A DNA stretch of 64,000 nt from a bacterium (GTDB lineage Bacteria; Zhuqueibacterota; Zhuqueibacteria; Residuimicrobiales; Oceaniaggregativiventaceae). Positions 1 to 64,000 of this stretch are shown here, in pieces. The notes under the pieces are model-generated. The model worked only from the letters and a program-made list of their open reading frames with translations, had not been told where the DNA came from and made no database searches. A program made the translations under genes and the position numbers. Where the stretch lies: NCBI GenBank assembly GCA_029565675.1, contig JAKQNP010000052.1:62001-126000 (forward strand), given 5' to 3'. Each line of letters opens with the position of its first letter. Within the stretch, counting starts at the first letter, position 1.

Positions 1-582
1 CGACTCGGACAATTTCAGCTCATCGGCGTGTTTGGCGAAATAGGTCTGTGCCGCCAGCTCCACTCCATAAATGCCGGAACTGAAATCGATTTGGTTGACA
101 TACGCTTCGAGGATTTCCTCTTTGCTGAATTGGCGTTCGATCTGAAAAGAAATAAAGATTTCCTTGAATTTGCGCGACCACACGCGATCAAAGGTAAAAA
201 AGAGGTTTTTTGCCAGCTGCTGGGAAATGGTGCTCCCTCCTTCGCTCACCTTGCCGCTAAAGAGATTGCTGACCATGGCGCGGAGAAAAGCCCGTTTGCT
301 GAATCCATGATGGCTAAAAAAATGGTTGTCCTCAAGGGCAATGATCGCATCGAGCAGGTGGGGTGAAATATCCTCGATCTGTACCACCTGCCGGTTGGCC
401 ATCACTTTGACAATCTGTTGGTCATCGGCATAGATGGTTGTCGGTGTGCGCAGGGCAATGGCATTGAGATCGCTTGGCAACTGCGGCAGCGAAAGCATAA
501 ACACCAACAAAACGATTGCAGCGATTGCGACAGCGATTATAATAAAGTTGCGCAGACGAAACATGCTTTTTGTCGCGGCCAT
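1..582 (-). CDS. Class A penicillin-binding protein, N-terminal part (GT51 transglycosylase), cut by window edge
   Basis: The 194 visible residues are the start of a bifunctional PBP1A-type protein that polymerises lipid II into glycan strands at the outer face of the inner membrane. A single N-terminal membrane segment (about residues 10-32) is followed by the GT51 domain. The catalytic-glutamate motif ALEDNHFFSHHG, the GGSTISQQLAKN motif and the EAYVNQIDF motif are all visible. The transpeptidase domain would lie beyond base 1. The ATG at 582 is preceded by AAAGGGCAG at good spacing and lies one base after the stop of the upstream gene, so the two are co-transcribed. Family assignment is strong; PBP1A against PBP1B/1C cannot be settled from this part. 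Confidence 0.93.
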   Translation of the reverse strand, partial: MAATKSMFRLRNFIIIAVAIAAIVLLVFMLSLPQLPSDLNAIALRTPTTIYADDQQIVKVMANRQVVQIEDISPHLLDAIIALEDNHFFSHHGFSKRAFLRAMVSNLFSGKVSEGGSTISQQLAKNLFFTFDRVWSRKFKEIFISFQIERQFSKEEILEAYVNQIDFSSGIYGVELAAQTYFAKHADELKLSES

Positions 583-583
583 A

Positions 584-1456
584 TCACTGCCCTTTCTCAA
601 TCGGCATCATCAGAGGAGCGGTCTCGCCCAAGGCGTTGAGTTTGGTGATCAGCGAAGAGACCGCTGCAGCATTGGCATCGATGATCACCGTTTTGAGCAC
701 ATCGGTGCGTTTGACTTCAAAGGCCAGTTCCACCCGGCCAAAATCGGCAACGCGGGAGATCGCCACCGCCTTCAGGTCATTGCCCCACTCGATCAATTGA
801 TAGAGATCGGGCAATAGAGCCTGTCGCTGTTTTGCAGACAACCGGTCAAAAGCGCGATAAAAAACCTGTGCAGGTACGATTCGGCCGGCGAAACGGTCAT
901 CGCTGACCAGGGTGGAAAAACCATACGATGACTCCGACACGCTGTAGAGTGAATCCACCGGGACATAGGTTTCATGCAGCAGCCGCTCGAATCCATCGAC
1001 AAACAACACGGCCAACTGATCGCCGTGCAAGGTGAAATTCACCCGTTGCCATTCGGGATTCCGAAAGAGTGAATAGAGCTTTTCAGCCCCCACCAGAGTT
1101 TGCGCCTCCTTCTGACCGAGGCGGCGATAAAACTGCAAAAATTCATCGCGTTGGATGGTTTGGCGCTGCCGCAACGACAGCACGCCGAGCAGATCCCCGA
1201 GATCGCGCAAAATCGTCCCTGTCGCACTGCTGTCGGCAGGCAGATCTTCCAGCAATTGGGATACCCGCTCTTCACCGCTCAGATCTTTGGCTTCTTCTTC
1301 CCATAACCTGCCGATTTGCGGTCGAAACCGGTTGGTCAAGCGCATGACTTCACCCATCCCGATTTCGATCCAGTCGAAAAAGCCCTCTAGAACGACCAGA
1401 AGCAGGAAAACAGCCAACAAACCAAGTATCTTTGCGGACAGATGTGGTTTTTTCAT
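584..1456 (-). CDS. Membrane-anchored protein of unknown function
   Basis: I do not recognise this 290-residue protein. It has a basic N-terminus (MKKPHLSAK) and one hydrophobic segment at about residues 8-25, then a soluble, helix-rich, charged region of about 260 residues, so it is probably anchored with its bulk in the periplasm. Longer in-frame starts exist upstream, but the ATG at 1456 directly precedes the Lys-Lys-hydrophobic segment typical of a signal anchor. It abuts the PBP gene and is likely in the same operon, so a role in cell-wall synthesis is possible but only inferred. Upstream lie a perfect palindrome and a hairpin that may control it. Confidence 0.75.
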   Translation of the reverse strand: MKKPHLSAKILGLLAVFLLLVVLEGFFDWIEIGMGEVMRLTNRFRPQIGRLWEEEAKDLSGEERVSQLLEDLPADSSATGTILRDLGDLLGVLSLRQRQTIQRDEFLQFYRRLGQKEAQTLVGAEKLYSLFRNPEWQRVNFTLHGDQLAVLFVDGFERLLHETYVPVDSLYSVSESSYGFSTLVSDDRFAGRIVPAQVFYRAFDRLSAKQRQALLPDLYQLIEWGNDLKAVAISRVADFGRVELAFEVKRTDVLKTVIIDANAAAVSSLITKLNALGETAPLMMPIEKGQ

Positions 1457-1533
1457 AATCGCAACCCTGCATTCAGAAGACACCACACAGTCAAATAGAA
1501 TCCCAACCACAAATGAGTCCGGCTGGTGGGCAC

Positions 1534-1549
1534 CAGGTCAATTGACCTG
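1534..1549. promoter_or_regulatory. Perfect 16-bp palindrome, candidate operator
   Basis: CAGGTCAATTGACCTG is its own reverse complement. It lies about 80 bases upstream of the start of the minus-strand membrane protein gene, a position that fits binding by a dimeric regulator. The regulator is unknown. Confidence 0.4.
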
Positions 1550-1565
1550 TTATTCAAGATCAGCA

Positions 1566-1589
1566 GTGTTCCGTCGTCAGACGGAACAC
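1566..1589. promoter_or_regulatory. Strong hairpin (10-bp stem, GTCA loop)
   Basis: GTGTTCCGTC and GACGGAACAC pair perfectly around a four-base loop. There is no clear T-tract on either side, so it may be an RNA structure, or a second operator beside the palindrome at 1534, rather than a simple terminator. Confidence 0.4.
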
Positions 1590-1675
1590 CTATCACCCAT
1601 TTCAATACTATCTAAAACCTGAACCGACCTTTGACTTGCATTGCAGTCAGATCGATACACAAGTCATTGATACAA

Positions 1676-1815
1676 CCCAGATTCGGTGTTAACCGAATCA
1701 AAAATCATTCAATCACTTATTCCTGATGTTGTTGCACAATTGGCAGTTTTCACCCTCTGTGTATCGCTATCAGATTGATTTTCTGTGAGAATCGGTGCTT
1801 CGCACCGAATACGGG
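1676..1815 (+). repeat. Dispersed intergenic repeat, copy 1
   Basis: About 140 bases sharing order and words with the copies at 15787, 15933 and 58793: a 5' GATTCGGTGTTAA element, CTTATTC, ATCAGATT, and a 3' hairpin CGGTGC-TTC-GCACCG. In this copy the 5' element is itself a stem-loop with an 8-bp perfect stem (1680-1687 with 1692-1699). The outer ends, CAGATTCGGTG and CACCGAATACGG, form imperfect terminal inverted repeats. Confidence 0.7.
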
Positions 1816-1961
1816 TACACGATGATTTGACTTTTTGTTGCGATCCAACGCGCAATTGATGAGCCAAACACTGACATCCCGATATAATAAAAGATTTTTC
1901 TGCATTAATACAAGCACAAAGCGCGGCGGCAGGCCCTGAACAAAAAGAATCTGGATGGCGA

Positions 1962-2618
1962 TCAAGCGATGTGGTCCGCCCGATAATCTCGAATCTGTGC
2001 ATATATTTCTTGCAGAACAGCCGGATCTTTTTCAAAATCAAAGCGGTCGGCGTCCACCGTGATGATGCGAAAATCTTGTTGCGCGCGGGCCATCCACTGC
2101 TCATACGCATTGTTGAGAACATGGAGGTATTCCGTGGTGATGGTCTTTTCATAATCTCGTCCGCGTTTGCGGATCCTGGTAATCAGGGTCCAAGTCGAAG
2201 CGCGCAGATAGATGATCAGATCGGGTTTGCGCAAATAGGATGTCATGGTGTCGAAAAGATCACGATAATTTTCGTAATCGCGATCGCTCATATAATGCTG
2301 TTCATGCAAGATTCGGGCAAAAATTTCTGCATCCTCATAGATGGTGCGATCCTGAACACAATCCTGATCAGCCTCGATAATGGCTTTTTGATCCATGAAT
2401 CGCCGCGACAGAAAATAGACCTGCAGATGAAAACTCCAGCGCTTCATGTCAGCGTAAAAATCTTCCAAATAGGGGTTGTTGATCACCCGTTCGAAATAGG
2501 CCTGCCACTGAAACTTTTCCGCGATGCGTTGGGTCAGAGTCGTTTTTCCCACGCCGATGTTGCCGGCAATCGCCATAAAAAAAGGTTTACCGGGTGTCTT
2601 TTCCCCTTGCAAGATCAT
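1962..2618 (-). CDS. Deoxynucleoside kinase (dGK/dAK/dCK family)
   Basis: The 218-residue protein phosphorylates deoxynucleosides to their 5'-monophosphates for nucleotide salvage in the cytoplasm. The P-loop GNIGVGKTT sits at about residues 18-26. It is followed by the substrate-pocket helix with YLEDFYAD and by the DRTIYEDAEIF motif, where the family has its catalytic DR(S/T). A lid-region IRKRGRDYEK supplies the arginines. Length and motif order match the bacterial deoxyguanosine/deoxyadenosine kinase family. Which base it prefers cannot be read from the sequence. It stands alone between a repeat-containing gap and a radical SAM gene on the same strand. Confidence 0.92.
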   Translation of the reverse strand: MILQGEKTPGKPFFMAIAGNIGVGKTTLTQRIAEKFQWQAYFERVINNPYLEDFYADMKRWSFHLQVYFLSRRFMDQKAIIEADQDCVQDRTIYEDAEIFARILHEQHYMSDRDYENYRDLFDTMTSYLRKPDLIIYLRASTWTLITRIRKRGRDYEKTITTEYLHVLNNAYEQWMARAQQDFRIITVDADRFDFEKDPAVLQEIYAQIRDYRADHIA

Positions 2619-2751
2619 GACATCTCCTGTGCATCGCGAATGAACTCTGACTCAAATAGCCCGCAAGGCCGTCTCTGCGTTGTCCCGCCAAACCCAGAAC
2701 CCGGCAGTTGGCCAAATCAAAAAGTACCGATAGCGCTGGCAGGCGGAACGA

Positions 2752-4110
2752 TTAAATGCTCTGATTGAGAGTCTTGATCCAGAGCAGCAATTCCTGACAA
2801 AATTCGTAACCATACAGCGATCGCCAAAGCGGAAAAAGCGAAGAGTTGCTCAGCAACGGATCCCGATGGTCCTCCCATTCCTGCTTTGCGACAGCCAAAG
2901 ACCAGGAGCGGGTTCCGGGGATCGGTGAAAACGAGGCGGCACAGATCCGTGCTCCCAGCTCGTGCACCAGCAAACAACTCTCTCGCACTTCTTCCGGCGA
3001 CTGCTCCGGCAAGCCAAATAGGACATATACTCCCAGCTTGTCACGCTGATATCCGGCTTTTTGCAGAAGGTGCAAAGCCGCCTCCAGATCGTGTGGAGTG
3101 ACCTTGCCGGAGATATCCGCCTGACGTTCGGGTCGTGAGGACTCGAAGCTGAGCCTGATCGTATCGGCCCGGGCAGCAAACAGCAAATCCGCCAACTCGC
3201 GGTCGATTTGACGCGGCTGGATGCCGTTGGGCAGATGCAGGTGCACGGGCAGACGATCATTGATGATCCGTCGCAGGATCGGTTTGATCGACTGCTCGCG
3301 ATGCACGAGCAAAGCGTCGTCGTAAAAGGCGGCATGGCGTATTCCGGCGTTTTGCACCCAATGAGTCAGCTCTTCGACGACCGATTCCGGATGTCGTTGG
3401 CGGAACTTTTGCACCAACAGATGCGACGCGCAAAAACTGCATGAATAGGGACAGCCACGGCTGGTTTCGATCGCTATCGAATCGAGCTGCGGATAGAGAT
3501 CGTACGCCGGAAACGGCAAGGCCGCGAATTCAGGAGCCGGCTGCACATTGCTGCCGAACAACCGGCCAACGATTGCCGGCAGTTGGGGTTCCGCTTCGCC
3601 TTTAACCAGAAGATCCGGCTGCACCTGTTGGCAGGCGTGTTCCGGCAAGAGTGTTGCATAGACGCCACCGAGAACGATTGGACTGGTCGGGAAAAAACGG
3701 CGCAACAGCTGCGCCATCTCCGCTACCGCCGGGTACCAATAGGTCATCATGGAAGTGAGAAAAATCGCATCCGGTGGTTCGATCTCTGCCAGGAGCTTCT
3801 CAACGATTTCCACCGGCAAGCCATAACGGCTGTAATGGCGAGGCACATCTTGCAGACAGGCCGGTTTTTGCGCGATTTGGCGGATGAATTTGCCGCTGCC
3901 ATCGGGATGATCTGCGGGTTGACAGCCCTGCCAAGCGTCGAGAGCCGGATGACGTCGATCGAGACAATCGAGCAGATCGACCGCAATGCCCCACTCGCGC
4001 AGGAGAGAACCGATTCGCAGCAAACCCAACGGCTTGATCCAAAAATCGTATGCAGCAAAATCGATGATCCATGGATTGACCAGCAGAATCCGCCTGGTGC
4101 GGGATATCAT
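2752..4110 (-). CDS. B12-binding radical SAM protein
   Basis: This 452-residue protein has an N-terminal cobalamin-binding-like domain (about residues 8-170, beginning RILLVNPW and containing IFLTSMMTYWYP and VLGGVYATLLPEHA). A radical SAM core starts near residue 200 with the 4Fe-4S motif CPYSCSFC. The family uses S-adenosylmethionine and a cobalamin to methylate or rearrange unreactive carbons, but the substrate here is unknown. Its ATG overlaps the stop of the receiver-SpoIIE phosphatase gene (ATGA at 4107-4110), so the two are translationally coupled. That link between a signalling phosphatase and a B12 radical SAM enzyme is unexpected. Confidence 0.9.
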   Translation of the reverse strand: MISRTRRILLVNPWIIDFAAYDFWIKPLGLLRIGSLLREWGIAVDLLDCLDRRHPALDAWQGCQPADHPDGSGKFIRQIAQKPACLQDVPRHYSRYGLPVEIVEKLLAEIEPPDAIFLTSMMTYWYPAVAEMAQLLRRFFPTSPIVLGGVYATLLPEHACQQVQPDLLVKGEAEPQLPAIVGRLFGSNVQPAPEFAALPFPAYDLYPQLDSIAIETSRGCPYSCSFCASHLLVQKFRQRHPESVVEELTHWVQNAGIRHAAFYDDALLVHREQSIKPILRRIINDRLPVHLHLPNGIQPRQIDRELADLLFAARADTIRLSFESSRPERQADISGKVTPHDLEAALHLLQKAGYQRDKLGVYVLFGLPEQSPEEVRESCLLVHELGARICAASFSPIPGTRSWSLAVAKQEWEDHRDPLLSNSSLFPLWRSLYGYEFCQELLLWIKTLNQSI

Positions 4111-5288
4111 GGCCCTGTAAACTCCGCTGCAAGGAACAGGACATCATCGCGCAGCTTTTCATCGCTGAAAGATTTTAGTTCTTGCACCAAATGATCGGTA
4201 AAATCATTCAGCACCAGATGAGCCGAGCGATTAACGATTTTCTTCAGCCCGGAAATCCCCAATGGTTTTTCTTGTCGATTTTCGGCTTCTATGGCGCCGT
4301 CGGTATAGAGCAACAAGCGATCACCGTCATGGATGGTCATCTTGAGTTGTTGTGGATTGTCCATGACCGGTTCGAAACCGACGATCATATTCTGCGAGGC
4401 CAATTCGACGATCTCGCGGGTCGCTTTTTTCCACAGCAAAGCCGGCGGATGAGCGCTGCCGGCGAAGAGGAGCTCTTTGCGGGCGGCGTCGACGGACACC
4501 ACCTGTGCGGTTAAAAAAAGACCGGTTTGGGAAAAGGAATCAAAAAAGAAGCGGTTGAGTTTTTGCAGGATCTCAGCCGGCTGGAAATCCTCGCGCATCA
4601 ATTTTCTGCCTTCGCTGCAGACGCGATTCACCAAAAGTGCGGCAGAAACGCCGTGCCCCGTGACATCGATGATCGAAAAATTAACCCGACCGTCCTTGTG
4701 GGCGGCAATATCGGCAAAATCTCCGCCCAAACCGATCATGGGCAGATAGCGCACATTGGCAGCCAGGCCGGGCGCGGCAAAGGCTTCGGGAACCAGTGAT
4801 TCTTGCACCCGTTTGGCCAGGGCCAGATCTTGATTCAACATCTGGTGATACCGATCGAGCCGGATCTTTTGCTCTTCCAACTGCCGCCCCAACTCGCGGC
4901 GTTCCAGGGCATTGCGCACCTTGAGCAAAATCGATTCGGAATGGACCGGCTTGGTCAAATAGTCGAATGCGCCTTTTTTCATGGCGTCAACAGCGCTCTG
5001 GATACTGCCAAAGCCCGTAAAAATCAAAACCTGTGTGTGTTTGTCGATTTGTTTGGCCGCTTCGAGCACCTGCATGCCACCGATTTCAACCATATGGAGA
5101 TCAGAGATGACCAGATCATAAGCTTTTCTTCGCAAAAGGCCAAGAGCGGTCTCACCATTTTCGGCTTCATCGACTTGATAGGATTCCCGTTGAAATAGCT
5201 GCCGCAAAAAGCGGCGGACGTTTCCATCGTCATCGACAACGAGAATTTTTGCAGAACCAGGGATTTCTGTGGGTTCCATCGAAGGCAT
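4107..5288 (-). CDS. Response regulator with PP2C-type (SpoIIE/RsbU) phosphatase output
   Basis: The protein has 393 residues from the chosen start. An N-terminal receiver domain (about 10-130) shows the acidic pair in LVVDDDGN, the phospho-accepting Asp in LVISDLHM and the conserved Lys in YLTKPV. A linker helix leads to a SpoIIE domain (about 180-390) with the metal motifs GGDFAD, DVTGHG, YTDGAIEA and RDDVLF. Such proteins dephosphorylate STAS antagonists when the receiver is phosphorylated, so this one probably acts on the STAS protein encoded upstream at 7643. A longer frame runs to 5390, but its first 34 residues look non-coding and I use the ATG at 5288. The stop overlaps the next start by ATGA. 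Confidence 0.92.
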   Translation of the reverse strand: MPSMEPTEIPGSAKILVVDDDGNVRRFLRQLFQRESYQVDEAENGETALGLLRRKAYDLVISDLHMVEIGGMQVLEAAKQIDKHTQVLIFTGFGSIQSAVDAMKKGAFDYLTKPVHSESILLKVRNALERRELGRQLEEQKIRLDRYHQMLNQDLALAKRVQESLVPEAFAAPGLAANVRYLPMIGLGGDFADIAAHKDGRVNFSIIDVTGHGVSAALLVNRVCSEGRKLMREDFQPAEILQKLNRFFFDSFSQTGLFLTAQVVSVDAARKELLFAGSAHPPALLWKKATREIVELASQNMIVGFEPVMDNPQQLKMTIHDGDRLLLYTDGAIEAENRQEKPLGISGLKKIVNRSAHLVLNDFTDHLVQELKSFSDEKLRDDVLFLAAEFTGP

Positions 5289-5397
5289 AGTTCTCTGGGC
5301 CGGCTTGTTGCCGCGGAAGTGATTCGGATTGTCCTTGACCCATCGCGCGCCATCAAGACAGGAGCATGAAAATGGGCACGAAAGACTCAAGATGATT

Positions 5398-7158
5398 TCA
5401 CACGAGGCGCACGCCGAGTACCGTCAAGTCGTCGGGCAAAATCTCCGATTCGGCAAATTCGCGAACCCGTTTGAGCAGCTGATCGACGATTTCCTGAATC
5501 GGGCGATCGCGGTTGCCGACAAGAAAATCGCGAACTCCCTGTTCGCCGAATTCTTCATCGCGCGGATTGCGAATTTCGGTTACGCCATCGGTAAACATAA
5601 GAATTAAATCGCCTTTTTGCAAAGAAATTGTTTCTGCGCGGTAGGTTATACCCGGTAGGATGCCCAGAATCAAACCGCCTTGGTCGAGGCAGTGCATCGT
5701 CCGGTTGCGGTGCAGCAGGATGGGCGGGTTGTGGCCGGCATTGACATAGGTGGCTTGTTTTCGGTCAGGATCTATCTCAATATAAAACAGTGTGATAAAC
5801 TTATCGTCGCTGGTCCGAGAGTGGATAAGGTTGTTGATTTGGGAGATCATTTCGTCGGGATGGCGATGGATATGGATCAGGCTGTGGATGCTGGCCTGGA
5901 TAATGGCCATGATGAGCGAAGCTCCGACCCCTTTGCCGGAGACATCGGCGACCACACAAGCGACCCGGTTGCCTGTCAGCGGAATCCAGTCAAAATAATC
6001 GCCGCCGACCTGGCGCGACGGGATATTCAAACCCGCGATCTGCACCCCGGGGATTTCCGGACTCTTGGTGGGCAGCAGGCGTTGCTGAATGTCATGCGCC
6101 AGCAAAAGCTCATCCTCGATTTTCTGTTTTTCCAATGCCTCCTTGAACAGGCGCGCATTTTCCAAAGATATCATGGCGCGATTGGCAAGGGTAAAGAGGA
6201 ATTCGATTTCATCGGCATCGAAGGGTTGGCGATTGATCTTTTGGCCAAGCAGCAAGACGCCGCGGAATTCCGCTTGAATTCGCATCGGAATGGCCAGATC
6301 CACTCCCCAGGCGGCAAGCGACTGCAAGAGATCGTCGGGCGCGACACCATTGACCAGCAGCGGGTGCAGCTGAGAGGAAAGGCGTTCTTCCAGGGCACGG
6401 TTGCCCGGCTCGGCCAAATCCATCGTCGCGATCTGGGTGCCGCGAGTCGCAACCATCTGCAAAACACCGTCCCGCTTGATCAACACCAAACAGCGATAGA
6501 TCTCCATCTCCCCCATGACGGCATCGCTGAGCATGGCGATAATTTTTTCCTCATCCAGAGTGGAATTCAGCTCCTTGCCGATGGCAAACAGAGTGTTGAG
6601 CTCTTTGATTTTTCTGTCCAGTTGTCGATTCACGGTTTGGAGTTTTTTATACATCCACGCATTTTGCATGGCAGTGGCGGCGATATTGGAAAGCGAGGCG
6701 AGGTATTCGAATTCACTGTTGGTAAAAGATTGATTGCCGATTTTTTCGCCGAGGCCGATAAGTCCGATCAGTTGATCCTGATTATGAATGGGGAGAAGCA
6801 GGGCAATTCTTTGGTTTTGGACAAACGACTTCAATTCCCCCTCGCGGTCGGGGATATCGTCGGTCAACAGCGGCCGCTGCAGATCGTCGTTTGCCAAAAG
6901 GCGCATGTGCAGAAACTCCCGCGAAAGGCCTTTGACGATGATCACCTCAAATTGGTCGTCGTCTTGTCGGACCATGACAAAACCGCGGCTGATCATCATG
7001 CGGCCCATGAGGGTGAGCAAAAGATTGTTGAGGATGGAATGCATTTGCAGAGATGAATTCAAGATGCGACTCATCTCGAAAAGCGATTGCAGCTCGAGCA
7101 GTCGCTGCTCCAGCTCTTTCTGAACGCCTGTTCCGGGCGAATTCCTTTGGCGGTTCAT
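5398..7158 (-). CDS. GAF-GAF-SpoIIE serine phosphatase
   Basis: This 586-residue cytoplasmic protein has an N-terminal helix, two GAF-like sensor domains (about 25-170 and 185-345), a coiled linker (KIEDELLLAHDIQQRLLP), and a C-terminal PP2C/SpoIIE domain. The phosphatase motifs are GGDYFD, VVADVSGKG, MFTDGVTEIRN and LPDDLTVL. The HDIQQRLLP linker is the signal helix typical of RsbU-type phosphatases. It presumably dephosphorylates the STAS protein in response to a GAF-bound ligand. The ATG overlaps the stop of the RsbW-like kinase gene (ATGA), which ties phosphatase and kinase synthesis together. Confidence 0.93.
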   Translation of the reverse strand: MNRQRNSPGTGVQKELEQRLLELQSLFEMSRILNSSLQMHSILNNLLLTLMGRMMISRGFVMVRQDDDQFEVIIVKGLSREFLHMRLLANDDLQRPLLTDDIPDREGELKSFVQNQRIALLLPIHNQDQLIGLIGLGEKIGNQSFTNSEFEYLASLSNIAATAMQNAWMYKKLQTVNRQLDRKIKELNTLFAIGKELNSTLDEEKIIAMLSDAVMGEMEIYRCLVLIKRDGVLQMVATRGTQIATMDLAEPGNRALEERLSSQLHPLLVNGVAPDDLLQSLAAWGVDLAIPMRIQAEFRGVLLLGQKINRQPFDADEIEFLFTLANRAMISLENARLFKEALEKQKIEDELLLAHDIQQRLLPTKSPEIPGVQIAGLNIPSRQVGGDYFDWIPLTGNRVACVVADVSGKGVGASLIMAIIQASIHSLIHIHRHPDEMISQINNLIHSRTSDDKFITLFYIEIDPDRKQATYVNAGHNPPILLHRNRTMHCLDQGGLILGILPGITYRAETISLQKGDLILMFTDGVTEIRNPRDEEFGEQGVRDFLVGNRDRPIQEIVDQLLKRVREFAESEILPDDLTVLGVRLV

Positions 7159-7640
7159 TTCATCTGATTTTCTGATTTGATCGCGCGAGAATTTTTTTGA
7201 TCAATAAAGTACTTGACCATTTTGACCTGATTGCGGACGCCGGGTTTGATATCGTAATCGACTTCATCCATCAGCGTGCGCATAAGGAAAATGCCGAGGC
7301 CGCCGACGCGCAATTCGGCCAGGTATTGCTTCATATTGGGTATCTTGATCTTATCCGGTTGAAATCCTTTGCCATGGTCGGTAACCATAACCGTAAATTT
7401 TTGATAGTCGAGTTTGATCAGCACATCCAGGGTCTGATCTTGTCCTGGCTCGTAGGCATGTTTGATCACATTGGTGCATGCTTCATCGGTCGCCAGTTCG
7501 ATCTTGCCGATATCATCTTCAGAAAATCCCACCTTTTTGGCTACCAGGCCGACAAAATGGCGGATCAATTCCAGATTTTCGGTTTGGCTGGGGATGCGCA
7601 ATTTATATTCTCTTTTGCTTTTCACGTCGTCACTTCTCAC
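7155..7640 (-). CDS. RsbW-like anti-sigma-type serine kinase (HATPase_c)
   Basis: The 161-residue protein is a GHKL ATPase of the RsbW/SpoIIAB class. It shows the N-box ELATDEACTNVIKHAY, the G1 motif VTDHGKGF and the G2 motif GGLGIFLM, so ATP binding and Ser-kinase activity should be intact. In known systems such a kinase holds a sigma factor or other target and releases it when an unphosphorylated STAS protein binds. The start is a GTG at 7640 with AGGA about ten bases upstream, two bases past the stop of the STAS gene. No sigma factor gene is in the window, so its target is unknown. Confidence 0.93.
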   Translation of the reverse strand: MRSDDVKSKREYKLRIPSQTENLELIRHFVGLVAKKVGFSEDDIGKIELATDEACTNVIKHAYEPGQDQTLDVLIKLDYQKFTVMVTDHGKGFQPDKIKIPNMKQYLAELRVGGLGIFLMRTLMDEVDYDIKPGVRNQVKMVKYFIDQKNSRAIKSENQMK

Positions 7641-7642
7641 TT

Positions 7643-8023
7643 TTAGTTATCCTGCCTGTCAACCCGACCTTGTGATGATTGAACGAACTTTGCCCGAGCC
7701 ATTTCTTCATCGGTGACAATATCATACAAAGTTGGAAAGCCGAGAAGATCGAACACGCGATAGATCTTGTCATTCATCCGGCACATTTTGATATCGCCGT
7801 TGTTTTCGCGGACTTGCTCGATATAGCCCATAAAAACCCCAAGGCCGGCGCTGCTGATGTAGCCTAGTTCAGCGAAATCGACCAGAATTCGATAACGCCC
7901 TTCCTCCAGCAGTTTTTCGATCTCTCTTTCCAGCATCGGTGCCGTATGGGCGTCAAGAAAACCGGCAATACGAAGGGTGGTCACCTTGTCGTCATCGTTG
8001 CGTATGACCTGAAAATTGTTCAT
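7643..8023 (-). CDS. STAS-domain anti-sigma factor antagonist (RsbV-like)
   Basis: A single STAS domain in 126 residues. The phosphorylatable serine lies in the conserved loop YISSAGLGVF, after the strand RILVDFAEL. The last 15-20 residues (including EEMARAKFVQSS) extend past the usual fold. In the partner-switching scheme the unphosphorylated form binds the RsbW-like kinase encoded immediately downstream, and the nearby SpoIIE phosphatases regenerate that form. The ATG at 8023 has GGAGG seven bases upstream, one of the best ribosome sites in the region. Confidence 0.94.
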   Translation of the reverse strand: MNNFQVIRNDDDKVTTLRIAGFLDAHTAPMLEREIEKLLEEGRYRILVDFAELGYISSAGLGVFMGYIEQVRENNGDIKMCRMNDKIYRVFDLLGFPTLYDIVTDEEMARAKFVQSSQGRVDRQDN

Positions 8024-8103
8024 CCATTAACCTCCATTGCGATGGAACCGACAAATATCCTCTGCGGCAATCAGATAACTCTTACCTGAAAATGCGAGGG
8101 CAA

Positions 8104-10170
8104 TCAGCAGAGCGCTGATTTGTCGATCACTTGAATGAGCACAAAAGTCAAATCGTCGTGCACTGTTGACTTGTCGGAAAACCGGTCAATGGCGGCGAGC
8201 AAGCCGTCGCGGATCTGCGCGGCCGGCAAGTGTTTGAGAGAGGCAAAAGTCTCGACCAACCTCTTTTCGCCAAACTCTTCCCCTGCCGGATTGCGCATTT
8301 CAGTCGCGCCATCGGTATAGAGCAACAGGGTCTGTCCGGGGCATAAATCGATTTGTTCTTCGACCAGTTTGGTATCAAAAATCGGACCGTCATCGAGACC
8401 GACACCCAATCCTCTCGGCTCAATGACTCTGATCTCATCGCGATCCGGCTCCGCCAGCAACAACGGACAGTGGCCCGCCCGACAAAAAGTAAAACACCGG
8501 CGTTTGCCGTCAATCATCCCATAAATTAGAGTAATGAAATGGTTGGATTCAAGTATTTTGCTGATGATTCGATTGGCCTTTTTCAGTACCTTTGCCGGCT
8601 CACCCAGGGTCCGCGCCAGGGCACCGATCATTCCCTTGATTTCGGCCATATAAAAAGCCGCCTCGGCTCCTTTGCCGGAAACATCGCCGACCGTGACCAC
8701 CAGACGATTGTCGCGATCCAAAGGGATAAAGTCATAATAATCGCCGCCGACTTCATTGGCAGTTTTGCACACCGCTTCGATGGTAAACCCGGGCAGCTTC
8801 GGCATCTCCTTGGGCAACAGGTTCATTTGGGCATCATGGGCCAGGCGCAACTCATGCTCCAGGCGATCCTTGAGCATGGAGGACTCGATCAGCTTGGTGT
8901 TTTCCACTGCAATGACAGCCTGAGCGGCAAAGGCATTCAGCAATTCGACATCCTCATGTTCAAAGCCAAAGGTCGCTTCTTTGCCTGCATAGAGATAGCC
9001 GATTGTTTGTTGAGTCGAGCGCAAAGGGACCACCACAACAGAGCCGAGATTCGATTTCCACCGGCTGATCGTTCGCAGGCGTTTGTTGCGCAGCACCTGA
9101 TTTTCCACGATCGTTTGTTTTTGCGTCAACTCTTCGATGTCGTGTTCATAGGTCGAATAGGCCCGGCGCTTTGCCTGTTCATTATCGGAAAGGTTTTGCC
9201 ACGCTACCAGATCGAGTTTTTGCTTCTGCGGGTCGATCAGTTCCAGCCAGCAACAATCCGATTCCGTCACTTCCGCCGCCAATTTGACGATCTGCCGCGC
9301 CAGACGGTTCAAATCGAATTCGACGCTCAATGTGCTGCTCAGCGCGTAGAGCGATTCCAACTCTTTCATTTTGCGGTCAAAAAGATGGGCGGTGGGCAGG
9401 TGCGCAATCAGGGAAAAAAGCGCCAGAGTACAATAGATCGCGAAGAATAAAAAGGAATAGCAGATAAACACGCCGAGAAAAGGGCTGAAGGTCTTGACGA
9501 TATTGTTTTGCGAAAAATGCGAAAACAGCTGCCACGCAAAAGGCAACAACAACAAGCCACCCCAAAAGCAAGCCAATTTTTGCCGGCGATTAAGATAGTG
9601 GATCCAACTGACGCGAAACGAATTGGTGACGAACAAGACGACCAGAATAAAAGTCATCACCCCGAGCAAAGCCTCAGTTCCCAACCACGACAAGGGCGAT
9701 TTTTTTAAATATTGAGTGCCGGTACCTTGTAAAAAGGCGAACAGCAGCTGCAAATAGAGCATCCATTTGAAATTTCTTGCGGTGGCAGGTCGGCGTTTGA
9801 TATGGATCAAATGGCGAAACGCTCCGAACAACACCAGGACGACGCTGATGCTGTACAACGTCCAGAACAGCGCCACGATCGAATCCACTCCAGCAAAGGC
9901 AGCAGAGTCGATTCTGGCAACCGCGAAGGCGAGCAGGCTGGTAAAAATCAGGAGAAAAAATATCTGGCGCAGGCTGTTGTGGTTGCCCTGTTGATCCCGC
10001 CATTGTTGATAAAAAATAATGGGAAAACAGAGCCAAACCGCGACGGTGAGGACGGCTTCGCGGATGAAGCGGATCGAGCCCCCTCCAAAATCCAATGTGT
10101 TCAGCACGATGACTGCGACAAAAAGCGCGAACGGAAGCAGCAGGATCAATTTAGAAAGCGTTCGTTTCAT
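8104..10170 (-). CDS. Membrane-bound GAF-SpoIIE serine phosphatase with eight-TM sensor region
   Basis: From the chosen start the protein has 688 residues. The first 280 or so hold about eight hydrophobic segments, so the sensor region is in the inner membrane. A GAF-like domain follows (about 310-450), then the signal helix AHDAQMNLLP and a SpoIIE domain with GGDYYD, GDVSGKG, YTDGATEMRNP and VHDDLTF. It is the third such phosphatase next to one RsbW and one STAS protein and is the likely route for envelope signals. The frame runs upstream to 10311, but the ATG at 10170 sits just before the Lys-Arg and first hydrophobic segment. Confidence 0.92.
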   Translation of the reverse strand: MKRTLSKLILLLPFALFVAVIVLNTLDFGGGSIRFIREAVLTVAVWLCFPIIFYQQWRDQQGNHNSLRQIFFLLIFTSLLAFAVARIDSAAFAGVDSIVALFWTLYSISVVLVLFGAFRHLIHIKRRPATARNFKWMLYLQLLFAFLQGTGTQYLKKSPLSWLGTEALLGVMTFILVVLFVTNSFRVSWIHYLNRRQKLACFWGGLLLLPFAWQLFSHFSQNNIVKTFSPFLGVFICYSFLFFAIYCTLALFSLIAHLPTAHLFDRKMKELESLYALSSTLSVEFDLNRLARQIVKLAAEVTESDCCWLELIDPQKQKLDLVAWQNLSDNEQAKRRAYSTYEHDIEELTQKQTIVENQVLRNKRLRTISRWKSNLGSVVVVPLRSTQQTIGYLYAGKEATFGFEHEDVELLNAFAAQAVIAVENTKLIESSMLKDRLEHELRLAHDAQMNLLPKEMPKLPGFTIEAVCKTANEVGGDYYDFIPLDRDNRLVVTVGDVSGKGAEAAFYMAEIKGMIGALARTLGEPAKVLKKANRIISKILESNHFITLIYGMIDGKRRCFTFCRAGHCPLLLAEPDRDEIRVIEPRGLGVGLDDGPIFDTKLVEEQIDLCPGQTLLLYTDGATEMRNPAGEEFGEKRLVETFASLKHLPAAQIRDGLLAAIDRFSDKSTVHDDLTFVLIQVIDKSALC

Positions 10171-10210
10171 GATGCAGATGCATTCCGGCATTGAGGTAGG
10201 TTTGACAGGC

Positions 10211-10237
10211 CTGTTTGTACGTCTGATACGCAAACAG
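10211..10237. promoter_or_regulatory. Inverted repeat upstream of the membrane phosphatase gene
   Basis: CTGTTTG (10211-10217) and CAAACAG (10231-10237) pair, with a shorter CGT/ACG pair inside. The site is about 40 bases upstream of the ATG at 10170. It could be a leader hairpin or an operator; there is no T-run. Confidence 0.3.
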
Positions 10238-10350
10238 CCTGCAACAGTTACAGTGTTGTGCGAACTGCGGCGATGAAGCGACCGCCGCGCACAGCCATCG
10301 CCGAATCGCATGAGAAGCGCGACGGGATTGCTGTCTTGTTGTTGCCTGAC

Positions 10351-10935
10351 CTATTGGTTCGAAATCGTTGAACGATCTGAAAAGATTTGCGCGCTAAAAA
10401 TCGATAATTCGGTTCCTTGTTTCTGCCAGGCGTCCGGCTCCAAACCGGCTTTTAGACAGGTGTTTTGCAGAAAGCGAGTGCGATCCCATTTTTGTTCCAC
10501 TGCCACTTGCGGCAACAACAATCCGCTGCGTACTCCGCACTCAACATAGAGACCGTGCTTACCGACGATTATTTGATCGATAGCGCGAATTTTCTGCAAC
10601 GGCGTCAAGACCGAAATTTCAATTTCCAGCAAAGGAAGCTCGTCGCTGCGCAAAGAGGGAAAGCGCAGATCATGCGAAGAAGCGTGTTGCGCCATTTCGA
10701 CTACAGTATGCCAAAGCGGATAGCACGCTCGAATGTAGCCGACACAGCCGCGCAGTTCTCCCGACACGTGCAGCGAGACAAAGGCTCCACAGAGCCGCAA
10801 CAGGTTTTGACTCTGGCCTGAATAGTCAGGGGAAGGTTCATTCTTAAGATTCGATACGATGGCAAGTCGGGCCAGCTGCAGGAGTTCCTGTTGCTCGGTC
10901 TGATTCAATTCTGCACTGGAGTTCGGTTGTTGCAT
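10351..10935 (-). CDS. amrA: AMMECR1-domain protein (AmmeMemoRadiSam system protein A)
   Basis: The 194-residue protein is a stand-alone AMMECR1 domain. Visible marks are GAFVSLHVSGELRGCVG, the DLRFPSL segment and ISVLTPLQ, all typical of the family. Its biochemical role is not established. The family is repeatedly found with MEMO-like proteins and a radical SAM enzyme, as it is here. The start has AGGAAAAAGCG before the ATG. No signal peptide is seen, unlike the fused copy next door, so the cell may hold a cytoplasmic and an exported version. Confidence 0.9.
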   Translation of the reverse strand: MQQPNSSAELNQTEQQELLQLARLAIVSNLKNEPSPDYSGQSQNLLRLCGAFVSLHVSGELRGCVGYIRACYPLWHTVVEMAQHASSHDLRFPSLRSDELPLLEIEISVLTPLQKIRAIDQIIVGKHGLYVECGVRSGLLLPQVAVEQKWDRTRFLQNTCLKAGLEPDAWQKQGTELSIFSAQIFSDRSTISNQ

Positions 10936-10986
10936 CGCTTTTTCCTGACAAGATGAATACCGCCAGCAAACATGGCTTTTGAAAAA

Positions 10987-12492
10987 TCAGCGTTTGGGTT
11001 CGAGCACGCTTTCATCAAATATCTGAGTTTTGTAGACCCAAAACTCTGCATCTTTTTTCCAGGCATCGGGCGGCAAGCCGGCTTTGTGGCAAAGCTGTTG
11101 CATCTCTTCCTCTTTGGTCCGCCAGCCTGCTTCGATGGGCACCTCTGGCAAAAACGTCGCTCCTTTGCCGTTTTTGAGCAAGATGATGCCGTGCACCCCC
11201 ATCTGAAATTCCTCGATAGACGAAATGCGGTAGACATTGGTCAGATAGACTGAAATCTTGATTTTAATTTTGTCCAATTCATCAGCTTGCAACGGCTGAA
11301 AGCGCGGATCAAAAAAAGCCGCGGCAACGGCGCGATCCGGAACCATCTCGATCAACGGTCGATCGGATTCATGGACGCCGATACAGCCGCGCAACTGGCC
11401 GTTGCGGGTGAGGGTGACAAAGCAACCGCGTTTTTGCTGCAGAGCGGCCTTTTCACTGGTAAAAACGCTTGTTTTGCCGGTCTGCAAATAAGTGGCGATC
11501 GCCTGCCGACTGTATCGCAAAAGCTCGCGCTGCTCGTCGAGATTGAGTTCAGGATAGGTGATCACCGGTGAACCGCTTCTGTAGACCACACCGCTGCCAT
11601 AGCCCACCACATAGCCGCCGCGGGTGCCGGTGGCGTCATTGGAGTTGGTGCGCGCGACAACTCGCGCATTGTCGGCTCCCAATTCCCGACAAGCCATTTG
11701 CATGATCACCGCAGCCGCCCCACCGCAAGCCTGGCACCGTTCTTCTGCCCATTCGCGCCAAAAAGCTTCCGGTGCAAAGCGTTCCAAAGCGGCCAGGGTG
11801 TATTCATCGCTTTTTTTGCATTGTTCATAAGAATGGCCGTGATAAAGATCAGTGCTGGCGATCAACAGGCTGCGTTTATCGGCGAGCACGCGGCCCAGGG
11901 CGTCGGCTGTTTGGCGACTGGTGATCCAATCGACCTGGCCGACCATGATGGGAAGAAGGGTGGCGTCGGGAAAAAGATGCTGAACAAAAGGGAGCTGCAC
12001 CTCGAGGCTGTGCTCCGCGCTGCCGTGACCGAGATGGGAAAATTGGGCGGCTGCACAGGTTTCGACAAACGCTTTGGCCGTTTTTTGATCGATGGCGATT
12101 TCGCCCAGCGGTGTCCTGTACGCTCGACCCGGGTAAACCGTTACCCCCGCAAAGGCGTCGCGATGGCTGGGCGCCAATACAACCACAATATCGACATCTT
12201 TGCCCATAACCCGGCTGTATGCAGCAGCCGCAGTGCTGGCAGAGTAGACATAGCCGGCATGCGGAACAAAAAGGCCGATAATCTCTCCTTCCGAAGCCGC
12301 GACATCTGTTGCCTTGATCAACTGATCGACCTGCGCGCGCAACTGAGCGCCGTCAGCCGGATAAAAGGTACCCGCAACCGCAGGCTGCCGCACGAGACCT
12401 TCAGCGGCAGCTGGATGATGAGTGGCTCTCAGGCCAAAGATCAAGACTGCACTTAGCGTCAAACCAGCCAGAAGAATGAGGCGTTTCGGCAT
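10987..12492 (-). CDS. MEMO-AMMECR1 fusion protein with signal peptide (AmmeMemoRadiSam proteins B and A)
   Basis: This 501-residue protein joins a MEMO-like domain (about 35-300) to an AMMECR1 domain (about 320-500). The MEMO part shows RQPAVAGTFYPAD, LFVPHAGYVYS, LAPSHRD and STDLYHGHSYEQC; its histidines and cysteine recall the metal-site residues of MEMO and related non-haem iron dioxygenases. The AMMECR1 part shows GCFVTLTRNGQLRGCIG and FFDPRFQPL. The first 30 residues (MPKRLILLAGLTLSAVLIFG, then AAAEG) form a clear Sec-type signal or anchor, so the protein is predicted to act outside the cytoplasm. The start has AAGGAAGA upstream. It is followed closely by the separate AMMECR1 gene. Confidence 0.92.
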   Translation of the reverse strand: MPKRLILLAGLTLSAVLIFGLRATHHPAAAEGLVRQPAVAGTFYPADGAQLRAQVDQLIKATDVAASEGEIIGLFVPHAGYVYSASTAAAAYSRVMGKDVDIVVVLAPSHRDAFAGVTVYPGRAYRTPLGEIAIDQKTAKAFVETCAAAQFSHLGHGSAEHSLEVQLPFVQHLFPDATLLPIMVGQVDWITSRQTADALGRVLADKRSLLIASTDLYHGHSYEQCKKSDEYTLAALERFAPEAFWREWAEERCQACGGAAAVIMQMACRELGADNARVVARTNSNDATGTRGGYVVGYGSGVVYRSGSPVITYPELNLDEQRELLRYSRQAIATYLQTGKTSVFTSEKAALQQKRGCFVTLTRNGQLRGCIGVHESDRPLIEMVPDRAVAAAFFDPRFQPLQADELDKIKIKISVYLTNVYRISSIEEFQMGVHGIILLKNGKGATFLPEVPIEAGWRTKEEEMQQLCHKAGLPPDAWKKDAEFWVYKTQIFDESVLEPKR

Positions 12493-12523
12493 AGAAATCT
12501 TCCTTGTTTGGCAATTAATTCAC

Positions 12524-13654
12524 TTATTGCCAGATACCGGGAATTCTGGTACCACATCCATCGCAACAGCCGTTCTGCAAATGGTTTTCCAGCACGGCGA
12601 ACCCCATGCGCCGAATCAACAGTTTTTGACAAGCCGGGCAAAAAGTGCTTTCCCCGATATCACCTGGAATATTGCCGGTATAGCAGAAATGCAGACCGCT
12701 GTCCAAACCAATTTGCCTGGCTTGCCGTAAAACAGCCAGGGGTGTGGACGGGAGATTTTTCAACAGATATTGCGGGTGAAACCGGGTAAAATGCACCGGT
12801 GTATCCGCGCCCAGCTCTGCAACCACCCAGGTGCACATCTTTTTCAGCTCAGCTGGTGAATCGTTCTGCCCCGGAATGACCAGGTTAACGATTTCAGTCC
12901 AGATTCCTTCGCTTTTCAACAAAACCAGCGTATCGAGAACCGGCTGCAATTCGCCATTCACCAACTCGTAGTAGAAGCGATTGCTGAAGGCTTTGAGATC
13001 GATCTTGACGGCGGTGAGGACCTTGCACAACTCGCGCATCGGTTCTGGATTGATGTAACCATTGGTGATCATCACATTGTGAATGCCCAGCCGTTTGGCC
13101 TCTTTTGCGGTATCGATCACATATTCCGTCGAAATGACAGGCTCTGAATAGGTATAGGCGATGCAGGCGCTATGTTTGCTCCGTGCCAACTCGGCGGCCT
13201 TGGCAGGTGGCAAATCGTAGGAAGGCACGTCTTCGGGGCTGGCCTGGGAAATCTCCCAGTTTTGGCAAAACGTGCATCTGACATTGCACCCGGCCGTAGC
13301 CATCGAAAAGGCGGCTTGTCCGGGCAAAACATGAAACAGCGGTTTTTTTTCGATCGGATCGATATGCATGGTACAGGGACGGCCGTAGACCAGGGAATAG
13401 AGTATGCCATTGCGGTTCTCTCGCGTGCGGCAGAACCCGCGCTCCCCTTCTTCGATGGTGCATCGGCGCGGGCATAGCAAACAGCGCACCGTTCCATCGC
13501 CGAACGGTTGGTAAAAGCGCGCTTCATTGGCGGACGGACGTCCGGCAATGGCATGCGGAGCCAGCCCGAAAGTGCCGGCCAATCCAAGAGCACACCCGCC
13601 AGCCATTTGCCTGATGAACGAACGGCGATCACAGTCACTGTTGGAATACTTCAT
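12524..13654 (-). CDS. amrS: AmmeMemoRadiSam system radical SAM enzyme with Tat-type signal
   Basis: The 376-residue protein belongs to the pyruvate-formate-lyase-activase-like radical SAM family found with MEMO and AMMECR1. It has an N-terminal Cys cluster (CLLCPRRC and GFC), the radical SAM motif CNVRCTFC, and a C-terminal zinc-finger-like pair (CPAC and CDGC). The N-terminus reads DRRSFIRQ followed by a hydrophobic alanine/glycine-rich stretch and an AIAG cleavage-like site, a good twin-arginine signal. If used, it would export a folded Fe-S enzyme. I start at the ATG at 13654; the longer frame begins with TTG. Substrate unknown. Confidence 0.9.
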   Translation of the reverse strand: MKYSNSDCDRRSFIRQMAGGCALGLAGTFGLAPHAIAGRPSANEARFYQPFGDGTVRCLLCPRRCTIEEGERGFCRTRENRNGILYSLVYGRPCTMHIDPIEKKPLFHVLPGQAAFSMATAGCNVRCTFCQNWEISQASPEDVPSYDLPPAKAAELARSKHSACIAYTYSEPVISTEYVIDTAKEAKRLGIHNVMITNGYINPEPMRELCKVLTAVKIDLKAFSNRFYYELVNGELQPVLDTLVLLKSEGIWTEIVNLVIPGQNDSPAELKKMCTWVVAELGADTPVHFTRFHPQYLLKNLPSTPLAVLRQARQIGLDSGLHFCYTGNIPGDIGESTFCPACQKLLIRRMGFAVLENHLQNGCCDGCGTRIPGIWQ

Positions 13655-13754
13655 CGCTTTACCCGGCAGACAAGGATAAGACAATGGATTGATAACCCTT
13701 TGCGGTGTTCCCCAGTTGAACGCCGGAAGGGGGCCAAAAGTTTTGCATTATGGT

Positions 13755-13800
13755 AAAAAAAAACCGTGCTCCATCCATGATGAACACTTGCGGGCACGGT
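13755..13800 (-). terminator. Rho-independent terminator after the PAS-GAF gene
   Basis: Read on the minus strand, ACCGTGC pairs with GCACGGT across a loop of about 24 bases, followed by nine T residues. It lies about 40 bases after the stop at 13840 and separates the PAS-GAF gene from the AmmeMemoRadiSam operon. Confidence 0.75.
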
Positions 13801-13839
13801 CAGAATCGACAATCGAATCAGAAAAGGTGAAATTGGAGC

Positions 13840-15450
13840 CTAGCGCAAAAACTTTTCGACCAATTTGCGCAGCCCTCCACCGGCATAATCATCCTCTTTT
13901 TCTTCAAACACCTCTTTTTCCGTCTCCTCGGCGGTTTCTTCTGCTGGTTGCGGTTCGAGGTGTTCTTTTGTCTGGACGTACATCACCCGATTGTCGATGG
14001 CGATAGCGATCTGGTTTGCCATGATTTCGAGATTGCCGATGGCTTCTCTGGTCGGCATTTGGCCGTCCAGCGGATCGTCGGCCAACAGGAAACCGATGAT
14101 CTTGCCCTCGCGCGATTTGATCGGTATGAGGATCATACCCCATGCTGGCCAACCGCCGTGAAAAGGTTTGTTCAGGTTCGAGCCATAATAGATGAGCTTC
14201 AAATGGCGCAGAACCGCTTCTTCGTTGTGAATGAAATAAGAGCGGCCTTGCCGATATTCATCGCGCAAAATTTCGCTGAACTCTTTTAGATCATATTTGA
14301 TTTCGCGTATTTGCAGCAGTTTGATCTTGTCGTCGCAGGCAACCGCCTTGGTTTCCAACAATCCCGATTTTTTGCTGATCAAGACCAGGGAGACCAGGTT
14401 GAAATCGAGTGAAAATTTAACCGACCAGACCACCTCTTTAAGCAGCTCGTTGAGGCTGAGATAAAGCTTGAAAATATTGCTGTTGACCAACATTTGCCGC
14501 AGACGGCGATTGCGCTTTTCCATGGTTGAAAAACGATAATAGTTTTCGATAGCCATGGAAATCAGGGCGGCGAACAGTTCGAGGTTTTGAAAGGTGGCAC
14601 GGGTTGGGTAGGTGTTGTCCAGAGGGTTATCCAGCGAAATATAGCCAAAAGTGTTGCCTTTGTGGTCCATCAGGTTGAGCAAGATCAGATCGCGTTTGTT
14701 CCACTGTTCCTCAGGCAAACGCTTGCTCGTGCGCCGCTCCGGCATGCCTGAGGTGAGATAGGATTTTACGTCCCGCTGATCCTGATTGTGATAGATGACC
14801 TTCAGCCGGAAGCGATCGGAAAAGATGCGATCGATCACTTCCTGAGGCACCTCAATGGCCCGCCGCTCGATCGAAGTGTTGCTCTCCTCTGCGTATCCCG
14901 CCATCGCTTGTTTGACAAAGGTGCGGCGGCGACGGTCCAACAGCGCCACAGTGGATCGCTGAAAGCCAAAGATCTGGCAAATGCTTTCAGAGATTCGCTT
15001 GAGCAAAAGATTTAACGGTTCGGCATAGCCGAGGTAGATGGTATCGATCACCTGTTCGACCATCGCCATTTGGTCGACGTGTCCCTGTTTGGCCGGCAAG
15101 GTGCTTTGTTTGGTTTGGACCGGGATGAGGTTGCCGCGAAAGCCGATAATCGACTCGGACGCTTCCGCCATGATCAAACGGACGCGAATTTCCACCGCAT
15201 GGCGTTCCCCAATTTTATCGACGATTTCGGTGGAAAATTCGATAATGTCCTCGTCCTCGGCTTTGTTGTACAACTCGCCGAGAAAGTCGTGGGCGATCTC
15301 TTTGGACATCAGATCGGTGATTGCGAGTTCGAGAATTTCTTCTTCAGTATAACCGGTCAAGGAGAGCAAAATATCATTGGCAGAGAGGAATCTTCCCCTT
15401 TTGTCACAGATAAAATAACCCGTATTTAAACTGATGTTTTCGTTATGCAC
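13840..15450 (-). CDS. PAS-GAF-GAF sensor protein without an output domain
   Basis: The 536-residue protein begins with a PAS domain (about 5-125; FICDKRGRFLSAN, LTGYTEEEIL). Two GAF-like domains follow (about 130-300 and 320-490), each with a 'fixed-up' core such as TFGYISLDNPLD and IIGFLLADDPLDG. It ends in an acidic, glutamate-rich tail and a short basic helix (GLRKLVEKFLR). No kinase, cyclase or phosphatase domain is present, so it may bind another protein, perhaps one of the SpoIIE proteins downstream. Its own terminator suggests a separate transcript. The ligand of the GAF domains is unknown. Confidence 0.82.
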   Translation of the reverse strand: MHNENISLNTGYFICDKRGRFLSANDILLSLTGYTEEEILELAITDLMSKEIAHDFLGELYNKAEDEDIIEFSTEIVDKIGERHAVEIRVRLIMAEASESIIGFRGNLIPVQTKQSTLPAKQGHVDQMAMVEQVIDTIYLGYAEPLNLLLKRISESICQIFGFQRSTVALLDRRRRTFVKQAMAGYAEESNTSIERRAIEVPQEVIDRIFSDRFRLKVIYHNQDQRDVKSYLTSGMPERRTSKRLPEEQWNKRDLILLNLMDHKGNTFGYISLDNPLDNTYPTRATFQNLELFAALISMAIENYYRFSTMEKRNRRLRQMLVNSNIFKLYLSLNELLKEVVWSVKFSLDFNLVSLVLISKKSGLLETKAVACDDKIKLLQIREIKYDLKEFSEILRDEYRQGRSYFIHNEEAVLRHLKLIYYGSNLNKPFHGGWPAWGMILIPIKSREGKIIGFLLADDPLDGQMPTREAIGNLEIMANQIAIAIDNRVMYVQTKEHLEPQPAEETAEETEKEVFEEKEDDYAGGGLRKLVEKFLR

Positions 15451-15786
15451 CTTTGTCGCCTTTTCCCTTATTCGTTCCCCAGAATCTAACCTTCCCGACT
15501 GGTAAGCCTGACAGTGTTTGCAAACGAAAGCAATGTCGTATTCCGCACGATCGACACAACAAAGGCTGCTTCACCTCGCCTTCAGTCTGAAGCGGATGCA
15601 GTATGCCGGATAAGATTGTCCTCGAAATTTGATACAGACTGGAGATAACTCGCCAACGGGTGCCGATTCTGGGGTTGCGGGAATCAAAGTCGAGTCGTGG
15701 AGCGAAAGTTTACAACAATTAACAAAATCTTTTAATATTTGTCAAGTAAATTAGTGTTTTTAATAGACAAATTTCACTTTTCCCAC

Positions 15787-15930
15787 GCCATCCAGATTCG
15801 GTGTTAAGCGAATTAAAATACAATCAATCGCATATTCTACATACGGTTGCGAAAAGCGCATTTTTCGTTCTTTGTGTGCCAACATCAGATTGAGTTTTTT
15901 AGGGCTTCGGTGCTGCGCACCGAACCCGGG
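15787..15930 (+). repeat. Dispersed intergenic repeat, copy 2 (tandem)
   Basis: First unit of a direct tandem pair with period 146 bases. It begins GCCATCCAGATTCGGTG and ends with the perfect hairpin TTCGGTGC-TGC-GCACCGAA followed by CCCGGG. The inner part contains TACGGTTGCGAAAAG and CAACATCAGATTGAG. Confidence 0.85.
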
Positions 15931-15932
15931 AT

Positions 15933-16070
15933 GCCATCCAGATTCAGTGTTAAGCGAATTAAAATACAATCAATCGCTTATTCTACATACGGTTGCGAAA
16001 AGTGCAATTTTCGGCCTTTGAGTGCCAACATCAGATTGAGTTTTTTAGGGCTTCGGTGCTGCGCACCGAA
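15933..16070 (+). repeat. Dispersed intergenic repeat, copy 3 (tandem)
   Basis: Second unit of the tandem pair, differing from copy 2 at only a handful of positions and ending in the same TTCGGTGC-TGC-GCACCGAA hairpin. It lies about 20 bases from the glgB stop on the opposite strand, so in this place it could also act as a transcript 3' structure. Confidence 0.85.
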
Positions 16071-16090
16071 GCTAAAATAAAGACTATATT

Positions 16091-18367
16091 CTATTCACCA
16101 TCTGTTTCGGGCTCGACTTTAGGCATCGCTGTTTCGGGCATTTTAATTTTCAACACAACAGTGGCAAGCGGCGGCAGCTGTAGATTGAGCGAATCGCTGC
16201 GACCATGCCAGGGAACAGGTTCGCTGTGGATGCCGCCATGGTTGCCTTTGTTGCTGCCCCAGTAATAGGCCGAATCCGAGTTGAACACTTCTTCGTAGAA
16301 ACCGGCAACTGGTGCACCGATTCGATAGGATTCGTGATAGTGCGGGGTAAAATTGCATACAAACAGCAGCGTATCATCGACGTGGTCGGTCTTGCGCAGA
16401 AAAGCGATGACGCTGTGATCAGAATCCTGAAAATCGATCCACTCGAATCCGCGATAATCAAAATCGAGAGAGTGGAGAGCCGGCTCTGTTTGCAGCAGAC
16501 GGTTCAGATCACTGACCAGGCGCTGCAAACCCTGGTGCGGCTCGTAATCGAGCAAATGCCAATCCAGACTCTTGTTTTCCTGCCATTCCTGCCATTGGCC
16601 GATTTCCGCACCCATGAACAGCAGTTTCTTGCCGGGATGGCCAAACATGAAAGCCAAAAGAGTGCGCAGGTTGGCGAATTTTTGCCAAAAATCGCCGGGC
16701 ATCTTGTCCAGCAAGGAGCGCTTGCCGTGCACCACCTCGTCATGGCTCAAGACCAGGATGAAATTCTCATGAAAAGCATAGAGCAGAGCAAAAGTGATCA
16801 TGTTGTGGTGATATTTGCGATAGATGGGATCTTTGGAAAAATAGGTCAGAAAATCGTTCATCCAACCCATATTCCATTTGAAATTGAATCCAAGCCCACC
16901 GAGGTAGGTGGGTTTGGAAACGCCCGGCCAGGCGGTCGATTCTTCGGCGATCATCATCACCCCGGGATAATAGCCGAAAACCAACTCGTTCAGGCGTTTG
17001 AGGAAATCGATTGCCTCGAGGTTTTCGCGGCCGCCGTACTGGTTGGGAATCCACTCCCCTGCTTTGCGCGAGTAATCGAGGTAGATCATGGAAGCCACGG
17101 CATCGACCCGCAGCCCATCGATATGGTACTTTTCCAGCCAAAACAAGGCGTTGGCGACGAGAAAATTGCGCACTTCGTTGCGGCCATAATTGAAGATCAA
17201 CGTACCCCAATCCTTGTGCTCGCCTTTTCTGGGATCCTGATGCTCGTAGAGATGCGTACCGTCAAAACTGGCCAGGCCGTGAGCATCCCGCGGAAAATGG
17301 GCCGGTACCCAATCGAGGATGACGCCGATACCATTCTGGTGGCAGTGATCGACAAAAAACTGAAAATCATCGGGGGTGCCAAACCGGGCGGTGGGGGCAA
17401 AATATCCGGTCACCTGATAGCCCCACGACCCGTCCAAGGGGTGTTCGGCGATCGGCAGCAACTCAATGTGGGTATACCCCATTTCCTTGACATAGGCGAC
17501 AAGTTCCCGGCCGAGGTCCCGGTAGGAAAGAAAATCCTCTCCCTCCTGCCCTTTTCGTTTCCACGATCCCAGATGCACCTCATAGATCGAGATCGGTTGT
17601 TGCAACGGATTTCGGCGGCGCCGTTCTTCGAGGTACTCGGTGTCGCCCCAGGAGTAACCGTCCACATCGGTGACGATCGAGGCGGTCTGCGGTCTTTTTT
17701 CAAAAGCCAGACCGTAAGGATCGGACTTGATCATCCTGTTGCCGGCTTGATCCTTGATCTCGAATTTGTATTTTTCTCCAACGCCGATATCGGGAACAAA
17801 GAGTTCCCAAATTCCCGATCCGCCGAGCACCCGCATCTGATGTTTACCGCCATGCCACTGATTGAAGTCGCCGATTATGCTGACATTGCGGGCATTCGGC
17901 GCCCAGACAGCAAAATAGACACCAGCTACACCTTCGACGCTCAGGGGATGAGCGCCCAATTTTTCATAGATCTTGTGGTGATCGCCCATGGCAAAAAGAT
18001 AACGATCCAAATCGCTGATCTGCGGTAAAAAGAAATAAGGATCGTGTATATATCGTTCGTGGCCATTTTCAGCGATAACGCGGAATTGATAGACACTCAA
18101 ATCTTTCCAATCGCTCATCACGCATTCGAAAAAGTGGGGATTGTGCGTTTGGTGCATCGGATATTCAGAATGGTCCTGGGGTCTGCGGACAAAAACTTGT
18201 GCCGCGTCCGGGAGCCAGGCTCGGATGACCCAGAATTCATGGTTGCCGACCGTTACCCGGTGCGGACCAAGTATGGTGAATGGGTCGTGGTGCAAATTGC
18301 GGGCAATCTTTTCGACATCCTGCATTGAGACCGAGGGGGAAGTCGAATATTCTGCATCAGCGGTCAT
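16091..18367 (-). CDS. glgB: 1,4-alpha-glucan branching enzyme
   Basis: The 758-residue enzyme makes alpha-1,6 branches in glycogen. It has an N-terminal branching-enzyme domain, a CBM48 module ([20 protein letters not shown]), a GH13 barrel and a C-terminal beta domain. Catalytic regions are visible: [10 protein letters not shown], the nucleophile in [10 protein letters not shown], the acid/base in MIAEEST and VLSHDEV. Length matches the long GlgB form with the extra N-terminal domain. TAGGAGCG precedes the ATG. It follows the methyltransferase gene by eight bases. No other glycogen genes are in the window. Confidence 0.97.
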
Positions 18368-18376
18368 GATTCGCTC

Positions 18377-19348
18377 CTATGATTTGGGCCTAGCCCTGAC
18401 AAATAGATGGTCTCCGCGCAACCAACCGCACTCCACCAGAAACTCGTCCATTCGTTTGAGCAATCTGATGAGCAGTTGTCGGTATTTGTTGCGAACGCGC
18501 AAATCGCCGACAATGGCAGAGCGAAAGCCGATGGCGGTGTGTTGGCGCTTTTCGATCAATTGAAAGTGTTGCACAGTCAGGCGAAACAGATTGCCCTCAG
18601 CCACCCCTTCAAACGGCGACCGGTTTCGCATCTCGACCTGGATATGGTCGATGCCGTAAAAAGCGATGCGCAATTTTTCGCGATAACTGACATGGGTAGG
18701 GAGCATAAAATAAAGCACTCCGCCGAGCAAACGATTTGCCAGCGGTTGGCCGTCGGTATCGGAGTAGATCATTTCCCCGCCACGGCGCAAAGCTCCAGCG
18801 ATCTGTCTCATGAGCCTGGGCAATTGAACGATGTGATGCAGACCATCCCAGGCAACTATCGCATCATAATGACCAGCCGGAAGAACGATGGTGTTCAGAT
18901 CCGCACAGCGATAGGTCACATCGATTGGCCCTTCGGTTTGCCGGCATTGATCTGCAAAATCGCGCGCCAGACGCAGCGCCCTTTCACTGATATCGATACC
19001 GGTAACCCGGTGTCCCTGCCGCGCCAGTTCCAGGCACAAACCACCCGCGCCGCAAGCCAGCACCAGCACTTCTGCAGGTTGGGCAATGGCGCCAACTGCA
19101 GCAAACAGCTGGTTGTACCATTTGCCGTTCATCAATCGCTCAGCTGCAGGATCGTAGCTCTGCAGTTGCGGCAAGCCTTTTCCACGAAAAACCTTCAACC
19201 GCACGGCGCGCTGTTGGTCAGCGATAAAGGGGATGCCCGCCGCGGCCGCTTTCTCAGCTTCTTCTCCCCAATAATTGGCTTCTTGCACCAGGGCCTGGTG
19301 ATAGTTTATAGTTTTTAATTGCTTGTATTTTTTATTTTTATCTACCAT
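18377..19348 (-). CDS. Class I SAM-dependent methyltransferase
   Basis: The 323-residue protein has a Rossmann-type methyltransferase core (about 90-220). Motif I is VLVLACGAGGLCLELA, followed by the acidic strand end VTGIDIS and the post-I region YDAIVAWDGLHHI. The first 80 residues and the last 90 are outside the core and may select the substrate, which is unknown. Its ATG directly follows the TAA of the barrel protein gene (TAAATG), and glgB starts nine bases after its stop. The three genes are therefore likely one transcript, though their functions share no obvious link. Confidence 0.88.
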   Translation of the reverse strand: MVDKNKKYKQLKTINYHQALVQEANYWGEEAEKAAAAGIPFIADQQRAVRLKVFRGKGLPQLQSYDPAAERLMNGKWYNQLFAAVGAIAQPAEVLVLACGAGGLCLELARQGHRVTGIDISERALRLARDFADQCRQTEGPIDVTYRCADLNTIVLPAGHYDAIVAWDGLHHIVQLPRLMRQIAGALRRGGEMIYSDTDGQPLANRLLGGVLYFMLPTHVSYREKLRIAFYGIDHIQVEMRNRSPFEGVAEGNLFRLTVQHFQLIEKRQHTAIGFRSAIVGDLRVRNKYRQLLIRLLKRMDEFLVECGWLRGDHLFVRARPKS

Positions 19349-19993
19349 TTAGCGAAGGGAAAACAACACTCCCAGTGTAAAGACGATAGTCGTAGCGTCG
19401 CTTTCAAGATCGATATATCCATCAGCATCATTGTTGACAAAAGACCTTTTTACCGCATTGTTGATTGTCTGATATTTGAATCCGACATCCAGTCGTGGTC
19501 CGATTCGGATATCCACATTAAAACCGGCAGAGATATCCCAGCCGAAATTGGTCTGGCTGGAGGTCGTTTTGGATCCATAAAGGCCGGAATAATAGTCATA
19601 GAGCGAGGTAACCGATCGATAATTAAAGACTCCCGCCATCGGCGCCAAATAGAAATAAAACGCCCGCACCTGTTTGCCCAGCTCAGGCCCCATGGTGAGC
19701 TGAAAGGATTCATTGCGCGTCTGGTAGGTGGCCATTCCATAGCTCCAAAAATCGCCTTCGCCAAATGAAAGATAGGCCAGATCGGCGCGCAGATGCAGCC
19801 AGTCCCGGCCAAGCGGGTCAAAGAGCAATTTCGCTCCCAGCCCTTCACCGAGGCCGGAAACATTGGCAAAATCCTGCTGTGGAATGGAAAAAACCATTTG
19901 TGGGCCGAGCGCCCAATCCGGCAAATCTTGCGCCTGCACCGCGGCAACCGTCAAAGCCAACCCGAAAACAAGAGCCGTGAATTTGCCTTTCAT
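19349..19993 (-). CDS. Outer-membrane beta-barrel-like protein
   Basis: The 214-residue protein starts with a typical signal peptide (MKGKFTALVFGLALTVAAVQA, cleavage after AQA expected). The rest is rich in alternating aromatic and polar strands such as DIRIGPRLDVGFKYQ, ending in VFTLGVLFSLR. That pattern fits a small eight-stranded OmpA/OmpX-like barrel (PF13505-type), but no specific family is certain. AGGAGAAAGGGA lies just upstream of the ATG at 19993; the longer frame to 20035 is unlikely. It is the first gene of the barrel-methyltransferase-glgB transcript. Confidence 0.8.
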   Translation of the reverse strand: MKGKFTALVFGLALTVAAVQAQDLPDWALGPQMVFSIPQQDFANVSGLGEGLGAKLLFDPLGRDWLHLRADLAYLSFGEGDFWSYGMATYQTRNESFQLTMGPELGKQVRAFYFYLAPMAGVFNYRSVTSLYDYYSGLYGSKTTSSQTNFGWDISAGFNVDIRIGPRLDVGFKYQTINNAVKRSFVNNDADGYIDLESDATTIVFTLGVLFSLR

Positions 19994-20254
19994 TCCCTTT
20001 CTCCTAAGCGAATCAGAAAACCAATCTCGTGCCAAGATCGAGATAAAACTATTTGCGAAGAGTCCGGGAATGCATCAAAATGCTCCACTTGAAAACAGAG
20101 AAGCATTCAACATTTGCCGGGAATTTCAAGATAAACTATTTTTGCGCATTGGGCAAGGGTATTTTTACTTTTGAAAAAACTACACCGGTTGTCTGCAGAT
20201 CGGTTCAAGCGCGCACGAGCACGAACGTTTTTTTGCCTTCGGCAGGAAACTCGA

Positions 20255-21457
20255 TCAGAGTTGTTCTGCACGCCGCTTGCCCGGCGCAGGTACTCGCCAG
20301 ATCGTCGCCACGATATCCGGTTTGTGGCGGTTGGGATCCGGAGGACTCATGCGTTGATCGCGATCACGCAGATCGGGCTGATAATAGACCGTCAGCACTT
20401 TGCCTGGCTCCAGTTCGATTGAAGCTGGGTAGCCGAGATCGGAATTGATCGTGTCATCGCGCAAGATCACCTCGTCGGCAAGATCCCAATTCACGCCGTC
20501 GTTGCTGATGCAAGCGCGCTGGCCGTATGGCGGTCGGCGATATCCGTAGGAGCAGAGCGCGCGGCCATCCTGCAGCAAAAGCAGATGCGGAGGAAAGCCC
20601 CAGAGCGGTGTCTGGAAAGGCTGGGCCCAGGTTTGTCCATGATCGTCCGAATAGGTTCCCCACATCCGGCACTTTTCATCCTGGTCATGATAGGGTATGG
20701 CCGTGGCGCGCATCATCATCACCACCCGTCCGGAAGGCATCTGCAGGATGTGCGGTTCGCCGAAGCGCAGCGAGTCGGCCCGATCTGCAGGTGGAGAGAT
20801 GAGGGCGAGAAACTCCGGCGCATCGTCAACAGAGTCGAGGCGATAGACTTCCACGGATTGAAATTGATTGCGGTAGGAAGCGAGCAGAATCCTGCCGTCG
20901 TTTAATTGGATGCCGCCGTGGATGGTATCCAGACCGCGACGGGGGTTGGACCACGTATGGCCGTTATCCCTCGATTCGATCATCCAGGCGCCGGCCATAT
21001 CGACAGCCGTGCGATAGTCCTCTTTTTCGACATGCTCTAGCCACCGATCCAGGACTTGCGGTTCGTAGGCGTTTTTCGGCAATTTTTCATAATAATCGCG
21101 GGTAAACTGGTAGGTGTACAGATGCACAAGGATCCGGCCGTCGCGCAGCACGGTCATGCCGCATTCGCGGTCATCGAGAATCGTATCAAAGATCACATGC
21201 GGTCCCTGCCAGGTAAGACCGTTGTCCGATGAACGCATCAAAACGATTTGACCATCCGGAGCCAGATGTTCTTCGCTGCGGCAAAAGGTGACGAGCAGAT
21301 CACCGTTGGCCGCCCGGATGATCGACGGCCAGGCGCAATACTCCGATCGGGCAGAATAGATGGTCACCTGATCCTGCACAGAAGATGCGCTTTGCCGGCA
21401 TTCGCTCAACAGCACCACCAGTGCGGCAAACAGCAACAGAACAGTCAGTTTTTTCAC
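20255..21457 (-). CDS. Sialidase/BNR-repeat lipoprotein
   Basis: The 400-residue protein has a lipoprotein signal with the lipobox LLSEC, so it should be anchored in a membrane and exposed. The mature part is a sialidase-like beta-propeller: Asp-box motifs SSDNGLTW, SRDNGHTW, SDDHGQTW and ISNDGVNW are spaced through it. Exo-sialidases also need an arginine triad and a Tyr/Glu pair, which I cannot place with confidence, so other propeller hydrolases are possible. The start is GTG at 21457 with GGAGG seven bases upstream. It is divergent from an SSS symporter, suggesting release and uptake of a monosaccharide. Confidence 0.85.
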   Translation of the reverse strand: MKKLTVLLLFAALVVLLSECRQSASSVQDQVTIYSARSEYCAWPSIIRAANGDLLVTFCRSEEHLAPDGQIVLMRSSDNGLTWQGPHVIFDTILDDRECGMTVLRDGRILVHLYTYQFTRDYYEKLPKNAYEPQVLDRWLEHVEKEDYRTAVDMAGAWMIESRDNGHTWSNPRRGLDTIHGGIQLNDGRILLASYRNQFQSVEVYRLDSVDDAPEFLALISPPADRADSLRFGEPHILQMPSGRVVMMMRATAIPYHDQDEKCRMWGTYSDDHGQTWAQPFQTPLWGFPPHLLLLQDGRALCSYGYRRPPYGQRACISNDGVNWDLADEVILRDDTINSDLGYPASIELEPGKVLTVYYQPDLRDRDQRMSPPDPNRHKPDIVATIWRVPAPGKRRAEQL

Positions 21458-21687
21458 GCAAAACCTCCATTTGGGAAATAGGCGGCGCAGTTAAATTTCG
21501 CGCTTTATCGTCGGAATTGAACCAAATCGGCCATTCGATCGGCATGCAGAGCACCAATCCGCTGCGCATCCAGACTCGAAACAACAGGAACAATCAATTC
21601 TCTTGCACTTTTTCCATTTTTTTTCGACCTTGCTTTTTCCTTGTCAGACGCCGGTCGCAGTCTCAAAATCTGAGGAAAGGATCACCG

Positions 21688-23472
21688 ATGCAGATGCTCG
21701 ATATTGCCATCATCATGGGCTACCTAGTCCTGGTTATTGTGATTGGATTCTGGATTTCCCGACGCGCCAGCCAGAATCTGGATACCTATTTTCTCGGCGG
21801 GAAATCGGTTCACTGGTCGTTGCTCGGCATTTCGAACGCCACTTCCATGAACGATCTGAGCGGCACCATGTGGCTGGTCTTTGTTGTTTTCGTCTATGGC
21901 ATGAAAGGCCTCTGGATGCCGTGGGTTTGGGTTACCTTTAACCAGGTTTTTTACATGGTCTATCTGTCGATCTGGATTCGGCGGTCCAATGTTTTGACCG
22001 GCGCCGAATGGATTTCCACCCGTTTTGGCAACGGCATCGGCGGTAATCTGTGCCATATCAGCGTGGTCTTTTTTGCCTTTATCAGCGTGATCGGGTTTTT
22101 ATCTTACAGTTTTCAGGGAGTCGGCAAATTCGCTGCTGTTTTTTTGCCCTGGGACTGGTCTCCGCACATGTATGCCATTATTTTAATGTCGATCACGACA
22201 CTTTATGTGATCCTGGGCGGCATGTACAGCGTTGTCCTCACCGACATTGTGCAATTCATTATCATGACAATTACATCTGTGGTCATCGGCGCCATCGCGA
22301 TAATGCGCATTTCGCCGGAAATGCTGCGCGCTGCAGTGCCGGAGGGTTGGCTTAATCTCTGGTTTGGCTGGCGATTGAACCTCGACTGGTCGGCTGTCAT
22401 CCCATCTGTGAACAGCCAGATCGCCCGGGACGGCTATGAATTGTTTACGATCTTTATCGGCATGGTGCTGTTCAAGGGGATCCTGGTCAGCATGGCCGGC
22501 CCGGGGCCAAACTATGACATGCAAAGGGTGCTGGCCGCTCGTGATGCGAAATCGGCCGCCTTGATGAGCGGAGTCGTCAATTTTGCCATCCTGCCGCGCT
22601 GGATAATGACTCCTGCCATTGCGATCATCGCCCTGGTCTTTTTTCGGCCACAATTGCTGGCCATGGGAAGCAACATCGATTTTGAACAGATTTTGCCTTA
22701 TGTGATTGCCGAGTTTCTTCCCGTCGGACTGATCGGTTTGTTCATCGCCGGACTGTTGGCTGCCTTTATGTCCACCTTTGATTCCACAGTCAACGCCGGA
22801 GCAGCTTATCTGGTCAACGACATCTACAAGAAATATTTTCGGCCGCAAGCTCCGGAAAAGCGCTACATTGCAATCAGTTATGGCGTCAGCATCGCACTGG
22901 TGGCGCTGGGCATAGGCTTTGGCTTGATGTCCAGTTCGATCCACCGTATCACAGAATGGTTGGTCTTTGGGCTATACGGCGGCTATACCGCGCCGAATGT
23001 GCTCAAATGGCATTGGTGGCGGTTAAATGCCTTTGGCTATTTTGGCGGCATGATCGGCGGTGTCGTTGCGGCTCTCTTCCTGCCGCTGCTCTTTCCATCG
23101 CTGTCGGCGGTCAACAGCTTTCCGCTTATTCTGGCGATTGGTACTTTGGCCAGCATTTCGATCAGCCTTGCCACTCCGCCCGACCCGGAAGAGGTGTTGA
23201 TCTCTTTCTATAAAAGCGTGCGGCCCTGGGGCTTCTGGCAACCCATTCATGTCAAAGCAGTGGCACAGGATCCGAATTTTGTCAATGACTCGTGCTTTCG
23301 GCGCGATATGGTCAATGTCGGCGTGGGAATCATCTGGCAGTTGGCGCTCCGCCTGATTCCCGTCTATCTGGTCTTGCGTTTGTTCGGCAATCTGGCAGCC
23401 TGGCTTGTGGTTGCGCTGTTGACCAGCTGGTTTTTAAAAACCAACTGGTACGACCGCCTGCAAAAGGATTGA
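21688..23472 (+). CDS. Sodium:solute symporter (SSS family)
   Basis: The 594-residue inner-membrane protein has the SSS fold with about 13-14 hydrophobic segments, starting MLDIAIIMGYLVLVIVIGFW. Family marks include SRRASQNLDTYFLGGKS, GMYSVVLTDIVQF and AFMSTFDSTVNAGAAYLVND, the last in the region that forms part of the sodium site. The substrate is not predictable from sequence; a sugar or sugar acid is likely because of the divergent sialidase-like gene. GAGGAAAGG precedes the ATG at 21688; the much longer open frame upstream is not credible. Confidence 0.93.
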   Translation: MQMLDIAIIMGYLVLVIVIGFWISRRASQNLDTYFLGGKSVHWSLLGISNATSMNDLSGTMWLVFVVFVYGMKGLWMPWVWVTFNQVFYMVYLSIWIRRSNVLTGAEWISTRFGNGIGGNLCHISVVFFAFISVIGFLSYSFQGVGKFAAVFLPWDWSPHMYAIILMSITTLYVILGGMYSVVLTDIVQFIIMTITSVVIGAIAIMRISPEMLRAAVPEGWLNLWFGWRLNLDWSAVIPSVNSQIARDGYELFTIFIGMVLFKGILVSMAGPGPNYDMQRVLAARDAKSAALMSGVVNFAILPRWIMTPAIAIIALVFFRPQLLAMGSNIDFEQILPYVIAEFLPVGLIGLFIAGLLAAFMSTFDSTVNAGAAYLVNDIYKKYFRPQAPEKRYIAISYGVSIALVALGIGFGLMSSSIHRITEWLVFGLYGGYTAPNVLKWHWWRLNAFGYFGGMIGGVVAALFLPLLFPSLSAVNSFPLILAIGTLASISISLATPPDPEEVLISFYKSVRPWGFWQPIHVKAVAQDPNFVNDSCFRRDMVNVGVGIIWQLALRLIPVYLVLRLFGNLAAWLVVALLTSWFLKTNWYDRLQKD

Positions 23473-23496
23473 ATCCGACCGCATCTTGGCATTGGA

Positions 23497-24654
23497 TCAG
23501 TAGGTACAGAGTTTGGCTTCATCGGCATAGGTTTTGATCAGTTCCACTTCGGCATCGAAAAAATGATCTGATGGCGAGAGGATGAATCCACCGCCTTCGC
23601 CGGCTGCTTTAAAGGCACGGCGGACCGCTTGCCGGGTTTCGGCGGGTGTGCAGCCCAGGAAAAAATGGTACTGATCAAATCCCCCGATCATGCAGACCCG
23701 ATCGCCGATGCGGTGTTTGGCTTCTTCCAGATCCACATCGGCACCCATGTCGCGGGGAGTAAAGGTTTCCATTGCGTTCGGATGCATGGCGGCAATATCC
23801 TCCAGAATAGGCATCATGCCGCCGCAGGTGTGATAGACGATGCGCTGGCCGGCCTGTTGCGCCGCCTCGATAATGGGGGCGTCATAGGGCGCGACGAACT
23901 CATTGAACAGGCGCGGGGAAATAACCGTGGTCGAAGCATCGCCGCCGCCGAGCTCGAGCAGATCATACCTGGCCCCGGCAAGCGAGCGGGCGAACGCGAT
24001 TTTGCGGCGCTGCAAAACAGCCAAAAAAGCATGCACCCATTCCGGATCATCCAGCGTTTGCATGATCATCGCTTCGGTGCCGAACAGACAGCAAGCGTCT
24101 TGCCAGCAACCCGGCTGCCCAAAGACCTCAAATCCGGGGATGTGGCCGCGCACCAGCCCGCGCTCGCCATAGGCACCAGCAACACCATTGACCGCAGCCA
24201 CATTGCACACCGGTGTTGGAGCGCACTCGGCGATCACATCGATATCGGATTTTTCCTTGATCAAATGCTCGAAAACCCAGGTGGTCTGCTCATTGCACTG
24301 AGTGACCATGCTCAGGACCTTCTTGGGCGTAACAAAGTCATGGCGGATCGTGGTATATTCCTGATCAGGAATGGGATGGCTGTCGATGCGCCAATGATCG
24401 CTGATGATGCGCTCGCTCTCCAGAAAACCGGGTTTCCCCTGCCGGGGGTCGATAGAATCGCCCGAACCCGGTCTGGCCATATGCGGCACGGTCCAGGTGA
24501 TGGGATCGAGGCCAAAATAGTCAAAAAAATCCTGTGTGCCTATCCCGTTCATGTAGGTATCAAGAAAATATTGCATGATGTGGTGGGTGGTGACCGGCAT
24601 ACGATCAGGGACTCGCCTGTCTAGAGCAGCGATCATGCGCTGTTTGGATGTCAT
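23497..24654 (-). CDS. Uroporphyrinogen decarboxylase-family protein (MtaA/URO-D fold)
   Basis: The 385-residue protein has the URO-D TIM-barrel signature in a divergent form: KQRMIAALDRRVPDRMPV at the N-terminus and YHTCGGMMPILEDI late in the chain. The HxCG motif is the zinc-ligand region of corrinoid and coenzyme M methyltransferases such as MtaA. Proteins of this subgroup in sugar-utilisation loci are usually not haem enzymes, and their substrates are mostly unknown. AGGAGGAG stands at good distance before the ATG at 24654. It is convergent with the SSS gene and divergent from the ABC transporter operon. Confidence 0.85.
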   Translation of the reverse strand: MTSKQRMIAALDRRVPDRMPVTTHHIMQYFLDTYMNGIGTQDFFDYFGLDPITWTVPHMARPGSGDSIDPRQGKPGFLESERIISDHWRIDSHPIPDQEYTTIRHDFVTPKKVLSMVTQCNEQTTWVFEHLIKEKSDIDVIAECAPTPVCNVAAVNGVAGAYGERGLVRGHIPGFEVFGQPGCWQDACCLFGTEAMIMQTLDDPEWVHAFLAVLQRRKIAFARSLAGARYDLLELGGGDASTTVISPRLFNEFVAPYDAPIIEAAQQAGQRIVYHTCGGMMPILEDIAAMHPNAMETFTPRDMGADVDLEEAKHRIGDRVCMIGGFDQYHFFLGCTPAETRQAVRRAFKAAGEGGGFILSPSDHFFDAEVELIKTYADEAKLCTY

Positions 24655-24971
24655 CTTACACTCCTCCTTAATGGACATGATGGCAAGGGTATCGAATCGG
24701 GATCGAGACTCGCAAGGTTCAGGGATGGTCACAGATATCAGCGTTTGGGATCGATCTTATTCCAGAAACAACAAGCGCTTCTTGGGCGCGCACCGCAATG
24801 GGAACCCAAGATCGCCAGAAAAGTAAGCAAAAAGCGGCAAATGTCAAAACACTTTCCCAGCTTTGGGTTAGCTGTTTTTATCCCCCCAGGCAACAAGCGA
24901 TTGTATTTTTAAAAAATTTGTGTATATTCAATGCAAGGTTAGGCGTCAAACACAATGGAAGGGATTTTCAC
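24655..24971. other. Divergent intergenic region between URO-D gene and ABC operon
   Basis: This 317-base spacer has no supported gene. Its right end is AT-rich and carries a plausible promoter for the ABC operon. Confidence 0.6.
24901..24928 (+). promoter_or_regulatory. Putative promoter of the sugar ABC operon
   Basis: TTGTAT (24901-24906) and TATATT (24923-24928) are separated by 16 bases and lie 44 bases before the ATG of the binding-protein gene. They resemble -35 and -10 elements of a housekeeping promoter. Confidence 0.45.
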
Positions 24972-25979
24972 ATGATCATTTGTCGGTATTTTATTCGTCT
25001 GGGGATGGTGGCGGCGATTGTGATGGTTGCTTTTTTGCAGAGTGCATGTGATGGACAAAAAAAACCATCGGCAGAGAGCCGTTATAAAATCGCCGGTATG
25101 GTGTTCCAGGAAGATCAATTTTTTCGTTTGGTGCGCTTTGGCATGCAAACAGCAGCGCGCGACTACAACGCCGAACTTCTCGAAGCCAACAGCCTGAGCA
25201 AACCAGACAAGGAAATCCAGTTGGTGAATACCTATATTGCCCGCGGTGTCGATGCCATCGTGATCTCGCCGCTCAGCGCCACAGCATCCATAACCGCGCT
25301 GAAACGAGCGCACGCAAAAGGAGTGGTGGTGGTGACCTACAATTCCACCATTGAAGGCGATATTCCCACTTCGTTTGTCGAAAGCGATCAGCGCGACCTG
25401 GGCCGCAAAACCGGAGAAGCGGCGGCGCGTTATATCCAGGAACGGCTTGGCGGCAAGGCAAAGATCGCCATTTTGGCTTTCAAATCGAATTTGCCCGAAC
25501 AAAGCGATGCGCGAACCGGCGGTTTCAAAGAAAAGGTTTTGCAGCTGCCGGGGGTGGAAATCGTCGCCGAGCAGGATGCCTGGATGGCTGAAACCGCGGT
25601 AAAAAAGGCAGGTGACATTCTGACCGCGCATCCGGAACTCGATATTCTGTTCGCTGCCAACGAAGGCGGTACGGTGGGATCGGTCATGGCGGTAAAAAAC
25701 AGCGGCAACGCCGGCAAAGTGGTGGTATTCGGCACCGATGTCAGCGAGCAGCTGATCAACTTTTTATTGTTCGAGGACAATATTCTGCAGGCCATCACCG
25801 GCCAACAACCGTTTGAAATCGGTTACAAGTCGGTGGAAAATGCAGTAAAGGCATTGAAAAAGGAACAGGTCGATGCAAAAATTGCCCTGCCGGGGGTGTT
25901 GTTGAGTCGGCAGGATCCGGAAAACATCCGTCTTTTTCAGACCAAGCTGCAACAACTGATCGCCGGGAGCACCGATTGA
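24972..25979 (+). CDS. Sugar ABC transporter substrate-binding lipoprotein (RbsB-like)
   Basis: The 335-residue protein belongs to the periplasmic-binding type 1 family that captures pentoses, hexoses or inositols. A lipoprotein signal ends in LQSAC, so it is tethered in the periplasm. The core shows IAGMVFQEDQFFRLV, AIVISPLSATAS, KGVVVVTYNS and a late DILFAANEGG segment, as in RbsB-type proteins. GGAAGGGA precedes the ATG at 24972. Its stop overlaps the next gene's start (TTGA). The ligand is unknown, but the linked genes suggest a modified sugar or cyclitol. Confidence 0.93.
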   Translation: MIICRYFIRLGMVAAIVMVAFLQSACDGQKKPSAESRYKIAGMVFQEDQFFRLVRFGMQTAARDYNAELLEANSLSKPDKEIQLVNTYIARGVDAIVISPLSATASITALKRAHAKGVVVVTYNSTIEGDIPTSFVESDQRDLGRKTGEAAARYIQERLGGKAKIAILAFKSNLPEQSDARTGGFKEKVLQLPGVEIVAEQDAWMAETAVKKAGDILTAHPELDILFAANEGGTVGSVMAVKNSGNAGKVVVFGTDVSEQLINFLLFEDNILQAITGQQPFEIGYKSVENAVKALKKEQVDAKIALPGVLLSRQDPENIRLFQTKLQQLIAGSTD

Positions 25980-27472
25980 GCATCGCCAAGCTGGAAACCT
26001 GCGGTCTGAGAAAAGAATATCCGGGTACAGTCGCGCTCGATTCAGTGTCGCTGCAGTTTGAGGGCGGGAAAATCCACGCCTTGCTCGGCAAAAACGGCGC
26101 CGGCAAAAGCACATTGGTCAAGCTTCTCTCCGGAGCCATCCAGCCGACTGCCGGCAAAATATTCGTCGATGGACGCGAAGTCTCTTTCCATGGACCTTCA
26201 GAAGCATTTGCCGGAGGAATCGCTACCGTTTATCAGGAACTCAGCCTGGTCCCGCAGCTGACGGTGGCGGAGAACATCTTTTTGGGGCGAGCGCGGAAAC
26301 GCAGCGGAACGAGAGGTTTGTTGATCGATTGGCGGCAGACTTTTAGCGATGCGCGGCAGTTGCTCGCCGAAATGGAAGTTGAACTCGACGTGCAGCGGCC
26401 CGTGGCAGCGCTCGGGGTTGCCCAACAACAGATCGTTGAAATCGCCAAGGCGATGTCTTTCCGACCCTCTGCTCTGCTGCTCGATGAGCCGACTTCCGCC
26501 CTTGCGCAGCATGAAACGCAGAGTTTGTTCAAGCTGATCAGGAGGCTGGCCCAAAACGGAGTCGCTATAATTTATATTACCCATCGCTTGCAGGAATTGG
26601 AGTGGATCGCCGATCAGGTCAGTGTTCTGCGGGATGGCAAGCTGATCGGCACTCTGGAAATTGCCGATGCCAGAGCTGAAAAAATCTCCGAGATGATGTT
26701 CGGCCAAACGGTGCAAAAAAACCGTCCAGCCGATTTCAAGGCAACCGGTGAGACGGTGTTGATGGTGCGCGACTTGACCCGCAAACCTGCGTTTCACGAC
26801 GTCAGTTTCTCGCTTCAGCGGGGTGAAATCCTGGGCATAGCCGGCCTGCTGGGTTCGGGTCGCAGTGAGCTGCTCAAAGCCATCTATGGCGCCGAACCAT
26901 TCGATTCAGGTGAAATCGAGATCGCGGGTCGGATTGTGCGAAAAACCGATCCCATTCGCATGAAAAAATTCAAATTGGCATTCACGCCGGAAGATCGCAA
27001 GGCGGAAGGTTTGATACAGATTCTCAGCACTCGCGCCAATTTATGTCTGGCTGGGCTCAAGGTGGTGGCGCCAAAAGGATGGCTGAATAAAAAGCGGGAA
27101 AATCAGATCGTCAACCGCCTGGTGCAGGATCTCGATATCCAATTGGTGAACCTCGAATATCCGGTTGCCTCGCTGAGCGGCGGCAATCAACAAAAGGTGG
27201 TGATCGGCAACTGGCTGACCACCCATCCGCAGATCATTCTTCTCGATGAGCCTACCCGCGGTGTCGATGTGCAGGCCAAACAACAGATTTTCCAAATTAT
27301 GTGGGATCTCAGCCGGGAAGGGATCAGCTCCATTTTTGTTTCCAGCGAACTCGAAGAACTTGTTCAGGTTTGTCACCGCATTCTGATCATGAAAAAAGGC
27401 ACGATCGCGGAACAAGTCAAACCCGATCAACTCACCGCCGATGCACTGTTCGTTCGCTGTCTGGAAAAGTAG
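25976..27472 (+). CDS. Sugar ABC transporter ATP-binding protein, two-domain (RbsA-like)
   Basis: The 498-residue cytoplasmic subunit holds two ABC domains. Domain 1 (about 1-240) has Walker A GKNGAGKST, and Walker B LLLDEPTSAL. Domain 2 (about 255-495) has the degenerate P-loop GLLGSGRSE, typical of RbsA/MglA, the signature LSGGNQQK and Walker B ILLDEPTRGVD. The start is a TTG that overlaps the TGA of the binding-protein gene, an arrangement that makes translation coupled. It powers the permease encoded next. Confidence 0.95.
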   Translation: MSIAKLETCGLRKEYPGTVALDSVSLQFEGGKIHALLGKNGAGKSTLVKLLSGAIQPTAGKIFVDGREVSFHGPSEAFAGGIATVYQELSLVPQLTVAENIFLGRARKRSGTRGLLIDWRQTFSDARQLLAEMEVELDVQRPVAALGVAQQQIVEIAKAMSFRPSALLLDEPTSALAQHETQSLFKLIRRLAQNGVAIIYITHRLQELEWIADQVSVLRDGKLIGTLEIADARAEKISEMMFGQTVQKNRPADFKATGETVLMVRDLTRKPAFHDVSFSLQRGEILGIAGLLGSGRSELLKAIYGAEPFDSGEIEIAGRIVRKTDPIRMKKFKLAFTPEDRKAEGLIQILSTRANLCLAGLKVVAPKGWLNKKRENQIVNRLVQDLDIQLVNLEYPVASLSGGNQQKVVIGNWLTTHPQIILLDEPTRGVDVQAKQQIFQIMWDLSREGISSIFVSSELEELVQVCHRILIMKKGTIAEQVKPDQLTADALFVRCLEK

Positions 27473-27554
27473 CTCAACAACACCTATAGATCGCGGCGCC
27501 ACCCCACCATTTGAACCATCTGTAGCCGCAAGGACCAGCAAGGAGTCGTTGACC

Positions 27555-28589
27555 ATGACGTTGGATCGCATTCATAGGCAAAAAAATCGCGACAACAAGA
27601 GTGAGAACACCTTCAACTCCTCGATCAGCCACACTGCCAATCGGCTTAAACACCAACTTCTGGAAATTATCTTGCTGGCGCTTTGTATCTTTTTGGCTTT
27701 TCGAGCGCAGGGATTCTTTTCAACCCAGAATCTCTTCAATGTCCTGCGCAACGTTTCCATGCAGGGCATCATTGCGTTTGGGATGACGATGGTGATTATC
27801 AGCGGCGAAATCGATCTTTCAGTCGGCTCAGCGGTGGCCTTTGCCGGTTGCCTGACCGCCTATTTGACCCAATTTCTTACCAGCCCCGCCGTCGGTCTGC
27901 CGCATGAAGCGGCAATTCCACTGGCCATCCTTTGCACCCTGGTGGTGGGGTATCTGCTCGGCATCCTGACCGGGCTGATCCGCATGCGGTTCCAGGTGCC
28001 GACCTTCATAACCACGCTGGCGCTGATGACCGCCTTAACCGGTGCGGCCGAACTGATCACCAACGGATTTCCCATCACTCCCTTTCCAGAATGGTACAAT
28101 TTTTTGGGCGGCGGCTATGTCCTGGGTGTTCCCTTCCCCGCGCTGATTTTCATTGCCGTTTTCATTATCACCCATTTCCTCATGAGCCATGCCGCCTTTG
28201 GCCGCTCGATCTATGCCGTGGGTGGTAACATCGAGGCAGCGCGATTGAGCGGTATCGATGTCAAATCGGTCAAAAGACAGGTCATGGCAATCGTCGCCTT
28301 TCTGGCAGCGTTGAGCGGAATCATGCAATCCGCTGAAATCATGTCGGGAACCGCCACCACCGCCAAAGGTTGGGAATTGGACATCATCGCCGCTGTCATC
28401 ATCGGCGGAACCAGTTTGACCGGCGGCGAGGGAAAAATTAAGGGGACATTGATCGGGGTGATTTTTCTGGGAGTGCTGGTCAATGGCATGACACTGCTGA
28501 ACATCAACGAATATTGGCAACATGTGGTGCGCGGGCTTTTGATACTCGCGGCGGTGCTGATCAACCGCGCGCAACACGCTCGAGGTTAG
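27555..28589 (+). CDS. Sugar ABC transporter permease (RbsC-like)
   Basis: The 344-residue inner-membrane protein has the BPD_transp_2 architecture. Visible marks are GMTMVIISGEIDLSVGSAVA near the first third, the loop with GRSIYAVGGNIEAARLSGI, and the late IIGGTSLTGGEGKIKGTLIG. About eight to ten hydrophobic segments are present. The first 35 residues are unusually long, polar and basic for this family. AAGGAG stands before the ATG at 27555; an in-frame extension to 27441 is not needed. Confidence 0.94.
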   Translation: MTLDRIHRQKNRDNKSENTFNSSISHTANRLKHQLLEIILLALCIFLAFRAQGFFSTQNLFNVLRNVSMQGIIAFGMTMVIISGEIDLSVGSAVAFAGCLTAYLTQFLTSPAVGLPHEAAIPLAILCTLVVGYLLGILTGLIRMRFQVPTFITTLALMTALTGAAELITNGFPITPFPEWYNFLGGGYVLGVPFPALIFIAVFIITHFLMSHAAFGRSIYAVGGNIEAARLSGIDVKSVKRQVMAIVAFLAALSGIMQSAEIMSGTATTAKGWELDIIAAVIIGGTSLTGGEGKIKGTLIGVIFLGVLVNGMTLLNINEYWQHVVRGLLILAAVLINRAQHARG

Positions 28590-28754
28590 GCAGTTTTTTT
28601 GCCTTGCTGCACAACCATCGCAGCGAGACGGGAACGGCTGAGACGGCTGGATTCTGTCAACACAAGAATCCCTTTCAGTGGCGCAGAAAATGGAAAACCG
28701 CTGAGTCACTTTAATAATTCTCTTACTTTTATTCATATACTAACAGGAGCAGTA

Positions 28755-30107
28755 ATGGGTTTTCCGAAGAATTTCGTCTGGGGTGCAGCTGCAGCCAGCT
28801 ATCAGGTAGAAGGCGCTGCTTTTGAGGATGGCAAGGGTCTGTCGGTGTGGGATATGATGTCCCATTGGCCCGGCCGAATCTGGGAAGAGAACCATGGCGA
28901 CGTTTCTTGCGATCACTACCACCACTACCAAAAAGATGTCGACTTGATGGCGGAAATCGGCTTGCAGGCTTATCGCCTGTCCATCAGCTGGCCGCGAGTG
29001 TTGCCAGAGGGAATTGGACCTGTCAACAAAAAGGGTCTCGATTTTTACGACAAGTTGATCGATGCCTTGCTCGCCAAAAAGATCGAGCCCTGGGTAACCC
29101 TGTTTCATTGGGACTATCCCTATGCATTGTTTTGCCGGGGCGGTTGGCTCAACCCGGACAGCCCGGATTGGTTTGCCGAGTATTCCGGGGTTATCGCAGA
29201 CCGGCTCTCTGACCGGGTGACCCATTGGATGACCCAGAACGAGCCGCAGTGTTTTATCGGTCTTGGTCATCAGTCGGGTGAACACGCACCAGGATTAAAG
29301 CTCGATTTCCCGCAGATTCTGCAGATTACCCATCACGCCTTGCTCGCGCACGGAAAATCGGTTCAGGTCCTGCGCAGTCGCGCAAAAGCCAAACCTTTGA
29401 TCGGCGCTGCGCCGGTAGGGGTTGCCCTGATCCCGGCAAGCGACTCCAAAGCCGATATCGAGGCCGCCCGCAAACGCATGTTCTCGATCACCGAAAAACA
29501 CTACTGGAACAATACCTGGTATGCTGACCCGATGATTTTTGGCCGTTATCCCGAAGACGGGCTTGCGGTTTTTGGCAAGGCCGTTCCCGACTTTCCGGCG
29601 ACAGATATGGAGACCATCTGCCAACCTCTCGACTTTTATGGCGCTAATATGTATTGGTCTGACCCCGTTCGTGCCACTGAGGACGGCGGCAGTGAAGTCG
29701 TGCCTTTTCCGACCGGACCGGCAGTGACCACCATGGGGTGGAAAGTCGTCCCAGAAACGCTCTATTGGGGACCGAGATTTCTCTATGAGCGCTACAAGCT
29801 CCCTATTGTGGTCACGGAAAACGGCATTGCGAATATGGATTGGGTGCACCTGGACGGCAAGGTACACGATCCACAACGCATCGATTATCTCCGCCGCTAT
29901 CTGCAGCAATACCGACGGGCGATCGAGGACGGTGTGGAAGGCAAAGGCTATTTCAACTGGTCAGTGATCGACAATTTCGAGTGGGCACATGGTTATCGCC
30001 AGCGCTTCGGGCTCATCTATGTCGATTATGCAAGCCAAAAGCGTATTCTCAAAGACTCTGCATTTTGGTATCAAGAAGTGATTCGCAGCAACGGTTCGAT
30101 TATTTAA
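28755..30107 (+). CDS. Beta-glucosidase (glycoside hydrolase family 1)
   Basis: The 450-residue enzyme matches GH1 in length and motifs. It has the N-terminal NFVWGAAAASYQVEG signature, the acid/base glutamate in WMTQNEPQ, the nucleophile in VVTENG and the late FNWSVIDNFEWAHGY segment. It has no signal peptide, so it works on glycosides already imported by the ABC transporter encoded just upstream. AACAGGAGCAG precedes the ATG. Both beta-glucosidase and beta-galactosidase or 6-phospho forms occur in the family; the sequence alone does not decide. Confidence 0.96.
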   Translation: MGFPKNFVWGAAAASYQVEGAAFEDGKGLSVWDMMSHWPGRIWEENHGDVSCDHYHHYQKDVDLMAEIGLQAYRLSISWPRVLPEGIGPVNKKGLDFYDKLIDALLAKKIEPWVTLFHWDYPYALFCRGGWLNPDSPDWFAEYSGVIADRLSDRVTHWMTQNEPQCFIGLGHQSGEHAPGLKLDFPQILQITHHALLAHGKSVQVLRSRAKAKPLIGAAPVGVALIPASDSKADIEAARKRMFSITEKHYWNNTWYADPMIFGRYPEDGLAVFGKAVPDFPATDMETICQPLDFYGANMYWSDPVRATEDGGSEVVPFPTGPAVTTMGWKVVPETLYWGPRFLYERYKLPIVVTENGIANMDWVHLDGKVHDPQRIDYLRRYLQQYRRAIEDGVEGKGYFNWSVIDNFEWAHGYRQRFGLIYVDYASQKRILKDSAFWYQEVIRSNGSII

Positions 30108-30184
30108 GTCTGCAGTTGCGCCGGAAAATGACTGCTCGTGGCGACCTAAATTCAGACAGATCACTCTAATCGACGGTAAGATCG

Positions 30185-31195
30185 ATGGTGGGCGGCAATC
30201 GTGCTGGCAAGATGAAAGAGCTGGCTGAAATCATAACGGCTGTGGATGGTCAGCAGATTAAGAATCACCTTTTCCATCTCGCCAAGGACCCTCTGCCCTG
30301 CCGTTGTCTCAATGTCAGCCGGCCGGGAGTCCTGACAAATACTCTGTATGAGGCGGATCGCTATTTGATCAGTTTCATGCAGAGTTGGGGTTATCGCATC
30401 GAGCGCGAGATCGTTGCTGTGCAGGCTTTTCAACCCGACACAGCCGTTGCGTGGGGTTTTCGCAAACCGCTGCCCGATGAACCGTGGTATGCAGCGCTCA
30501 ATATCTGGGCGACCCGAGCGGGACAGGGTCAATCACCCGGAGCGATTGTTTTGGTCGCCCACAAGGACAGCCAAAGTTGGCTCAAGTGCGCACCGGGTGG
30601 CCATGACAATGCGATCGGCGTGGCTGCTTTGCTCGAAATCGCCAGAATCCTGGCCGACAAACTTTTGAACAGCAGCCTGCGCCTGCTTTTTTGCAACGAA
30701 GAACACTGGCCGTGGACCAGCAGAGCCGCTGCCCAACGTTTTTCGCGCTCCGACACCAAAGCGCTGGCGGTATTCAACGTAGACAGCATCGCAGGTCAGA
30801 GCGAAGCCGACCGGTTGGCCGGCCGAAGGCCGCATGTGCTGCGCTATGGTACATCTGAAGGAGAAGAGCTGGCTGATCAGATCATCCAGCTCAATGCAGA
30901 GTTGGAACTGGGGCTGGAAGTCAGAAAGGTTCACTGCCCAAAGCCGAATGACGATGATGGTTCGTTCCTTCTGGCTGGTGTACGGCCGACTCTGTTGCAC
31001 ATCGGCAGCTTGCCCTATGCCGAGCCGCATTATCATACTCTTGACGATTGTGCGGAAGTGGTGGATATCGAGCTGGCCGCGCAGAGCACGCGTCTGATAG
31101 TAGCGGCGGCTGTCGATTGCGATCGACGAGCTGCGGCGGATCTAAACGGCGACATGAGCCCCAAGCGCCACATCCTGCAAACAACAAGTGACTGA
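30185..31195 (+). CDS. M28-family zinc hydrolase (aminopeptidase/deacylase-like)
   Basis: The 336-residue protein has the two-zinc ligand pattern of the M28 family: VLVAHKDS (His, Asp), GGHDNAIGVAALLE (Asp), LLFCNEEHW (Glu pair), VFNVDSI (Asp) and EPHYHTLDD (His). The first zinc His-x-Asp is written HKD as in many M28 members. No signal peptide is seen, so it is cytoplasmic. In this operon it could remove an amino-acyl or acyl group from an imported sugar rather than act on proteins; that is inference. An alternative start is the ATG at 30212. Confidence 0.85.
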   Translation: MVGGNRAGKMKELAEIITAVDGQQIKNHLFHLAKDPLPCRCLNVSRPGVLTNTLYEADRYLISFMQSWGYRIEREIVAVQAFQPDTAVAWGFRKPLPDEPWYAALNIWATRAGQGQSPGAIVLVAHKDSQSWLKCAPGGHDNAIGVAALLEIARILADKLLNSSLRLLFCNEEHWPWTSRAAAQRFSRSDTKALAVFNVDSIAGQSEADRLAGRRPHVLRYGTSEGEELADQIIQLNAELELGLEVRKVHCPKPNDDDGSFLLAGVRPTLLHIGSLPYAEPHYHTLDDCAEVVDIELAAQSTRLIVAAAVDCDRRAAADLNGDMSPKRHILQTTSD

Positions 31196-31224
31196 TTTTC
31201 GCACCGTTTTTAGAGGAAACGATC

Positions 31225-32517
31225 ATGAGCCGATTGGCCATCAACGGCGGCGACGCAGTAACCAAGAACTGGCTCGTTGCCAAGGGATTGAAGAAACGCC
31301 GCGACCTGGAGCGGCAATTTTTGCTCGAAGCCTATGACAGCGATGTATGGGATGATTGGCCGGAAACCGAGTCGCAGGCATCGCGTTTTGCTGCTGAATG
31401 GGCGGAATTCTGTGGGTCAGCTTTTTGTGCGCTGCTGACCAACGGCACCCACACCTTGCAGGTGGCGTTGGAAACCCTGGATATCGGCGCCGGTGATGAA
31501 GTGATTGTGCCCGGACTGACCTGGCAAGCGACTGCCAGCGCGGTATGCGACGTCAACGCGGTGCCAGTTATAGTGGATATCGAACCCGACACTCTGTGCA
31601 TCGACCCGGCGCTGATCGAGGCGGCGATCACTTCGCGCACCCGGGCGATCATTCCTGTACACCTCTATCACCGAATGGCTGATCTGGATCAGTTGAGCGA
31701 GATCGCCCGCAAACACAATCTGGCGATTGTGGAGGACTGCGCGCATACCCACGGCTCGCGGTGGCGAGACAAAGGTGCAGGTACGCTGGGAACCCTTGGC
31801 AGCTACAGTTTTCAGCGCTCCAAGTTGCTCACCGCCGGAGAGGGTGGCGCGCTGCTCATGCAAGACGAACAGATTTACTGGAAAGTGGTCAGTCAGCGCA
31901 GCTGCGGCCGGGAATACCGCGCCGGCATCAAAATTCACAGCGGCAATTATCGGATGACCAGTCTGCAGGCGGCGGTGTTGCGCGGACAATTGATGGCTTT
32001 TCGGGAGAATGCCTCGCTGATCGATGCGCGCGGACGCGATCTGGACCGTGCGGTCGATGCAGCGCCAGGCGTGCGCTCTCTGCGCCGCCATAAAGCCATC
32101 ACCCGGCAATGCAGCTATATGTACGCCTTTCTGCTTGAACCGCAAGAATGGCCGGATATCCCGGCAACCGAGTTTCGCCGGGCGCTGGCAGCCGAGTTGG
32201 GTATCGAATTTTATTCCCCGTATACCCCCCTTTCCCACAGCGAAGTCTATTACCCGCACAGCAAAAAACGGCATCATTTGAATAAAGCGTATCTCGGATC
32301 GATTTCGCCGTCGCGCTGGGATCTGCCGATTTGCGACGATATTTGGCAAAACCGTGCGGTTTTGGCATTGTGGCCTGTGTTCAGCGTTGCGGCCGAACAG
32401 GTTTCCCTGCTGACCGATGCGATCGCCAAACTACACAAAGAACGCGATGAATTGCGCAAGGGAATTCGACGACGAACGAATCACCCTGGGAAGGCTATCG
32501 CGGCGCTGTTTCTCTGA
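31225..32517 (+). CDS. DegT/DnrJ/EryC1/StrS-family PLP aminotransferase
   Basis: The 430-residue enzyme is a sugar or cyclitol aminotransferase. The PLP lysine is expected at about residue 200 in SFQRSKLLTAGEGG. Other marks are LTNGTHTLQVAL (phosphate cup), EVIVPGLTWQATA and VEDCAHTHGSRW, where the Asp binds the pyridine nitrogen. The family transfers an amino group from glutamate or glutamine to a keto-sugar or ketocyclitol such as an inosose, and some members run in reverse in catabolism. The last 20 residues (after DELRKG) look unlike the family and overlap the next gene in another frame. Confidence 0.93.
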   Translation: MSRLAINGGDAVTKNWLVAKGLKKRRDLERQFLLEAYDSDVWDDWPETESQASRFAAEWAEFCGSAFCALLTNGTHTLQVALETLDIGAGDEVIVPGLTWQATASAVCDVNAVPVIVDIEPDTLCIDPALIEAAITSRTRAIIPVHLYHRMADLDQLSEIARKHNLAIVEDCAHTHGSRWRDKGAGTLGTLGSYSFQRSKLLTAGEGGALLMQDEQIYWKVVSQRSCGREYRAGIKIHSGNYRMTSLQAAVLRGQLMAFRENASLIDARGRDLDRAVDAAPGVRSLRRHKAITRQCSYMYAFLLEPQEWPDIPATEFRRALAAELGIEFYSPYTPLSHSEVYYPHSKKRHHLNKAYLGSISPSRWDLPICDDIWQNRAVLALWPVFSVAAEQVSLLTDAIAKLHKERDELRKGIRRRTNHPGKAIAALFL

Positions 32518-33218
32518 CCTTTGATGACGGCACCCGCGATCAGCTGGAAAACGCGGTACCAGCTCTCGAGCGTTTTGGCCTGCGCGCGACGTTTTATCTG
32601 CTGCCGCAGGGCGAGCACTGGCGTGAACGTTTAGAACCATGGCAACCTGCTGTAGCCCGGGGACACGAAGTTGGCAACCACTCGCTCAGCCATATCTGTT
32701 CGAATACGCTGGCAGGCCGGCGCGGCGGTCTGGAAGACCGCACAGTGACAGAAATTGCAGAAGATGTATTCGAAGCTCAAAGAAGATTGACCACGATCTT
32801 TCCTGATCGCGAAAACTGGACCTTTGCCTACCCCTGCTATTGCACGTTTGTCGGCCGGGGGCGCAACCGGCAGAGTTATGTGCCGCTGATCGCCGAGCAT
32901 TTTTTGGCCGGCCGGGGGGGCGGTGAAAAGGGATTCGGCAATCGACCTGAACTGGTCGATCTGGCTTGCGTCTGGGCACAGCCGGCAGAAGGCATGAGCG
33001 GCTTCGAGATGATCGGCCTTGTGGAAGCCGTGGCTGCCCAGGGACAATGGCTGGTATTGGTCTTTCACAAAATAGACGGCGATCGACTGAGCGTGGCCAG
33101 CACCGATCTGCATCTGCTCTTTCAGCACCTGCAGCGTCGGCAGCAGGAAATTTGGACCGCACCGTTGGTCGATGTGGCTCACCAGGTGAGCCGGTGGCAA
33201 AATCAGCAATGGGGTTAA
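32451..33218 (+). CDS. Polysaccharide deacetylase (NodB-type) without a canonical start codon
   Basis: In the frame after the TGA at 32448-32450 there is an open stretch of about 255 residues with the NodB motifs SLTFDDGT and GHEVGNHSLSH and a late LVLVFHKID. The family removes N- or O-acetyl groups from sugars using a metal held by one Asp and two His, all visible here. No ATG, GTG or TTG occurs in frame before 32745, which lies beyond both motifs. Options are an ATT start at 32451, a CTG at 32514 overlapping the aminotransferase TGA, a -1 frameshift giving a fusion with the aminotransferase, or an assembly error. The stop is 18 bases before mscL. Confidence 0.75.
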   Translation: MAQGNSTTNESPWEGYRGAVSLTFDDGTRDQLENAVPALERFGLRATFYLLPQGEHWRERLEPWQPAVARGHEVGNHSLSHICSNTLAGRRGGLEDRTVTEIAEDVFEAQRRLTTIFPDRENWTFAYPCYCTFVGRGRNRQSYVPLIAEHFLAGRGGGEKGFGNRPELVDLACVWAQPAEGMSGFEMIGLVEAVAAQGQWLVLVFHKIDGDRLSVASTDLHLLFQHLQRRQQEIWTAPLVDVAHQVSRWQNQQWG

Positions 33219-33236
33219 TCACAAAGGAGGAGAAAA

Positions 33237-33689
33237 ATGTTACAAGAGTTTAAAAAATTCGCCATGCGCGGCAACGTGATCGACATGGCTGTCGGCATCA
33301 TCGTGGGTTCGGCATTCGGCGCGATCGTCAAATCGATCGTCGACGATGTCATCATGCCGCCCATCGGCCTGTTGCTCGGCAACGTCGATTTTTCCAATCT
33401 TTTCGTCACTTTGAAACAAGGCCTCACACCCGGCCCCTATGCCTCGCTGGCCGATGCATCAGCTGCGGGCGCAGTGGTCATCCGATACGGCATCTTTATC
33501 AATACCATTGTCAGTTTTCTGATCATTGCCTTGGTGATCTTTTTCCTGATCCGCAGCATCAACAAACTGACGGAGAAAAAAGAAGTTCCGGCCGCACCGA
33601 CGACCAAAGCTTGCCCCTACTGCCTGTCGACCATCGCCATCCAGGCAACCCGCTGTCCGCATTGCACCTCGGAATTGAAATCGGCATAA
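33237..33689 (+). CDS. mscL: Large-conductance mechanosensitive channel with zinc-ribbon tail
   Basis: The 150-residue inner-membrane protein opens under membrane tension to release solutes. The N-terminal amphipathic helix and TM1 ([20 protein letters not shown]) and TM2 ([20 protein letters not shown]) are standard. After the usual end of MscL the chain continues with a Pro/Ala linker and CPYC and CPHC, separated by 12 residues, a zinc-ribbon-like tail. AAAGGAGGAG before the ATG is a strong ribosome site. It is the last gene of the plus-strand cluster and is followed by a hairpin. Confidence 0.95.
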
Positions 33690-33696
33690 ATCAATG

Positions 33697-33725
33697 CTGC
33701 GGCGCATCGACTCGATGCGCCGCAG
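33697..33725. terminator. Hairpin after mscL (14-bp perfect stem)
   Basis: CTGCGGCGCATCGA and TCGATGCGCCGCAG pair with one base between them. A loose T-rich stretch (TTCTTTGTTTTT) follows. It is placed as a terminator for the plus-strand operon; the short loop is unusual. Confidence 0.6.
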
Positions 33726-33980
33726 ATCCATTCTTTGTTTTTGCTGCTGTGCATCTTGCCAACCATTCCTCTCGTTCGATCCTACTTGTAGGATGTTTCC
33801 ATTGATCAGCTTTTTATGGGAAGCCAGACAGGAAACAGAAGACCCGATTTGCAAACAAATAGGACGTGCACGAGAACAACCTGTGCCTCAGCGTCCGGAT
33901 TCGATTGCGGCATGGAGTGCTGGATCGTCCGAGAGATCAAGCGGGGACGATCCGAATGTCGTATGCTGTACAAAAATGGT

Positions 33981-36167
33981 TCATTTTTTCGCAGCGTTTT
34001 CGCCGGAGTGAGTCATGATCTGAAAGATCTCTTGCGCGTCCTTAGCCTCCAAGAGTTGCCCGCGTTTTGCAGCGTCGCTCAAAGTCCGGCTGACCTGCGA
34101 TAGAAACTGCAAAAAAGGCGAGTGTTTGGATTTCGGCGTCAGGATAAGGACAAAAATCTGTGCCGGTTTGCCATCAATCGAGTCGAAATCGATTCCTTCA
34201 TGTTTGATACCGATTGCACATACGATTTGGGATACACAATCGGTTCGCGCATGCGGAATCGCGATTCCGAATTCCATCCCTGTCGACATGCTCTTTTCGC
34301 GTTCCCAGATAGCCGCCCATGCCTCATCAAAGCTCGCGATCTTGCCTGCCTGAGACAGAACCGTCAAAAGCTCTTTTATGACGCCTTCTTTGCTCTTGGC
34401 AGCCAGGTTTGCCAGGATCATACCCGGAGAGAGGTACTCAGCCAGGCTGTATTTTTTCATCGAACTGGTGTCGGTGGCCAATAGTTGTTTGCTGATTTTT
34501 TCCTTGTCGATCGGTTTTTGCAGACTCTGGATGGTTTTTTCCATTTCCGCAATCACCTCGTACATAAACGCATTGATCAGCTGAATTTCGGTTTCATCGC
34601 AATTGAACACAAGTTTGGAGGGGTGCTCGGTAAAATTGATCACGATGTTTTCGCGCCGCATCTGGTACTGCTGACGCTCCACATCGATAAGGCTGACAAA
34701 AAATCCCTCGGCCTCGATGATTTTCAGCACTTTATTCGTCAGTAAAGCCGTAACCTCTTCATTGGGAAACGGGAAGACGAGTTCCTTGATCTCGCGGATT
34801 TTAATTTGTTTGCGCATGACCTTTTTGGGACTTTTCAGCAATTTGACCAAAATCGGCGGAGCGGCCATGGTGGTGATAACCACCATCAGAACAGCGACGC
34901 CGAACATTTCGGGTGCAAATGCGCCGGTAGCCAATCCGACTCCGGCCATGATCAGGGCCACTTCACCGCGCGGAAGCATGCCGAAACCGATCCGCAGGGC
35001 GCCGCGCAAGTTGAAATTGAAAAACAACGCCGGAACTCCGCAGCCAATCACCTTGGCCAAAATGGCCATAACCGAATAAACAAATCCAAAGATCAGCAAA
35101 GGAACTGAACTGATGGCTTTGAAATTCACCAGCATTCCCATCACGCAGAAGAAAATCGGCACCAGGAAAGAATAGATGTTGTGCAGCTGTTCCTGGACGA
35201 CATGGTTGATATCGGTTTTGGACAGAGAAAGGCCCATGACATAGGCGCCGATAATCATCGCCAGGCCCACCTGCTCGAACATGCCTGCAAGAAGCAATGC
35301 CAGGCTGAAAGCGATTAAAGCGATCGCGACCTTGCCTTGAAATCTTTTCAACAGGGTGCTGATGCGGCCGGAAATTGCCAGGCCGGCGATCGTTGCGATC
35401 AGCCAGATTCCGATTGCCCGGGCAGCGATGAGTTGAATATCCGACCAATTGATAACCCCACCGGTTTGCGAAACGTTGATTACCCCCAGGACGATCGCCA
35501 GCACCACAATACCCAGCACATCATCGATCACTGCCCCGGCAAGAATGGTTACCCCTTCAGGCGAACCGATTTGGCGTTTGTCGGAGAGAATTCGGGCGGT
35601 AATGCCGACCGAGGTAGCCGAGGATATGGCACCCAGGAAGAGCGCTGAAGGATGCATATGATCGATGCTGTAGCCGAGGACGTAAGGGGCAAAGGTGACC
35701 ATACACATGACGCCAAAAAGGAAAGAAACAATCACTCCGCCGAGACCGACCGCCACGCCTGCACGATAAAAGTGGCGAAACAAATTGACATCGGTCTCCA
35801 ATCCGACGATAAACAGCAGCAGAATGGAAGCGATCGTCGCAAACCCATACAGCTCTGGTGACACCGGAAAAGATGAATAGAGGGGAAAAAGCCCTTGCGG
35901 GAATCCGGAAAAAGGCAAGGAACCGAGAGCGTAGGGTCCGATCAACATACCCGCGCACAGCTCGCCTAAAACCGCCGGCAGTTTCAACTTGTCGAACAGA
36001 TTGCCGCCGACTCTGGCGGCGACCATGATCAGCCCGAGTTGAATGGCGAGCATCATCATTCTGTGGGTCATATTCGGCTCTGCCGCCGAGTTTGTGGTCT
36101 CCATTGCCAGGGCAAAGGAGGGCAAAAAGAGAAGGAAAAGAGATAAAAATGCGATGATTTTCTGCAT
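33981..36167 (-). CDS. CPA2-type cation/proton antiporter with EIIA-like domain
   Basis: The protein has 728 residues from the chosen ATG, which begins a signal-like segment (MQKIIAFLSLFLLFLPSFALA). About twelve membrane segments of the Na+/H+ exchanger fold follow, with LPAVLGELCAGMLIGPYALG and AGAVIDDVLGIVVLA, where the Asp pair is the expected ion-binding site. The C-terminal 150 residues are a PTS EIIA type-2-like domain with the active-site histidine in FGIAIPHARTD. Such fusions occur in many bacteria, where the EIIA part probably regulates exchange. An upstream in-frame ATG at 36176 is also possible. It follows the V-ATPase operon on the same strand. Confidence 0.9.
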   Translation of the reverse strand: MQKIIAFLSLFLLFLPSFALAMETTNSAAEPNMTHRMMMLAIQLGLIMVAARVGGNLFDKLKLPAVLGELCAGMLIGPYALGSLPFSGFPQGLFPLYSSFPVSPELYGFATIASILLLFIVGLETDVNLFRHFYRAGVAVGLGGVIVSFLFGVMCMVTFAPYVLGYSIDHMHPSALFLGAISSATSVGITARILSDKRQIGSPEGVTILAGAVIDDVLGIVVLAIVLGVINVSQTGGVINWSDIQLIAARAIGIWLIATIAGLAISGRISTLLKRFQGKVAIALIAFSLALLLAGMFEQVGLAMIIGAYVMGLSLSKTDINHVVQEQLHNIYSFLVPIFFCVMGMLVNFKAISSVPLLIFGFVYSVMAILAKVIGCGVPALFFNFNLRGALRIGFGMLPRGEVALIMAGVGLATGAFAPEMFGVAVLMVVITTMAAPPILVKLLKSPKKVMRKQIKIREIKELVFPFPNEEVTALLTNKVLKIIEAEGFFVSLIDVERQQYQMRRENIVINFTEHPSKLVFNCDETEIQLINAFMYEVIAEMEKTIQSLQKPIDKEKISKQLLATDTSSMKKYSLAEYLSPGMILANLAAKSKEGVIKELLTVLSQAGKIASFDEAWAAIWEREKSMSTGMEFGIAIPHARTDCVSQIVCAIGIKHEGIDFDSIDGKPAQIFVLILTPKSKHSPFLQFLSQVSRTLSDAAKRGQLLEAKDAQEIFQIMTHSGENAAKK

Positions 36168-36205
36168 GCGACACATCTTTGTGGTTTGGCCAGCCCTAAA
36201 AATAA

Positions 36206-36239
36206 GTCGGTCATCGCTAAACAAAAAGCGATGACCGAC
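36206..36239. terminator. Hairpin between V-ATPase operon and antiporter gene
   Basis: GTCGGTCATCGCT and its exact complement form a 13-bp stem around an A-rich eight-base loop. On the minus strand TTATTTTT follows. It probably ends the V-ATPase transcript, but it lies only about 40 bases before the antiporter ATG and might also affect that gene. Confidence 0.6.
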
Positions 36240-36333
36240 ACGTTTTAAATCGGTCGATCGATCAAATGATCTGATCACAACCGATGGTGGTGGTTAATGC
36301 ACACTGCTTGACAGCTGCGTGATATAAAACGGC

Positions 36334-36777
36334 TCAAACACCTGAAGGCAATGCCGTCATGGTGAAAACCATCACGAACAGAGCCACGGTTTCGATCACA
36401 CCGACAACCATGATGTAATTGCCAAATCCTTTGCCGGTTTCAGTCAGGGCGTCTGCTGCTTTGGCGCCGGCTTTGCCTTGCATCCAGGCAGAAAGGCCGA
36501 GAGCGAAGCCGGCAAACAAACCGACCAGAGCCTGTTGCAGATAAGTTTCAGGCGGAAGATTGGCGCTCTGGATGGCATTGCGCAAAATCATTCCATAGAT
36601 CGTCTGCGATAAAGGGGCACCCACAAAGGCGACAAGGATAAATGGGGCGGCTTTGTTCAGAGAATAGGCCTTTTTCCACGCACCGATGGCCGACATACCA
36701 GCAACCCCGGTCCCAAGGGCAGAACCGACAGCGGCCAACGCCAGCGAAATGCTGAAATCACCAAATCCTGAAATCAT
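36334..36777 (-). CDS. ntpK: V-type ATP synthase subunit K (membrane rotor ring)
   Basis: The 147-residue protein is a duplicated four-helix proteolipid. Each half has a glycine-rich helix pair; the ion-binding glutamate is in the last helix (VIETVALFVMVF). Residues PLSQTIYG in helix 2 and SAWMQGKAG in helix 3 place Ser, Gln and Gln where Enterococcus NtpK binds sodium (Thr64, Gln65, Gln110), so the ring may carry Na+. GGAG stands before the ATG. It is the last gene of the operon. Confidence 0.95.
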   Translation of the reverse strand: MISGFGDFSISLALAAVGSALGTGVAGMSAIGAWKKAYSLNKAAPFILVAFVGAPLSQTIYGMILRNAIQSANLPPETYLQQALVGLFAGFALGLSAWMQGKAGAKAADALTETGKGFGNYIMVVGVIETVALFVMVFTMTALPSGV

Positions 36778-36923
36778 TTCTTTACTCCTTTCTGTAGTGG
36801 CGATAATTGAACCATCTATACTGCGATATTCATTTTACTGTTTAGCATCGACAGACGATGATACCCTCGCTAAAGAACAGAGTCAGCGGATACGGAGCTT
36901 TAATAGCCGTCGATCCTGACAAT

Positions 36924-38696
36924 CTATTCTTTAAAAGGCTCGTATTTTTTGCCAGTCCACTGCATCCCGACATGGCTGGAAAACTCGAGCATGTTGAGGC
37001 GGACGCCATGCACCAAAACCGACATCATGGCGAGGGTGATATTCAAACTGTGCCCCAACAACAAGATAAGAACGGATAAAATAGTGCCGATGATTGAACT
37101 TTCACCTGAGCCGGAAGCCATTTGATTAAAGTTGGATGCGACGATCACCGTCGACATACCCACTGCAAAAAGCCGAATATACGAGACGATATCGGAGAAA
37201 CTGTTGATAACGCTCAACGGCAGATTGGCCACAGAGGTCAAAATCCCTTTAAAGATATTCTTTTGAAAATTGGCAAAGATCCCGATTAACGCCGCGCCGA
37301 GGATAAAAAGGACTGTGGTCATCTGCGGGATTTCCTTGCCGAGAATCAAGTTGTTGGCGACAAAAAACACCGCCCAGAGCACGGCGATCCATCCCAACTC
37401 GGCGAGAGCGGTAAGCGAATTGATCTTCTTGAACGCCGCCAGCAAGTGGCCAACCGAAAGATGCAGAGTGCCGATGATAAAGGTCAAGCGCATCACCGTA
37501 TCCTGGTTGACATCGGAAAAGCTGTAGATGCCCTCGATGACCAGAGAACGCAAAAAGGGCAATTGCGACAGCTGTTCAGAACCAAAATAATTGCCTGACA
37601 AGACCCCCCAGACAATCGTACCGAAACTGAGCAGGTACATCAGGCGAAAGAACTCGCGTGGGGCGGTTTTCTTCTTGCGGCTGAGCCAAAACGTTGCGGC
37701 CAGAAAAATCAGGCCGTATCCGGCATCGCCGACCAGCATGGCGAAGAAAAGGCTGAAAAATGCCAAAAAGATAAAACTGACATCCAGTTCGGCATAGCCG
37801 GGCAGGGTACCCATAAAACTGAACAGCGGTTGGATGATGCGCACCCACCTGGGATTGCGCAACAGGGTTGGCACCTCTTCCGGCCTATCAGGGCCTTCGA
37901 CAACAAAGCCCAATCCCTGTTCGGCAGCCAATTTTTCGATGGCAGAGATCGACTCTTCCGGACAATATCCCTGGAGAAATGCGATATTCTCGATACCGGT
38001 CATGCTGGCGGCAACGGTATTGAATTGCAGGGTTTTCTGCAGTTCCTGGCGACGAGCGAGCAAAACTTCTTGAGCAGCGGACAAGTCACCGAGCCGCTGA
38101 TCAATACCATCGATCGACTTCTCCAGCTCTGCGAGTTCAGCCAGCAATTTTTTGTATTCGATCTCGGGTATCGGATCTTGTCTGAAATCGAGCTGTTCAT
38201 CCGGCACACGGCTGATCTGGATAAAAGAGACCAGATTTTGCCCTGCATGGATGACCTGAATCATGCTCTTGTCTTCGATCGCTTCGAACTCGTTTTTGCT
38301 GGCCTGATAAAAGCGGCAAAAGACCTGCGCGGCAGCCAGTTCCTGTAACGTAGCAAACGAGACTTTGCCCCAGCGTTCGAACCACCGTTGCTTTTCGAGC
38401 AATTTTTCCATTTCAGCGGTCAGATGCTCTTTTTGCTCGGCCATTTCGAGTATCGTCGCGACGACTGTGTCTGCATCTTTTTTCACGGATTTGGATTCTG
38501 GCTTGCTCTCCAGGGTGAGCAACGACAGCGCTTTATCCAGCTTTTCGATCATGGACTCGGTTTGCTGGATTTCATCGGAACTGGGCCGCTCGACGATGTG
38601 CGGATGCAAGACTCCGACTTGGCGCAAACGGAGCAACGCCGATTGCTGGTCTTTGGCATCGGTCAACAAGGTGACCTTTTTCATCTTTACAATCAT
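36924..38696 (-). CDS. ntpI: V-type ATP synthase subunit I (a-subunit, stator and half channel)
   Basis: The 590-residue protein has an N-terminal cytoplasmic part with coiled segments (about 1-300) and a C-terminal membrane part with about seven to eight helices. In the late helices HSLNITLAMMSVLVHGVRLNMLEF matches the V-ATPase subunit I/a family, which forms the ion half-channels against the K ring. Its ATG overlaps the stop of the subunit D gene by ATGA. The 146 bases before the K gene hold no other gene. Confidence 0.95.
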   Translation of the reverse strand: MIVKMKKVTLLTDAKDQQSALLRLRQVGVLHPHIVERPSSDEIQQTESMIEKLDKALSLLTLESKPESKSVKKDADTVVATILEMAEQKEHLTAEMEKLLEKQRWFERWGKVSFATLQELAAAQVFCRFYQASKNEFEAIEDKSMIQVIHAGQNLVSFIQISRVPDEQLDFRQDPIPEIEYKKLLAELAELEKSIDGIDQRLGDLSAAQEVLLARRQELQKTLQFNTVAASMTGIENIAFLQGYCPEESISAIEKLAAEQGLGFVVEGPDRPEEVPTLLRNPRWVRIIQPLFSFMGTLPGYAELDVSFIFLAFFSLFFAMLVGDAGYGLIFLAATFWLSRKKKTAPREFFRLMYLLSFGTIVWGVLSGNYFGSEQLSQLPFLRSLVIEGIYSFSDVNQDTVMRLTFIIGTLHLSVGHLLAAFKKINSLTALAELGWIAVLWAVFFVANNLILGKEIPQMTTVLFILGAALIGIFANFQKNIFKGILTSVANLPLSVINSFSDIVSYIRLFAVGMSTVIVASNFNQMASGSGESSIIGTILSVLILLLGHSLNITLAMMSVLVHGVRLNMLEFSSHVGMQWTGKKYEPFKE

Positions 38697-39307
38697 GACA
38701 ATGCGGCTTCCATCTTCTTTTTCTCGATTTTGCTCTTGGCGATTTTTCCACGCACCACTTCTGCGGTCTGTTGATCAGCCAAAAAGATCTGAATGACGCG
38801 GATACTTTCCCGGGCTTCGGGAATTTTGACTTCTTCAAACAGCTTGATTCGCTGAATGGTGATGCGCAGCTCGTTGCGAATGATCTGTTGCTGTTTTTCC
38901 GCGATCAGCAAAAAAGCCCTTCGATTGATCTGTTCTTTAAGCACTTCAACAGCGTTATCCACCCAGAGCGGTGTATGCAACAGATCCACTTCCACCGGTG
39001 AAAAAATCACTTCTTCGAAAATGGGTATCTCGATACCTGCGATATTGCCGTTGCTGATCTTGATATCTTCGATGCCGATCAAGGGTTCCAGGTCGACCTC
39101 TTCTGCAAAAACATCCACCCATGCCGCAACTTTTTTATCGTTACTTTCGATTTCAGATACAACCCGTTCGATGTGGTTCTGTATCTTGTTGATCTCCAGC
39201 AAAAGCTGTTTCTTTTTCAACTCCAGGGTCGGCAAGTAACGGGTAAAACGGGCGAGATCGTCCTTCTGCCTTTTCAGTTCATTCTTGGTCAATTTGACTT
39301 TTGCCAT
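38693..39307 (-). CDS. ntpD: V-type ATP synthase subunit D (central stalk)
   Basis: The 204-residue protein is the long coiled-coil rotor shaft. It begins with the family signature VKLTKNELKRQKDDLARF and has two long helical arms, the second ending EEVKIPEARESIRVIQIFLADQ. It couples ATP hydrolysis or synthesis in the A3B3 head to the K ring. It lies 14 bases after subunit B and overlaps subunit I by four bases. Confidence 0.95.
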   Translation of the reverse strand: MAKVKLTKNELKRQKDDLARFTRYLPTLELKKKQLLLEINKIQNHIERVVSEIESNDKKVAAWVDVFAEEVDLEPLIGIEDIKISNGNIAGIEIPIFEEVIFSPVEVDLLHTPLWVDNAVEVLKEQINRRAFLLIAEKQQQIIRNELRITIQRIKLFEEVKIPEARESIRVIQIFLADQQTAEVVRGKIAKSKIEKKKMEAALS

Positions 39308-39321
39308 AACGATTCACCTGT

Positions 39322-40626
39322 CTATTGTGAAGCTTCTTGTGGCCAAAATTCCTTGACCAGTTCAGAACGCAGCCCGGTTTGTTCGGGAGAAAAACATTCC
39401 GCCAAAATTTTCCATCCGCGATCCAGAGCCTCTTCGAGCGGGATATTCACCTTCAGGTCCATCATCTGCGATTCAAAGAGTTTGCCATATTGCAAAAGCT
39501 TTTTATCCCAGCTGCTCATTTGAAAACCCATGGCCCGTTTTTCCTCGGATTCGAGGAATTGAGCATAGAGCTGAATCATGCCATCCATGATCGCGCGGTG
39601 ATCTTTGCGTGTATCGGCGTTGACCTGCTGTTTGAGGCGGCTCAGGGAGCCAAAGGGTTCGATGCGTCCGTTGCGCAGATAGAACTGGCCTTCGGTGATA
39701 TAACCGGTATTGTCCGGAACCGGATGGGTGACATCGTCGCCCGGCATGGTGGTTGCCGCCAAAATCGTAATCGATCCTGCACCTTCAAAATCGACCGCTT
39801 TTTCGTAGCGGCGGGCCAACTGGCTGTAAAGATCGCCGGGGTAACCGCGGTTGGACGGCACCTGTTCCATGGTGATGGCGATCTCTTTCAGAGCATCAGA
39901 AAAATTGGTCATATCGGTCAACAAGACCAGCACATCTTTGCCTTTCAAGGCGAATTTTTCCGCCACTGCAAGGGCAAGATCAGGCACCATCAAACCTTCG
40001 ACCACAGGTTCAGAAGCTGTGTTGATGAAAAAGATGGAACGGCTTAAGGCCCCGCCTTCTTCGAGGGTGTTCTTAAAAAACATATATTCATCGAACTTGA
40101 GGCCGATACCGCCCAGGATGATCATATCGACTTCTGCCTGCAGGGCGATGCGCGCCAACAGAGCATTGTAGGGTTCGCCCGAGATGGAAAAAATCGGCAA
40201 TTTTTGCGATGCGACGAGGGAATTGAACACGTCGATCATTGGAATATTGGTGCGGATCATCCGTTTGGGGATGATGCGCTTGGCGGGATTCACCGAAGGT
40301 CCGGCTATTTGAATGACATTTTCCGCGATTGAAGGTCCATTGTCGCGCGGCAAGCCGCTGCCGTTGAAGACGCGTCCCAGCATATTGTCGGAAAAAGAAA
40401 CCTGCATCGGGTGCCCAAGAAAACGAACTTCGTCCTGGGTTGAAATCCCGCGGCTGCCGGCAAAGACCTGCAAAGAGACCAAATCGTCTTCCAGTTTGAT
40501 GACCTGGGCCAATGATTTTCCGCGTGAAGTGGTAATTTCCGCCAACTCTTCATAGGCGATGTTTTCTGCTCTTACCGTGATCACATTTCCAGAAACGGAT
40601 AGGACCTTATCATAGACTTTTTTCAT
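39322..40626 (-). CDS. ntpB: V-type ATP synthase subunit B (regulatory head subunit)
   Basis: The 434-residue subunit alternates with A in the head and holds non-catalytic nucleotide sites. It lacks a proper P-loop, having [15 protein letters not shown] there, as expected. Other marks are [14 protein letters not shown], the [16 protein letters not shown] segment and [20 protein letters not shown]. Its first 17 bases overlap the end of the A gene. Confidence 0.97.
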
Positions 40627-42352
40627 CTTTGGTTACCATCTTTATTTTGTCGTCGATTTGTTTTTCCTGTTCTTTGAATTCTTTGCCGTCAAAAGGCATA
40701 TAGTTCCAATCGATAAACTTTTGCCGCAGATCGTAGAAAAAGTCGCGGGCGCCTTCTTTATCATCGAATTGGAGATCGGTTTTGAGAATCTCATTTATTT
40801 TCTCAAAAACATACTTTTGCCGGGCAGGCGAAGTGGCTGCATCGACTTTGTCGAACGCGTTCTGCTGCAGGTAGACATGGTCGAGAAATTCCGATTTCAA
40901 ATAAATGATAAAATCCTCTTGGGAAGTGCCCTCTTCGCCAACCACCATCATCATCTGGTGTACTTGGTTGCCCTTGAACAAAAAACTGCGTCCGAATTCG
41001 ACCATCTCGGAAGAAACGATGCTGTCATATTTCGACCAGCTGTCCAGAGGATCGATCGAAGGAAAACGCCGCGCATTGGCGCGGTTGCGCGACAGGCCAT
41101 GAAAAGCGCCAACCACTTTCAGAGTTCCCTGCGTAACCGGTTCATCAAAGTTGCCGCCGGCCGGGCTCACGGTTCCGCCGATGGTCAGACTGCCCGTCTG
41201 GTCGTTGTAGATTTCCACCAAACCGGAGCGCTCATAAAATTCAGCGATGCGGGATTCCAGATAGGCCGGGAAAGCTTCATCGCCCGGAATCTCTTCCAGG
41301 CGGCCCGAAACCTCGCGCATCGCCTGGGCCCAGCGGGAGGTGGAATCCGCGAGCAACAAAACGTTCATCCCCATCTGGCGATAATATTCGCCCAGCGTGG
41401 TGGCGGTATAGACCGAGGCTTCGCGGGCTGCGACCGGCATGGAACTGGTGTTGGCGATGATAATGGTGCGCTCGATCAAAGGTTTACCGGTTTTGGGGTC
41501 GACAAGAGTTGGAAATTCGCGCATCGTTTCGACAATCTCTCCAGCGCGCTCGCCGCATGCAGCGATGATCACGATATCCACGTCTGCGTAACGGCTGGTG
41601 ATCTGCTGCAGAACCGTCTTGCCGGCGCCAAACGGACCGGGAATGCAATAAGTGCCGCCGCGGGCGACCGGGAAAAAGGTGTCGATGATCCGCACCTGGG
41701 TTACCAGAGGTTCACGGGGCAAGATTTTTTCTTTATAAACCGAAATCGGTATTTTCACCGGCCATTCGAACGACATGGTCACGCCGATCGAGGCGCCCTT
41801 TTCGTTCTTCAGGGTCGCGATAACCTCCCTGATCGTATAGTCACCCTTTTCGGCAACCGACTCGACCGTCATCTCACCGCTGAAATGAAAGGGAACCATA
41901 ATCTTGTGATCAAAATCGCTTTCCGGTACTGAGCCGAGGAAATAACCGGCGCGAACCTTGTCGCCTTTTTTGACCAGCGGCGTAAAAGTCCACTTCTTCT
42001 TGCCATCCAGCGCCTCCAGAACGACGCCCTTGGGGAGGAAAAATCCGTGCTGCGCGGCGAGCTCCGGCAGCGGATTTTGCAGCCCATCGTAAATCTGTTT
42101 CAGCAGCCCGGGTCCCAATTCCACCGAAAGCATATCGCCGCTGAATTCAACCTGGCCGCCGATATACAATCCCTTGGTGTCTTCATAGACTTGCATAAAC
42201 GCCTTGTTGCCCTGAATACGGATGATTTCGGATTTGAGGCGTTCACCATCCTTGATCGCGTAACCCACTTCGTTCTGGCTGACGCGATCGCTGAATTCAA
42301 CAGTGATCAAATTGCCGTTGATGGCTCTGATCGTTCCCATATTTTTTTTCAT
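40610..42352 (-). CDS. ntpA: V-type ATP synthase subunit A (catalytic)
   Basis: The 580-residue catalytic subunit has the P-loop [11 protein letters not shown] near residue 230, then [29 protein letters not shown] and YDQTGS-like [12 protein letters not shown]. The bulge domain (about 110-190) specific to A-type subunits is present, as in [13 protein letters not shown]. It ends in the [12 protein letters not shown] tail. It overlaps subunit B downstream and the DUF2764 gene upstream (ATGA at 42349-42352). Confidence 0.97.
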
Positions 42353-42846
42353 AGCGAAACCTTGTATAGTGATTGATATTTTTCCATTCCACGTTCTTTA
42401 TTGAATTGAGCCAATCTCTGCAAAATCTGTAATTTGAGACGGTACAACACGATTGATTCGAGATCAAAGTGATGACCGCTCTCCATCTCTGACAACAGGT
42501 CCCACCGCAGCTTGAGCAGATTTTTTTCGACCTGCAGAGGATTGCCTTCTTTGACAACAGAGGCAGCAAAAGCAGCGGGTTTATGTTCCCTGCCCGATTT
42601 CTTTTCCCGCCGCCATGCCACCAAATCGCTGCGGATTTCCTGCTCAGCCTCTTTATAGGTCTTGAGCACTGCAGGATCCGCCCGTTTGGCAGCCATTTCG
42701 GCCATATCGAGGGTGGATACGAGAGCGAAATCTTTTGGACTCAGCCATTTTTCCGCCTCGGCCATAAAATTTTCATAAGAAATGGCCGGTTCCTTGTCAA
42801 AAAAGAGCATCGGCAACTGGGAGACCAAATAATAGTACTTATCCAT
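42349..42846 (-). CDS. DUF2764 family V-ATPase-associated protein
   Basis: The 165-residue protein starts MDKYYYLVSQLPMLFFDKEP, a form seen in the DUF2764 proteins that sit between subunits E and A in bacterial V-ATPase operons of Bacteroidota, Chlamydiota and spirochaetes. It is helix-rich and soluble. Position suggests it replaces or resembles the missing subunit C, but that is not proved. Its stop overlaps subunit A by ATGA. Confidence 0.88.
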   Translation of the reverse strand: MDKYYYLVSQLPMLFFDKEPAISYENFMAEAEKWLSPKDFALVSTLDMAEMAAKRADPAVLKTYKEAEQEIRSDLVAWRREKKSGREHKPAAFAASVVKEGNPLQVEKNLLKLRWDLLSEMESGHHFDLESIVLYRLKLQILQRLAQFNKERGMEKYQSLYKVSL

Positions 42847-42953
42847 TATCTTTTTTCCAGACTTGGATTCAGTGCCAACAGAAATCCAACAAAACCGAAT
42901 GTTTCTTTTTGGCGGTTTATGGTTTTGCCGGTTGCTGTTGGCGCACGACCATG

Positions 42954-43580
42954 CTATTTAGTGTTGGGTGTGGAACTGCGCGACGAATCGAAGTCCAAAA
43001 TTTCTTTCACCTTTGGATTCACAAAGAGCTGAAAAATCTCGGCGATATTTTCATCGGTCAGATCATAATAGAGATCGTCATCGGTCAGGCGAATGCGAAA
43101 ACCCTTGCTGACGCGATCGCTGACTTTGAGAGTGATCGAACCTTTGAGTTCCTTCTTCAAACTGTTGAACAAAAGAGGTTCGAGTTGCTTTTGGTCTTCC
43201 TTGCTGAGAGAGATTTCCGCCGATTTGCTATCACCCCAGTTCTCGATGAGCTTGAGAATCATTTTTTGCAGAAATTGCGGATCCAGAGTCTCGGAAACCT
43301 GCTTCTTGAAGGCGCGATTGAACAGCTCGGTGAGTTTTTCTTTGACCAACAGCTGCGTATCGCGAGCAGCCAACTGCAGGGATTGCTTGCCCTTGTCGGT
43401 AAAATCCACAGCCTTTTTTTCTGCATCACCGACGATTTTTTCAGCCTTGGCGCGAGACTCTTGCACAATTTTCTCCGCCTCTTTCCTGGCATTTTTGATG
43501 ATTTCATCGGCTTTGGCATTTGCCTGCGTTACCCCATCAGCCTTGATCTTTTCAATAATATGGTCCAAATTGACTTCCAT
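42954..43580 (-). CDS. ntpE: V-type ATP synthase subunit E (peripheral stalk)
   Basis: The 208-residue protein has a long N-terminal coiled-coil (MEVNLDHIIEKIKADG, then Ala/Lys/Glu-rich repeats to about residue 90) and a globular C-terminus with the family-like arrangement of the peripheral stalk. GGAGGAAG before the ATG at 43580 decides the start over a longer frame at 43640. It is the first gene of the operon; the last 20 residues are rich in Ser and Arg. Confidence 0.92.
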   Translation of the reverse strand: MEVNLDHIIEKIKADGVTQANAKADEIIKNARKEAEKIVQESRAKAEKIVGDAEKKAVDFTDKGKQSLQLAARDTQLLVKEKLTELFNRAFKKQVSETLDPQFLQKMILKLIENWGDSKSAEISLSKEDQKQLEPLLFNSLKKELKGSITLKVSDRVSKGFRIRLTDDDLYYDLTDENIAEIFQLFVNPKVKEILDFDSSRSSTPNTK

Positions 43581-43994
43581 CGATCTTCCTCCGTCTTGAT
43601 TAAAAACCGGCGCCTCGGTTCGGCATCGAACCGCCGGCACAGCGATCCTCGCGTGTGTTCATTACTAAAGGGGAATAAACTCTTTTCGGATAATTGCCGA
43701 ACTGGATAGAACTCGCGGCCCCGAATCTTGAATATTTTTTCGCGTTCCAGATACCAACTGAGGCAAAGCGGGCAGAGATAGCACAAAATGGTATTTTTTG
43801 CCACAATTCATATAATATACAAAAGTCAAACAAAAGAATAAAGTCAAAAATTGACAAAACCTGCGGGTTTTTGTATGGGTAAATTCACCAGCTATAGATC
43901 TCACGAGCCGAATATTGACCTAGTCAGCCCAACCGCTCAATCTTGTTTCTTCCCAATTCAACCCTCAACAAGTATCAAGGCCTTTTGCATTGCC
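43581..43994. other. Leader region of the V-ATPase operon
   Basis: This 414-base gap contains no supported gene. An AT-rich block at 43795-43860 includes TATATTATAT on the minus strand and two TTTGACTTT copies just upstream, about 240 bases before subunit E. It is the likeliest promoter zone for the operon, with a long untranslated leader. Confidence 0.5.
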
Positions 43995-44759
43995 TCACAC
44001 CATTTTTCTGAGCTGGCTTTTTGCTTGCTGATATCCCTTTTCGATCAATTCCGGGACTTGCTTGATTTCTACCAAGTTGAATTCAGATAAATCCGGGGCG
44101 ATGAGCAGATCCGCTTCCTGGGTTAGCAGTTGCGTGGCGCTTCGCAAAGCAAAATTAAAGGTGTGCAACAGAATTTCGACGATATTGAGCGGTTCTTTTG
44201 TGGTGTGCACCGCATTCAAATCGACGGCAATCACCTGCCGGGCACCCAGTTCCTGAACCGCGGTGACCGGCACGTTTTCCACAATAAAACCATCCACCAG
44301 CAATCGACCGCCGATTTCCACAGGCACGAAGACTCCGGGTATGCAGGTGCTCGCCATTACCGCAGTTGCCACATCCCCCTTTTGCAACACCACCCTGTCG
44401 CCACTGGCGATATCGGTCGCCACCATGGCCAGCGGGATGCGGCTGTGAGCGAAAGTCTTTTCACCCACCACTTCCCGAATCCTGTCGCCCAATTTTTTAT
44501 TCGATAGCAGGCCGAATTTGGAAAGCGATAGGGCTGAAATGTCGAGCCAATTCAAATCACTGGCAATCTCTTCGATTTCATCCGCCTTTTTTCCAAAAGC
44601 CCAGAGCGCCGCGACAAAAGCGCCGATGCTGGTACCGGCAATGCAATCGATTTGGACACCGAATTCTTCGACGGCGCGCAAAACACCGACATGAGCGGCG
44701 CCGAGCACCGCGCCGCCGCCGAGGGCCAAGCCGATTTTTTTTTCGTTGTTCTTTTTCAA
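43995..44759 (-). CDS. Patatin-like phospholipase (RssA/YchK type)
   Basis: The 254-residue protein is a Ser-Asp acyl hydrolase. The oxyanion motif GGGAVLGAAHVG, the nucleophile in GTSIGA and the catalytic Asp in LLVDGFIVEN are all present. I choose a TTG start at 44759, since AGGAAAGG stands just ahead of it and the family motif begins a few residues later. The frame stays open to 44876, with ATG at 44813 as a weaker choice. The substrate is probably a phospholipid or acyl ester in the cytoplasm or on the inner membrane. Confidence 0.9.
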   Translation of the reverse strand: MKKNNEKKIGLALGGGAVLGAAHVGVLRAVEEFGVQIDCIAGTSIGAFVAALWAFGKKADEIEEIASDLNWLDISALSLSKFGLLSNKKLGDRIREVVGEKTFAHSRIPLAMVATDIASGDRVVLQKGDVATAVMASTCIPGVFVPVEIGGRLLVDGFIVENVPVTAVQELGARQVIAVDLNAVHTTKEPLNIVEILLHTFNFALRSATQLLTQEADLLIAPDLSEFNLVEIKQVPELIEKGYQQAKSQLRKMV

Positions 44760-45005
44760 GAAGTTGCCTTTCCTGAAAAAATGATGGTGCCGAATCGGTT
44801 TGGAAAATGCCATCGTCGTGTTCAAGACTCCAGTTGTCCCATGTCCTTCGCACTGATATCGACAACCAAAAGTCAACGGGCCAACGTCTGTTTACAAAGC
44901 CATACCATGGGTATTCGGCCACACGACTCGATCAAACGCAAAAAAGAAACCGACAAAAATGCTAAAACTCAGAAAAAGGATCACGCCAAACAAGCTGGCG
45001 ACAAT

Positions 45006-46292
45006 TCATGAAAGACCAAAAACGTCGAACAGGCGCTGATACTGTTCGCGCACCTTAGACACATCCTCGGGGTGACTCAGCGCCTTTACGGCAAGCTCCA
45101 GCGCTTTTCGTGCATGCTGGAGGGCCGCTTCACCCATCGCTTTATCCCCCATCGATGCCAGCGCCGACAGCGCTTTCTGCAGACGGAGGGCCACCTCGAT
45201 TTGACCGCTGCCGTCCCGCTCGATAGCTGTAAAGGCATCATCAAACATATCTTGCACAGACAGGACTGGAACAGTGACCCTATCGAATTTCACCTCCTGA
45301 GAGGAATCTGGATCAGTTTCAGAACCCCAGAGAACAAACAGCCGCGACAACACGCCGATCACATCGATGGCGGTTCCCGAATCGTTGACTGCCGGCGATA
45401 GAGCGCGGTCGGCAATTTGGGCAAGCACAACCAGACCATAGCGCGGATCGTCATCGAATAGGCGTTCCGTACCGATGCGAAAAGCATCGATGACTTTCTG
45501 CATGTCACTGAGAACCAACTCTGAGGATGTTGATTCGATGTGAGCCACGGGGCGATTAGGAGTTATAAAACTTCCCGGCAGAACCCCCACTCTTATCCGC
45601 ACATCATTTTTTTCACCATATTCCTGCAATGCAGGGAGTTCTATTCGCTGCAGATATCCGACTTTATCGCAAAAAAGCGCCTGTCCATTGCATGGACCGG
45701 AACGCAATTGAACACCACCGAGGGTAGGAGCCAGGCGGCGTTTTTGCATCGCTGCGGCAGTGACTTTTTCCACTCTGCTGATGGTGTTGCCCAATCTTCC
45801 GAGTCGCGCTATCCGATCCACCCAATGTACAAAGGTCAATATGACCAGGCCAAAAACGATCAGAGTAAAGACAAACATCACGAAATGGCCGGCGCGGTGA
45901 AAATAACTATTTTTTGTCGCGATCGCGCCTACGGTACTGAAAATAAATGCACCTATAAATGTGGACAGCGCTCTTTGGGAAATATCATCTGAAATGACGA
46001 GGCTAAAGGATCGCGGCGATGCGTTGTTGCTCGCTGAAGAATAGGCAGAAACCATCGAGGCCACGGCAAAAGTGGCGATCGGCAACATACTGGTAGCCAT
46101 GATCGACAGCAAGTTTTCCAGGGCAGCGGACGAGATCATGGGAAAAGCATGTCCCACTGAGGCGGAATCGGCGATTTTTGCGGCAAAAACGATCGCAATA
46201 GAGAGCACGCCGATCAGCAAGGGTTTCACCCACAGATGTTCTTGCATGCGATTGATCCAGAACCGAATTCTGTCGAAAAAACCTACTGCCAT
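45006..46292 (-). CDS. DUF2254 family membrane protein
   Basis: The 428-residue protein has four hydrophobic segments in its first 175 residues, with ISSAALENLLSIMATSML and VASMVSAYSSASNNASPRSF between them, which is the signature region of DUF2254. The C-terminal 250 residues are soluble and contain DPRYGLVVLAQIADRALSPAVNDSGTA-type text characteristic of the family. Its function is not established. GGGGAAGA precedes the ATG at 46292. It lies 57 bases after the permease gene upstream. Confidence 0.88.
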   Translation of the reverse strand: MAVGFFDRIRFWINRMQEHLWVKPLLIGVLSIAIVFAAKIADSASVGHAFPMISSAALENLLSIMATSMLPIATFAVASMVSAYSSASNNASPRSFSLVISDDISQRALSTFIGAFIFSTVGAIATKNSYFHRAGHFVMFVFTLIVFGLVILTFVHWVDRIARLGRLGNTISRVEKVTAAAMQKRRLAPTLGGVQLRSGPCNGQALFCDKVGYLQRIELPALQEYGEKNDVRIRVGVLPGSFITPNRPVAHIESTSSELVLSDMQKVIDAFRIGTERLFDDDPRYGLVVLAQIADRALSPAVNDSGTAIDVIGVLSRLFVLWGSETDPDSSQEVKFDRVTVPVLSVQDMFDDAFTAIERDGSGQIEVALRLQKALSALASMGDKAMGEAALQHARKALELAVKALSHPEDVSKVREQYQRLFDVFGLS

Positions 46293-46349
46293 CAATTCTT
46301 CCCCTTTCCTCGCTCGATTCGATCCGCAAGGGCTTTTTCGCAGGTTCCG

Positions 46350-47486
46350 TCAGACAATTTCCGTGATATATTTCTTCTTTATCAGCCGCCAGAAGACCAC
46401 AATAAAAGCGGTCAAGGGAATGGCCAGCATCATGCCAAGTACACCGTCAAGGGCAGCACCCCAAAAAAAGACCGCAAAAATAATCAAGGCTGGATGCATA
46501 CCGGTACGGCTGCCCATTATTCTGGGAGTGAGCAGATAAGCTTCGATCGTCTGGACCAGGCCAAAGACCAGGAGAACCAGGATGAGGCGCAATGCGCTGC
46601 CGCCGGCGCCGAAATAAGCCATTGGCAGCGCGACCGCAAGGCCGATGACATTTCCCAAGTAAGGGACGATATTGAGTAGCCCCAGCACCATGCCGATGGC
46701 AATGCCATAAGGCAATCCCACGAGCGCAAAACCGGTCGCAAACAGCACACCCTGGGCCAGAGCAAGGACAATTTGGCCGCGAAAGAAGGTAAGCAGAATT
46801 TCGATGAACTGGTCGATCAAATAAATGACATCTTTTCTGGTTTTCTTTTTGAGAAACGGCAATTGTTCCTCGAGCTTGCGGGTGGTAAAGGGTTTTGCCA
46901 TAAGGAAAAAAACAAAATAGATCGGTAAAGCAGCCCAAGCCAACAAGCTCGCCGCTGAGTGAAAAATCTGCTCTACCGAGCGGGAAAGGTGTTGCCATGA
47001 GCTTTTGATTGCGTCAGCCGCCAGAGTGCCTGGATTGTCGATCAACGTGCCAAGCTCGTCGAGCAAACCATACTTTTCCATCAGTGCTGCCGCCTGCGGC
47101 CAGTGCGACTTGACAGTTTCGAGCATGGTATTGATCATCGACGGCAGGTCTGCAAAAAACCGAACAAGTTCATCGACGATCAACGCCCCGGCAAACCAGA
47201 AAAACAGGCCTAAAGGAATCAGAGCGGAAAGAATAAACAAAAACAGCGCAGCTGGCTTAATCCCTTTGACCATCCTGAGCAACAGATCGTAAAAAGGCCG
47301 CAGCAGCAGGGTCAAAATCACTGCCACAATCGGCGGCAACAAAATGTTTTTGAAAGAAGCAACAAAATGGGCGACGCCCCATATGACGGCGCTGAACACG
47401 GCAACCAACAAAGCTGCCGCACTGAGCGTCAGTGCAGCTGCAATGGTGGCGCGTTGTCTGGGAGTCAAATCGAGTTCTTTCAACAT
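46350..47486 (-). CDS. AI-2E family transporter (UPF0118/PerM-like)
   Basis: The 378-residue membrane protein has about eight hydrophobic segments. The family's late motifs are seen: LLTFFRGQIVLALAQGVL, GLPYGIAIGMVLGLLNIVPYLG and TPRIMGSRTGMHPALIIFAV. Members export small molecules or Na+/Li+ in exchange for protons; the true substrate is usually unknown. GAGGAATGGGG supports the second of two close ATGs, at 47486. Confidence 0.93.
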   Translation of the reverse strand: MLKELDLTPRQRATIAAALTLSAAALLVAVFSAVIWGVAHFVASFKNILLPPIVAVILTLLLRPFYDLLLRMVKGIKPAALFLFILSALIPLGLFFWFAGALIVDELVRFFADLPSMINTMLETVKSHWPQAAALMEKYGLLDELGTLIDNPGTLAADAIKSSWQHLSRSVEQIFHSAASLLAWAALPIYFVFFLMAKPFTTRKLEEQLPFLKKKTRKDVIYLIDQFIEILLTFFRGQIVLALAQGVLFATGFALVGLPYGIAIGMVLGLLNIVPYLGNVIGLAVALPMAYFGAGGSALRLILVLLVFGLVQTIEAYLLTPRIMGSRTGMHPALIIFAVFFWGAALDGVLGMMLAIPLTAFIVVFWRLIKKKYITEIV

Positions 47487-47606
47487 CCCCATTCCTCAAA
47501 AAATATTTCAGTTTATCTGCCCTGCCAACATCCACCTGGACAGCTTTTATCTTTGTTGAAAAAAGTCGCCAATGGTGGAGATGACAAGGGTTGTTTATTG
47601 CATTTA

Positions 47607-48008
47607 TCAAGCCCAGATCAACAACTTGAGTCCGACAAGTGCAAGAAAGAGGCCAACAAAAATGCGAAAATACCTTTGTGGCAACCGATCCAAAAAACGT
47701 TTGGCAAGATAAGCGCCGAAAAAAGAAACCGGAATGCTGAGCAAAAGGGCGGTCAACAATTCTCCATCCAACTGCGTTCCGCCCGCAACATAACGCGCAA
47801 CCCGGGTAATGTCAATGAACAGAGCGATTATGCCGGAGGTAAAAATGTAGACCTCCTTGGGCAGATTAAAAGCGGTGAGAAAAGCGCCGCGAACCGCGCC
47901 GCCGACGCCAAAAAAACCGGCGAAAAGGCCGGACAGCAGACCGCCAAATACCGCCGTGGTGTCTGTCTTGGGCAACGTCCAATCGTGCTTGAGGAATAAT
48001 AAAATCAC
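47607..48008 (-). CDS. Half-length TauE/SafE-type membrane protein
   Basis: The 133-residue protein has four hydrophobic segments and the repeat signature GLLSGLFAGFFGVGGA, matching one half of a TauE/SafE permease, which normally has 240-270 residues in two such repeats. The upstream sequence (48009-48338) has no trace of the other half. The GTG start has only a weak ribosome site. It may be a half-size transporter that works as a dimer or a decayed remnant. Confidence 0.7.
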   Translation of the reverse strand: MILLFLKHDWTLPKTDTTAVFGGLLSGLFAGFFGVGGAVRGAFLTAFNLPKEVYIFTSGIIALFIDITRVARYVAGGTQLDGELLTALLLSIPVSFFGAYLAKRFLDRLPQRYFRIFVGLFLALVGLKLLIWA

Positions 48009-48338
48009 ATATTATCTTATAAAATAGCCACCCACAAGCAAATATCCTAACTGTAATTTTTGCGCTATGCAACATAACGTTCACTTTGGCAGGCGATAAA
48101 ACCTGAACCCGTTTTTTTTCAGCCGTTGGCAGCCCAAGCCAGAAAACCGCTTTGAATTTTAATGCAATTTTTTGTATAATTTTATATATTATTGAAATCG
48201 GTGATAGGTTCCCATCTGGCGACGGGACACCACATCTTTTCAACTTTGATGGATTCATACACATTGGATGGACACCGGCATAGACCCAAACATGCAAAGA
48301 GCGCAATGCGATCCATAACCTACCAGAAAGGAGCTGTA
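48009..48338. other. Divergent intergenic region before the heparinase-like gene
   Basis: This 330-base gap holds no supported gene. An AT-rich stretch at 48155-48195 (TTTTTTGTATAATTTTATAT) may be the promoter of the plus-strand gene. Confidence 0.5.
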
Positions 48339-50663
48339 ATGATACACCGTTTTTATCTGACCATTCTTGGCTTGCTGCTGCTTCTCCTCTCCCCGCTTCC
48401 CGCCGAGACCCAAAAAATCACCAAAGCCGATTATCTGCAATATGCCATCGAGGCGGCCGAAGATTATTGGTCGAATTACGACGAATCGATCAAAGCATGG
48501 GCTGACCGAATCGACGTCGCTTATGTATTCGGCTACAATCCACCGGGCGATCCGCTGTCGCTCTGCTATGTCAGCGCGAATCTGTTCAAGATCACCGGTA
48601 AAAAAAAATACGCTGAGCGGGCCAAAAAAGTTTTGCTCGAATATGGTTCATTCCGCGATTATTACCCCAAGGATTTCTGGTCGCACAAAATCGGCTATGA
48701 ACACGGCTTGCCGGCGCTGCCCAATTTCTTCACGGCGCCGCAATATATCAAAGCCTATAAAATATTGCTCGATGCCGGGCGGCTGTCGAAAAAAGAGATC
48801 GAACTCATCACCGACAATATCGCCGGCAGCATGAACAGCCAGGTTCGTTTTCAGGAGTGGGGCGCGATGAATCGGGCGATATTGCGCGCGGAAAACTTTA
48901 TGATCGCCGCCGCTGTTCTGCCGAATCATGCAGATGCCCGGACGTGGAAAGAGATCGGCGAATCGATTCTCGATGACTGTTGGGGCGCCTGGCAGATCGA
49001 AGACGCCACCCATTACAATCCCATCTACCTCTATTCACTCATCTCGCTGGTCGACTTTCTCGGCAAGGATGATTATTGGAATCTGGCAGTAACCCGCTAT
49101 ACCATGCAATTCTTCACCCGCCTGTTGGCGCCGTATGGGATGATCCCTGAATACGGCGATGCTGACCTTTACGGCAACTATCACCGTTGGCCGCCCATTC
49201 TTGAGCACGCCGCAAGCGTTTACCGCGATGCGGAAATGAAATATGCCGTCAACCGGATCATCAACAGCCATTGGGATCTGCAGGCGGAGAAAAAATCGAC
49301 GTGGATGGCCACCATCGCTATCGATTGCTATCGATGGGCATCCGATGAAATCCCCATGCAGGAACCGCCGCAACAGAGCGAAAAAGTACTCGAGGATGTG
49401 ATCGGCAAAAAGATCGTCTTTCGCGACGGCTATGAACCGAAGGACACCTATCTTTTGCTCAATTACAAAGATGAAGGCCAGGCCGGCTTTCTGTCGCGCG
49501 ATTATCTGCGCCGGACCATCTGCGTCGAAGAAGAAAAAATGACCCATGGCCATTCCGATGAAAACGATATCGCGCTGTTCATGACCGACGGCTGCATTCT
49601 GCTGCACGACGGCGGCTATCGCGATTATATGCCAAGCGGGCCGTTCGGCGCGTATCGCGCTGATTACTTTCACAACCGGGTGGTGGTGCGCGAAAACAAG
49701 ATCTTCAAAGGCCAGGAAGCCGGACTCTTTCGCTACAGCTCGCCGGACAGCGCCGCGGTCGAAGGACAAAATGTTCTCGATTTTATCCGCAATTCCGGTG
49801 CTTACCGCGAAACAACCACCGAACTGATCGACTTTCTGCGCAGCGACCACTTTGATTACAGCCGTACCCGGGCGACCGACGTCAAACTCAACACCCAGCA
49901 CGATCGCATCGTCACCTGGATCAAACCGCTGAATATCTTTGTGGTCTTTGACGCCGTGCGCTTTTTGCAATCCGATTATTACACCACCGTCAACATCTGG
50001 CATACACGCAAAGTCCTGCAACAGGGTAAGGACTTTTATCTGACCTCCTACGACAGCCTGCGACAGCGCGCGCTGCCAACCCATAAGGCCCTGCTGATCT
50101 ATTTTCCGCAGGGTACGAACGCCGGCAGGATGATCGGATCAGATCCGGAGAAACGCTATTATCAGGACGAAATCGCCATTCACCAGAGCCTGTCGCGTTG
50201 GCACCACGCCGGGGAATTGGCCACCTTTACCACCATCCTGGCGCCGGTGGACTCGAAAGGCGCCGACATTCAAAAGCTGATGAACAGCATTCAGATGGTG
50301 CAAGTCGACCGCCATCTTGGCGCGGTGGGAATCAAAATCCAGGCTAGTGGCAAAACCATTTACGTCTGTTCGAAACTCGATCGCGACATGGATCTGCACC
50401 ACCTCGACCGGCGGCCGCAATACGACTATGAGCACGGCAAAGTCAAATATGACGATTTTGAGACCGACGGACATCAGTTTTGGGCGATCCTGGAGGGCAA
50501 CACGCTCGACTATCAGTCGATCAATACGGTCAAGATCAAATACAAAGATCGCGTCTTGTTCGAGCAGCCGCCTGCGGACCACGGTCTGCAATACGAGGAC
50601 GGCATCGACAAGCCCGGCATCGGCAAACTGCGGTATTGGAAGGACAGGGTTACCATTCGTTAA
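48339..50663 (+). CDS. Heparinase II/III-like polysaccharide lyase, secreted
   Basis: The 774-residue protein has a signal peptide (MIHRFYLTILGLLLLLLSPLPAE cut in the first 22 or so residues). A helical alpha/alpha-toroid domain follows (about 30-350; GAMNRAILRAENFMIAA, ATHYNPIYLYSLISL). A heparinase II/III-type beta domain (about 380-750) shows MTHGHSDENDIALFM, LLHDGGYRDY and YFHNRVVV. The family cleaves uronic-acid polysaccharides by beta-elimination. The exact substrate is unknown. AAAGGAGCTG precedes the ATG. It is convergent with the next gene across a strong terminator. Confidence 0.88.
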   Translation: MIHRFYLTILGLLLLLLSPLPAETQKITKADYLQYAIEAAEDYWSNYDESIKAWADRIDVAYVFGYNPPGDPLSLCYVSANLFKITGKKKYAERAKKVLLEYGSFRDYYPKDFWSHKIGYEHGLPALPNFFTAPQYIKAYKILLDAGRLSKKEIELITDNIAGSMNSQVRFQEWGAMNRAILRAENFMIAAAVLPNHADARTWKEIGESILDDCWGAWQIEDATHYNPIYLYSLISLVDFLGKDDYWNLAVTRYTMQFFTRLLAPYGMIPEYGDADLYGNYHRWPPILEHAASVYRDAEMKYAVNRIINSHWDLQAEKKSTWMATIAIDCYRWASDEIPMQEPPQQSEKVLEDVIGKKIVFRDGYEPKDTYLLLNYKDEGQAGFLSRDYLRRTICVEEEKMTHGHSDENDIALFMTDGCILLHDGGYRDYMPSGPFGAYRADYFHNRVVVRENKIFKGQEAGLFRYSSPDSAAVEGQNVLDFIRNSGAYRETTTELIDFLRSDHFDYSRTRATDVKLNTQHDRIVTWIKPLNIFVVFDAVRFLQSDYYTTVNIWHTRKVLQQGKDFYLTSYDSLRQRALPTHKALLIYFPQGTNAGRMIGSDPEKRYYQDEIAIHQSLSRWHHAGELATFTTILAPVDSKGADIQKLMNSIQMVQVDRHLGAVGIKIQASGKTIYVCSKLDRDMDLHHLDRRPQYDYEHGKVKYDDFETDGHQFWAILEGNTLDYQSINTVKIKYKDRVLFEQPPADHGLQYEDGIDKPGIGKLRYWKDRVTIR

Positions 50664-50673
50664 GACGATGGCA

Positions 50674-50714
50674 AAAAAAGGCTCGGCAGAAAATAGTGCC
50701 GAGCCTTTTTTTTA
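50674..50714. terminator. Bidirectional rho-independent terminator
   Basis: AAGGCTCGGCA and TGCCGAGCCTT pair around GAAAATAG, flanked by a run of A on the left and T on the right. It can stop transcripts from both the heparinase-like gene and the convergent hydrolase gene. Confidence 0.9.
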
Positions 50715-50722
50715 GAACGAGT

Positions 50723-53047
50723 TCACACCCGCAGAGCCTCTTCCAGCTTGTAGCAGGTCAGATCCGGCACCCGCCACATGAAATGCGGATCGATATAGGG
50801 CTCATCGTCTTCATGCCCCTGCATCAAGGCGATCTTTTTAGCCAGATGCTCGCCGAAATTCTCCCCTAGTTGGTGCACCGATTCGCCGCTTCCGGAAACC
50901 ACCATGAACTCGGTCTCGGTGCGATGCCAAAAATCGAGCAGCTGTTGCGAATTTTCAATCTCCGACAGAACCATCTTCCTCAGATTTTCCCGACATGTTT
51001 TTTTGGTTTCCATATCGTCGGTTTGCAGGTAGCCGTGCACATTGGTGATCCAGATCTGCACGTTGCGCAAGGTGATCAGCCAATAGACCAGGGCTTCGAT
51101 GCGATCAGCCAGATCGACAAAAAACGGTCGCGTTTTGGCGTCATCTTTGCATTTGGCGATAATCTGATGGATAAATTCGCGCGTTTCCTGGATGACTGGC
51201 AAGACCTTCTTTTCCATGCGCTCGGCCAATTTTTTCGCTTGCTCACAGCCGACCAGTTCGAACAACACATCTCGATCCAGATCAACCCGGTTTGGATTGT
51301 GGGTGGTGGAGAGCAAAAATCGTTCATAATATTCGCGGTCTTTTTCTGGTATTTTTTCGATATCCGGAACGAGGGGCCGAATCCACAAACGATACCAATC
51401 CATGCCGGTCATGCTGTAGAGTCCCAATCCCGGAAAAGCGCGCAGGCCTTTGTCGAGCAGCTTCCATATCTGCAGCAAATCTGCAGACAAATCAGGGCCA
51501 ACCCATTTTTTGGCCACAGAGTCAAGGGCATCCTCCACAGGCAGATCCGGCTGGTGTTGAAAAAGAGAGACGATTTCGCGGTTGATGCACCATGGCGCCA
51601 GAGAGGGTGGTTGAATGCCACCGGAAGCGGCGATAGTGTCGGCGCCGAGATCGCGCAGGGACTGCAATTTTTCATGGAGCATAAACGGGTACGGGATACC
51701 CAGCAACGGGTCGAAATTGATGTGCAGACCGCACGAATAAAAGAGATGCCCGTGCGAACCGCGTTTCTCGAGGAAATTGAGAAACTCGCGCTCTGAAGAG
51801 TCGACTTTTGTCTGCCAGGCGGTGCCGTTGACCGCAACATCGTCGTACATTTCGTGCATATAAGCGGCGCCATAACCCACCGGTTTGAACGAGGCGCCTT
51901 CGACATCGATGCGATCGCCGATTTCTTTTAACAGATGATCGCGTTCGGTGCTAAAGGGTTCGAGGCGGATCATGACGCGAAAATCGGGATTGATTTCTGA
52001 GGCTGAATCGCGCAAAAGCTGGAAGAACCTGATCGCATTGTGCGCCGCTGCTTTCGCCACTTCCTCCACCGATTTCCACTCACGGATCAGATAGGGACCG
52101 CCGTTGGCGCCCGCATAAAGCGAGCGGGTATATTCAAAGCCGGCACCGCTGTCATTGGTGGTGATGGCGATATAGCCGAGTTCAGGAATTTCGCGCAACA
52201 GGTTTTGCATCAGTTCACGGTAATGCATGCGCACAAACGGATGGGCCAGGGCCAGGGTGAAGCGCGGTTTCAGACTGCGAAACGGATGGTCGACTCGGGC
52301 ACCGCGCAACATCGGGTATTTTTGCAGCACCGAATCCGGGGCGTTGCGCGGCTCAAAGCTGAGCATGCCGGGCGTCATGCCATATCTGATCGCTTCTGCG
52401 GCATAGGTCTTCATCAGGTTGAGATTGGCCGACAGATATTCTTCCGGATATGCGCCTTTGAAAAGCCGGCTGGAGACAAACTGATCCATCCCGGCGCAAT
52501 AGGTATAAAAAACCGGCAGCACTTCATGTGGCACCCGCGGTTCCAGGCCATGCGGCGTTGCCAAGGCATTGACCTCCACATGGGAAAAACCGAGACGGGC
52601 GTATTCGCGGATATGCGAGCGATAGTCGAATTTGCGCGCCGTGCGATCGAGCTGAGTCAGCACACAATCAAAGACCGGCCGGTTCCAGCGAAAAGCGATT
52701 TCACCGAAACGGCCGTTGCGATAATCGTCGAGGCTGCGTTGAGCCAGCCAGTCGAACAGCTGGCAACAACAGCTGAAGAGCAAATGGGGTGCTGAAACGC
52801 GCAATTCGCCGGTGCCGTTGGGCTCCAACCGCAAATAGAACCAATCAACATGCTTGGGACCACCGGATGGATGATCCTCGCTATCTGCATCGATGAGCAG
52901 GCGGAATCCGTCAGCGCCGCCGGTCTTGATTGTGCAAGTGCGCGACAAGCGCGTCTGCATTTCCTGGGCGACTGTCTGGTAAACAGGTCGCTGACAATCA
53001 GGCAAAATTATTTTTTCAATTCTCGACAAGGCTTCTTTTACAATCAT
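50723..53047 (-). CDS. Putative TIM-barrel glycoside hydrolase of unassigned family
   Basis: This 774-residue protein is cytoplasmic by sequence. The first 110 residues resemble the small alpha/beta domain that precedes barrels in GH20 and GH67 enzymes. The barrel begins near residue 140 (YRSHIREYARLGFSHVEVNAL) and includes FTLALAHPFVRMHYRELM, AITTNDSGAGFEYTRS and VMIRLEPFSTERD. The C-terminal 270 residues are helical. I cannot place it in a named family; alpha-glucuronidase-like is one idea. I start at the ATG at 53047 rather than 53077. It is followed (upstream in sequence) by a GH38 mannosidase gene ending 35 bases before it, so both are likely co-transcribed. Confidence 0.72.
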   Translation of the reverse strand: MIVKEALSRIEKIILPDCQRPVYQTVAQEMQTRLSRTCTIKTGGADGFRLLIDADSEDHPSGGPKHVDWFYLRLEPNGTGELRVSAPHLLFSCCCQLFDWLAQRSLDDYRNGRFGEIAFRWNRPVFDCVLTQLDRTARKFDYRSHIREYARLGFSHVEVNALATPHGLEPRVPHEVLPVFYTYCAGMDQFVSSRLFKGAYPEEYLSANLNLMKTYAAEAIRYGMTPGMLSFEPRNAPDSVLQKYPMLRGARVDHPFRSLKPRFTLALAHPFVRMHYRELMQNLLREIPELGYIAITTNDSGAGFEYTRSLYAGANGGPYLIREWKSVEEVAKAAAHNAIRFFQLLRDSASEINPDFRVMIRLEPFSTERDHLLKEIGDRIDVEGASFKPVGYGAAYMHEMYDDVAVNGTAWQTKVDSSEREFLNFLEKRGSHGHLFYSCGLHINFDPLLGIPYPFMLHEKLQSLRDLGADTIAASGGIQPPSLAPWCINREIVSLFQHQPDLPVEDALDSVAKKWVGPDLSADLLQIWKLLDKGLRAFPGLGLYSMTGMDWYRLWIRPLVPDIEKIPEKDREYYERFLLSTTHNPNRVDLDRDVLFELVGCEQAKKLAERMEKKVLPVIQETREFIHQIIAKCKDDAKTRPFFVDLADRIEALVYWLITLRNVQIWITNVHGYLQTDDMETKKTCRENLRKMVLSEIENSQQLLDFWHRTETEFMVVSGSGESVHQLGENFGEHLAKKIALMQGHEDDEPYIDPHFMWRVPDLTCYKLEEALRV

Positions 53048-53081
53048 CGAATTCCCTTCTCCAGTTATAGACGACAAAAAT

Positions 53082-56000
53082 TCATTTCACCTGCACACTG
53101 GTGTCTCTGAACACAAGATGAAAAGAGCGGATTTCATAGGGTTTGACGTTGAAAGACCAGCTGCTTTCTTGCAGGTCCAGGGTTGCTGTCTCTTCTTCGA
53201 GCAAATTGACTTCGCTTACCTTTTGCAGAGGCAGGGCAACCTTCACCTGCGTATCGCCGGCCATGCCCAGGCGTTCCACCAGGCGCAGAACCACACCGAT
53301 TCCTGATTCCGCCGGTTTGAGCGCTTCCACGGTCAGCCGGTCGCTGTCAAGTTCGAAAAGTGAATCGATTGGTTGCCGCGATCCGTCGTGCAGCTCGGTA
53401 ACCAAGACATCGAGCGGATCATTCAGGTCCAGCGCCTGAGAAATTACGCCGGCATCTCGCCATGTACCGGCGTGCGGAAAGAGCGAATAGGTAAAAAAGT
53501 GTTCTTCCTGATCGGATTGCGGATCGGGATTGGTCGGCCCGCGCAACAGCGACAGCGCCATCATCGCGTCGTAGGATTCGTGGCCGTATTTGCAGTCGTT
53601 GAGCAGAGCCAGACCGGCATCGGGCTGTGAAAGATCCATCCACATGTGGCCGTTCACTTCGAATTTGGCTGCATCGTAGGAATTGTTGTGGTACGTGCTG
53701 CGCTCGATATGGCCGTAAGCGATATCATAGACCGCTGTACGGGTGACGAGATCGGTGTTGAACCGCACTTTGAGCAGTTTGTGTTGTTCGTGCCAATCGA
53801 CCCACGTCTGGAAATCGACCCGCTGCCCCCAGGCGGTCAGTACAATGCGCTGCACCATTTTAGAATGCAAGAATTCGCGTTCGAATTCGACAAACGACAA
53901 CACCGGACCAGCTTCGACGCGCCGCACTCGGGCGTGGCCGAGATCGAATTCGACCTGAGTGTAGGTGGCAGCGATATCCCAGGCATCGTGCTTGCCCGGC
54001 ACATCTTCGTAAAGGTGCAGGACATTGGCTTTGCGCGCAGAATTGACGAGTTCGCGACCGCTGTCCTTGTCGAACAGGGAAACCACCTCCCCCTGCTCGT
54101 TCAGCACCACCCGCAGATGATCGTTTTCCAACCGGTCAGCAGCGGCCGCCACAGGGTTGAATTCGGTTTGCAAAGTTCGGGCTTCGACATGAAAAACCGC
54201 ATAGCCTATGCCCGGCACATCCCGGGCAGGGAAAACCAGCCGGCGTTCGCCGGTTTCGAAATCATCGATCCATTGATGCGGCACGATCCGCCCTCTTGAA
54301 TCGCGCACGGTAACTTCACCTGCCGGCCAGGCGAGTTGAGCCAGGCCGGTGCGACCATCGGCCAGGCTGTTAAAGACGACCACCGGCTGTCCGGATCCAC
54401 GGGTATCGATCGTGCTGCCAAAGGAGGAAAGCGCTCTTTGGAGCAGATCATTGCCGATCGTCAACGCCTCGTCATAGCCTTCCAATAGATCCAGGTAAAC
54501 CGGGGTAATATGCGAACCGGGCAACGAGTCGTGAAATTGGTTGGTCAACACAATCTTCCAGCCGCGGTCGAGTTGCTGACGGTCTGGAGCATGAGGTGCC
54601 AGGCAGGACCACAGTTCGGCTTTGCGATAGAGCCGCTCGCACCGGCGGTTGAGTTTTTTCAACCGTGCTTTGGTGGTATGGACGCCGCGGTGTTCCTCGA
54701 GATAGAGTTCGTCGTTGTGTATGGGCAGATCAGCGTTTTTGGCCCGCCTGGCGATCGAGTCGAGCGCCTCTTCGATGAGGCTCGGGCGCGTCGGCACCAG
54801 GCCGGGAAAACGGCGATAACGCTTGTGGTACTCGAGCATCTCGGCATCAGGACCGGCGCCGCCGTCGCCCCAACCGTAGTTGTACAGGCTTTCGCCGATG
54901 GTGGATTTATCGCTGAAATTGCGCCAATTTTCCGCCAGATGATCGGGCTCCAGGCTGCCGATGAAATGAGTCGGCGGCACCACCGCCAACACGCGGGAGC
55001 CATCCGGCGATTGCCACCAGAAGGTGTGCTTGCGCCAGGGGTTGGTGTCGTTCCAGGTGACCATCTTGTGGGTGACAAAATAGTCGATGCCGGCGCGGCG
55101 GAGGATCTGCGGCATGGTCCAGCAATTGCCAAACACGTCGGGCATCCAGCACGTGCGCGGCGTAATGCCGAACTCGGTGCGAAAAAACCGCACGCCGTGC
55201 AGGATCTGGCGTACAAACGATTCACCGGCAACCAGATTGCAATCCGGCTCCACCCAAAACGCACCGATCACCTCCCAGCGTTTTTCTCTAATGCGCTGTT
55301 TGACTTGCTCATAGAGGGCCGGGTAGTGATTTTTCATCTCCTGGTAAGTCAGTGCCTGGCTTTGTGAGAAGGTATAATCGGGATACTGTTCCATCAGCCG
55401 CAAAGTGGAGGCGTGGGTACGGCCGATTTTGCGGATGAATTCGGCGTGCGTCCATAAAAAGACCACATCCAGATGCGAATTGCCACACAGATGCAACAAA
55501 CCAGGAATTTGCAGGTGGTCGCTTTGGTAGATCTCGCGCCGCAGGATTTCGCGTGCCTGACTGGCCTGTTCCTTTATGCGTTTCACATCGGTTTCGTTCT
55601 GATCGATCAACCAGATCGCTTTGTCGAAAGCGGCTCGCAGAAAATCCCGCATTTCCGGAGCCAATTCCGGCATGACCAACACGTTATAGGCGGCGCGAAA
55701 ATCCCAATAGATGTCGTTCATCTCGTCATCCATGACCGCGAAATGGGAACTTTCAATGGTCTTGACCTCGGTCTCGCCGAAATGCCAAAAGATATAGGAT
55801 TCGACATCGAGGCGATAGCTCTCATCTCCGCGCGCCGATTCGGAAAGCAGCACGGTATCCCTGAACGGGTCGACGCCGTGATAAGGAGCACCGTCGAGAT
55901 AAAGCAAGCCGTCGCCGCCGAAATAGATCTTGAGCACAACTTTTCGGCCACGAAAGCGCTGCGGCATGCGTGCCTGGCAGCGGAACAGCGCGCTGTGGTC

Positions 56001-56255
56001 AGGGCCGCCCCAATGGCCGCCGACACCGATCGGCTGCCAATCGCTGAGATACCGCCGATCGCCTTTGCGGCTGTAGATAAACTCGCGGAACTCCCAACCG
56101 TCCAGGGGTTCGCTTTGCGGAAAGATGACCGGTTTGAGCGATTGAATTTTAAGATTGACCGTCTCTTCGAAAGAGATGATCTTGCGCTGTTTGGTTTTGA
56201 TCTCGTTGCGCCAAAATTGCAGGATATCATCGATACCGTGGGTGGTGTCAGCCAT
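53082..56255 (-). CDS. Alpha-mannosidase (glycoside hydrolase family 38)
   Basis: The 1057-residue enzyme hydrolyses alpha-mannosidic bonds with retention. After an N-terminal beta domain (about 1-240), the catalytic domain shows CGNSHLDVVFLW (zinc-ligand region), EVIGAFWVEPDCN and WMPDVFGNCWTMPQIL, where the Asp is the expected nucleophile. A middle three-helix domain and C-terminal beta domains follow, as in family members. No signal peptide is present, so it is cytoplasmic. AGGAAAAGAG precedes the ATG at 56255. It is the first gene of the minus-strand pair with the unassigned hydrolase. Confidence 0.95.
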   Translation of the reverse strand: MADTTHGIDDILQFWRNEIKTKQRKIISFEETVNLKIQSLKPVIFPQSEPLDGWEFREFIYSRKGDRRYLSDWQPIGVGGHWGGPDHSALFRCQARMPQRFRGRKVVLKIYFGGDGLLYLDGAPYHGVDPFRDTVLLSESARGDESYRLDVESYIFWHFGETEVKTIESSHFAVMDDEMNDIYWDFRAAYNVLVMPELAPEMRDFLRAAFDKAIWLIDQNETDVKRIKEQASQAREILRREIYQSDHLQIPGLLHLCGNSHLDVVFLWTHAEFIRKIGRTHASTLRLMEQYPDYTFSQSQALTYQEMKNHYPALYEQVKQRIREKRWEVIGAFWVEPDCNLVAGESFVRQILHGVRFFRTEFGITPRTCWMPDVFGNCWTMPQILRRAGIDYFVTHKMVTWNDTNPWRKHTFWWQSPDGSRVLAVVPPTHFIGSLEPDHLAENWRNFSDKSTIGESLYNYGWGDGGAGPDAEMLEYHKRYRRFPGLVPTRPSLIEEALDSIARRAKNADLPIHNDELYLEEHRGVHTTKARLKKLNRRCERLYRKAELWSCLAPHAPDRQQLDRGWKIVLTNQFHDSLPGSHITPVYLDLLEGYDEALTIGNDLLQRALSSFGSTIDTRGSGQPVVVFNSLADGRTGLAQLAWPAGEVTVRDSRGRIVPHQWIDDFETGERRLVFPARDVPGIGYAVFHVEARTLQTEFNPVAAAADRLENDHLRVVLNEQGEVVSLFDKDSGRELVNSARKANVLHLYEDVPGKHDAWDIAATYTQVEFDLGHARVRRVEAGPVLSFVEFEREFLHSKMVQRIVLTAWGQRVDFQTWVDWHEQHKLLKVRFNTDLVTRTAVYDIAYGHIERSTYHNNSYDAAKFEVNGHMWMDLSQPDAGLALLNDCKYGHESYDAMMALSLLRGPTNPDPQSDQEEHFFTYSLFPHAGTWRDAGVISQALDLNDPLDVLVTELHDGSRQPIDSLFELDSDRLTVEALKPAESGIGVVLRLVERLGMAGDTQVKVALPLQKVSEVNLLEEETATLDLQESSWSFNVKPYEIRSFHLVFRDTSVQVK

Positions 56256-56556
56256 GGTAACTCTTTTCCTGTTTTTAGGTGTCATGATTTGTCAGGTTTA
56301 ATCGGGTATGGCAAGGCATTCGATTTGTTCAGGCACCTGCATCTGTGCAATATGCGGAAAATATTTTTTCCGTTCAAGTGTTTGTGAAAGAAAAAGCCTT
56401 CCTCGAAACCATTGTGCATTTGCCAAATCTTGTTATATTTCAATCAGAAGCAAATTCGAAGCGGACCGTGCCGCCCAAACGGAAACCGCAATTAGCTGAT
56501 CACCTGGTGTCTGATTGCTGGACATCGGTGAGAGAGAACAGAACAAGGAGAATACC
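56256..56556. other. Divergent promoter region of mannosidase and epimerase genes
   Basis: This 300-base spacer lies between divergent genes and has no gene of its own. A TTGCCAAATCTTGTTATATTT stretch near 56420-56440 resembles -35/-10 elements for the plus-strand epimerase. Confidence 0.5.
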
Positions 56557-57405
56557 GTGAAACTCGGAATTCACGCTTATGCCTGGTGTTCAGAGTGGAG
56601 CAACGAAACCCTGGATTTGATCGACCGGGTCGCGCGCATGGGACTCGATTTCATCGAAATACCGTTGATGGTGCTGGAGACCTTTGACGGCGATGCGATC
56701 AGCAAGAGACTGGACAGCTCCGGAATCGACGTCTGCACTTCCACTGTACTGCTCGGCGAAACCGACATCACCCATCCTGATCCGGAAATTCGCCGCAAGG
56801 GCATCGACTATCTGAATCGCTGTGTGGAAGCCACTGAGCAAATCGGTGCCGAAAATTTCTCCGGCGTCATCTATTCACAGCATGTCAAACAAGCGGAACA
56901 TCGGCCGACCGAACAAGAGTGGGAATGGTCGGCCGAAGCTTTGCGCCAGGTCGCCCGCCATGCGCAGGACTATGGTGTGCGAATCGGGCTCGAGCCGGTG
57001 AACCGCTACGAAACCTACCTGATCAACACCTGCGAACAGGCAAAAAAACTGCAGGAGATGATCGGCGAAAAAAACGTCAAGATCCATCTCGACACTTATC
57101 ACATGAACATCGAAGAAAAGAGCTTTTACGAAGCCACCAGGCTGGCGGGTAAAGACCTGATGCATATCCATTTATGCGAAAACGACCGCGGCATTCCAGG
57201 AACCGGGCTGGTGGATTGGGAAGGCATGTTCAAAGCTCTTGGCGAAATGCGCTATGACGGCTTTGCCGGACTGGAATCGTTCGTCGATGTCACCGGCAAC
57301 ATGAACACCTGGGTCTGGAGGCAACTGGCGCCGAGTGGCGATGTGCTGTTGCGAGAAGGGGTGGCGTTTATCAAAACCATGCAAAAAAAATACGCTTTGG
57401 ATTGA
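56557..57405 (+). CDS. Sugar 3-epimerase / TIM-barrel isomerase (D-tagatose 3-epimerase-like)
   Basis: The 282-residue protein belongs to the xylose-isomerase-like barrel family. The four metal ligands expected for D-tagatose/D-psicose 3-epimerases are visible: Glu in RIGLEPVNRYET, Asp in IHLDTYHMNIEE, His in LMHIHLCENDRG and Glu in FAGLESF. Length fits. The start is a GTG at 57557-equivalent position 56557, with AAGGAG eight bases upstream. It is cytoplasmic and divergent from the mannosidase, so it may channel a ketose from glycan breakdown. Confidence 0.9.
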   Translation: MKLGIHAYAWCSEWSNETLDLIDRVARMGLDFIEIPLMVLETFDGDAISKRLDSSGIDVCTSTVLLGETDITHPDPEIRRKGIDYLNRCVEATEQIGAENFSGVIYSQHVKQAEHRPTEQEWEWSAEALRQVARHAQDYGVRIGLEPVNRYETYLINTCEQAKKLQEMIGEKNVKIHLDTYHMNIEEKSFYEATRLAGKDLMHIHLCENDRGIPGTGLVDWEGMFKALGEMRYDGFAGLESFVDVTGNMNTWVWRQLAPSGDVLLREGVAFIKTMQKKYALD

Positions 57406-57426
57406 ACGGAGCGATGATCGTCCGCT

Positions 57427-58683
57427 CTAGAAAACATTCGAAAAAATCTCGAACATTCCCACATAGGTACCGAGAGCACTGCCAAGGCCTGAAAGAATAA
57501 AAACCAACAGGATGCGCAGCAGTTTGTTGCGCCACCAATTGGAAAAACGGTTGACGTCTTCTTGTACCGACTGAAACTCTTTGACCGTTGGCGGGCGGAA
57601 ATAGGCCTGAATGAAAGCAGTCACGTATCCTGCGCCGATAACCGGCGTCAAACTGGTGAAAGGCGCCGACACCAGCGCCGCAACCACGGTCAGCGGGTGA
57701 CCAAAAGCCAAAAGAGCCCCGATTGCGCAAGGAATGCCATTTACAAGAATCCAGAAAGCGAGATTGTCCCCCGCAGCCGCAATGCCTTTGTCCCAGCCAA
57801 TGTATCCAATCGAACCAAGGATCATCAGGGGGATGGCCCAGCCGATCCATTTCCATATCGATGAGGTTTTGGGGATGGTCTCGACCGCTTGCAGATCGAT
57901 CGGTTGTCCCTGCTTGAGCAATTCGACGATGCCGGCGACATGGCCGGCGCCCACAACGGCAACCACTTTTTTACCGGGAGTTTGTCTGATCTTTTCTGCC
58001 AGATAGGCATCGCGCTCATCGATCAGCACGCTCTTGAGGACAGGCATGGCCTGCCCGAGTTCGTTGAGCATCTCGTTGAGCGCGTCTTTTTTGCGCATTT
58101 CGGCCAATTTTTCTTCGGTGATCTCTTCTTTGACAAAAAGGCCGGCTAAACCATAAGAAAGCAACATCATTTTTTTATAAAATGAGGTCAAATTCCATGC
58201 ACGGCGCAAGGTGATGCGGACATCGCGATCGACCAGGAAAAATGGGATGGACAACTTTTCGGCTGTTCTGGCTGCCTGTAAAAGTTCACTGCCCGGCATC
58301 ACCCCCATCTTATCGCCCAAGCGCTTTTGGTAACCGGCAAGCAACAAATTGATAAGCAGGGTACTGAGCTGTTTGTTGCGAATGACCGTCTTCAGATCCA
58401 GTGATTCCCAATTTTTGCGATCGACAAGGGTTTGGTAGCGGCGCTCGTCCAACTCGAGACAGACTGAATCCGGCCTTTCGGTTTCGATTACGCGATCGAC
58501 GAGATCAACGGATTGCTGGCTGACATGGGCGGTGCCCACAACCAAAATTTCGCGTTCACCGACAGCGACACGTTCAAAATCAGCGACATCATTCGGTGCG
58601 GCAACAGGATTGGTTATCTGATCCAGAAAAGTTTCCTTTCGCTTAGAGCAGGTTTTAAGCCGAGGGATCCTGCAAGGGGACAT
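57427..58683 (-). CDS. TraB/PrgY family membrane protein
   Basis: The 418-residue protein has a TraB domain at about 25-260 with the motifs VVGTAHVSQQSV, CLELDERRY and VAVVGAGHVAGI, then four to five hydrophobic segments in the last 150 residues. The family was named for pheromone shutdown in Enterococcus; the wider bacterial and archaeal group may be a metalloprotease-like (Tiki-related) set, but its role here is unknown. I choose the ATG at 58683 with GGGATCAG upstream; a CTG after AAAGGAAA near 58627 is a rival. It is convergent with the epimerase gene. Confidence 0.85.
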   Translation of the reverse strand: MSPCRIPRLKTCSKRKETFLDQITNPVAAPNDVADFERVAVGEREILVVGTAHVSQQSVDLVDRVIETERPDSVCLELDERRYQTLVDRKNWESLDLKTVIRNKQLSTLLINLLLAGYQKRLGDKMGVMPGSELLQAARTAEKLSIPFFLVDRDVRITLRRAWNLTSFYKKMMLLSYGLAGLFVKEEITEEKLAEMRKKDALNEMLNELGQAMPVLKSVLIDERDAYLAEKIRQTPGKKVVAVVGAGHVAGIVELLKQGQPIDLQAVETIPKTSSIWKWIGWAIPLMILGSIGYIGWDKGIAAAGDNLAFWILVNGIPCAIGALLAFGHPLTVVAALVSAPFTSLTPVIGAGYVTAFIQAYFRPPTVKEFQSVQEDVNRFSNWWRNKLLRILLVFILSGLGSALGTYVGMFEIFSNVF

Positions 58684-59040
58684 CGCTGATCCCGACAACA
58701 ATAAACCGAGCCGGCTTGTTCTGGCGTTTGGTTTCTATGCTGGTCCGGTTGATGGAATCTGATAAATCAGCCGAAATTGTCCAGGTCGAGAACCGGATTC
58801 GGTGCATAGCACCTGATCTCACAGAAAATGAATCTGATACCAATACAGCGAGGATGAAAAGTGCCCTCATCACAACCGCATAAAGAATAAGCGACTGGAC
58901 GTTTTTTGATTCTCTTAACACCGAATCCGGGTGAGATTCAGAGAGCGATAATTGTAAGGAATTTTAATCATTTTAGCAAGCGCATCTTGATGCGACATCA
59001 GGCCAACCACCGGCAACAGAGTTGACCCGCACGGCAAAAA
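58684..59040. other. Intergenic region with one inverted repeat copy
   Basis: This 357-base gap between two minus-strand genes holds repeat copy 4 (58793-58932) and no supported gene. The region at 58933-59040 shows no strong terminator for the SSS gene. Confidence 0.65.
58793..58932 (-). repeat. Dispersed intergenic repeat, copy 4 (opposite orientation)
   Basis: Read on the minus strand this copy starts CCCGGATTCGGTGTTAAG and ends GGTGC-TAT-GCACCGAATCCGG, so its ends CCGGATTCGGTG and CACCGAATCCGG are perfect 12-base inverted repeats. Inner words TCGCTTATTCT, GCGGTTG and ATCAGATT match the other copies in order. It is more diverged than copies 2 and 3. Confidence 0.75.
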
Positions 59041-60969
59041 TCACTTTTGCACTTTTTTTAGAATATAGAGAACTGCTGCGATTGCAAACAGCATGCCGCT
59101 GACTGCATAATAAATCCCGGTCTTTTCGAGATCGTGAGGTGCAAGTCCCAGCAACAGTGACAGCAGAGCCAGACCCATGGCAATCCCGCTGATGAGCTGA
59201 AACATGTCTACCTCTTTTTCCGCATGAGAGAGCACCTCCTTTTCCACATCGACCGGAGTCGACAGCCTGGTAAAAAACGCGATGACTTGTTCATTTCTCG
59301 CGGACAAGTCGTTGGCATAAAGCCTGGAAAAAACAGCTGCCAACACGGCAAACAGTGCCGCAGTGAGGGTGATCCAAAAAAACGGCGCAAGGGTTCCCGG
59401 TTGCAAAGGGTGCAATCGGCTGAGTTCGAGGTTTGGATTGGCATTAAAAGCGAGAAAATAAAACCAAAGCAGCAATCCGATCACCGCACTTGCGGCGATG
59501 GATAGCAGACGATTCCTGCGATACAACCGGCCTTGCGGGAAAGAACCGAAAAGAAAAAAGACTGTTACTGCTGCTGTGAGGAGATACTGTGGTCCAAGAT
59601 CGTACTTGAGCACAAAGCGCGCAACCGATGCGACGATGATGCCGGCAATGATCGAAGACATGGCCGACCAGCGGGATATCTTGCGGGTGAGCAAACCGAG
59701 GAGAAGCGGGATCGTCACGGGTACACCGGTCAATCCGAAAAAAATATTGGAAAAGGTGAAAATACCATATTGGCTGTGAATGATGATCAGCGCCATCACA
59801 ATTGCAAAAGCGCAGAGTCCGATTGTTGCCAGACGGCCAACGCGCAGCAATTGCTTTTCGCTTGCCTTGGGATTAAAAAAACGTTTATAAACATCGATCG
59901 AAACAATCGAAGAGGCAGCATTCCAGGCGGAGTCCATGGCCGACATCGAAGCGGACATCATGGCAGCGAGAAAAATTCCAACCAGACCGGCTGGCATATA
60001 ACGCATCACCACGGCGATAAAGATATTTTCATCGGCCTTGGCGACCAGGGAAAAAGGTTCGATCAGCGAAACCTCAGGCCAGAGCATTTTGCCGACCAGC
60101 GGCGGGATGCCAAAAAGCAATGGATTGAAGAGAAACAAAATAAAGACCAGCCAACCTACCTTTTGAGCGGAACTTTCATCTCGAACGCTATAATAGCGCT
60201 GTGCATTGACCCCCACGGCGCTGCTGTAAACTGAGGTGATCGTTACACCCAACAGATACCATAAATCATAGCGGGTATTGCCGTGCAGCATATGAGTCAT
60301 TTTCAGAGGAGGAACCGCCCGAATAAAATCGGTGATTGAACCGACATCACCGGACAGGAATATAACCGGAATGAGGACCACACAAACAGCGATAAAGATC
60401 AAAAACTGCACAACATCAGTCACGCAAACCGCCCACAGTCCACCCGTAAAAGAATAAACAAGAATGACCAAACCCGTCACGATAATCAAAATGTCGACAG
60501 CAAACAGCGAGCCGGGAAACAGGGTTGGCGCGGTGATTTTGGCCAGCGATGCGAGATGATGGGCCGGCCAATAGGCAGTGCTGAAGATCAAAAGAAGACT
60601 GAGAAAGAGATGGGTGGCGCGGTTGAAACGAGTTTGAACATACTCCACGGGTGAAACAACGCGGCTGCGCCGCCAACGCCGGGCGGAGAGTTGAAAAGCG
60701 ATGAAATACGAAACCGGGCCGGTGATGAAATAAAGAATCCCGTACCAGCCCGTTTGGTAGGCGAAACTTGCCGCACCGGTGAAAGTCCAGGCGGAGAACA
60801 TGGTCATGTACTGCGACAATCCAGCTACCCACCAGGGGATTCGATTGCCACCAATAAAAAAGTCCCTGCCGGTTTTCATCAGCCGCGAAAAATAAAAGCC
60901 AACGCCGAGCATGAGCAAAAGATAAAAAGCAATCACGAGGTAATCGACAACGGGAAGATGCAAGCGCAT
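59041..60969 (-). CDS. Sodium:solute symporter (SSS family), paralogue A
   Basis: The 642-residue inner-membrane protein has 14 or so hydrophobic segments. Marks include SRLMKTGRDFFIGGNRIPWW, YSFTGGLWAVCVTDVVQF and MMSASMSAMDSAWNAASSIV, the last corresponding to the sodium-binding helix. A soluble stretch with HAEKEVDMFQ precedes the final two segments. It is a close paralogue of the next gene, in the same direction, and differs strongly from the SSS protein at 21688. The substrate is unknown; a sugar is plausible from the context. Confidence 0.94.
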   Translation of the reverse strand: MRLHLPVVDYLVIAFYLLLMLGVGFYFSRLMKTGRDFFIGGNRIPWWVAGLSQYMTMFSAWTFTGAASFAYQTGWYGILYFITGPVSYFIAFQLSARRWRRSRVVSPVEYVQTRFNRATHLFLSLLLIFSTAYWPAHHLASLAKITAPTLFPGSLFAVDILIIVTGLVILVYSFTGGLWAVCVTDVVQFLIFIAVCVVLIPVIFLSGDVGSITDFIRAVPPLKMTHMLHGNTRYDLWYLLGVTITSVYSSAVGVNAQRYYSVRDESSAQKVGWLVFILFLFNPLLFGIPPLVGKMLWPEVSLIEPFSLVAKADENIFIAVVMRYMPAGLVGIFLAAMMSASMSAMDSAWNAASSIVSIDVYKRFFNPKASEKQLLRVGRLATIGLCAFAIVMALIIIHSQYGIFTFSNIFFGLTGVPVTIPLLLGLLTRKISRWSAMSSIIAGIIVASVARFVLKYDLGPQYLLTAAVTVFFLFGSFPQGRLYRRNRLLSIAASAVIGLLLWFYFLAFNANPNLELSRLHPLQPGTLAPFFWITLTAALFAVLAAVFSRLYANDLSARNEQVIAFFTRLSTPVDVEKEVLSHAEKEVDMFQLISGIAMGLALLSLLLGLAPHDLEKTGIYYAVSGMLFAIAAVLYILKKVQK

Positions 60970-61009
60970 TCGAGCTTCCTTTGAGAAAGCGATGGGTATA
61001 TTGAAGGGT

Positions 61010-61050
61010 TGAATCGCCAGAGTCAGCGCAAACCAGAATTTGGCGATTCA
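61010..61050. promoter_or_regulatory. Leader hairpin of the SSS gene
   Basis: TGAATCGCCA (61010-61019) and TGGCGATTCA (61041-61050) are perfect complements separated by 21 bases. They lie 40-80 bases upstream of the minus-strand ATG at 60969, inside the 232-base gap between the two symporter genes. It could be a terminator of the upstream symporter transcript or a regulatory structure. Confidence 0.4.
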
Positions 61051-61201
61051 TCCCTTTGCGAACAAAAGACTCGGGAGCCGCTTCTCACCTCGCGCTCTGG
61101 TTGCCATTCTGCTGTTGACCAGACCACCCAGCGGCAAGAAAAGTACAAGTGGCTCCGAACTCGCAGCGATCGACGGTAAACCCGGCGAAAGTTGATTGGC
61201 A

Positions 61202-63139
61202 TCATGCTTTTCGGCTTGTCAATCTTTGCAATCCGAACATCAGCAATCCGATGGACATCAGCATGGCGCTGACCGCATAATAGATGCCGGTCTTATCTGG
61301 ATTGTGCGGCGTCAGAACCAGCAACAACACCAACAGAGACAAGCCGGCGGCGATTGCGCCGATCAGGGTAAGCATGTTGATCCCTTGGTCTGCAGCCGTT
61401 GTCAACTCTTTTTCGACGTCAACCGGTGTCTCGAGTTTGGTAAAGAACTCATCAACCGGCTGCTGATTGCCGAGCAGATCTTTGGCATATAGACGCGAGA
61501 AGATGATGGATACGGCGACGAACAACACAGAGGCGAGGGTAATCCAGGCCAGCGGCGCCAGAGACTGCGGCTGCCAGATCTGCAGCTGCGCGAATCCCAG
61601 GTTATCATTGGCATTGAAGAGCATTGAATAGAACCAGAAAACCAAACCGATTGCCACGCTTGCGGCAATCGCCTGGACGCGGCTCTTGCGGAACAGTTTG
61701 CCCTGATAAGGTGAAGCAAACAGGAAAAAGAGGGTCACTCCGACGGTCAGAAGATATTGTGGGCCCAGATCGTATTTGAGCACAAAGCGGGCAATAGAGG
61801 CGACAAGAGTTCCACAGATGATCGACGATATGGCTGACCATCGGGAAATTTTGCGGGTAAGGATGCCGAGCAAAAGTGGAATGTTGATTGGAATGCCGGT
61901 CAGCCCGAAAAAAATGTTTGAAAAACTGAAAACACCATACCGGCTGTGAACAATGGTCAGAGCCATTGCCATGGCGAAAAAGCAGAGGCCGATCGTGGCC
62001 AGGCGGCCGACCTGGAGCACTTTTTTCTCATCAGCATGAGGATTAAAAAACCGTTTGTAGACATCTATGGAAATGATCGCCGAGGTTGCGTTCCAGCCAG
62101 AATCCATGGCCGACATCGAAGCGGACATCATGGCAGCGAGAAAAATTCCTACCAGACCGGCAGGCATATAGCGCATTACCACGGCGATAAAGATATTCTC
62201 ATCGGCTTTGGCGATATGGGAAAAATGTTCGATCAGCGATACATCAGGCCAAAGCACTTTACCGACCAGGGGCGGGATACCGAACAGCAGCGGGCTGAGA
62301 AGAAAGAGCAAAAATGCCAGCATACCGACTCGATAAGCCGATTTCTCATCGCGCACGCTGTAATAGCGCTGTGCGTTGCCGCCCACCGCGTAACTAAAGG
62401 TGAATGACGCAGGGATACCCAAAAGATACCAAAAATCATAGGTGGTATTATCCTGCAGGATATGTGTCAGTTTCAGTGGCGGCACGCTTTGCAAGAAATC
62501 GCCGATCGATCCGACATCGCCGGAGAGGAAGATGGTCGGGAGCAAAATTGTACAGATACTGAAAAAGATGAGAAACTGCACCACATCGGTGACGCAAACC
62601 GCCCACAGTCCGCCGGTGAAGGAATAGATCAGAATGATCAAACCAACCACCACGATCATGATGTCTATCGCCATGATGGAGTTTGGAAAAAGAGTGGGAG
62701 CGGTTATTTTTGCCAATGAGGCGAGATGCTGAGCCGGCCAATAGGCGGAACTGAAGATCAACATGATGCTGAGAAAGGCATGGGTGGTTTTGTTGAATCG
62801 GTTTTGCACATATTCGACCGGTGAGGTAATGCGGGTACGCCGCCAACGGCGGGCGGAAAGCTGAAAACCGATAAAAAACGAAATCGGCCAGGTTAGAAAA
62901 TAGAGAATCCCGTACCAGCCGGTATTATAGGCAAAGCTGGCGGCCCCGGTAAAAGTCCAGGCGGAAAAAAGAGTCATATAGAGCGACAAGCCGGCCACCC
63001 ACCAGGGAATCGAGTTGCCGCCGATAAAAAAATCTTTACCGCCTTTCATAAAACGGGAAAAGTAAAAACCGATGGCGAGCATGAGAATGAGATAAAAAAC
63101 AACCACCAGATAATCAACCAGAGGGAGTGAAAGATGCAT
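61202..63139 (-). CDS. Sodium:solute symporter (SSS family), paralogue B
   Basis: The 645-residue protein has the same plan as its downstream neighbour: SRFMKGGKDFFIGGNSIPWW, SFTGGLWAVCVTDVVQF and MMSASMSAMDSGWNATSAI. By eye most positions are shared along the whole length, and a stretch around 62095-62180 is nearly identical in DNA to 59935-60020, which suggests recent duplication or gene conversion. The differences are concentrated in the external loop around residues 220-250 and the C-terminal fifth. It is divergent from the PAS sensor gene at the right end. Confidence 0.94.
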   Translation of the reverse strand: MHLSLPLVDYLVVVFYLILMLAIGFYFSRFMKGGKDFFIGGNSIPWWVAGLSLYMTLFSAWTFTGAASFAYNTGWYGILYFLTWPISFFIGFQLSARRWRRTRITSPVEYVQNRFNKTTHAFLSIMLIFSSAYWPAQHLASLAKITAPTLFPNSIMAIDIMIVVVGLIILIYSFTGGLWAVCVTDVVQFLIFFSICTILLPTIFLSGDVGSIGDFLQSVPPLKLTHILQDNTTYDFWYLLGIPASFTFSYAVGGNAQRYYSVRDEKSAYRVGMLAFLLFLLSPLLFGIPPLVGKVLWPDVSLIEHFSHIAKADENIFIAVVMRYMPAGLVGIFLAAMMSASMSAMDSGWNATSAIISIDVYKRFFNPHADEKKVLQVGRLATIGLCFFAMAMALTIVHSRYGVFSFSNIFFGLTGIPINIPLLLGILTRKISRWSAISSIICGTLVASIARFVLKYDLGPQYLLTVGVTLFFLFASPYQGKLFRKSRVQAIAASVAIGLVFWFYSMLFNANDNLGFAQLQIWQPQSLAPLAWITLASVLFVAVSIIFSRLYAKDLLGNQQPVDEFFTKLETPVDVEKELTTAADQGINMLTLIGAIAAGLSLLVLLLVLTPHNPDKTGIYYAVSAMLMSIGLLMFGLQRLTSRKA

Positions 63140-63348
63140 CAGACGGCTCCTGTTTGGGATCCATACCTGCAGAAAAATCGAAGAATGGATTTGCGCAATA
63201 TAAACGATCCGGGGGACAAATGCAAGTGACGAGCGCCGGATTCGCTTTTTGGACTGAACGTCAAGATCTGGCGTCCGAACTTTCTTCGGGAATGCCTGAG
63301 GTGGATTCTTTGTTGTATGCTGAACATAAAAGATTAAAACCGAACTCT

Positions 63349-64000
63349 ATGAAGCAGTCTATGCTCAAACACACAGTTGATCAATTGCAGCAAGAAAATG
63401 CTCAGCTCAAATCGATAATCGCCAGTTTGGCTGAGGGAGTCATTGTCGCTGACCAGGAGGGTCGATTTGTCTACTTTAATCCTGCAGCCAAGGAGATTCT
63501 CGGAATCGGTATGCTCGACATTGCCGCTGCAGAGTGGACTTTTGCTTATGGTTGCTTTCTTTCCGATAAAGTGACTCCATTTCCAGTTGAGCAGCTGCCA
63601 CTTGCGCGCGCGATAAGAGGTGAACACGTTCATGAAGAGCGCATCTATATCCGCAACGGAGCAAGGCCGCAGGGACTCACGATCGAAGTGACCGCCAGTC
63701 CGCTGGTGGATAAAAATGGTTTTATCCAGGGTGGCACGATCATCTTTCGCGACATCACCGCTGCTATTGCAGCCGAAGAGCTGCACCGAGAGAGTGAAAT
63801 CCGCTTGACGGCACAATTTCGTGGTTTTCCCATTCCTACCTATGTCTGGCAAAAAAAGAGCCGCGATTTTATCCTCATCGACTATAACGACTCTGCCGAT
63901 CAGATCACCAACGGCAACATCAAAAATTATCTGGGCGTCTCTTTTTCCAGGCTTTATGCCGATGCTCCGGAAATTCGCGCTGAGATTCGGCGTTGTTTTC
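63349..64000 (+). CDS. PAS-domain sensor protein, N-terminal part, cut by window edge
   Basis: About 217 residues are visible. A short coiled helix (HTVDQLQQENAQLK) leads to a PAS domain (ASLAEGVIVADQEGRFVYFN, then GGTIIFRDITAA), and a second PAS-like domain begins (FPIPTYVWQKKSRDFILID). Such proteins usually end in a histidine kinase or diguanylate cyclase domain, which would lie beyond the window. The same frame stays open upstream, with ATGs at 63292 and 63220; the latter has GGGGGA before it, so the true start is uncertain. It is divergent from SSS paralogue B and might regulate it. Confidence 0.8.
   Translation, partial: MKQSMLKHTVDQLQQENAQLKSIIASLAEGVIVADQEGRFVYFNPAAKEILGIGMLDIAAAEWTFAYGCFLSDKVTPFPVEQLPLARAIRGEHVHEERIYIRNGARPQGLTIEVTASPLVDKNGFIQGGTIIFRDITAAIAAEELHRESEIRLTAQFRGFPIPTYVWQKKSRDFILIDYNDSADQITNGNIKNYLGVSFSRLYADAPEIRAEIRRCF

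Follow-up and report, generated by a model that had tools for sequence, protein, structure and literature searches.

The window analysed here is a stretch of 64,000 nucleotides from the genome G000 (4.4 Mb, 64 contigs). Its minus strand, to which all feature coordinates below refer, carries a three-gene set in the order RadiSam, MEMO-AMMECR1 fusion, and AMMECR1 alone. RadiSam, the radical SAM enzyme of the AmmeMemoRadiSam system, has 376 aa (12524..13654); the fusion has 501 aa (10987..12492), and the lone AMMECR1 has 194 aa (10351..10935). The three genes are co-oriented, with gaps of 31 bases between RadiSam and the fusion and 51 bases between the fusion and the lone AMMECR1, and therefore probably form a single operon. 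Family membership was assessed with the NCBIfam models, and all parts scored far above the curated cut-offs: RadiSam reached 384 bits (TIGR04337, 4e-115; cut-off 220), the MEMO part 238 bits (TIGR04336; cut-off 26), and AMMECR1 175 bits in the lone protein and 164 bits in the fusion (TIGR04335; cut-off 99). The radical SAM domain (PF04055) was found in RadiSam at 3.7e-20. Within the fusion, the MEMO domain (PF01875, 6e-55) covers residues 36-301 (11590..12387), and the AMMECR1 domain (PF01871, 1e-50) covers residues 326-492 (11017..11517). The coordinates, strand and family scores confirm the three genes proposed in the initial annotation. The two AMMECR1 copies of the window are the only ones in the genome, and the closest named relative is a candidate division KSB1 bacterium (L033, 74% identity). 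The start of RadiSam is the ATG at 13654; if translation began instead at the TTG at 13684, the protein would be 10 aa longer.

RadiSam begins with MKYSNSDCDRRSFIRQMAGG (longer: MKYSNSDCDRRSFIRQMAGGCALGLAGTFGLAPHAIAG), and a Tat signal peptide is predicted at residues 1-37 (13544..13654). It contains the twin arginines at residues 10-11 (in D-R-R-S-F-I-R), an uncharged stretch of more than 20 residues, and a putative AIA/G site at residues 35-38. The MEMO-AMMECR1 fusion begins with MPKRLILLAGLTLSAVLIFGLRATHHPAAAEG; sequence and hydropathy suggest a Sec-type signal peptide at residues 1-30 (12403..12492), with a basic n-region (M-P-K-R), a hydrophobic core, and an AAA/E site at residues 28-31. 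Neither a Tat-like nor a Sec-like N-terminus was seen in the sequence of the lone AMMECR1. The initial annotation had assigned a Tat-type signal (RRSFIRQ) to RadiSam, a Sec-type signal to the fusion and none to the lone AMMECR1; these sequence features agree with all three assignments.

The window RadiSam passes a TATFIND-like rule written for this analysis, which looks for an RRxF-hydrophobic motif, an uncharged core and an AxA near the start. Among 17,400 shuffled N-termini, 138 (0.8%) passed the same rule, as did 10 of 300 neighbouring genes, seven of which are DUF362 genes. The best match of the first 45 residues was the curated Tat model TIGR01409, at 14.9 bits and thus just below the cut-off of 16.7; three homologues exceeded this cut-off (23.3, 20.6 and 24.9 bits). 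The Pfam Tat model matched 7/41 homologues at a loose threshold. In the AlphaFold model of RadiSam (mean pLDDT 93.3), the first 40 residues lie outside the fold and contain one isolated helix, with block means of 49-79 against at least 94 in the following blocks. A Tat signal was detected at only one of the 30 radical SAM loci scanned in G000, namely the window RadiSam.

Alignment of 41 homologues of the predicted exported type showed that the twin arginines are conserved at 90% or more, and that most of the N-terminal extension is variable. The catalytic residues are invariant in these homologues. They include the cluster cysteines C123, C127 and C130 of the radical SAM CX3CX2C motif (CNVRCTFC, residues 123-130, 13265..13288), which matches 3cb8 in the model, and E171-P172, D219 and K221; the SAM-binding motifs are present. 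Two further cysteine groups are also invariant, one N-terminal (C58, C61, C65 and C75) and one C-terminal (C339, C342, C364 and C367). In one subclade (L057, L232, L270 and L273), a CxxCH haem motif lies between the Tat signal and the radical SAM domain. Cytochrome c maturation puts haem on proteins only outside the cytoplasm; if the haem is attached, the RadiSam of this subclade would therefore be outside the cytoplasm. In the MEMO domain, the metal-site candidates are H78, H110 and C256, with D215 and H218 nearby; the first three are kept in 91-94 of 94 fusions. Human MEMO1 binds Fe and Cu through H49, H81 and C244 (PMC11081632), and the three window residues are likely their counterparts, as inferred from the sequence. 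C256 lies outside the stretch aligned to 7KQ8, and was assigned by family conservation.

Comparison with the known AmmeMemoRadiSam system (TIGR04335, TIGR04336 and TIGR04337) showed that the window contains all three families, linked, with catalytic and metal residues kept. It differs in that its two core proteins carry export signals and that MEMO and AMMECR1 are fused; moreover, loci related to the window have membrane and Tat-DUF362 partners. The descriptions consulted for the AmmeMemoRadiSam family models make no mention of export. The nearest solved fold to RadiSam is the pyruvate formate-lyase activating enzyme (3CB8/3C8F; TM-score 0.82 by target length), which is also its best PDB sequence match (3e-15), and the cluster, EP and DxK regions align. 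However, the identity is only 17%, and RadiSam has in addition the four-Cys N-terminal region, the C-terminal Cys-pair region and the export signal. Membership of the glycyl-radical-enzyme activases was rejected, as the score with the PFLA model was 62 bits (cut-off 232) and other activase models were likewise below theirs. The fusion matches human MEMO1 (7KQ8/3BCZ) over residues 35-220 (3e-19) and keeps the His-His-Cys candidates; whereas the window MEMO is fused to AMMECR1, has a signal peptide, and is paired with a radical SAM enzyme.

A FastTree phylogeny of 206 RadiSam domains contained one clade (support 99) of 119 rows from many phyla, in which 104 N-termini are Tat-type, 6 are plain hydrophobic and 9 have no detected signal. 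The remainder of the tree was almost entirely unsignalled. The rows within the clade are not independent events, and most homologues come from MAGs. Among the nine unsignalled rows, three (L226, L283 and L295) have twin arginines by eye and one (L060) is cut short; the real exceptions, as far as visible, are L049, L053, L054, L055 and L297, which have no signal on RadiSam. In the KSB1 phylum, RadiSam above the cut-off was found in 70 of 82 genomes, often as two kinds. The first kind is extended at its N-terminus, where it carries RRxF[LI], and it usually adjoins a signal-bearing MEMO-AMMECR1 fusion. The second kind lacks this extension and begins right at the domain, in many cases with MKEA..; no MEMO or AMMECR1 neighbour was found in the loci read. 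Sets of the exported type also occur in Aminicenantes, Omnitrophota, Planctomycetota, Poribacteria, Spirochaetes and Desulfobacterota.

The signal on RadiSam is coupled to the form of its partner. When RadiSam shares a locus with a MEMO-AMMECR1 fusion, a signal was detected in 53 of 58 non-redundant cases; whereas none was detected beside an intact standalone MEMO (0/11). In four of the remaining five cases (L106, L232, L270 and L057), RRxFL or RRxFF can be recognised by eye, but was missed because the motif lies beyond the scanned stretch or the core is short; L053 has none. Four more RadiSam proteins with a signal adjoin a MEMO that either is truncated where the contig stops or is separated from its AMMECR1. 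The partners show a similar pattern, as signals were scored on 62 of 69 fusions versus 9 of 37 standalone MEMO proteins (none in 28/37), and a lipobox-like motif was present in 10 of 71 fusions versus 0 of 30 standalone MEMO proteins. Three apparent signal-bearing standalone MEMO proteins (L023, L104 and L108) are fusions truncated by contig ends. In the AMMECR1 and MEMO trees, the fused and standalone copies cluster but neither forms one clade (9 and 15 changes), and therefore fusion or splitting may have occurred several times. The export of both proteins, as claimed in the initial annotation, is thus supported by the clade-wide N-termini and the coupled partner signal; the location itself remains inferred.

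The distribution of TatC also follows the signal type. G000 encodes TatC (8.6e-73). The survey covered 44 genomes beyond G000, three of which were excluded as they lack a RadiSam signal. TatC was present in 29 of 33 genomes with a Tat-type RadiSam versus 0 of 8 with a plain or Sec-type/anchor signal (Fisher 5e-6, uncorrected for kinship). The latter eight genomes are five Omnitrophota and two WOR-3 with plain hydrophobic N-termini, and one Bacteroidales (L076) with a single-chain triple fusion, in which RadiSam lies behind a Sec signal. TatC was not found in four MAGs with a Tat-type RadiSam, which are possibly incomplete. In five of the seven plain N-termini, the net charge is positive ahead of the hydrophobic stretch but not behind it, and the enzyme would therefore be outside according to the positive-inside rule; L042 is reversed, and L046 is a tie. 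These results suggest that without Tat the export tag is usually rerouted rather than lost, within the limits set by kinship and MAG incompleteness. The RR call in L041 was rejected as a stray upstream RR; its N-terminus is plain hydrophobic, and it was counted as plain in the TatC comparison. A model of the L076 triple fusion was tried for the mutual domain orientation, but with a pTM of 0.53 the arrangement was unusable.

Two families emerged when the flanking genes were clustered, and both adjoin exported sets across many phyla. One consists of polytopic membrane proteins (about 710 aa) whose central domain is spermidine-synthase-like (PF01564); they are related to the polyamine aminopropyltransferases at scores below cut-off, and a fused MFS/spermidine synthase model was passed by one member and by the G000 copy. 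The other family comprises DUF362 proteins, which often carry a Tat signal themselves. Among loci with long enough flanks, the membrane partner was found in 19 of 44 exported loci and DUF362 in 16 of 44, and each in 0 of 44 cytoplasmic loci; either partner was found in 30 of 44 exported loci versus 0 of 44 others. Some membrane partners also contain modules of the NapGH/NosR/Rnf kind. The L267 protein extends into FMN_bind and two Fer4_5 domains, similar to NosR, NapH and RnfG, and the L239 protein extends into Fer4_5. G000 also encodes both partners, but outside the window. The gene of the membrane protein lies at C31:116645-118774; that of the Tat-DUF362 protein lies at C62, and a NapH/NapG-like protein follows it directly. 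The NapGH/NosR/Rnf modules are absent from the window itself, and their role for RadiSam is inferred from linkage.

G000 also has a second RadiSam without a signal (L094, C62:504615-505622), which falls in the unsignalled part of the tree, and a standalone MEMO of about 290 aa without a signal (L229, C6:25221-26039). These two proteins therefore indicate a second, cytoplasmic set. It is possible that the lone AMMECR1 of the window serves this set, although this is inferred. The initial annotation had not recognised this paralogous set, nor the two partner families (membrane protein and DUF362) or the Sec-type replacements.

The signals, their clade-wide conservation, the intact active sites and the gene partners are shown by the sequences. 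It is very likely that RadiSam and the MEMO-AMMECR1 fusion are both exported, an inference from sequence without localisation data. Taken as a whole, an exported version of AmmeMemoRadiSam is the likely best explanation of the window; its location, catalysis outside, electron route, SAM supply and substrate are inferred. In this view, RadiSam would fold and receive its [4Fe-4S] cluster in the cytoplasm before export by Tat; the fusion would be exported by Sec and would meet RadiSam on the outer side of the inner membrane. RadiSam would make the 5'-deoxyadenosyl radical there, and together with the Fe/Cu-type site of MEMO and with AMMECR1 it would modify an envelope component, either a protein side chain or a membrane lipid. 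A protein side chain is suggested by the PFL-activase-like fold; a 2019 analysis of the Memo superfamily reportedly proposed isoprenoid or nucleotide-base modification. The envelope substrate claimed in the initial annotation remains an inference. Electrons may arrive by a membrane conduit of the NapGH/NosR/Rnf kind; in some lineages, a c-type haem carried by RadiSam might be part of the route. The supply or handling of SAM may use the membrane protein with the spermidine-synthase-like domain, which is possible but a guess.

Whether radical SAM catalysis takes place outside the cytoplasm is also inferred, and the arguments on the two sides are evenly balanced. External radical chemistry is plausible though unproved: the catalytic residues are all in place, and the partners might resolve the two standard objections, which concern electrons and SAM. 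A point against it comes from the lineages with plain signals and L076, which would need unfolded Sec crossing with the cluster gained outside; to our knowledge, there is no precedent for this. A bolder reading is that of a widespread and old periplasmic radical SAM system in many phyla, with its own electron conduit, a SAM-binding-type membrane protein that provides or processes the cosubstrate, and an envelope component as target. The evidence leans slightly against this fuller version.

Three alternatives were considered. The first is that both proteins are exported but RadiSam performs no radical chemistry outside, and instead has a metal-related or redox function there, such as handling metals together with MEMO; its cluster site would then hold another metal or a non-catalytic cluster. 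This remains possible. No periplasmic SAM pool is known to us to be established, the Sec-like signal or anchor where TatC was not found suggests that a preformed cluster may be unneeded at export, and human MEMO1 binds Fe and Cu (PMC11081632). However, the cluster cysteines, the other cysteine groups, and the PFL-activase-type EP and DxK motifs are invariant in the 41 exported-type homologues, which a scaffold need not keep, and the SAM-type and electron-transfer domains of the neighbours suit catalysis better. The second alternative is that RadiSam modifies its substrate in the cytoplasm and the complex is then exported, with the Tat signal used for delivery or quality control. SAM and reductant are inside, and Tat export of preassembled complexes by hitchhiking is known (PMC4273604, PMC10924467). 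This explanation is nevertheless unlikely, as a Sec-type signal is present on the direct partner too, which means that the two would not encounter each other folded in the cytoplasm, and G000 has another RadiSam and MEMO, both signal-less, for work inside. The third, that the N-terminal stretches are due to chance or belong to a folded domain and that the set stays in the cytoplasm as other AmmeMemoRadiSam sets do, is favoured only by the TIGR01409 score slightly below cut-off and is very unlikely; it was rejected on the basis of the clade-wide conservation in the tree, the shuffled controls with a false-positive rate near 1%, the N-terminus outside the AlphaFold fold (the observation that would have refuted the initial annotation was thus not made), the coupled partner signal, and the use of another type of signal in genomes in which no TatC was detected.

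The exported AmmeMemoRadiSam version therefore remains the preferred reading. Its parts belong to a known system; whereas the exported branch as a whole, the clade-wide signals, the rerouting without Tat and the partners appear to be new. Nothing on point about exported radical SAM enzymes or the location of AmmeMemoRadiSam was found in the literature searched, which left most subscription journals outside its scope, and papers elsewhere are not excluded. The chemistry of AmmeMemoRadiSam is unknown. The MEMO1 and AMMECR1 families also occur in humans, where MEMO1 has been linked to metal binding and cancer, and AMMECR1 to developmental disease. A large branch directed to the envelope limits the possible substrates and names two partner families, and the Desulfobacterota might provide cultivable hosts of exported sets. 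Radical SAM enzymes have been assumed to work only inside the cell; whereas for the exported branch the cell envelope is the probable place of work. Activity of the enzyme outside would require both SAM and low-potential electrons to cross the membrane to RadiSam, and radical SAM chemistry would then extend to a compartment where it is unexpected.

The spermidine-synthase-like membrane protein, a gene family adjoining exported AmmeMemoRadiSam sets, is fused at L267:6530-10507 to an FMN_bind domain and two Fer4_5 domains, which are NosR/NapH-like. The N-terminal region of the radical SAM protein (RadiSam) at four loci (L057, L270, L273 and L232) includes a CxxCH, haem-c-type motif, which is located after the Tat signal and before the radical SAM domain.

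A one-chain fusion of 831 aa (L076:2501-4993) comprises a Sec-like signal and the MEMO, AMMECR1 and radical SAM domains; TatC was not found in the Bacteroidales MAG carrying it. Frames of 934 and 936 aa (L230 and L231) include a RadiSam-like domain without a signal; the long C-terminal portion after it resembles, by eye, a phenylacetate-CoA-ligase/CapK-type adenylation domain.

The source genome (G000) has a cytoplasmic RadiSam paralogue (L094:5601-6617), adjoined by what appears to be a ferritin gene. Its TatC (L305, G000:C12:22000-32000) is directly downstream of genes that, judged by eye, appear to encode an Rnf complex.

In Desulfobacterota, the exported RadiSam is adjoined by members of a second radical SAM family, also Tat-tagged and about 350 aa long (L279:437-1489; similar genes in L275, L276, L282, L284, L288 and L293). 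This family scored only 22 bits against TIGR04337 (cut-off 220), and is therefore distinct from RadiSam.
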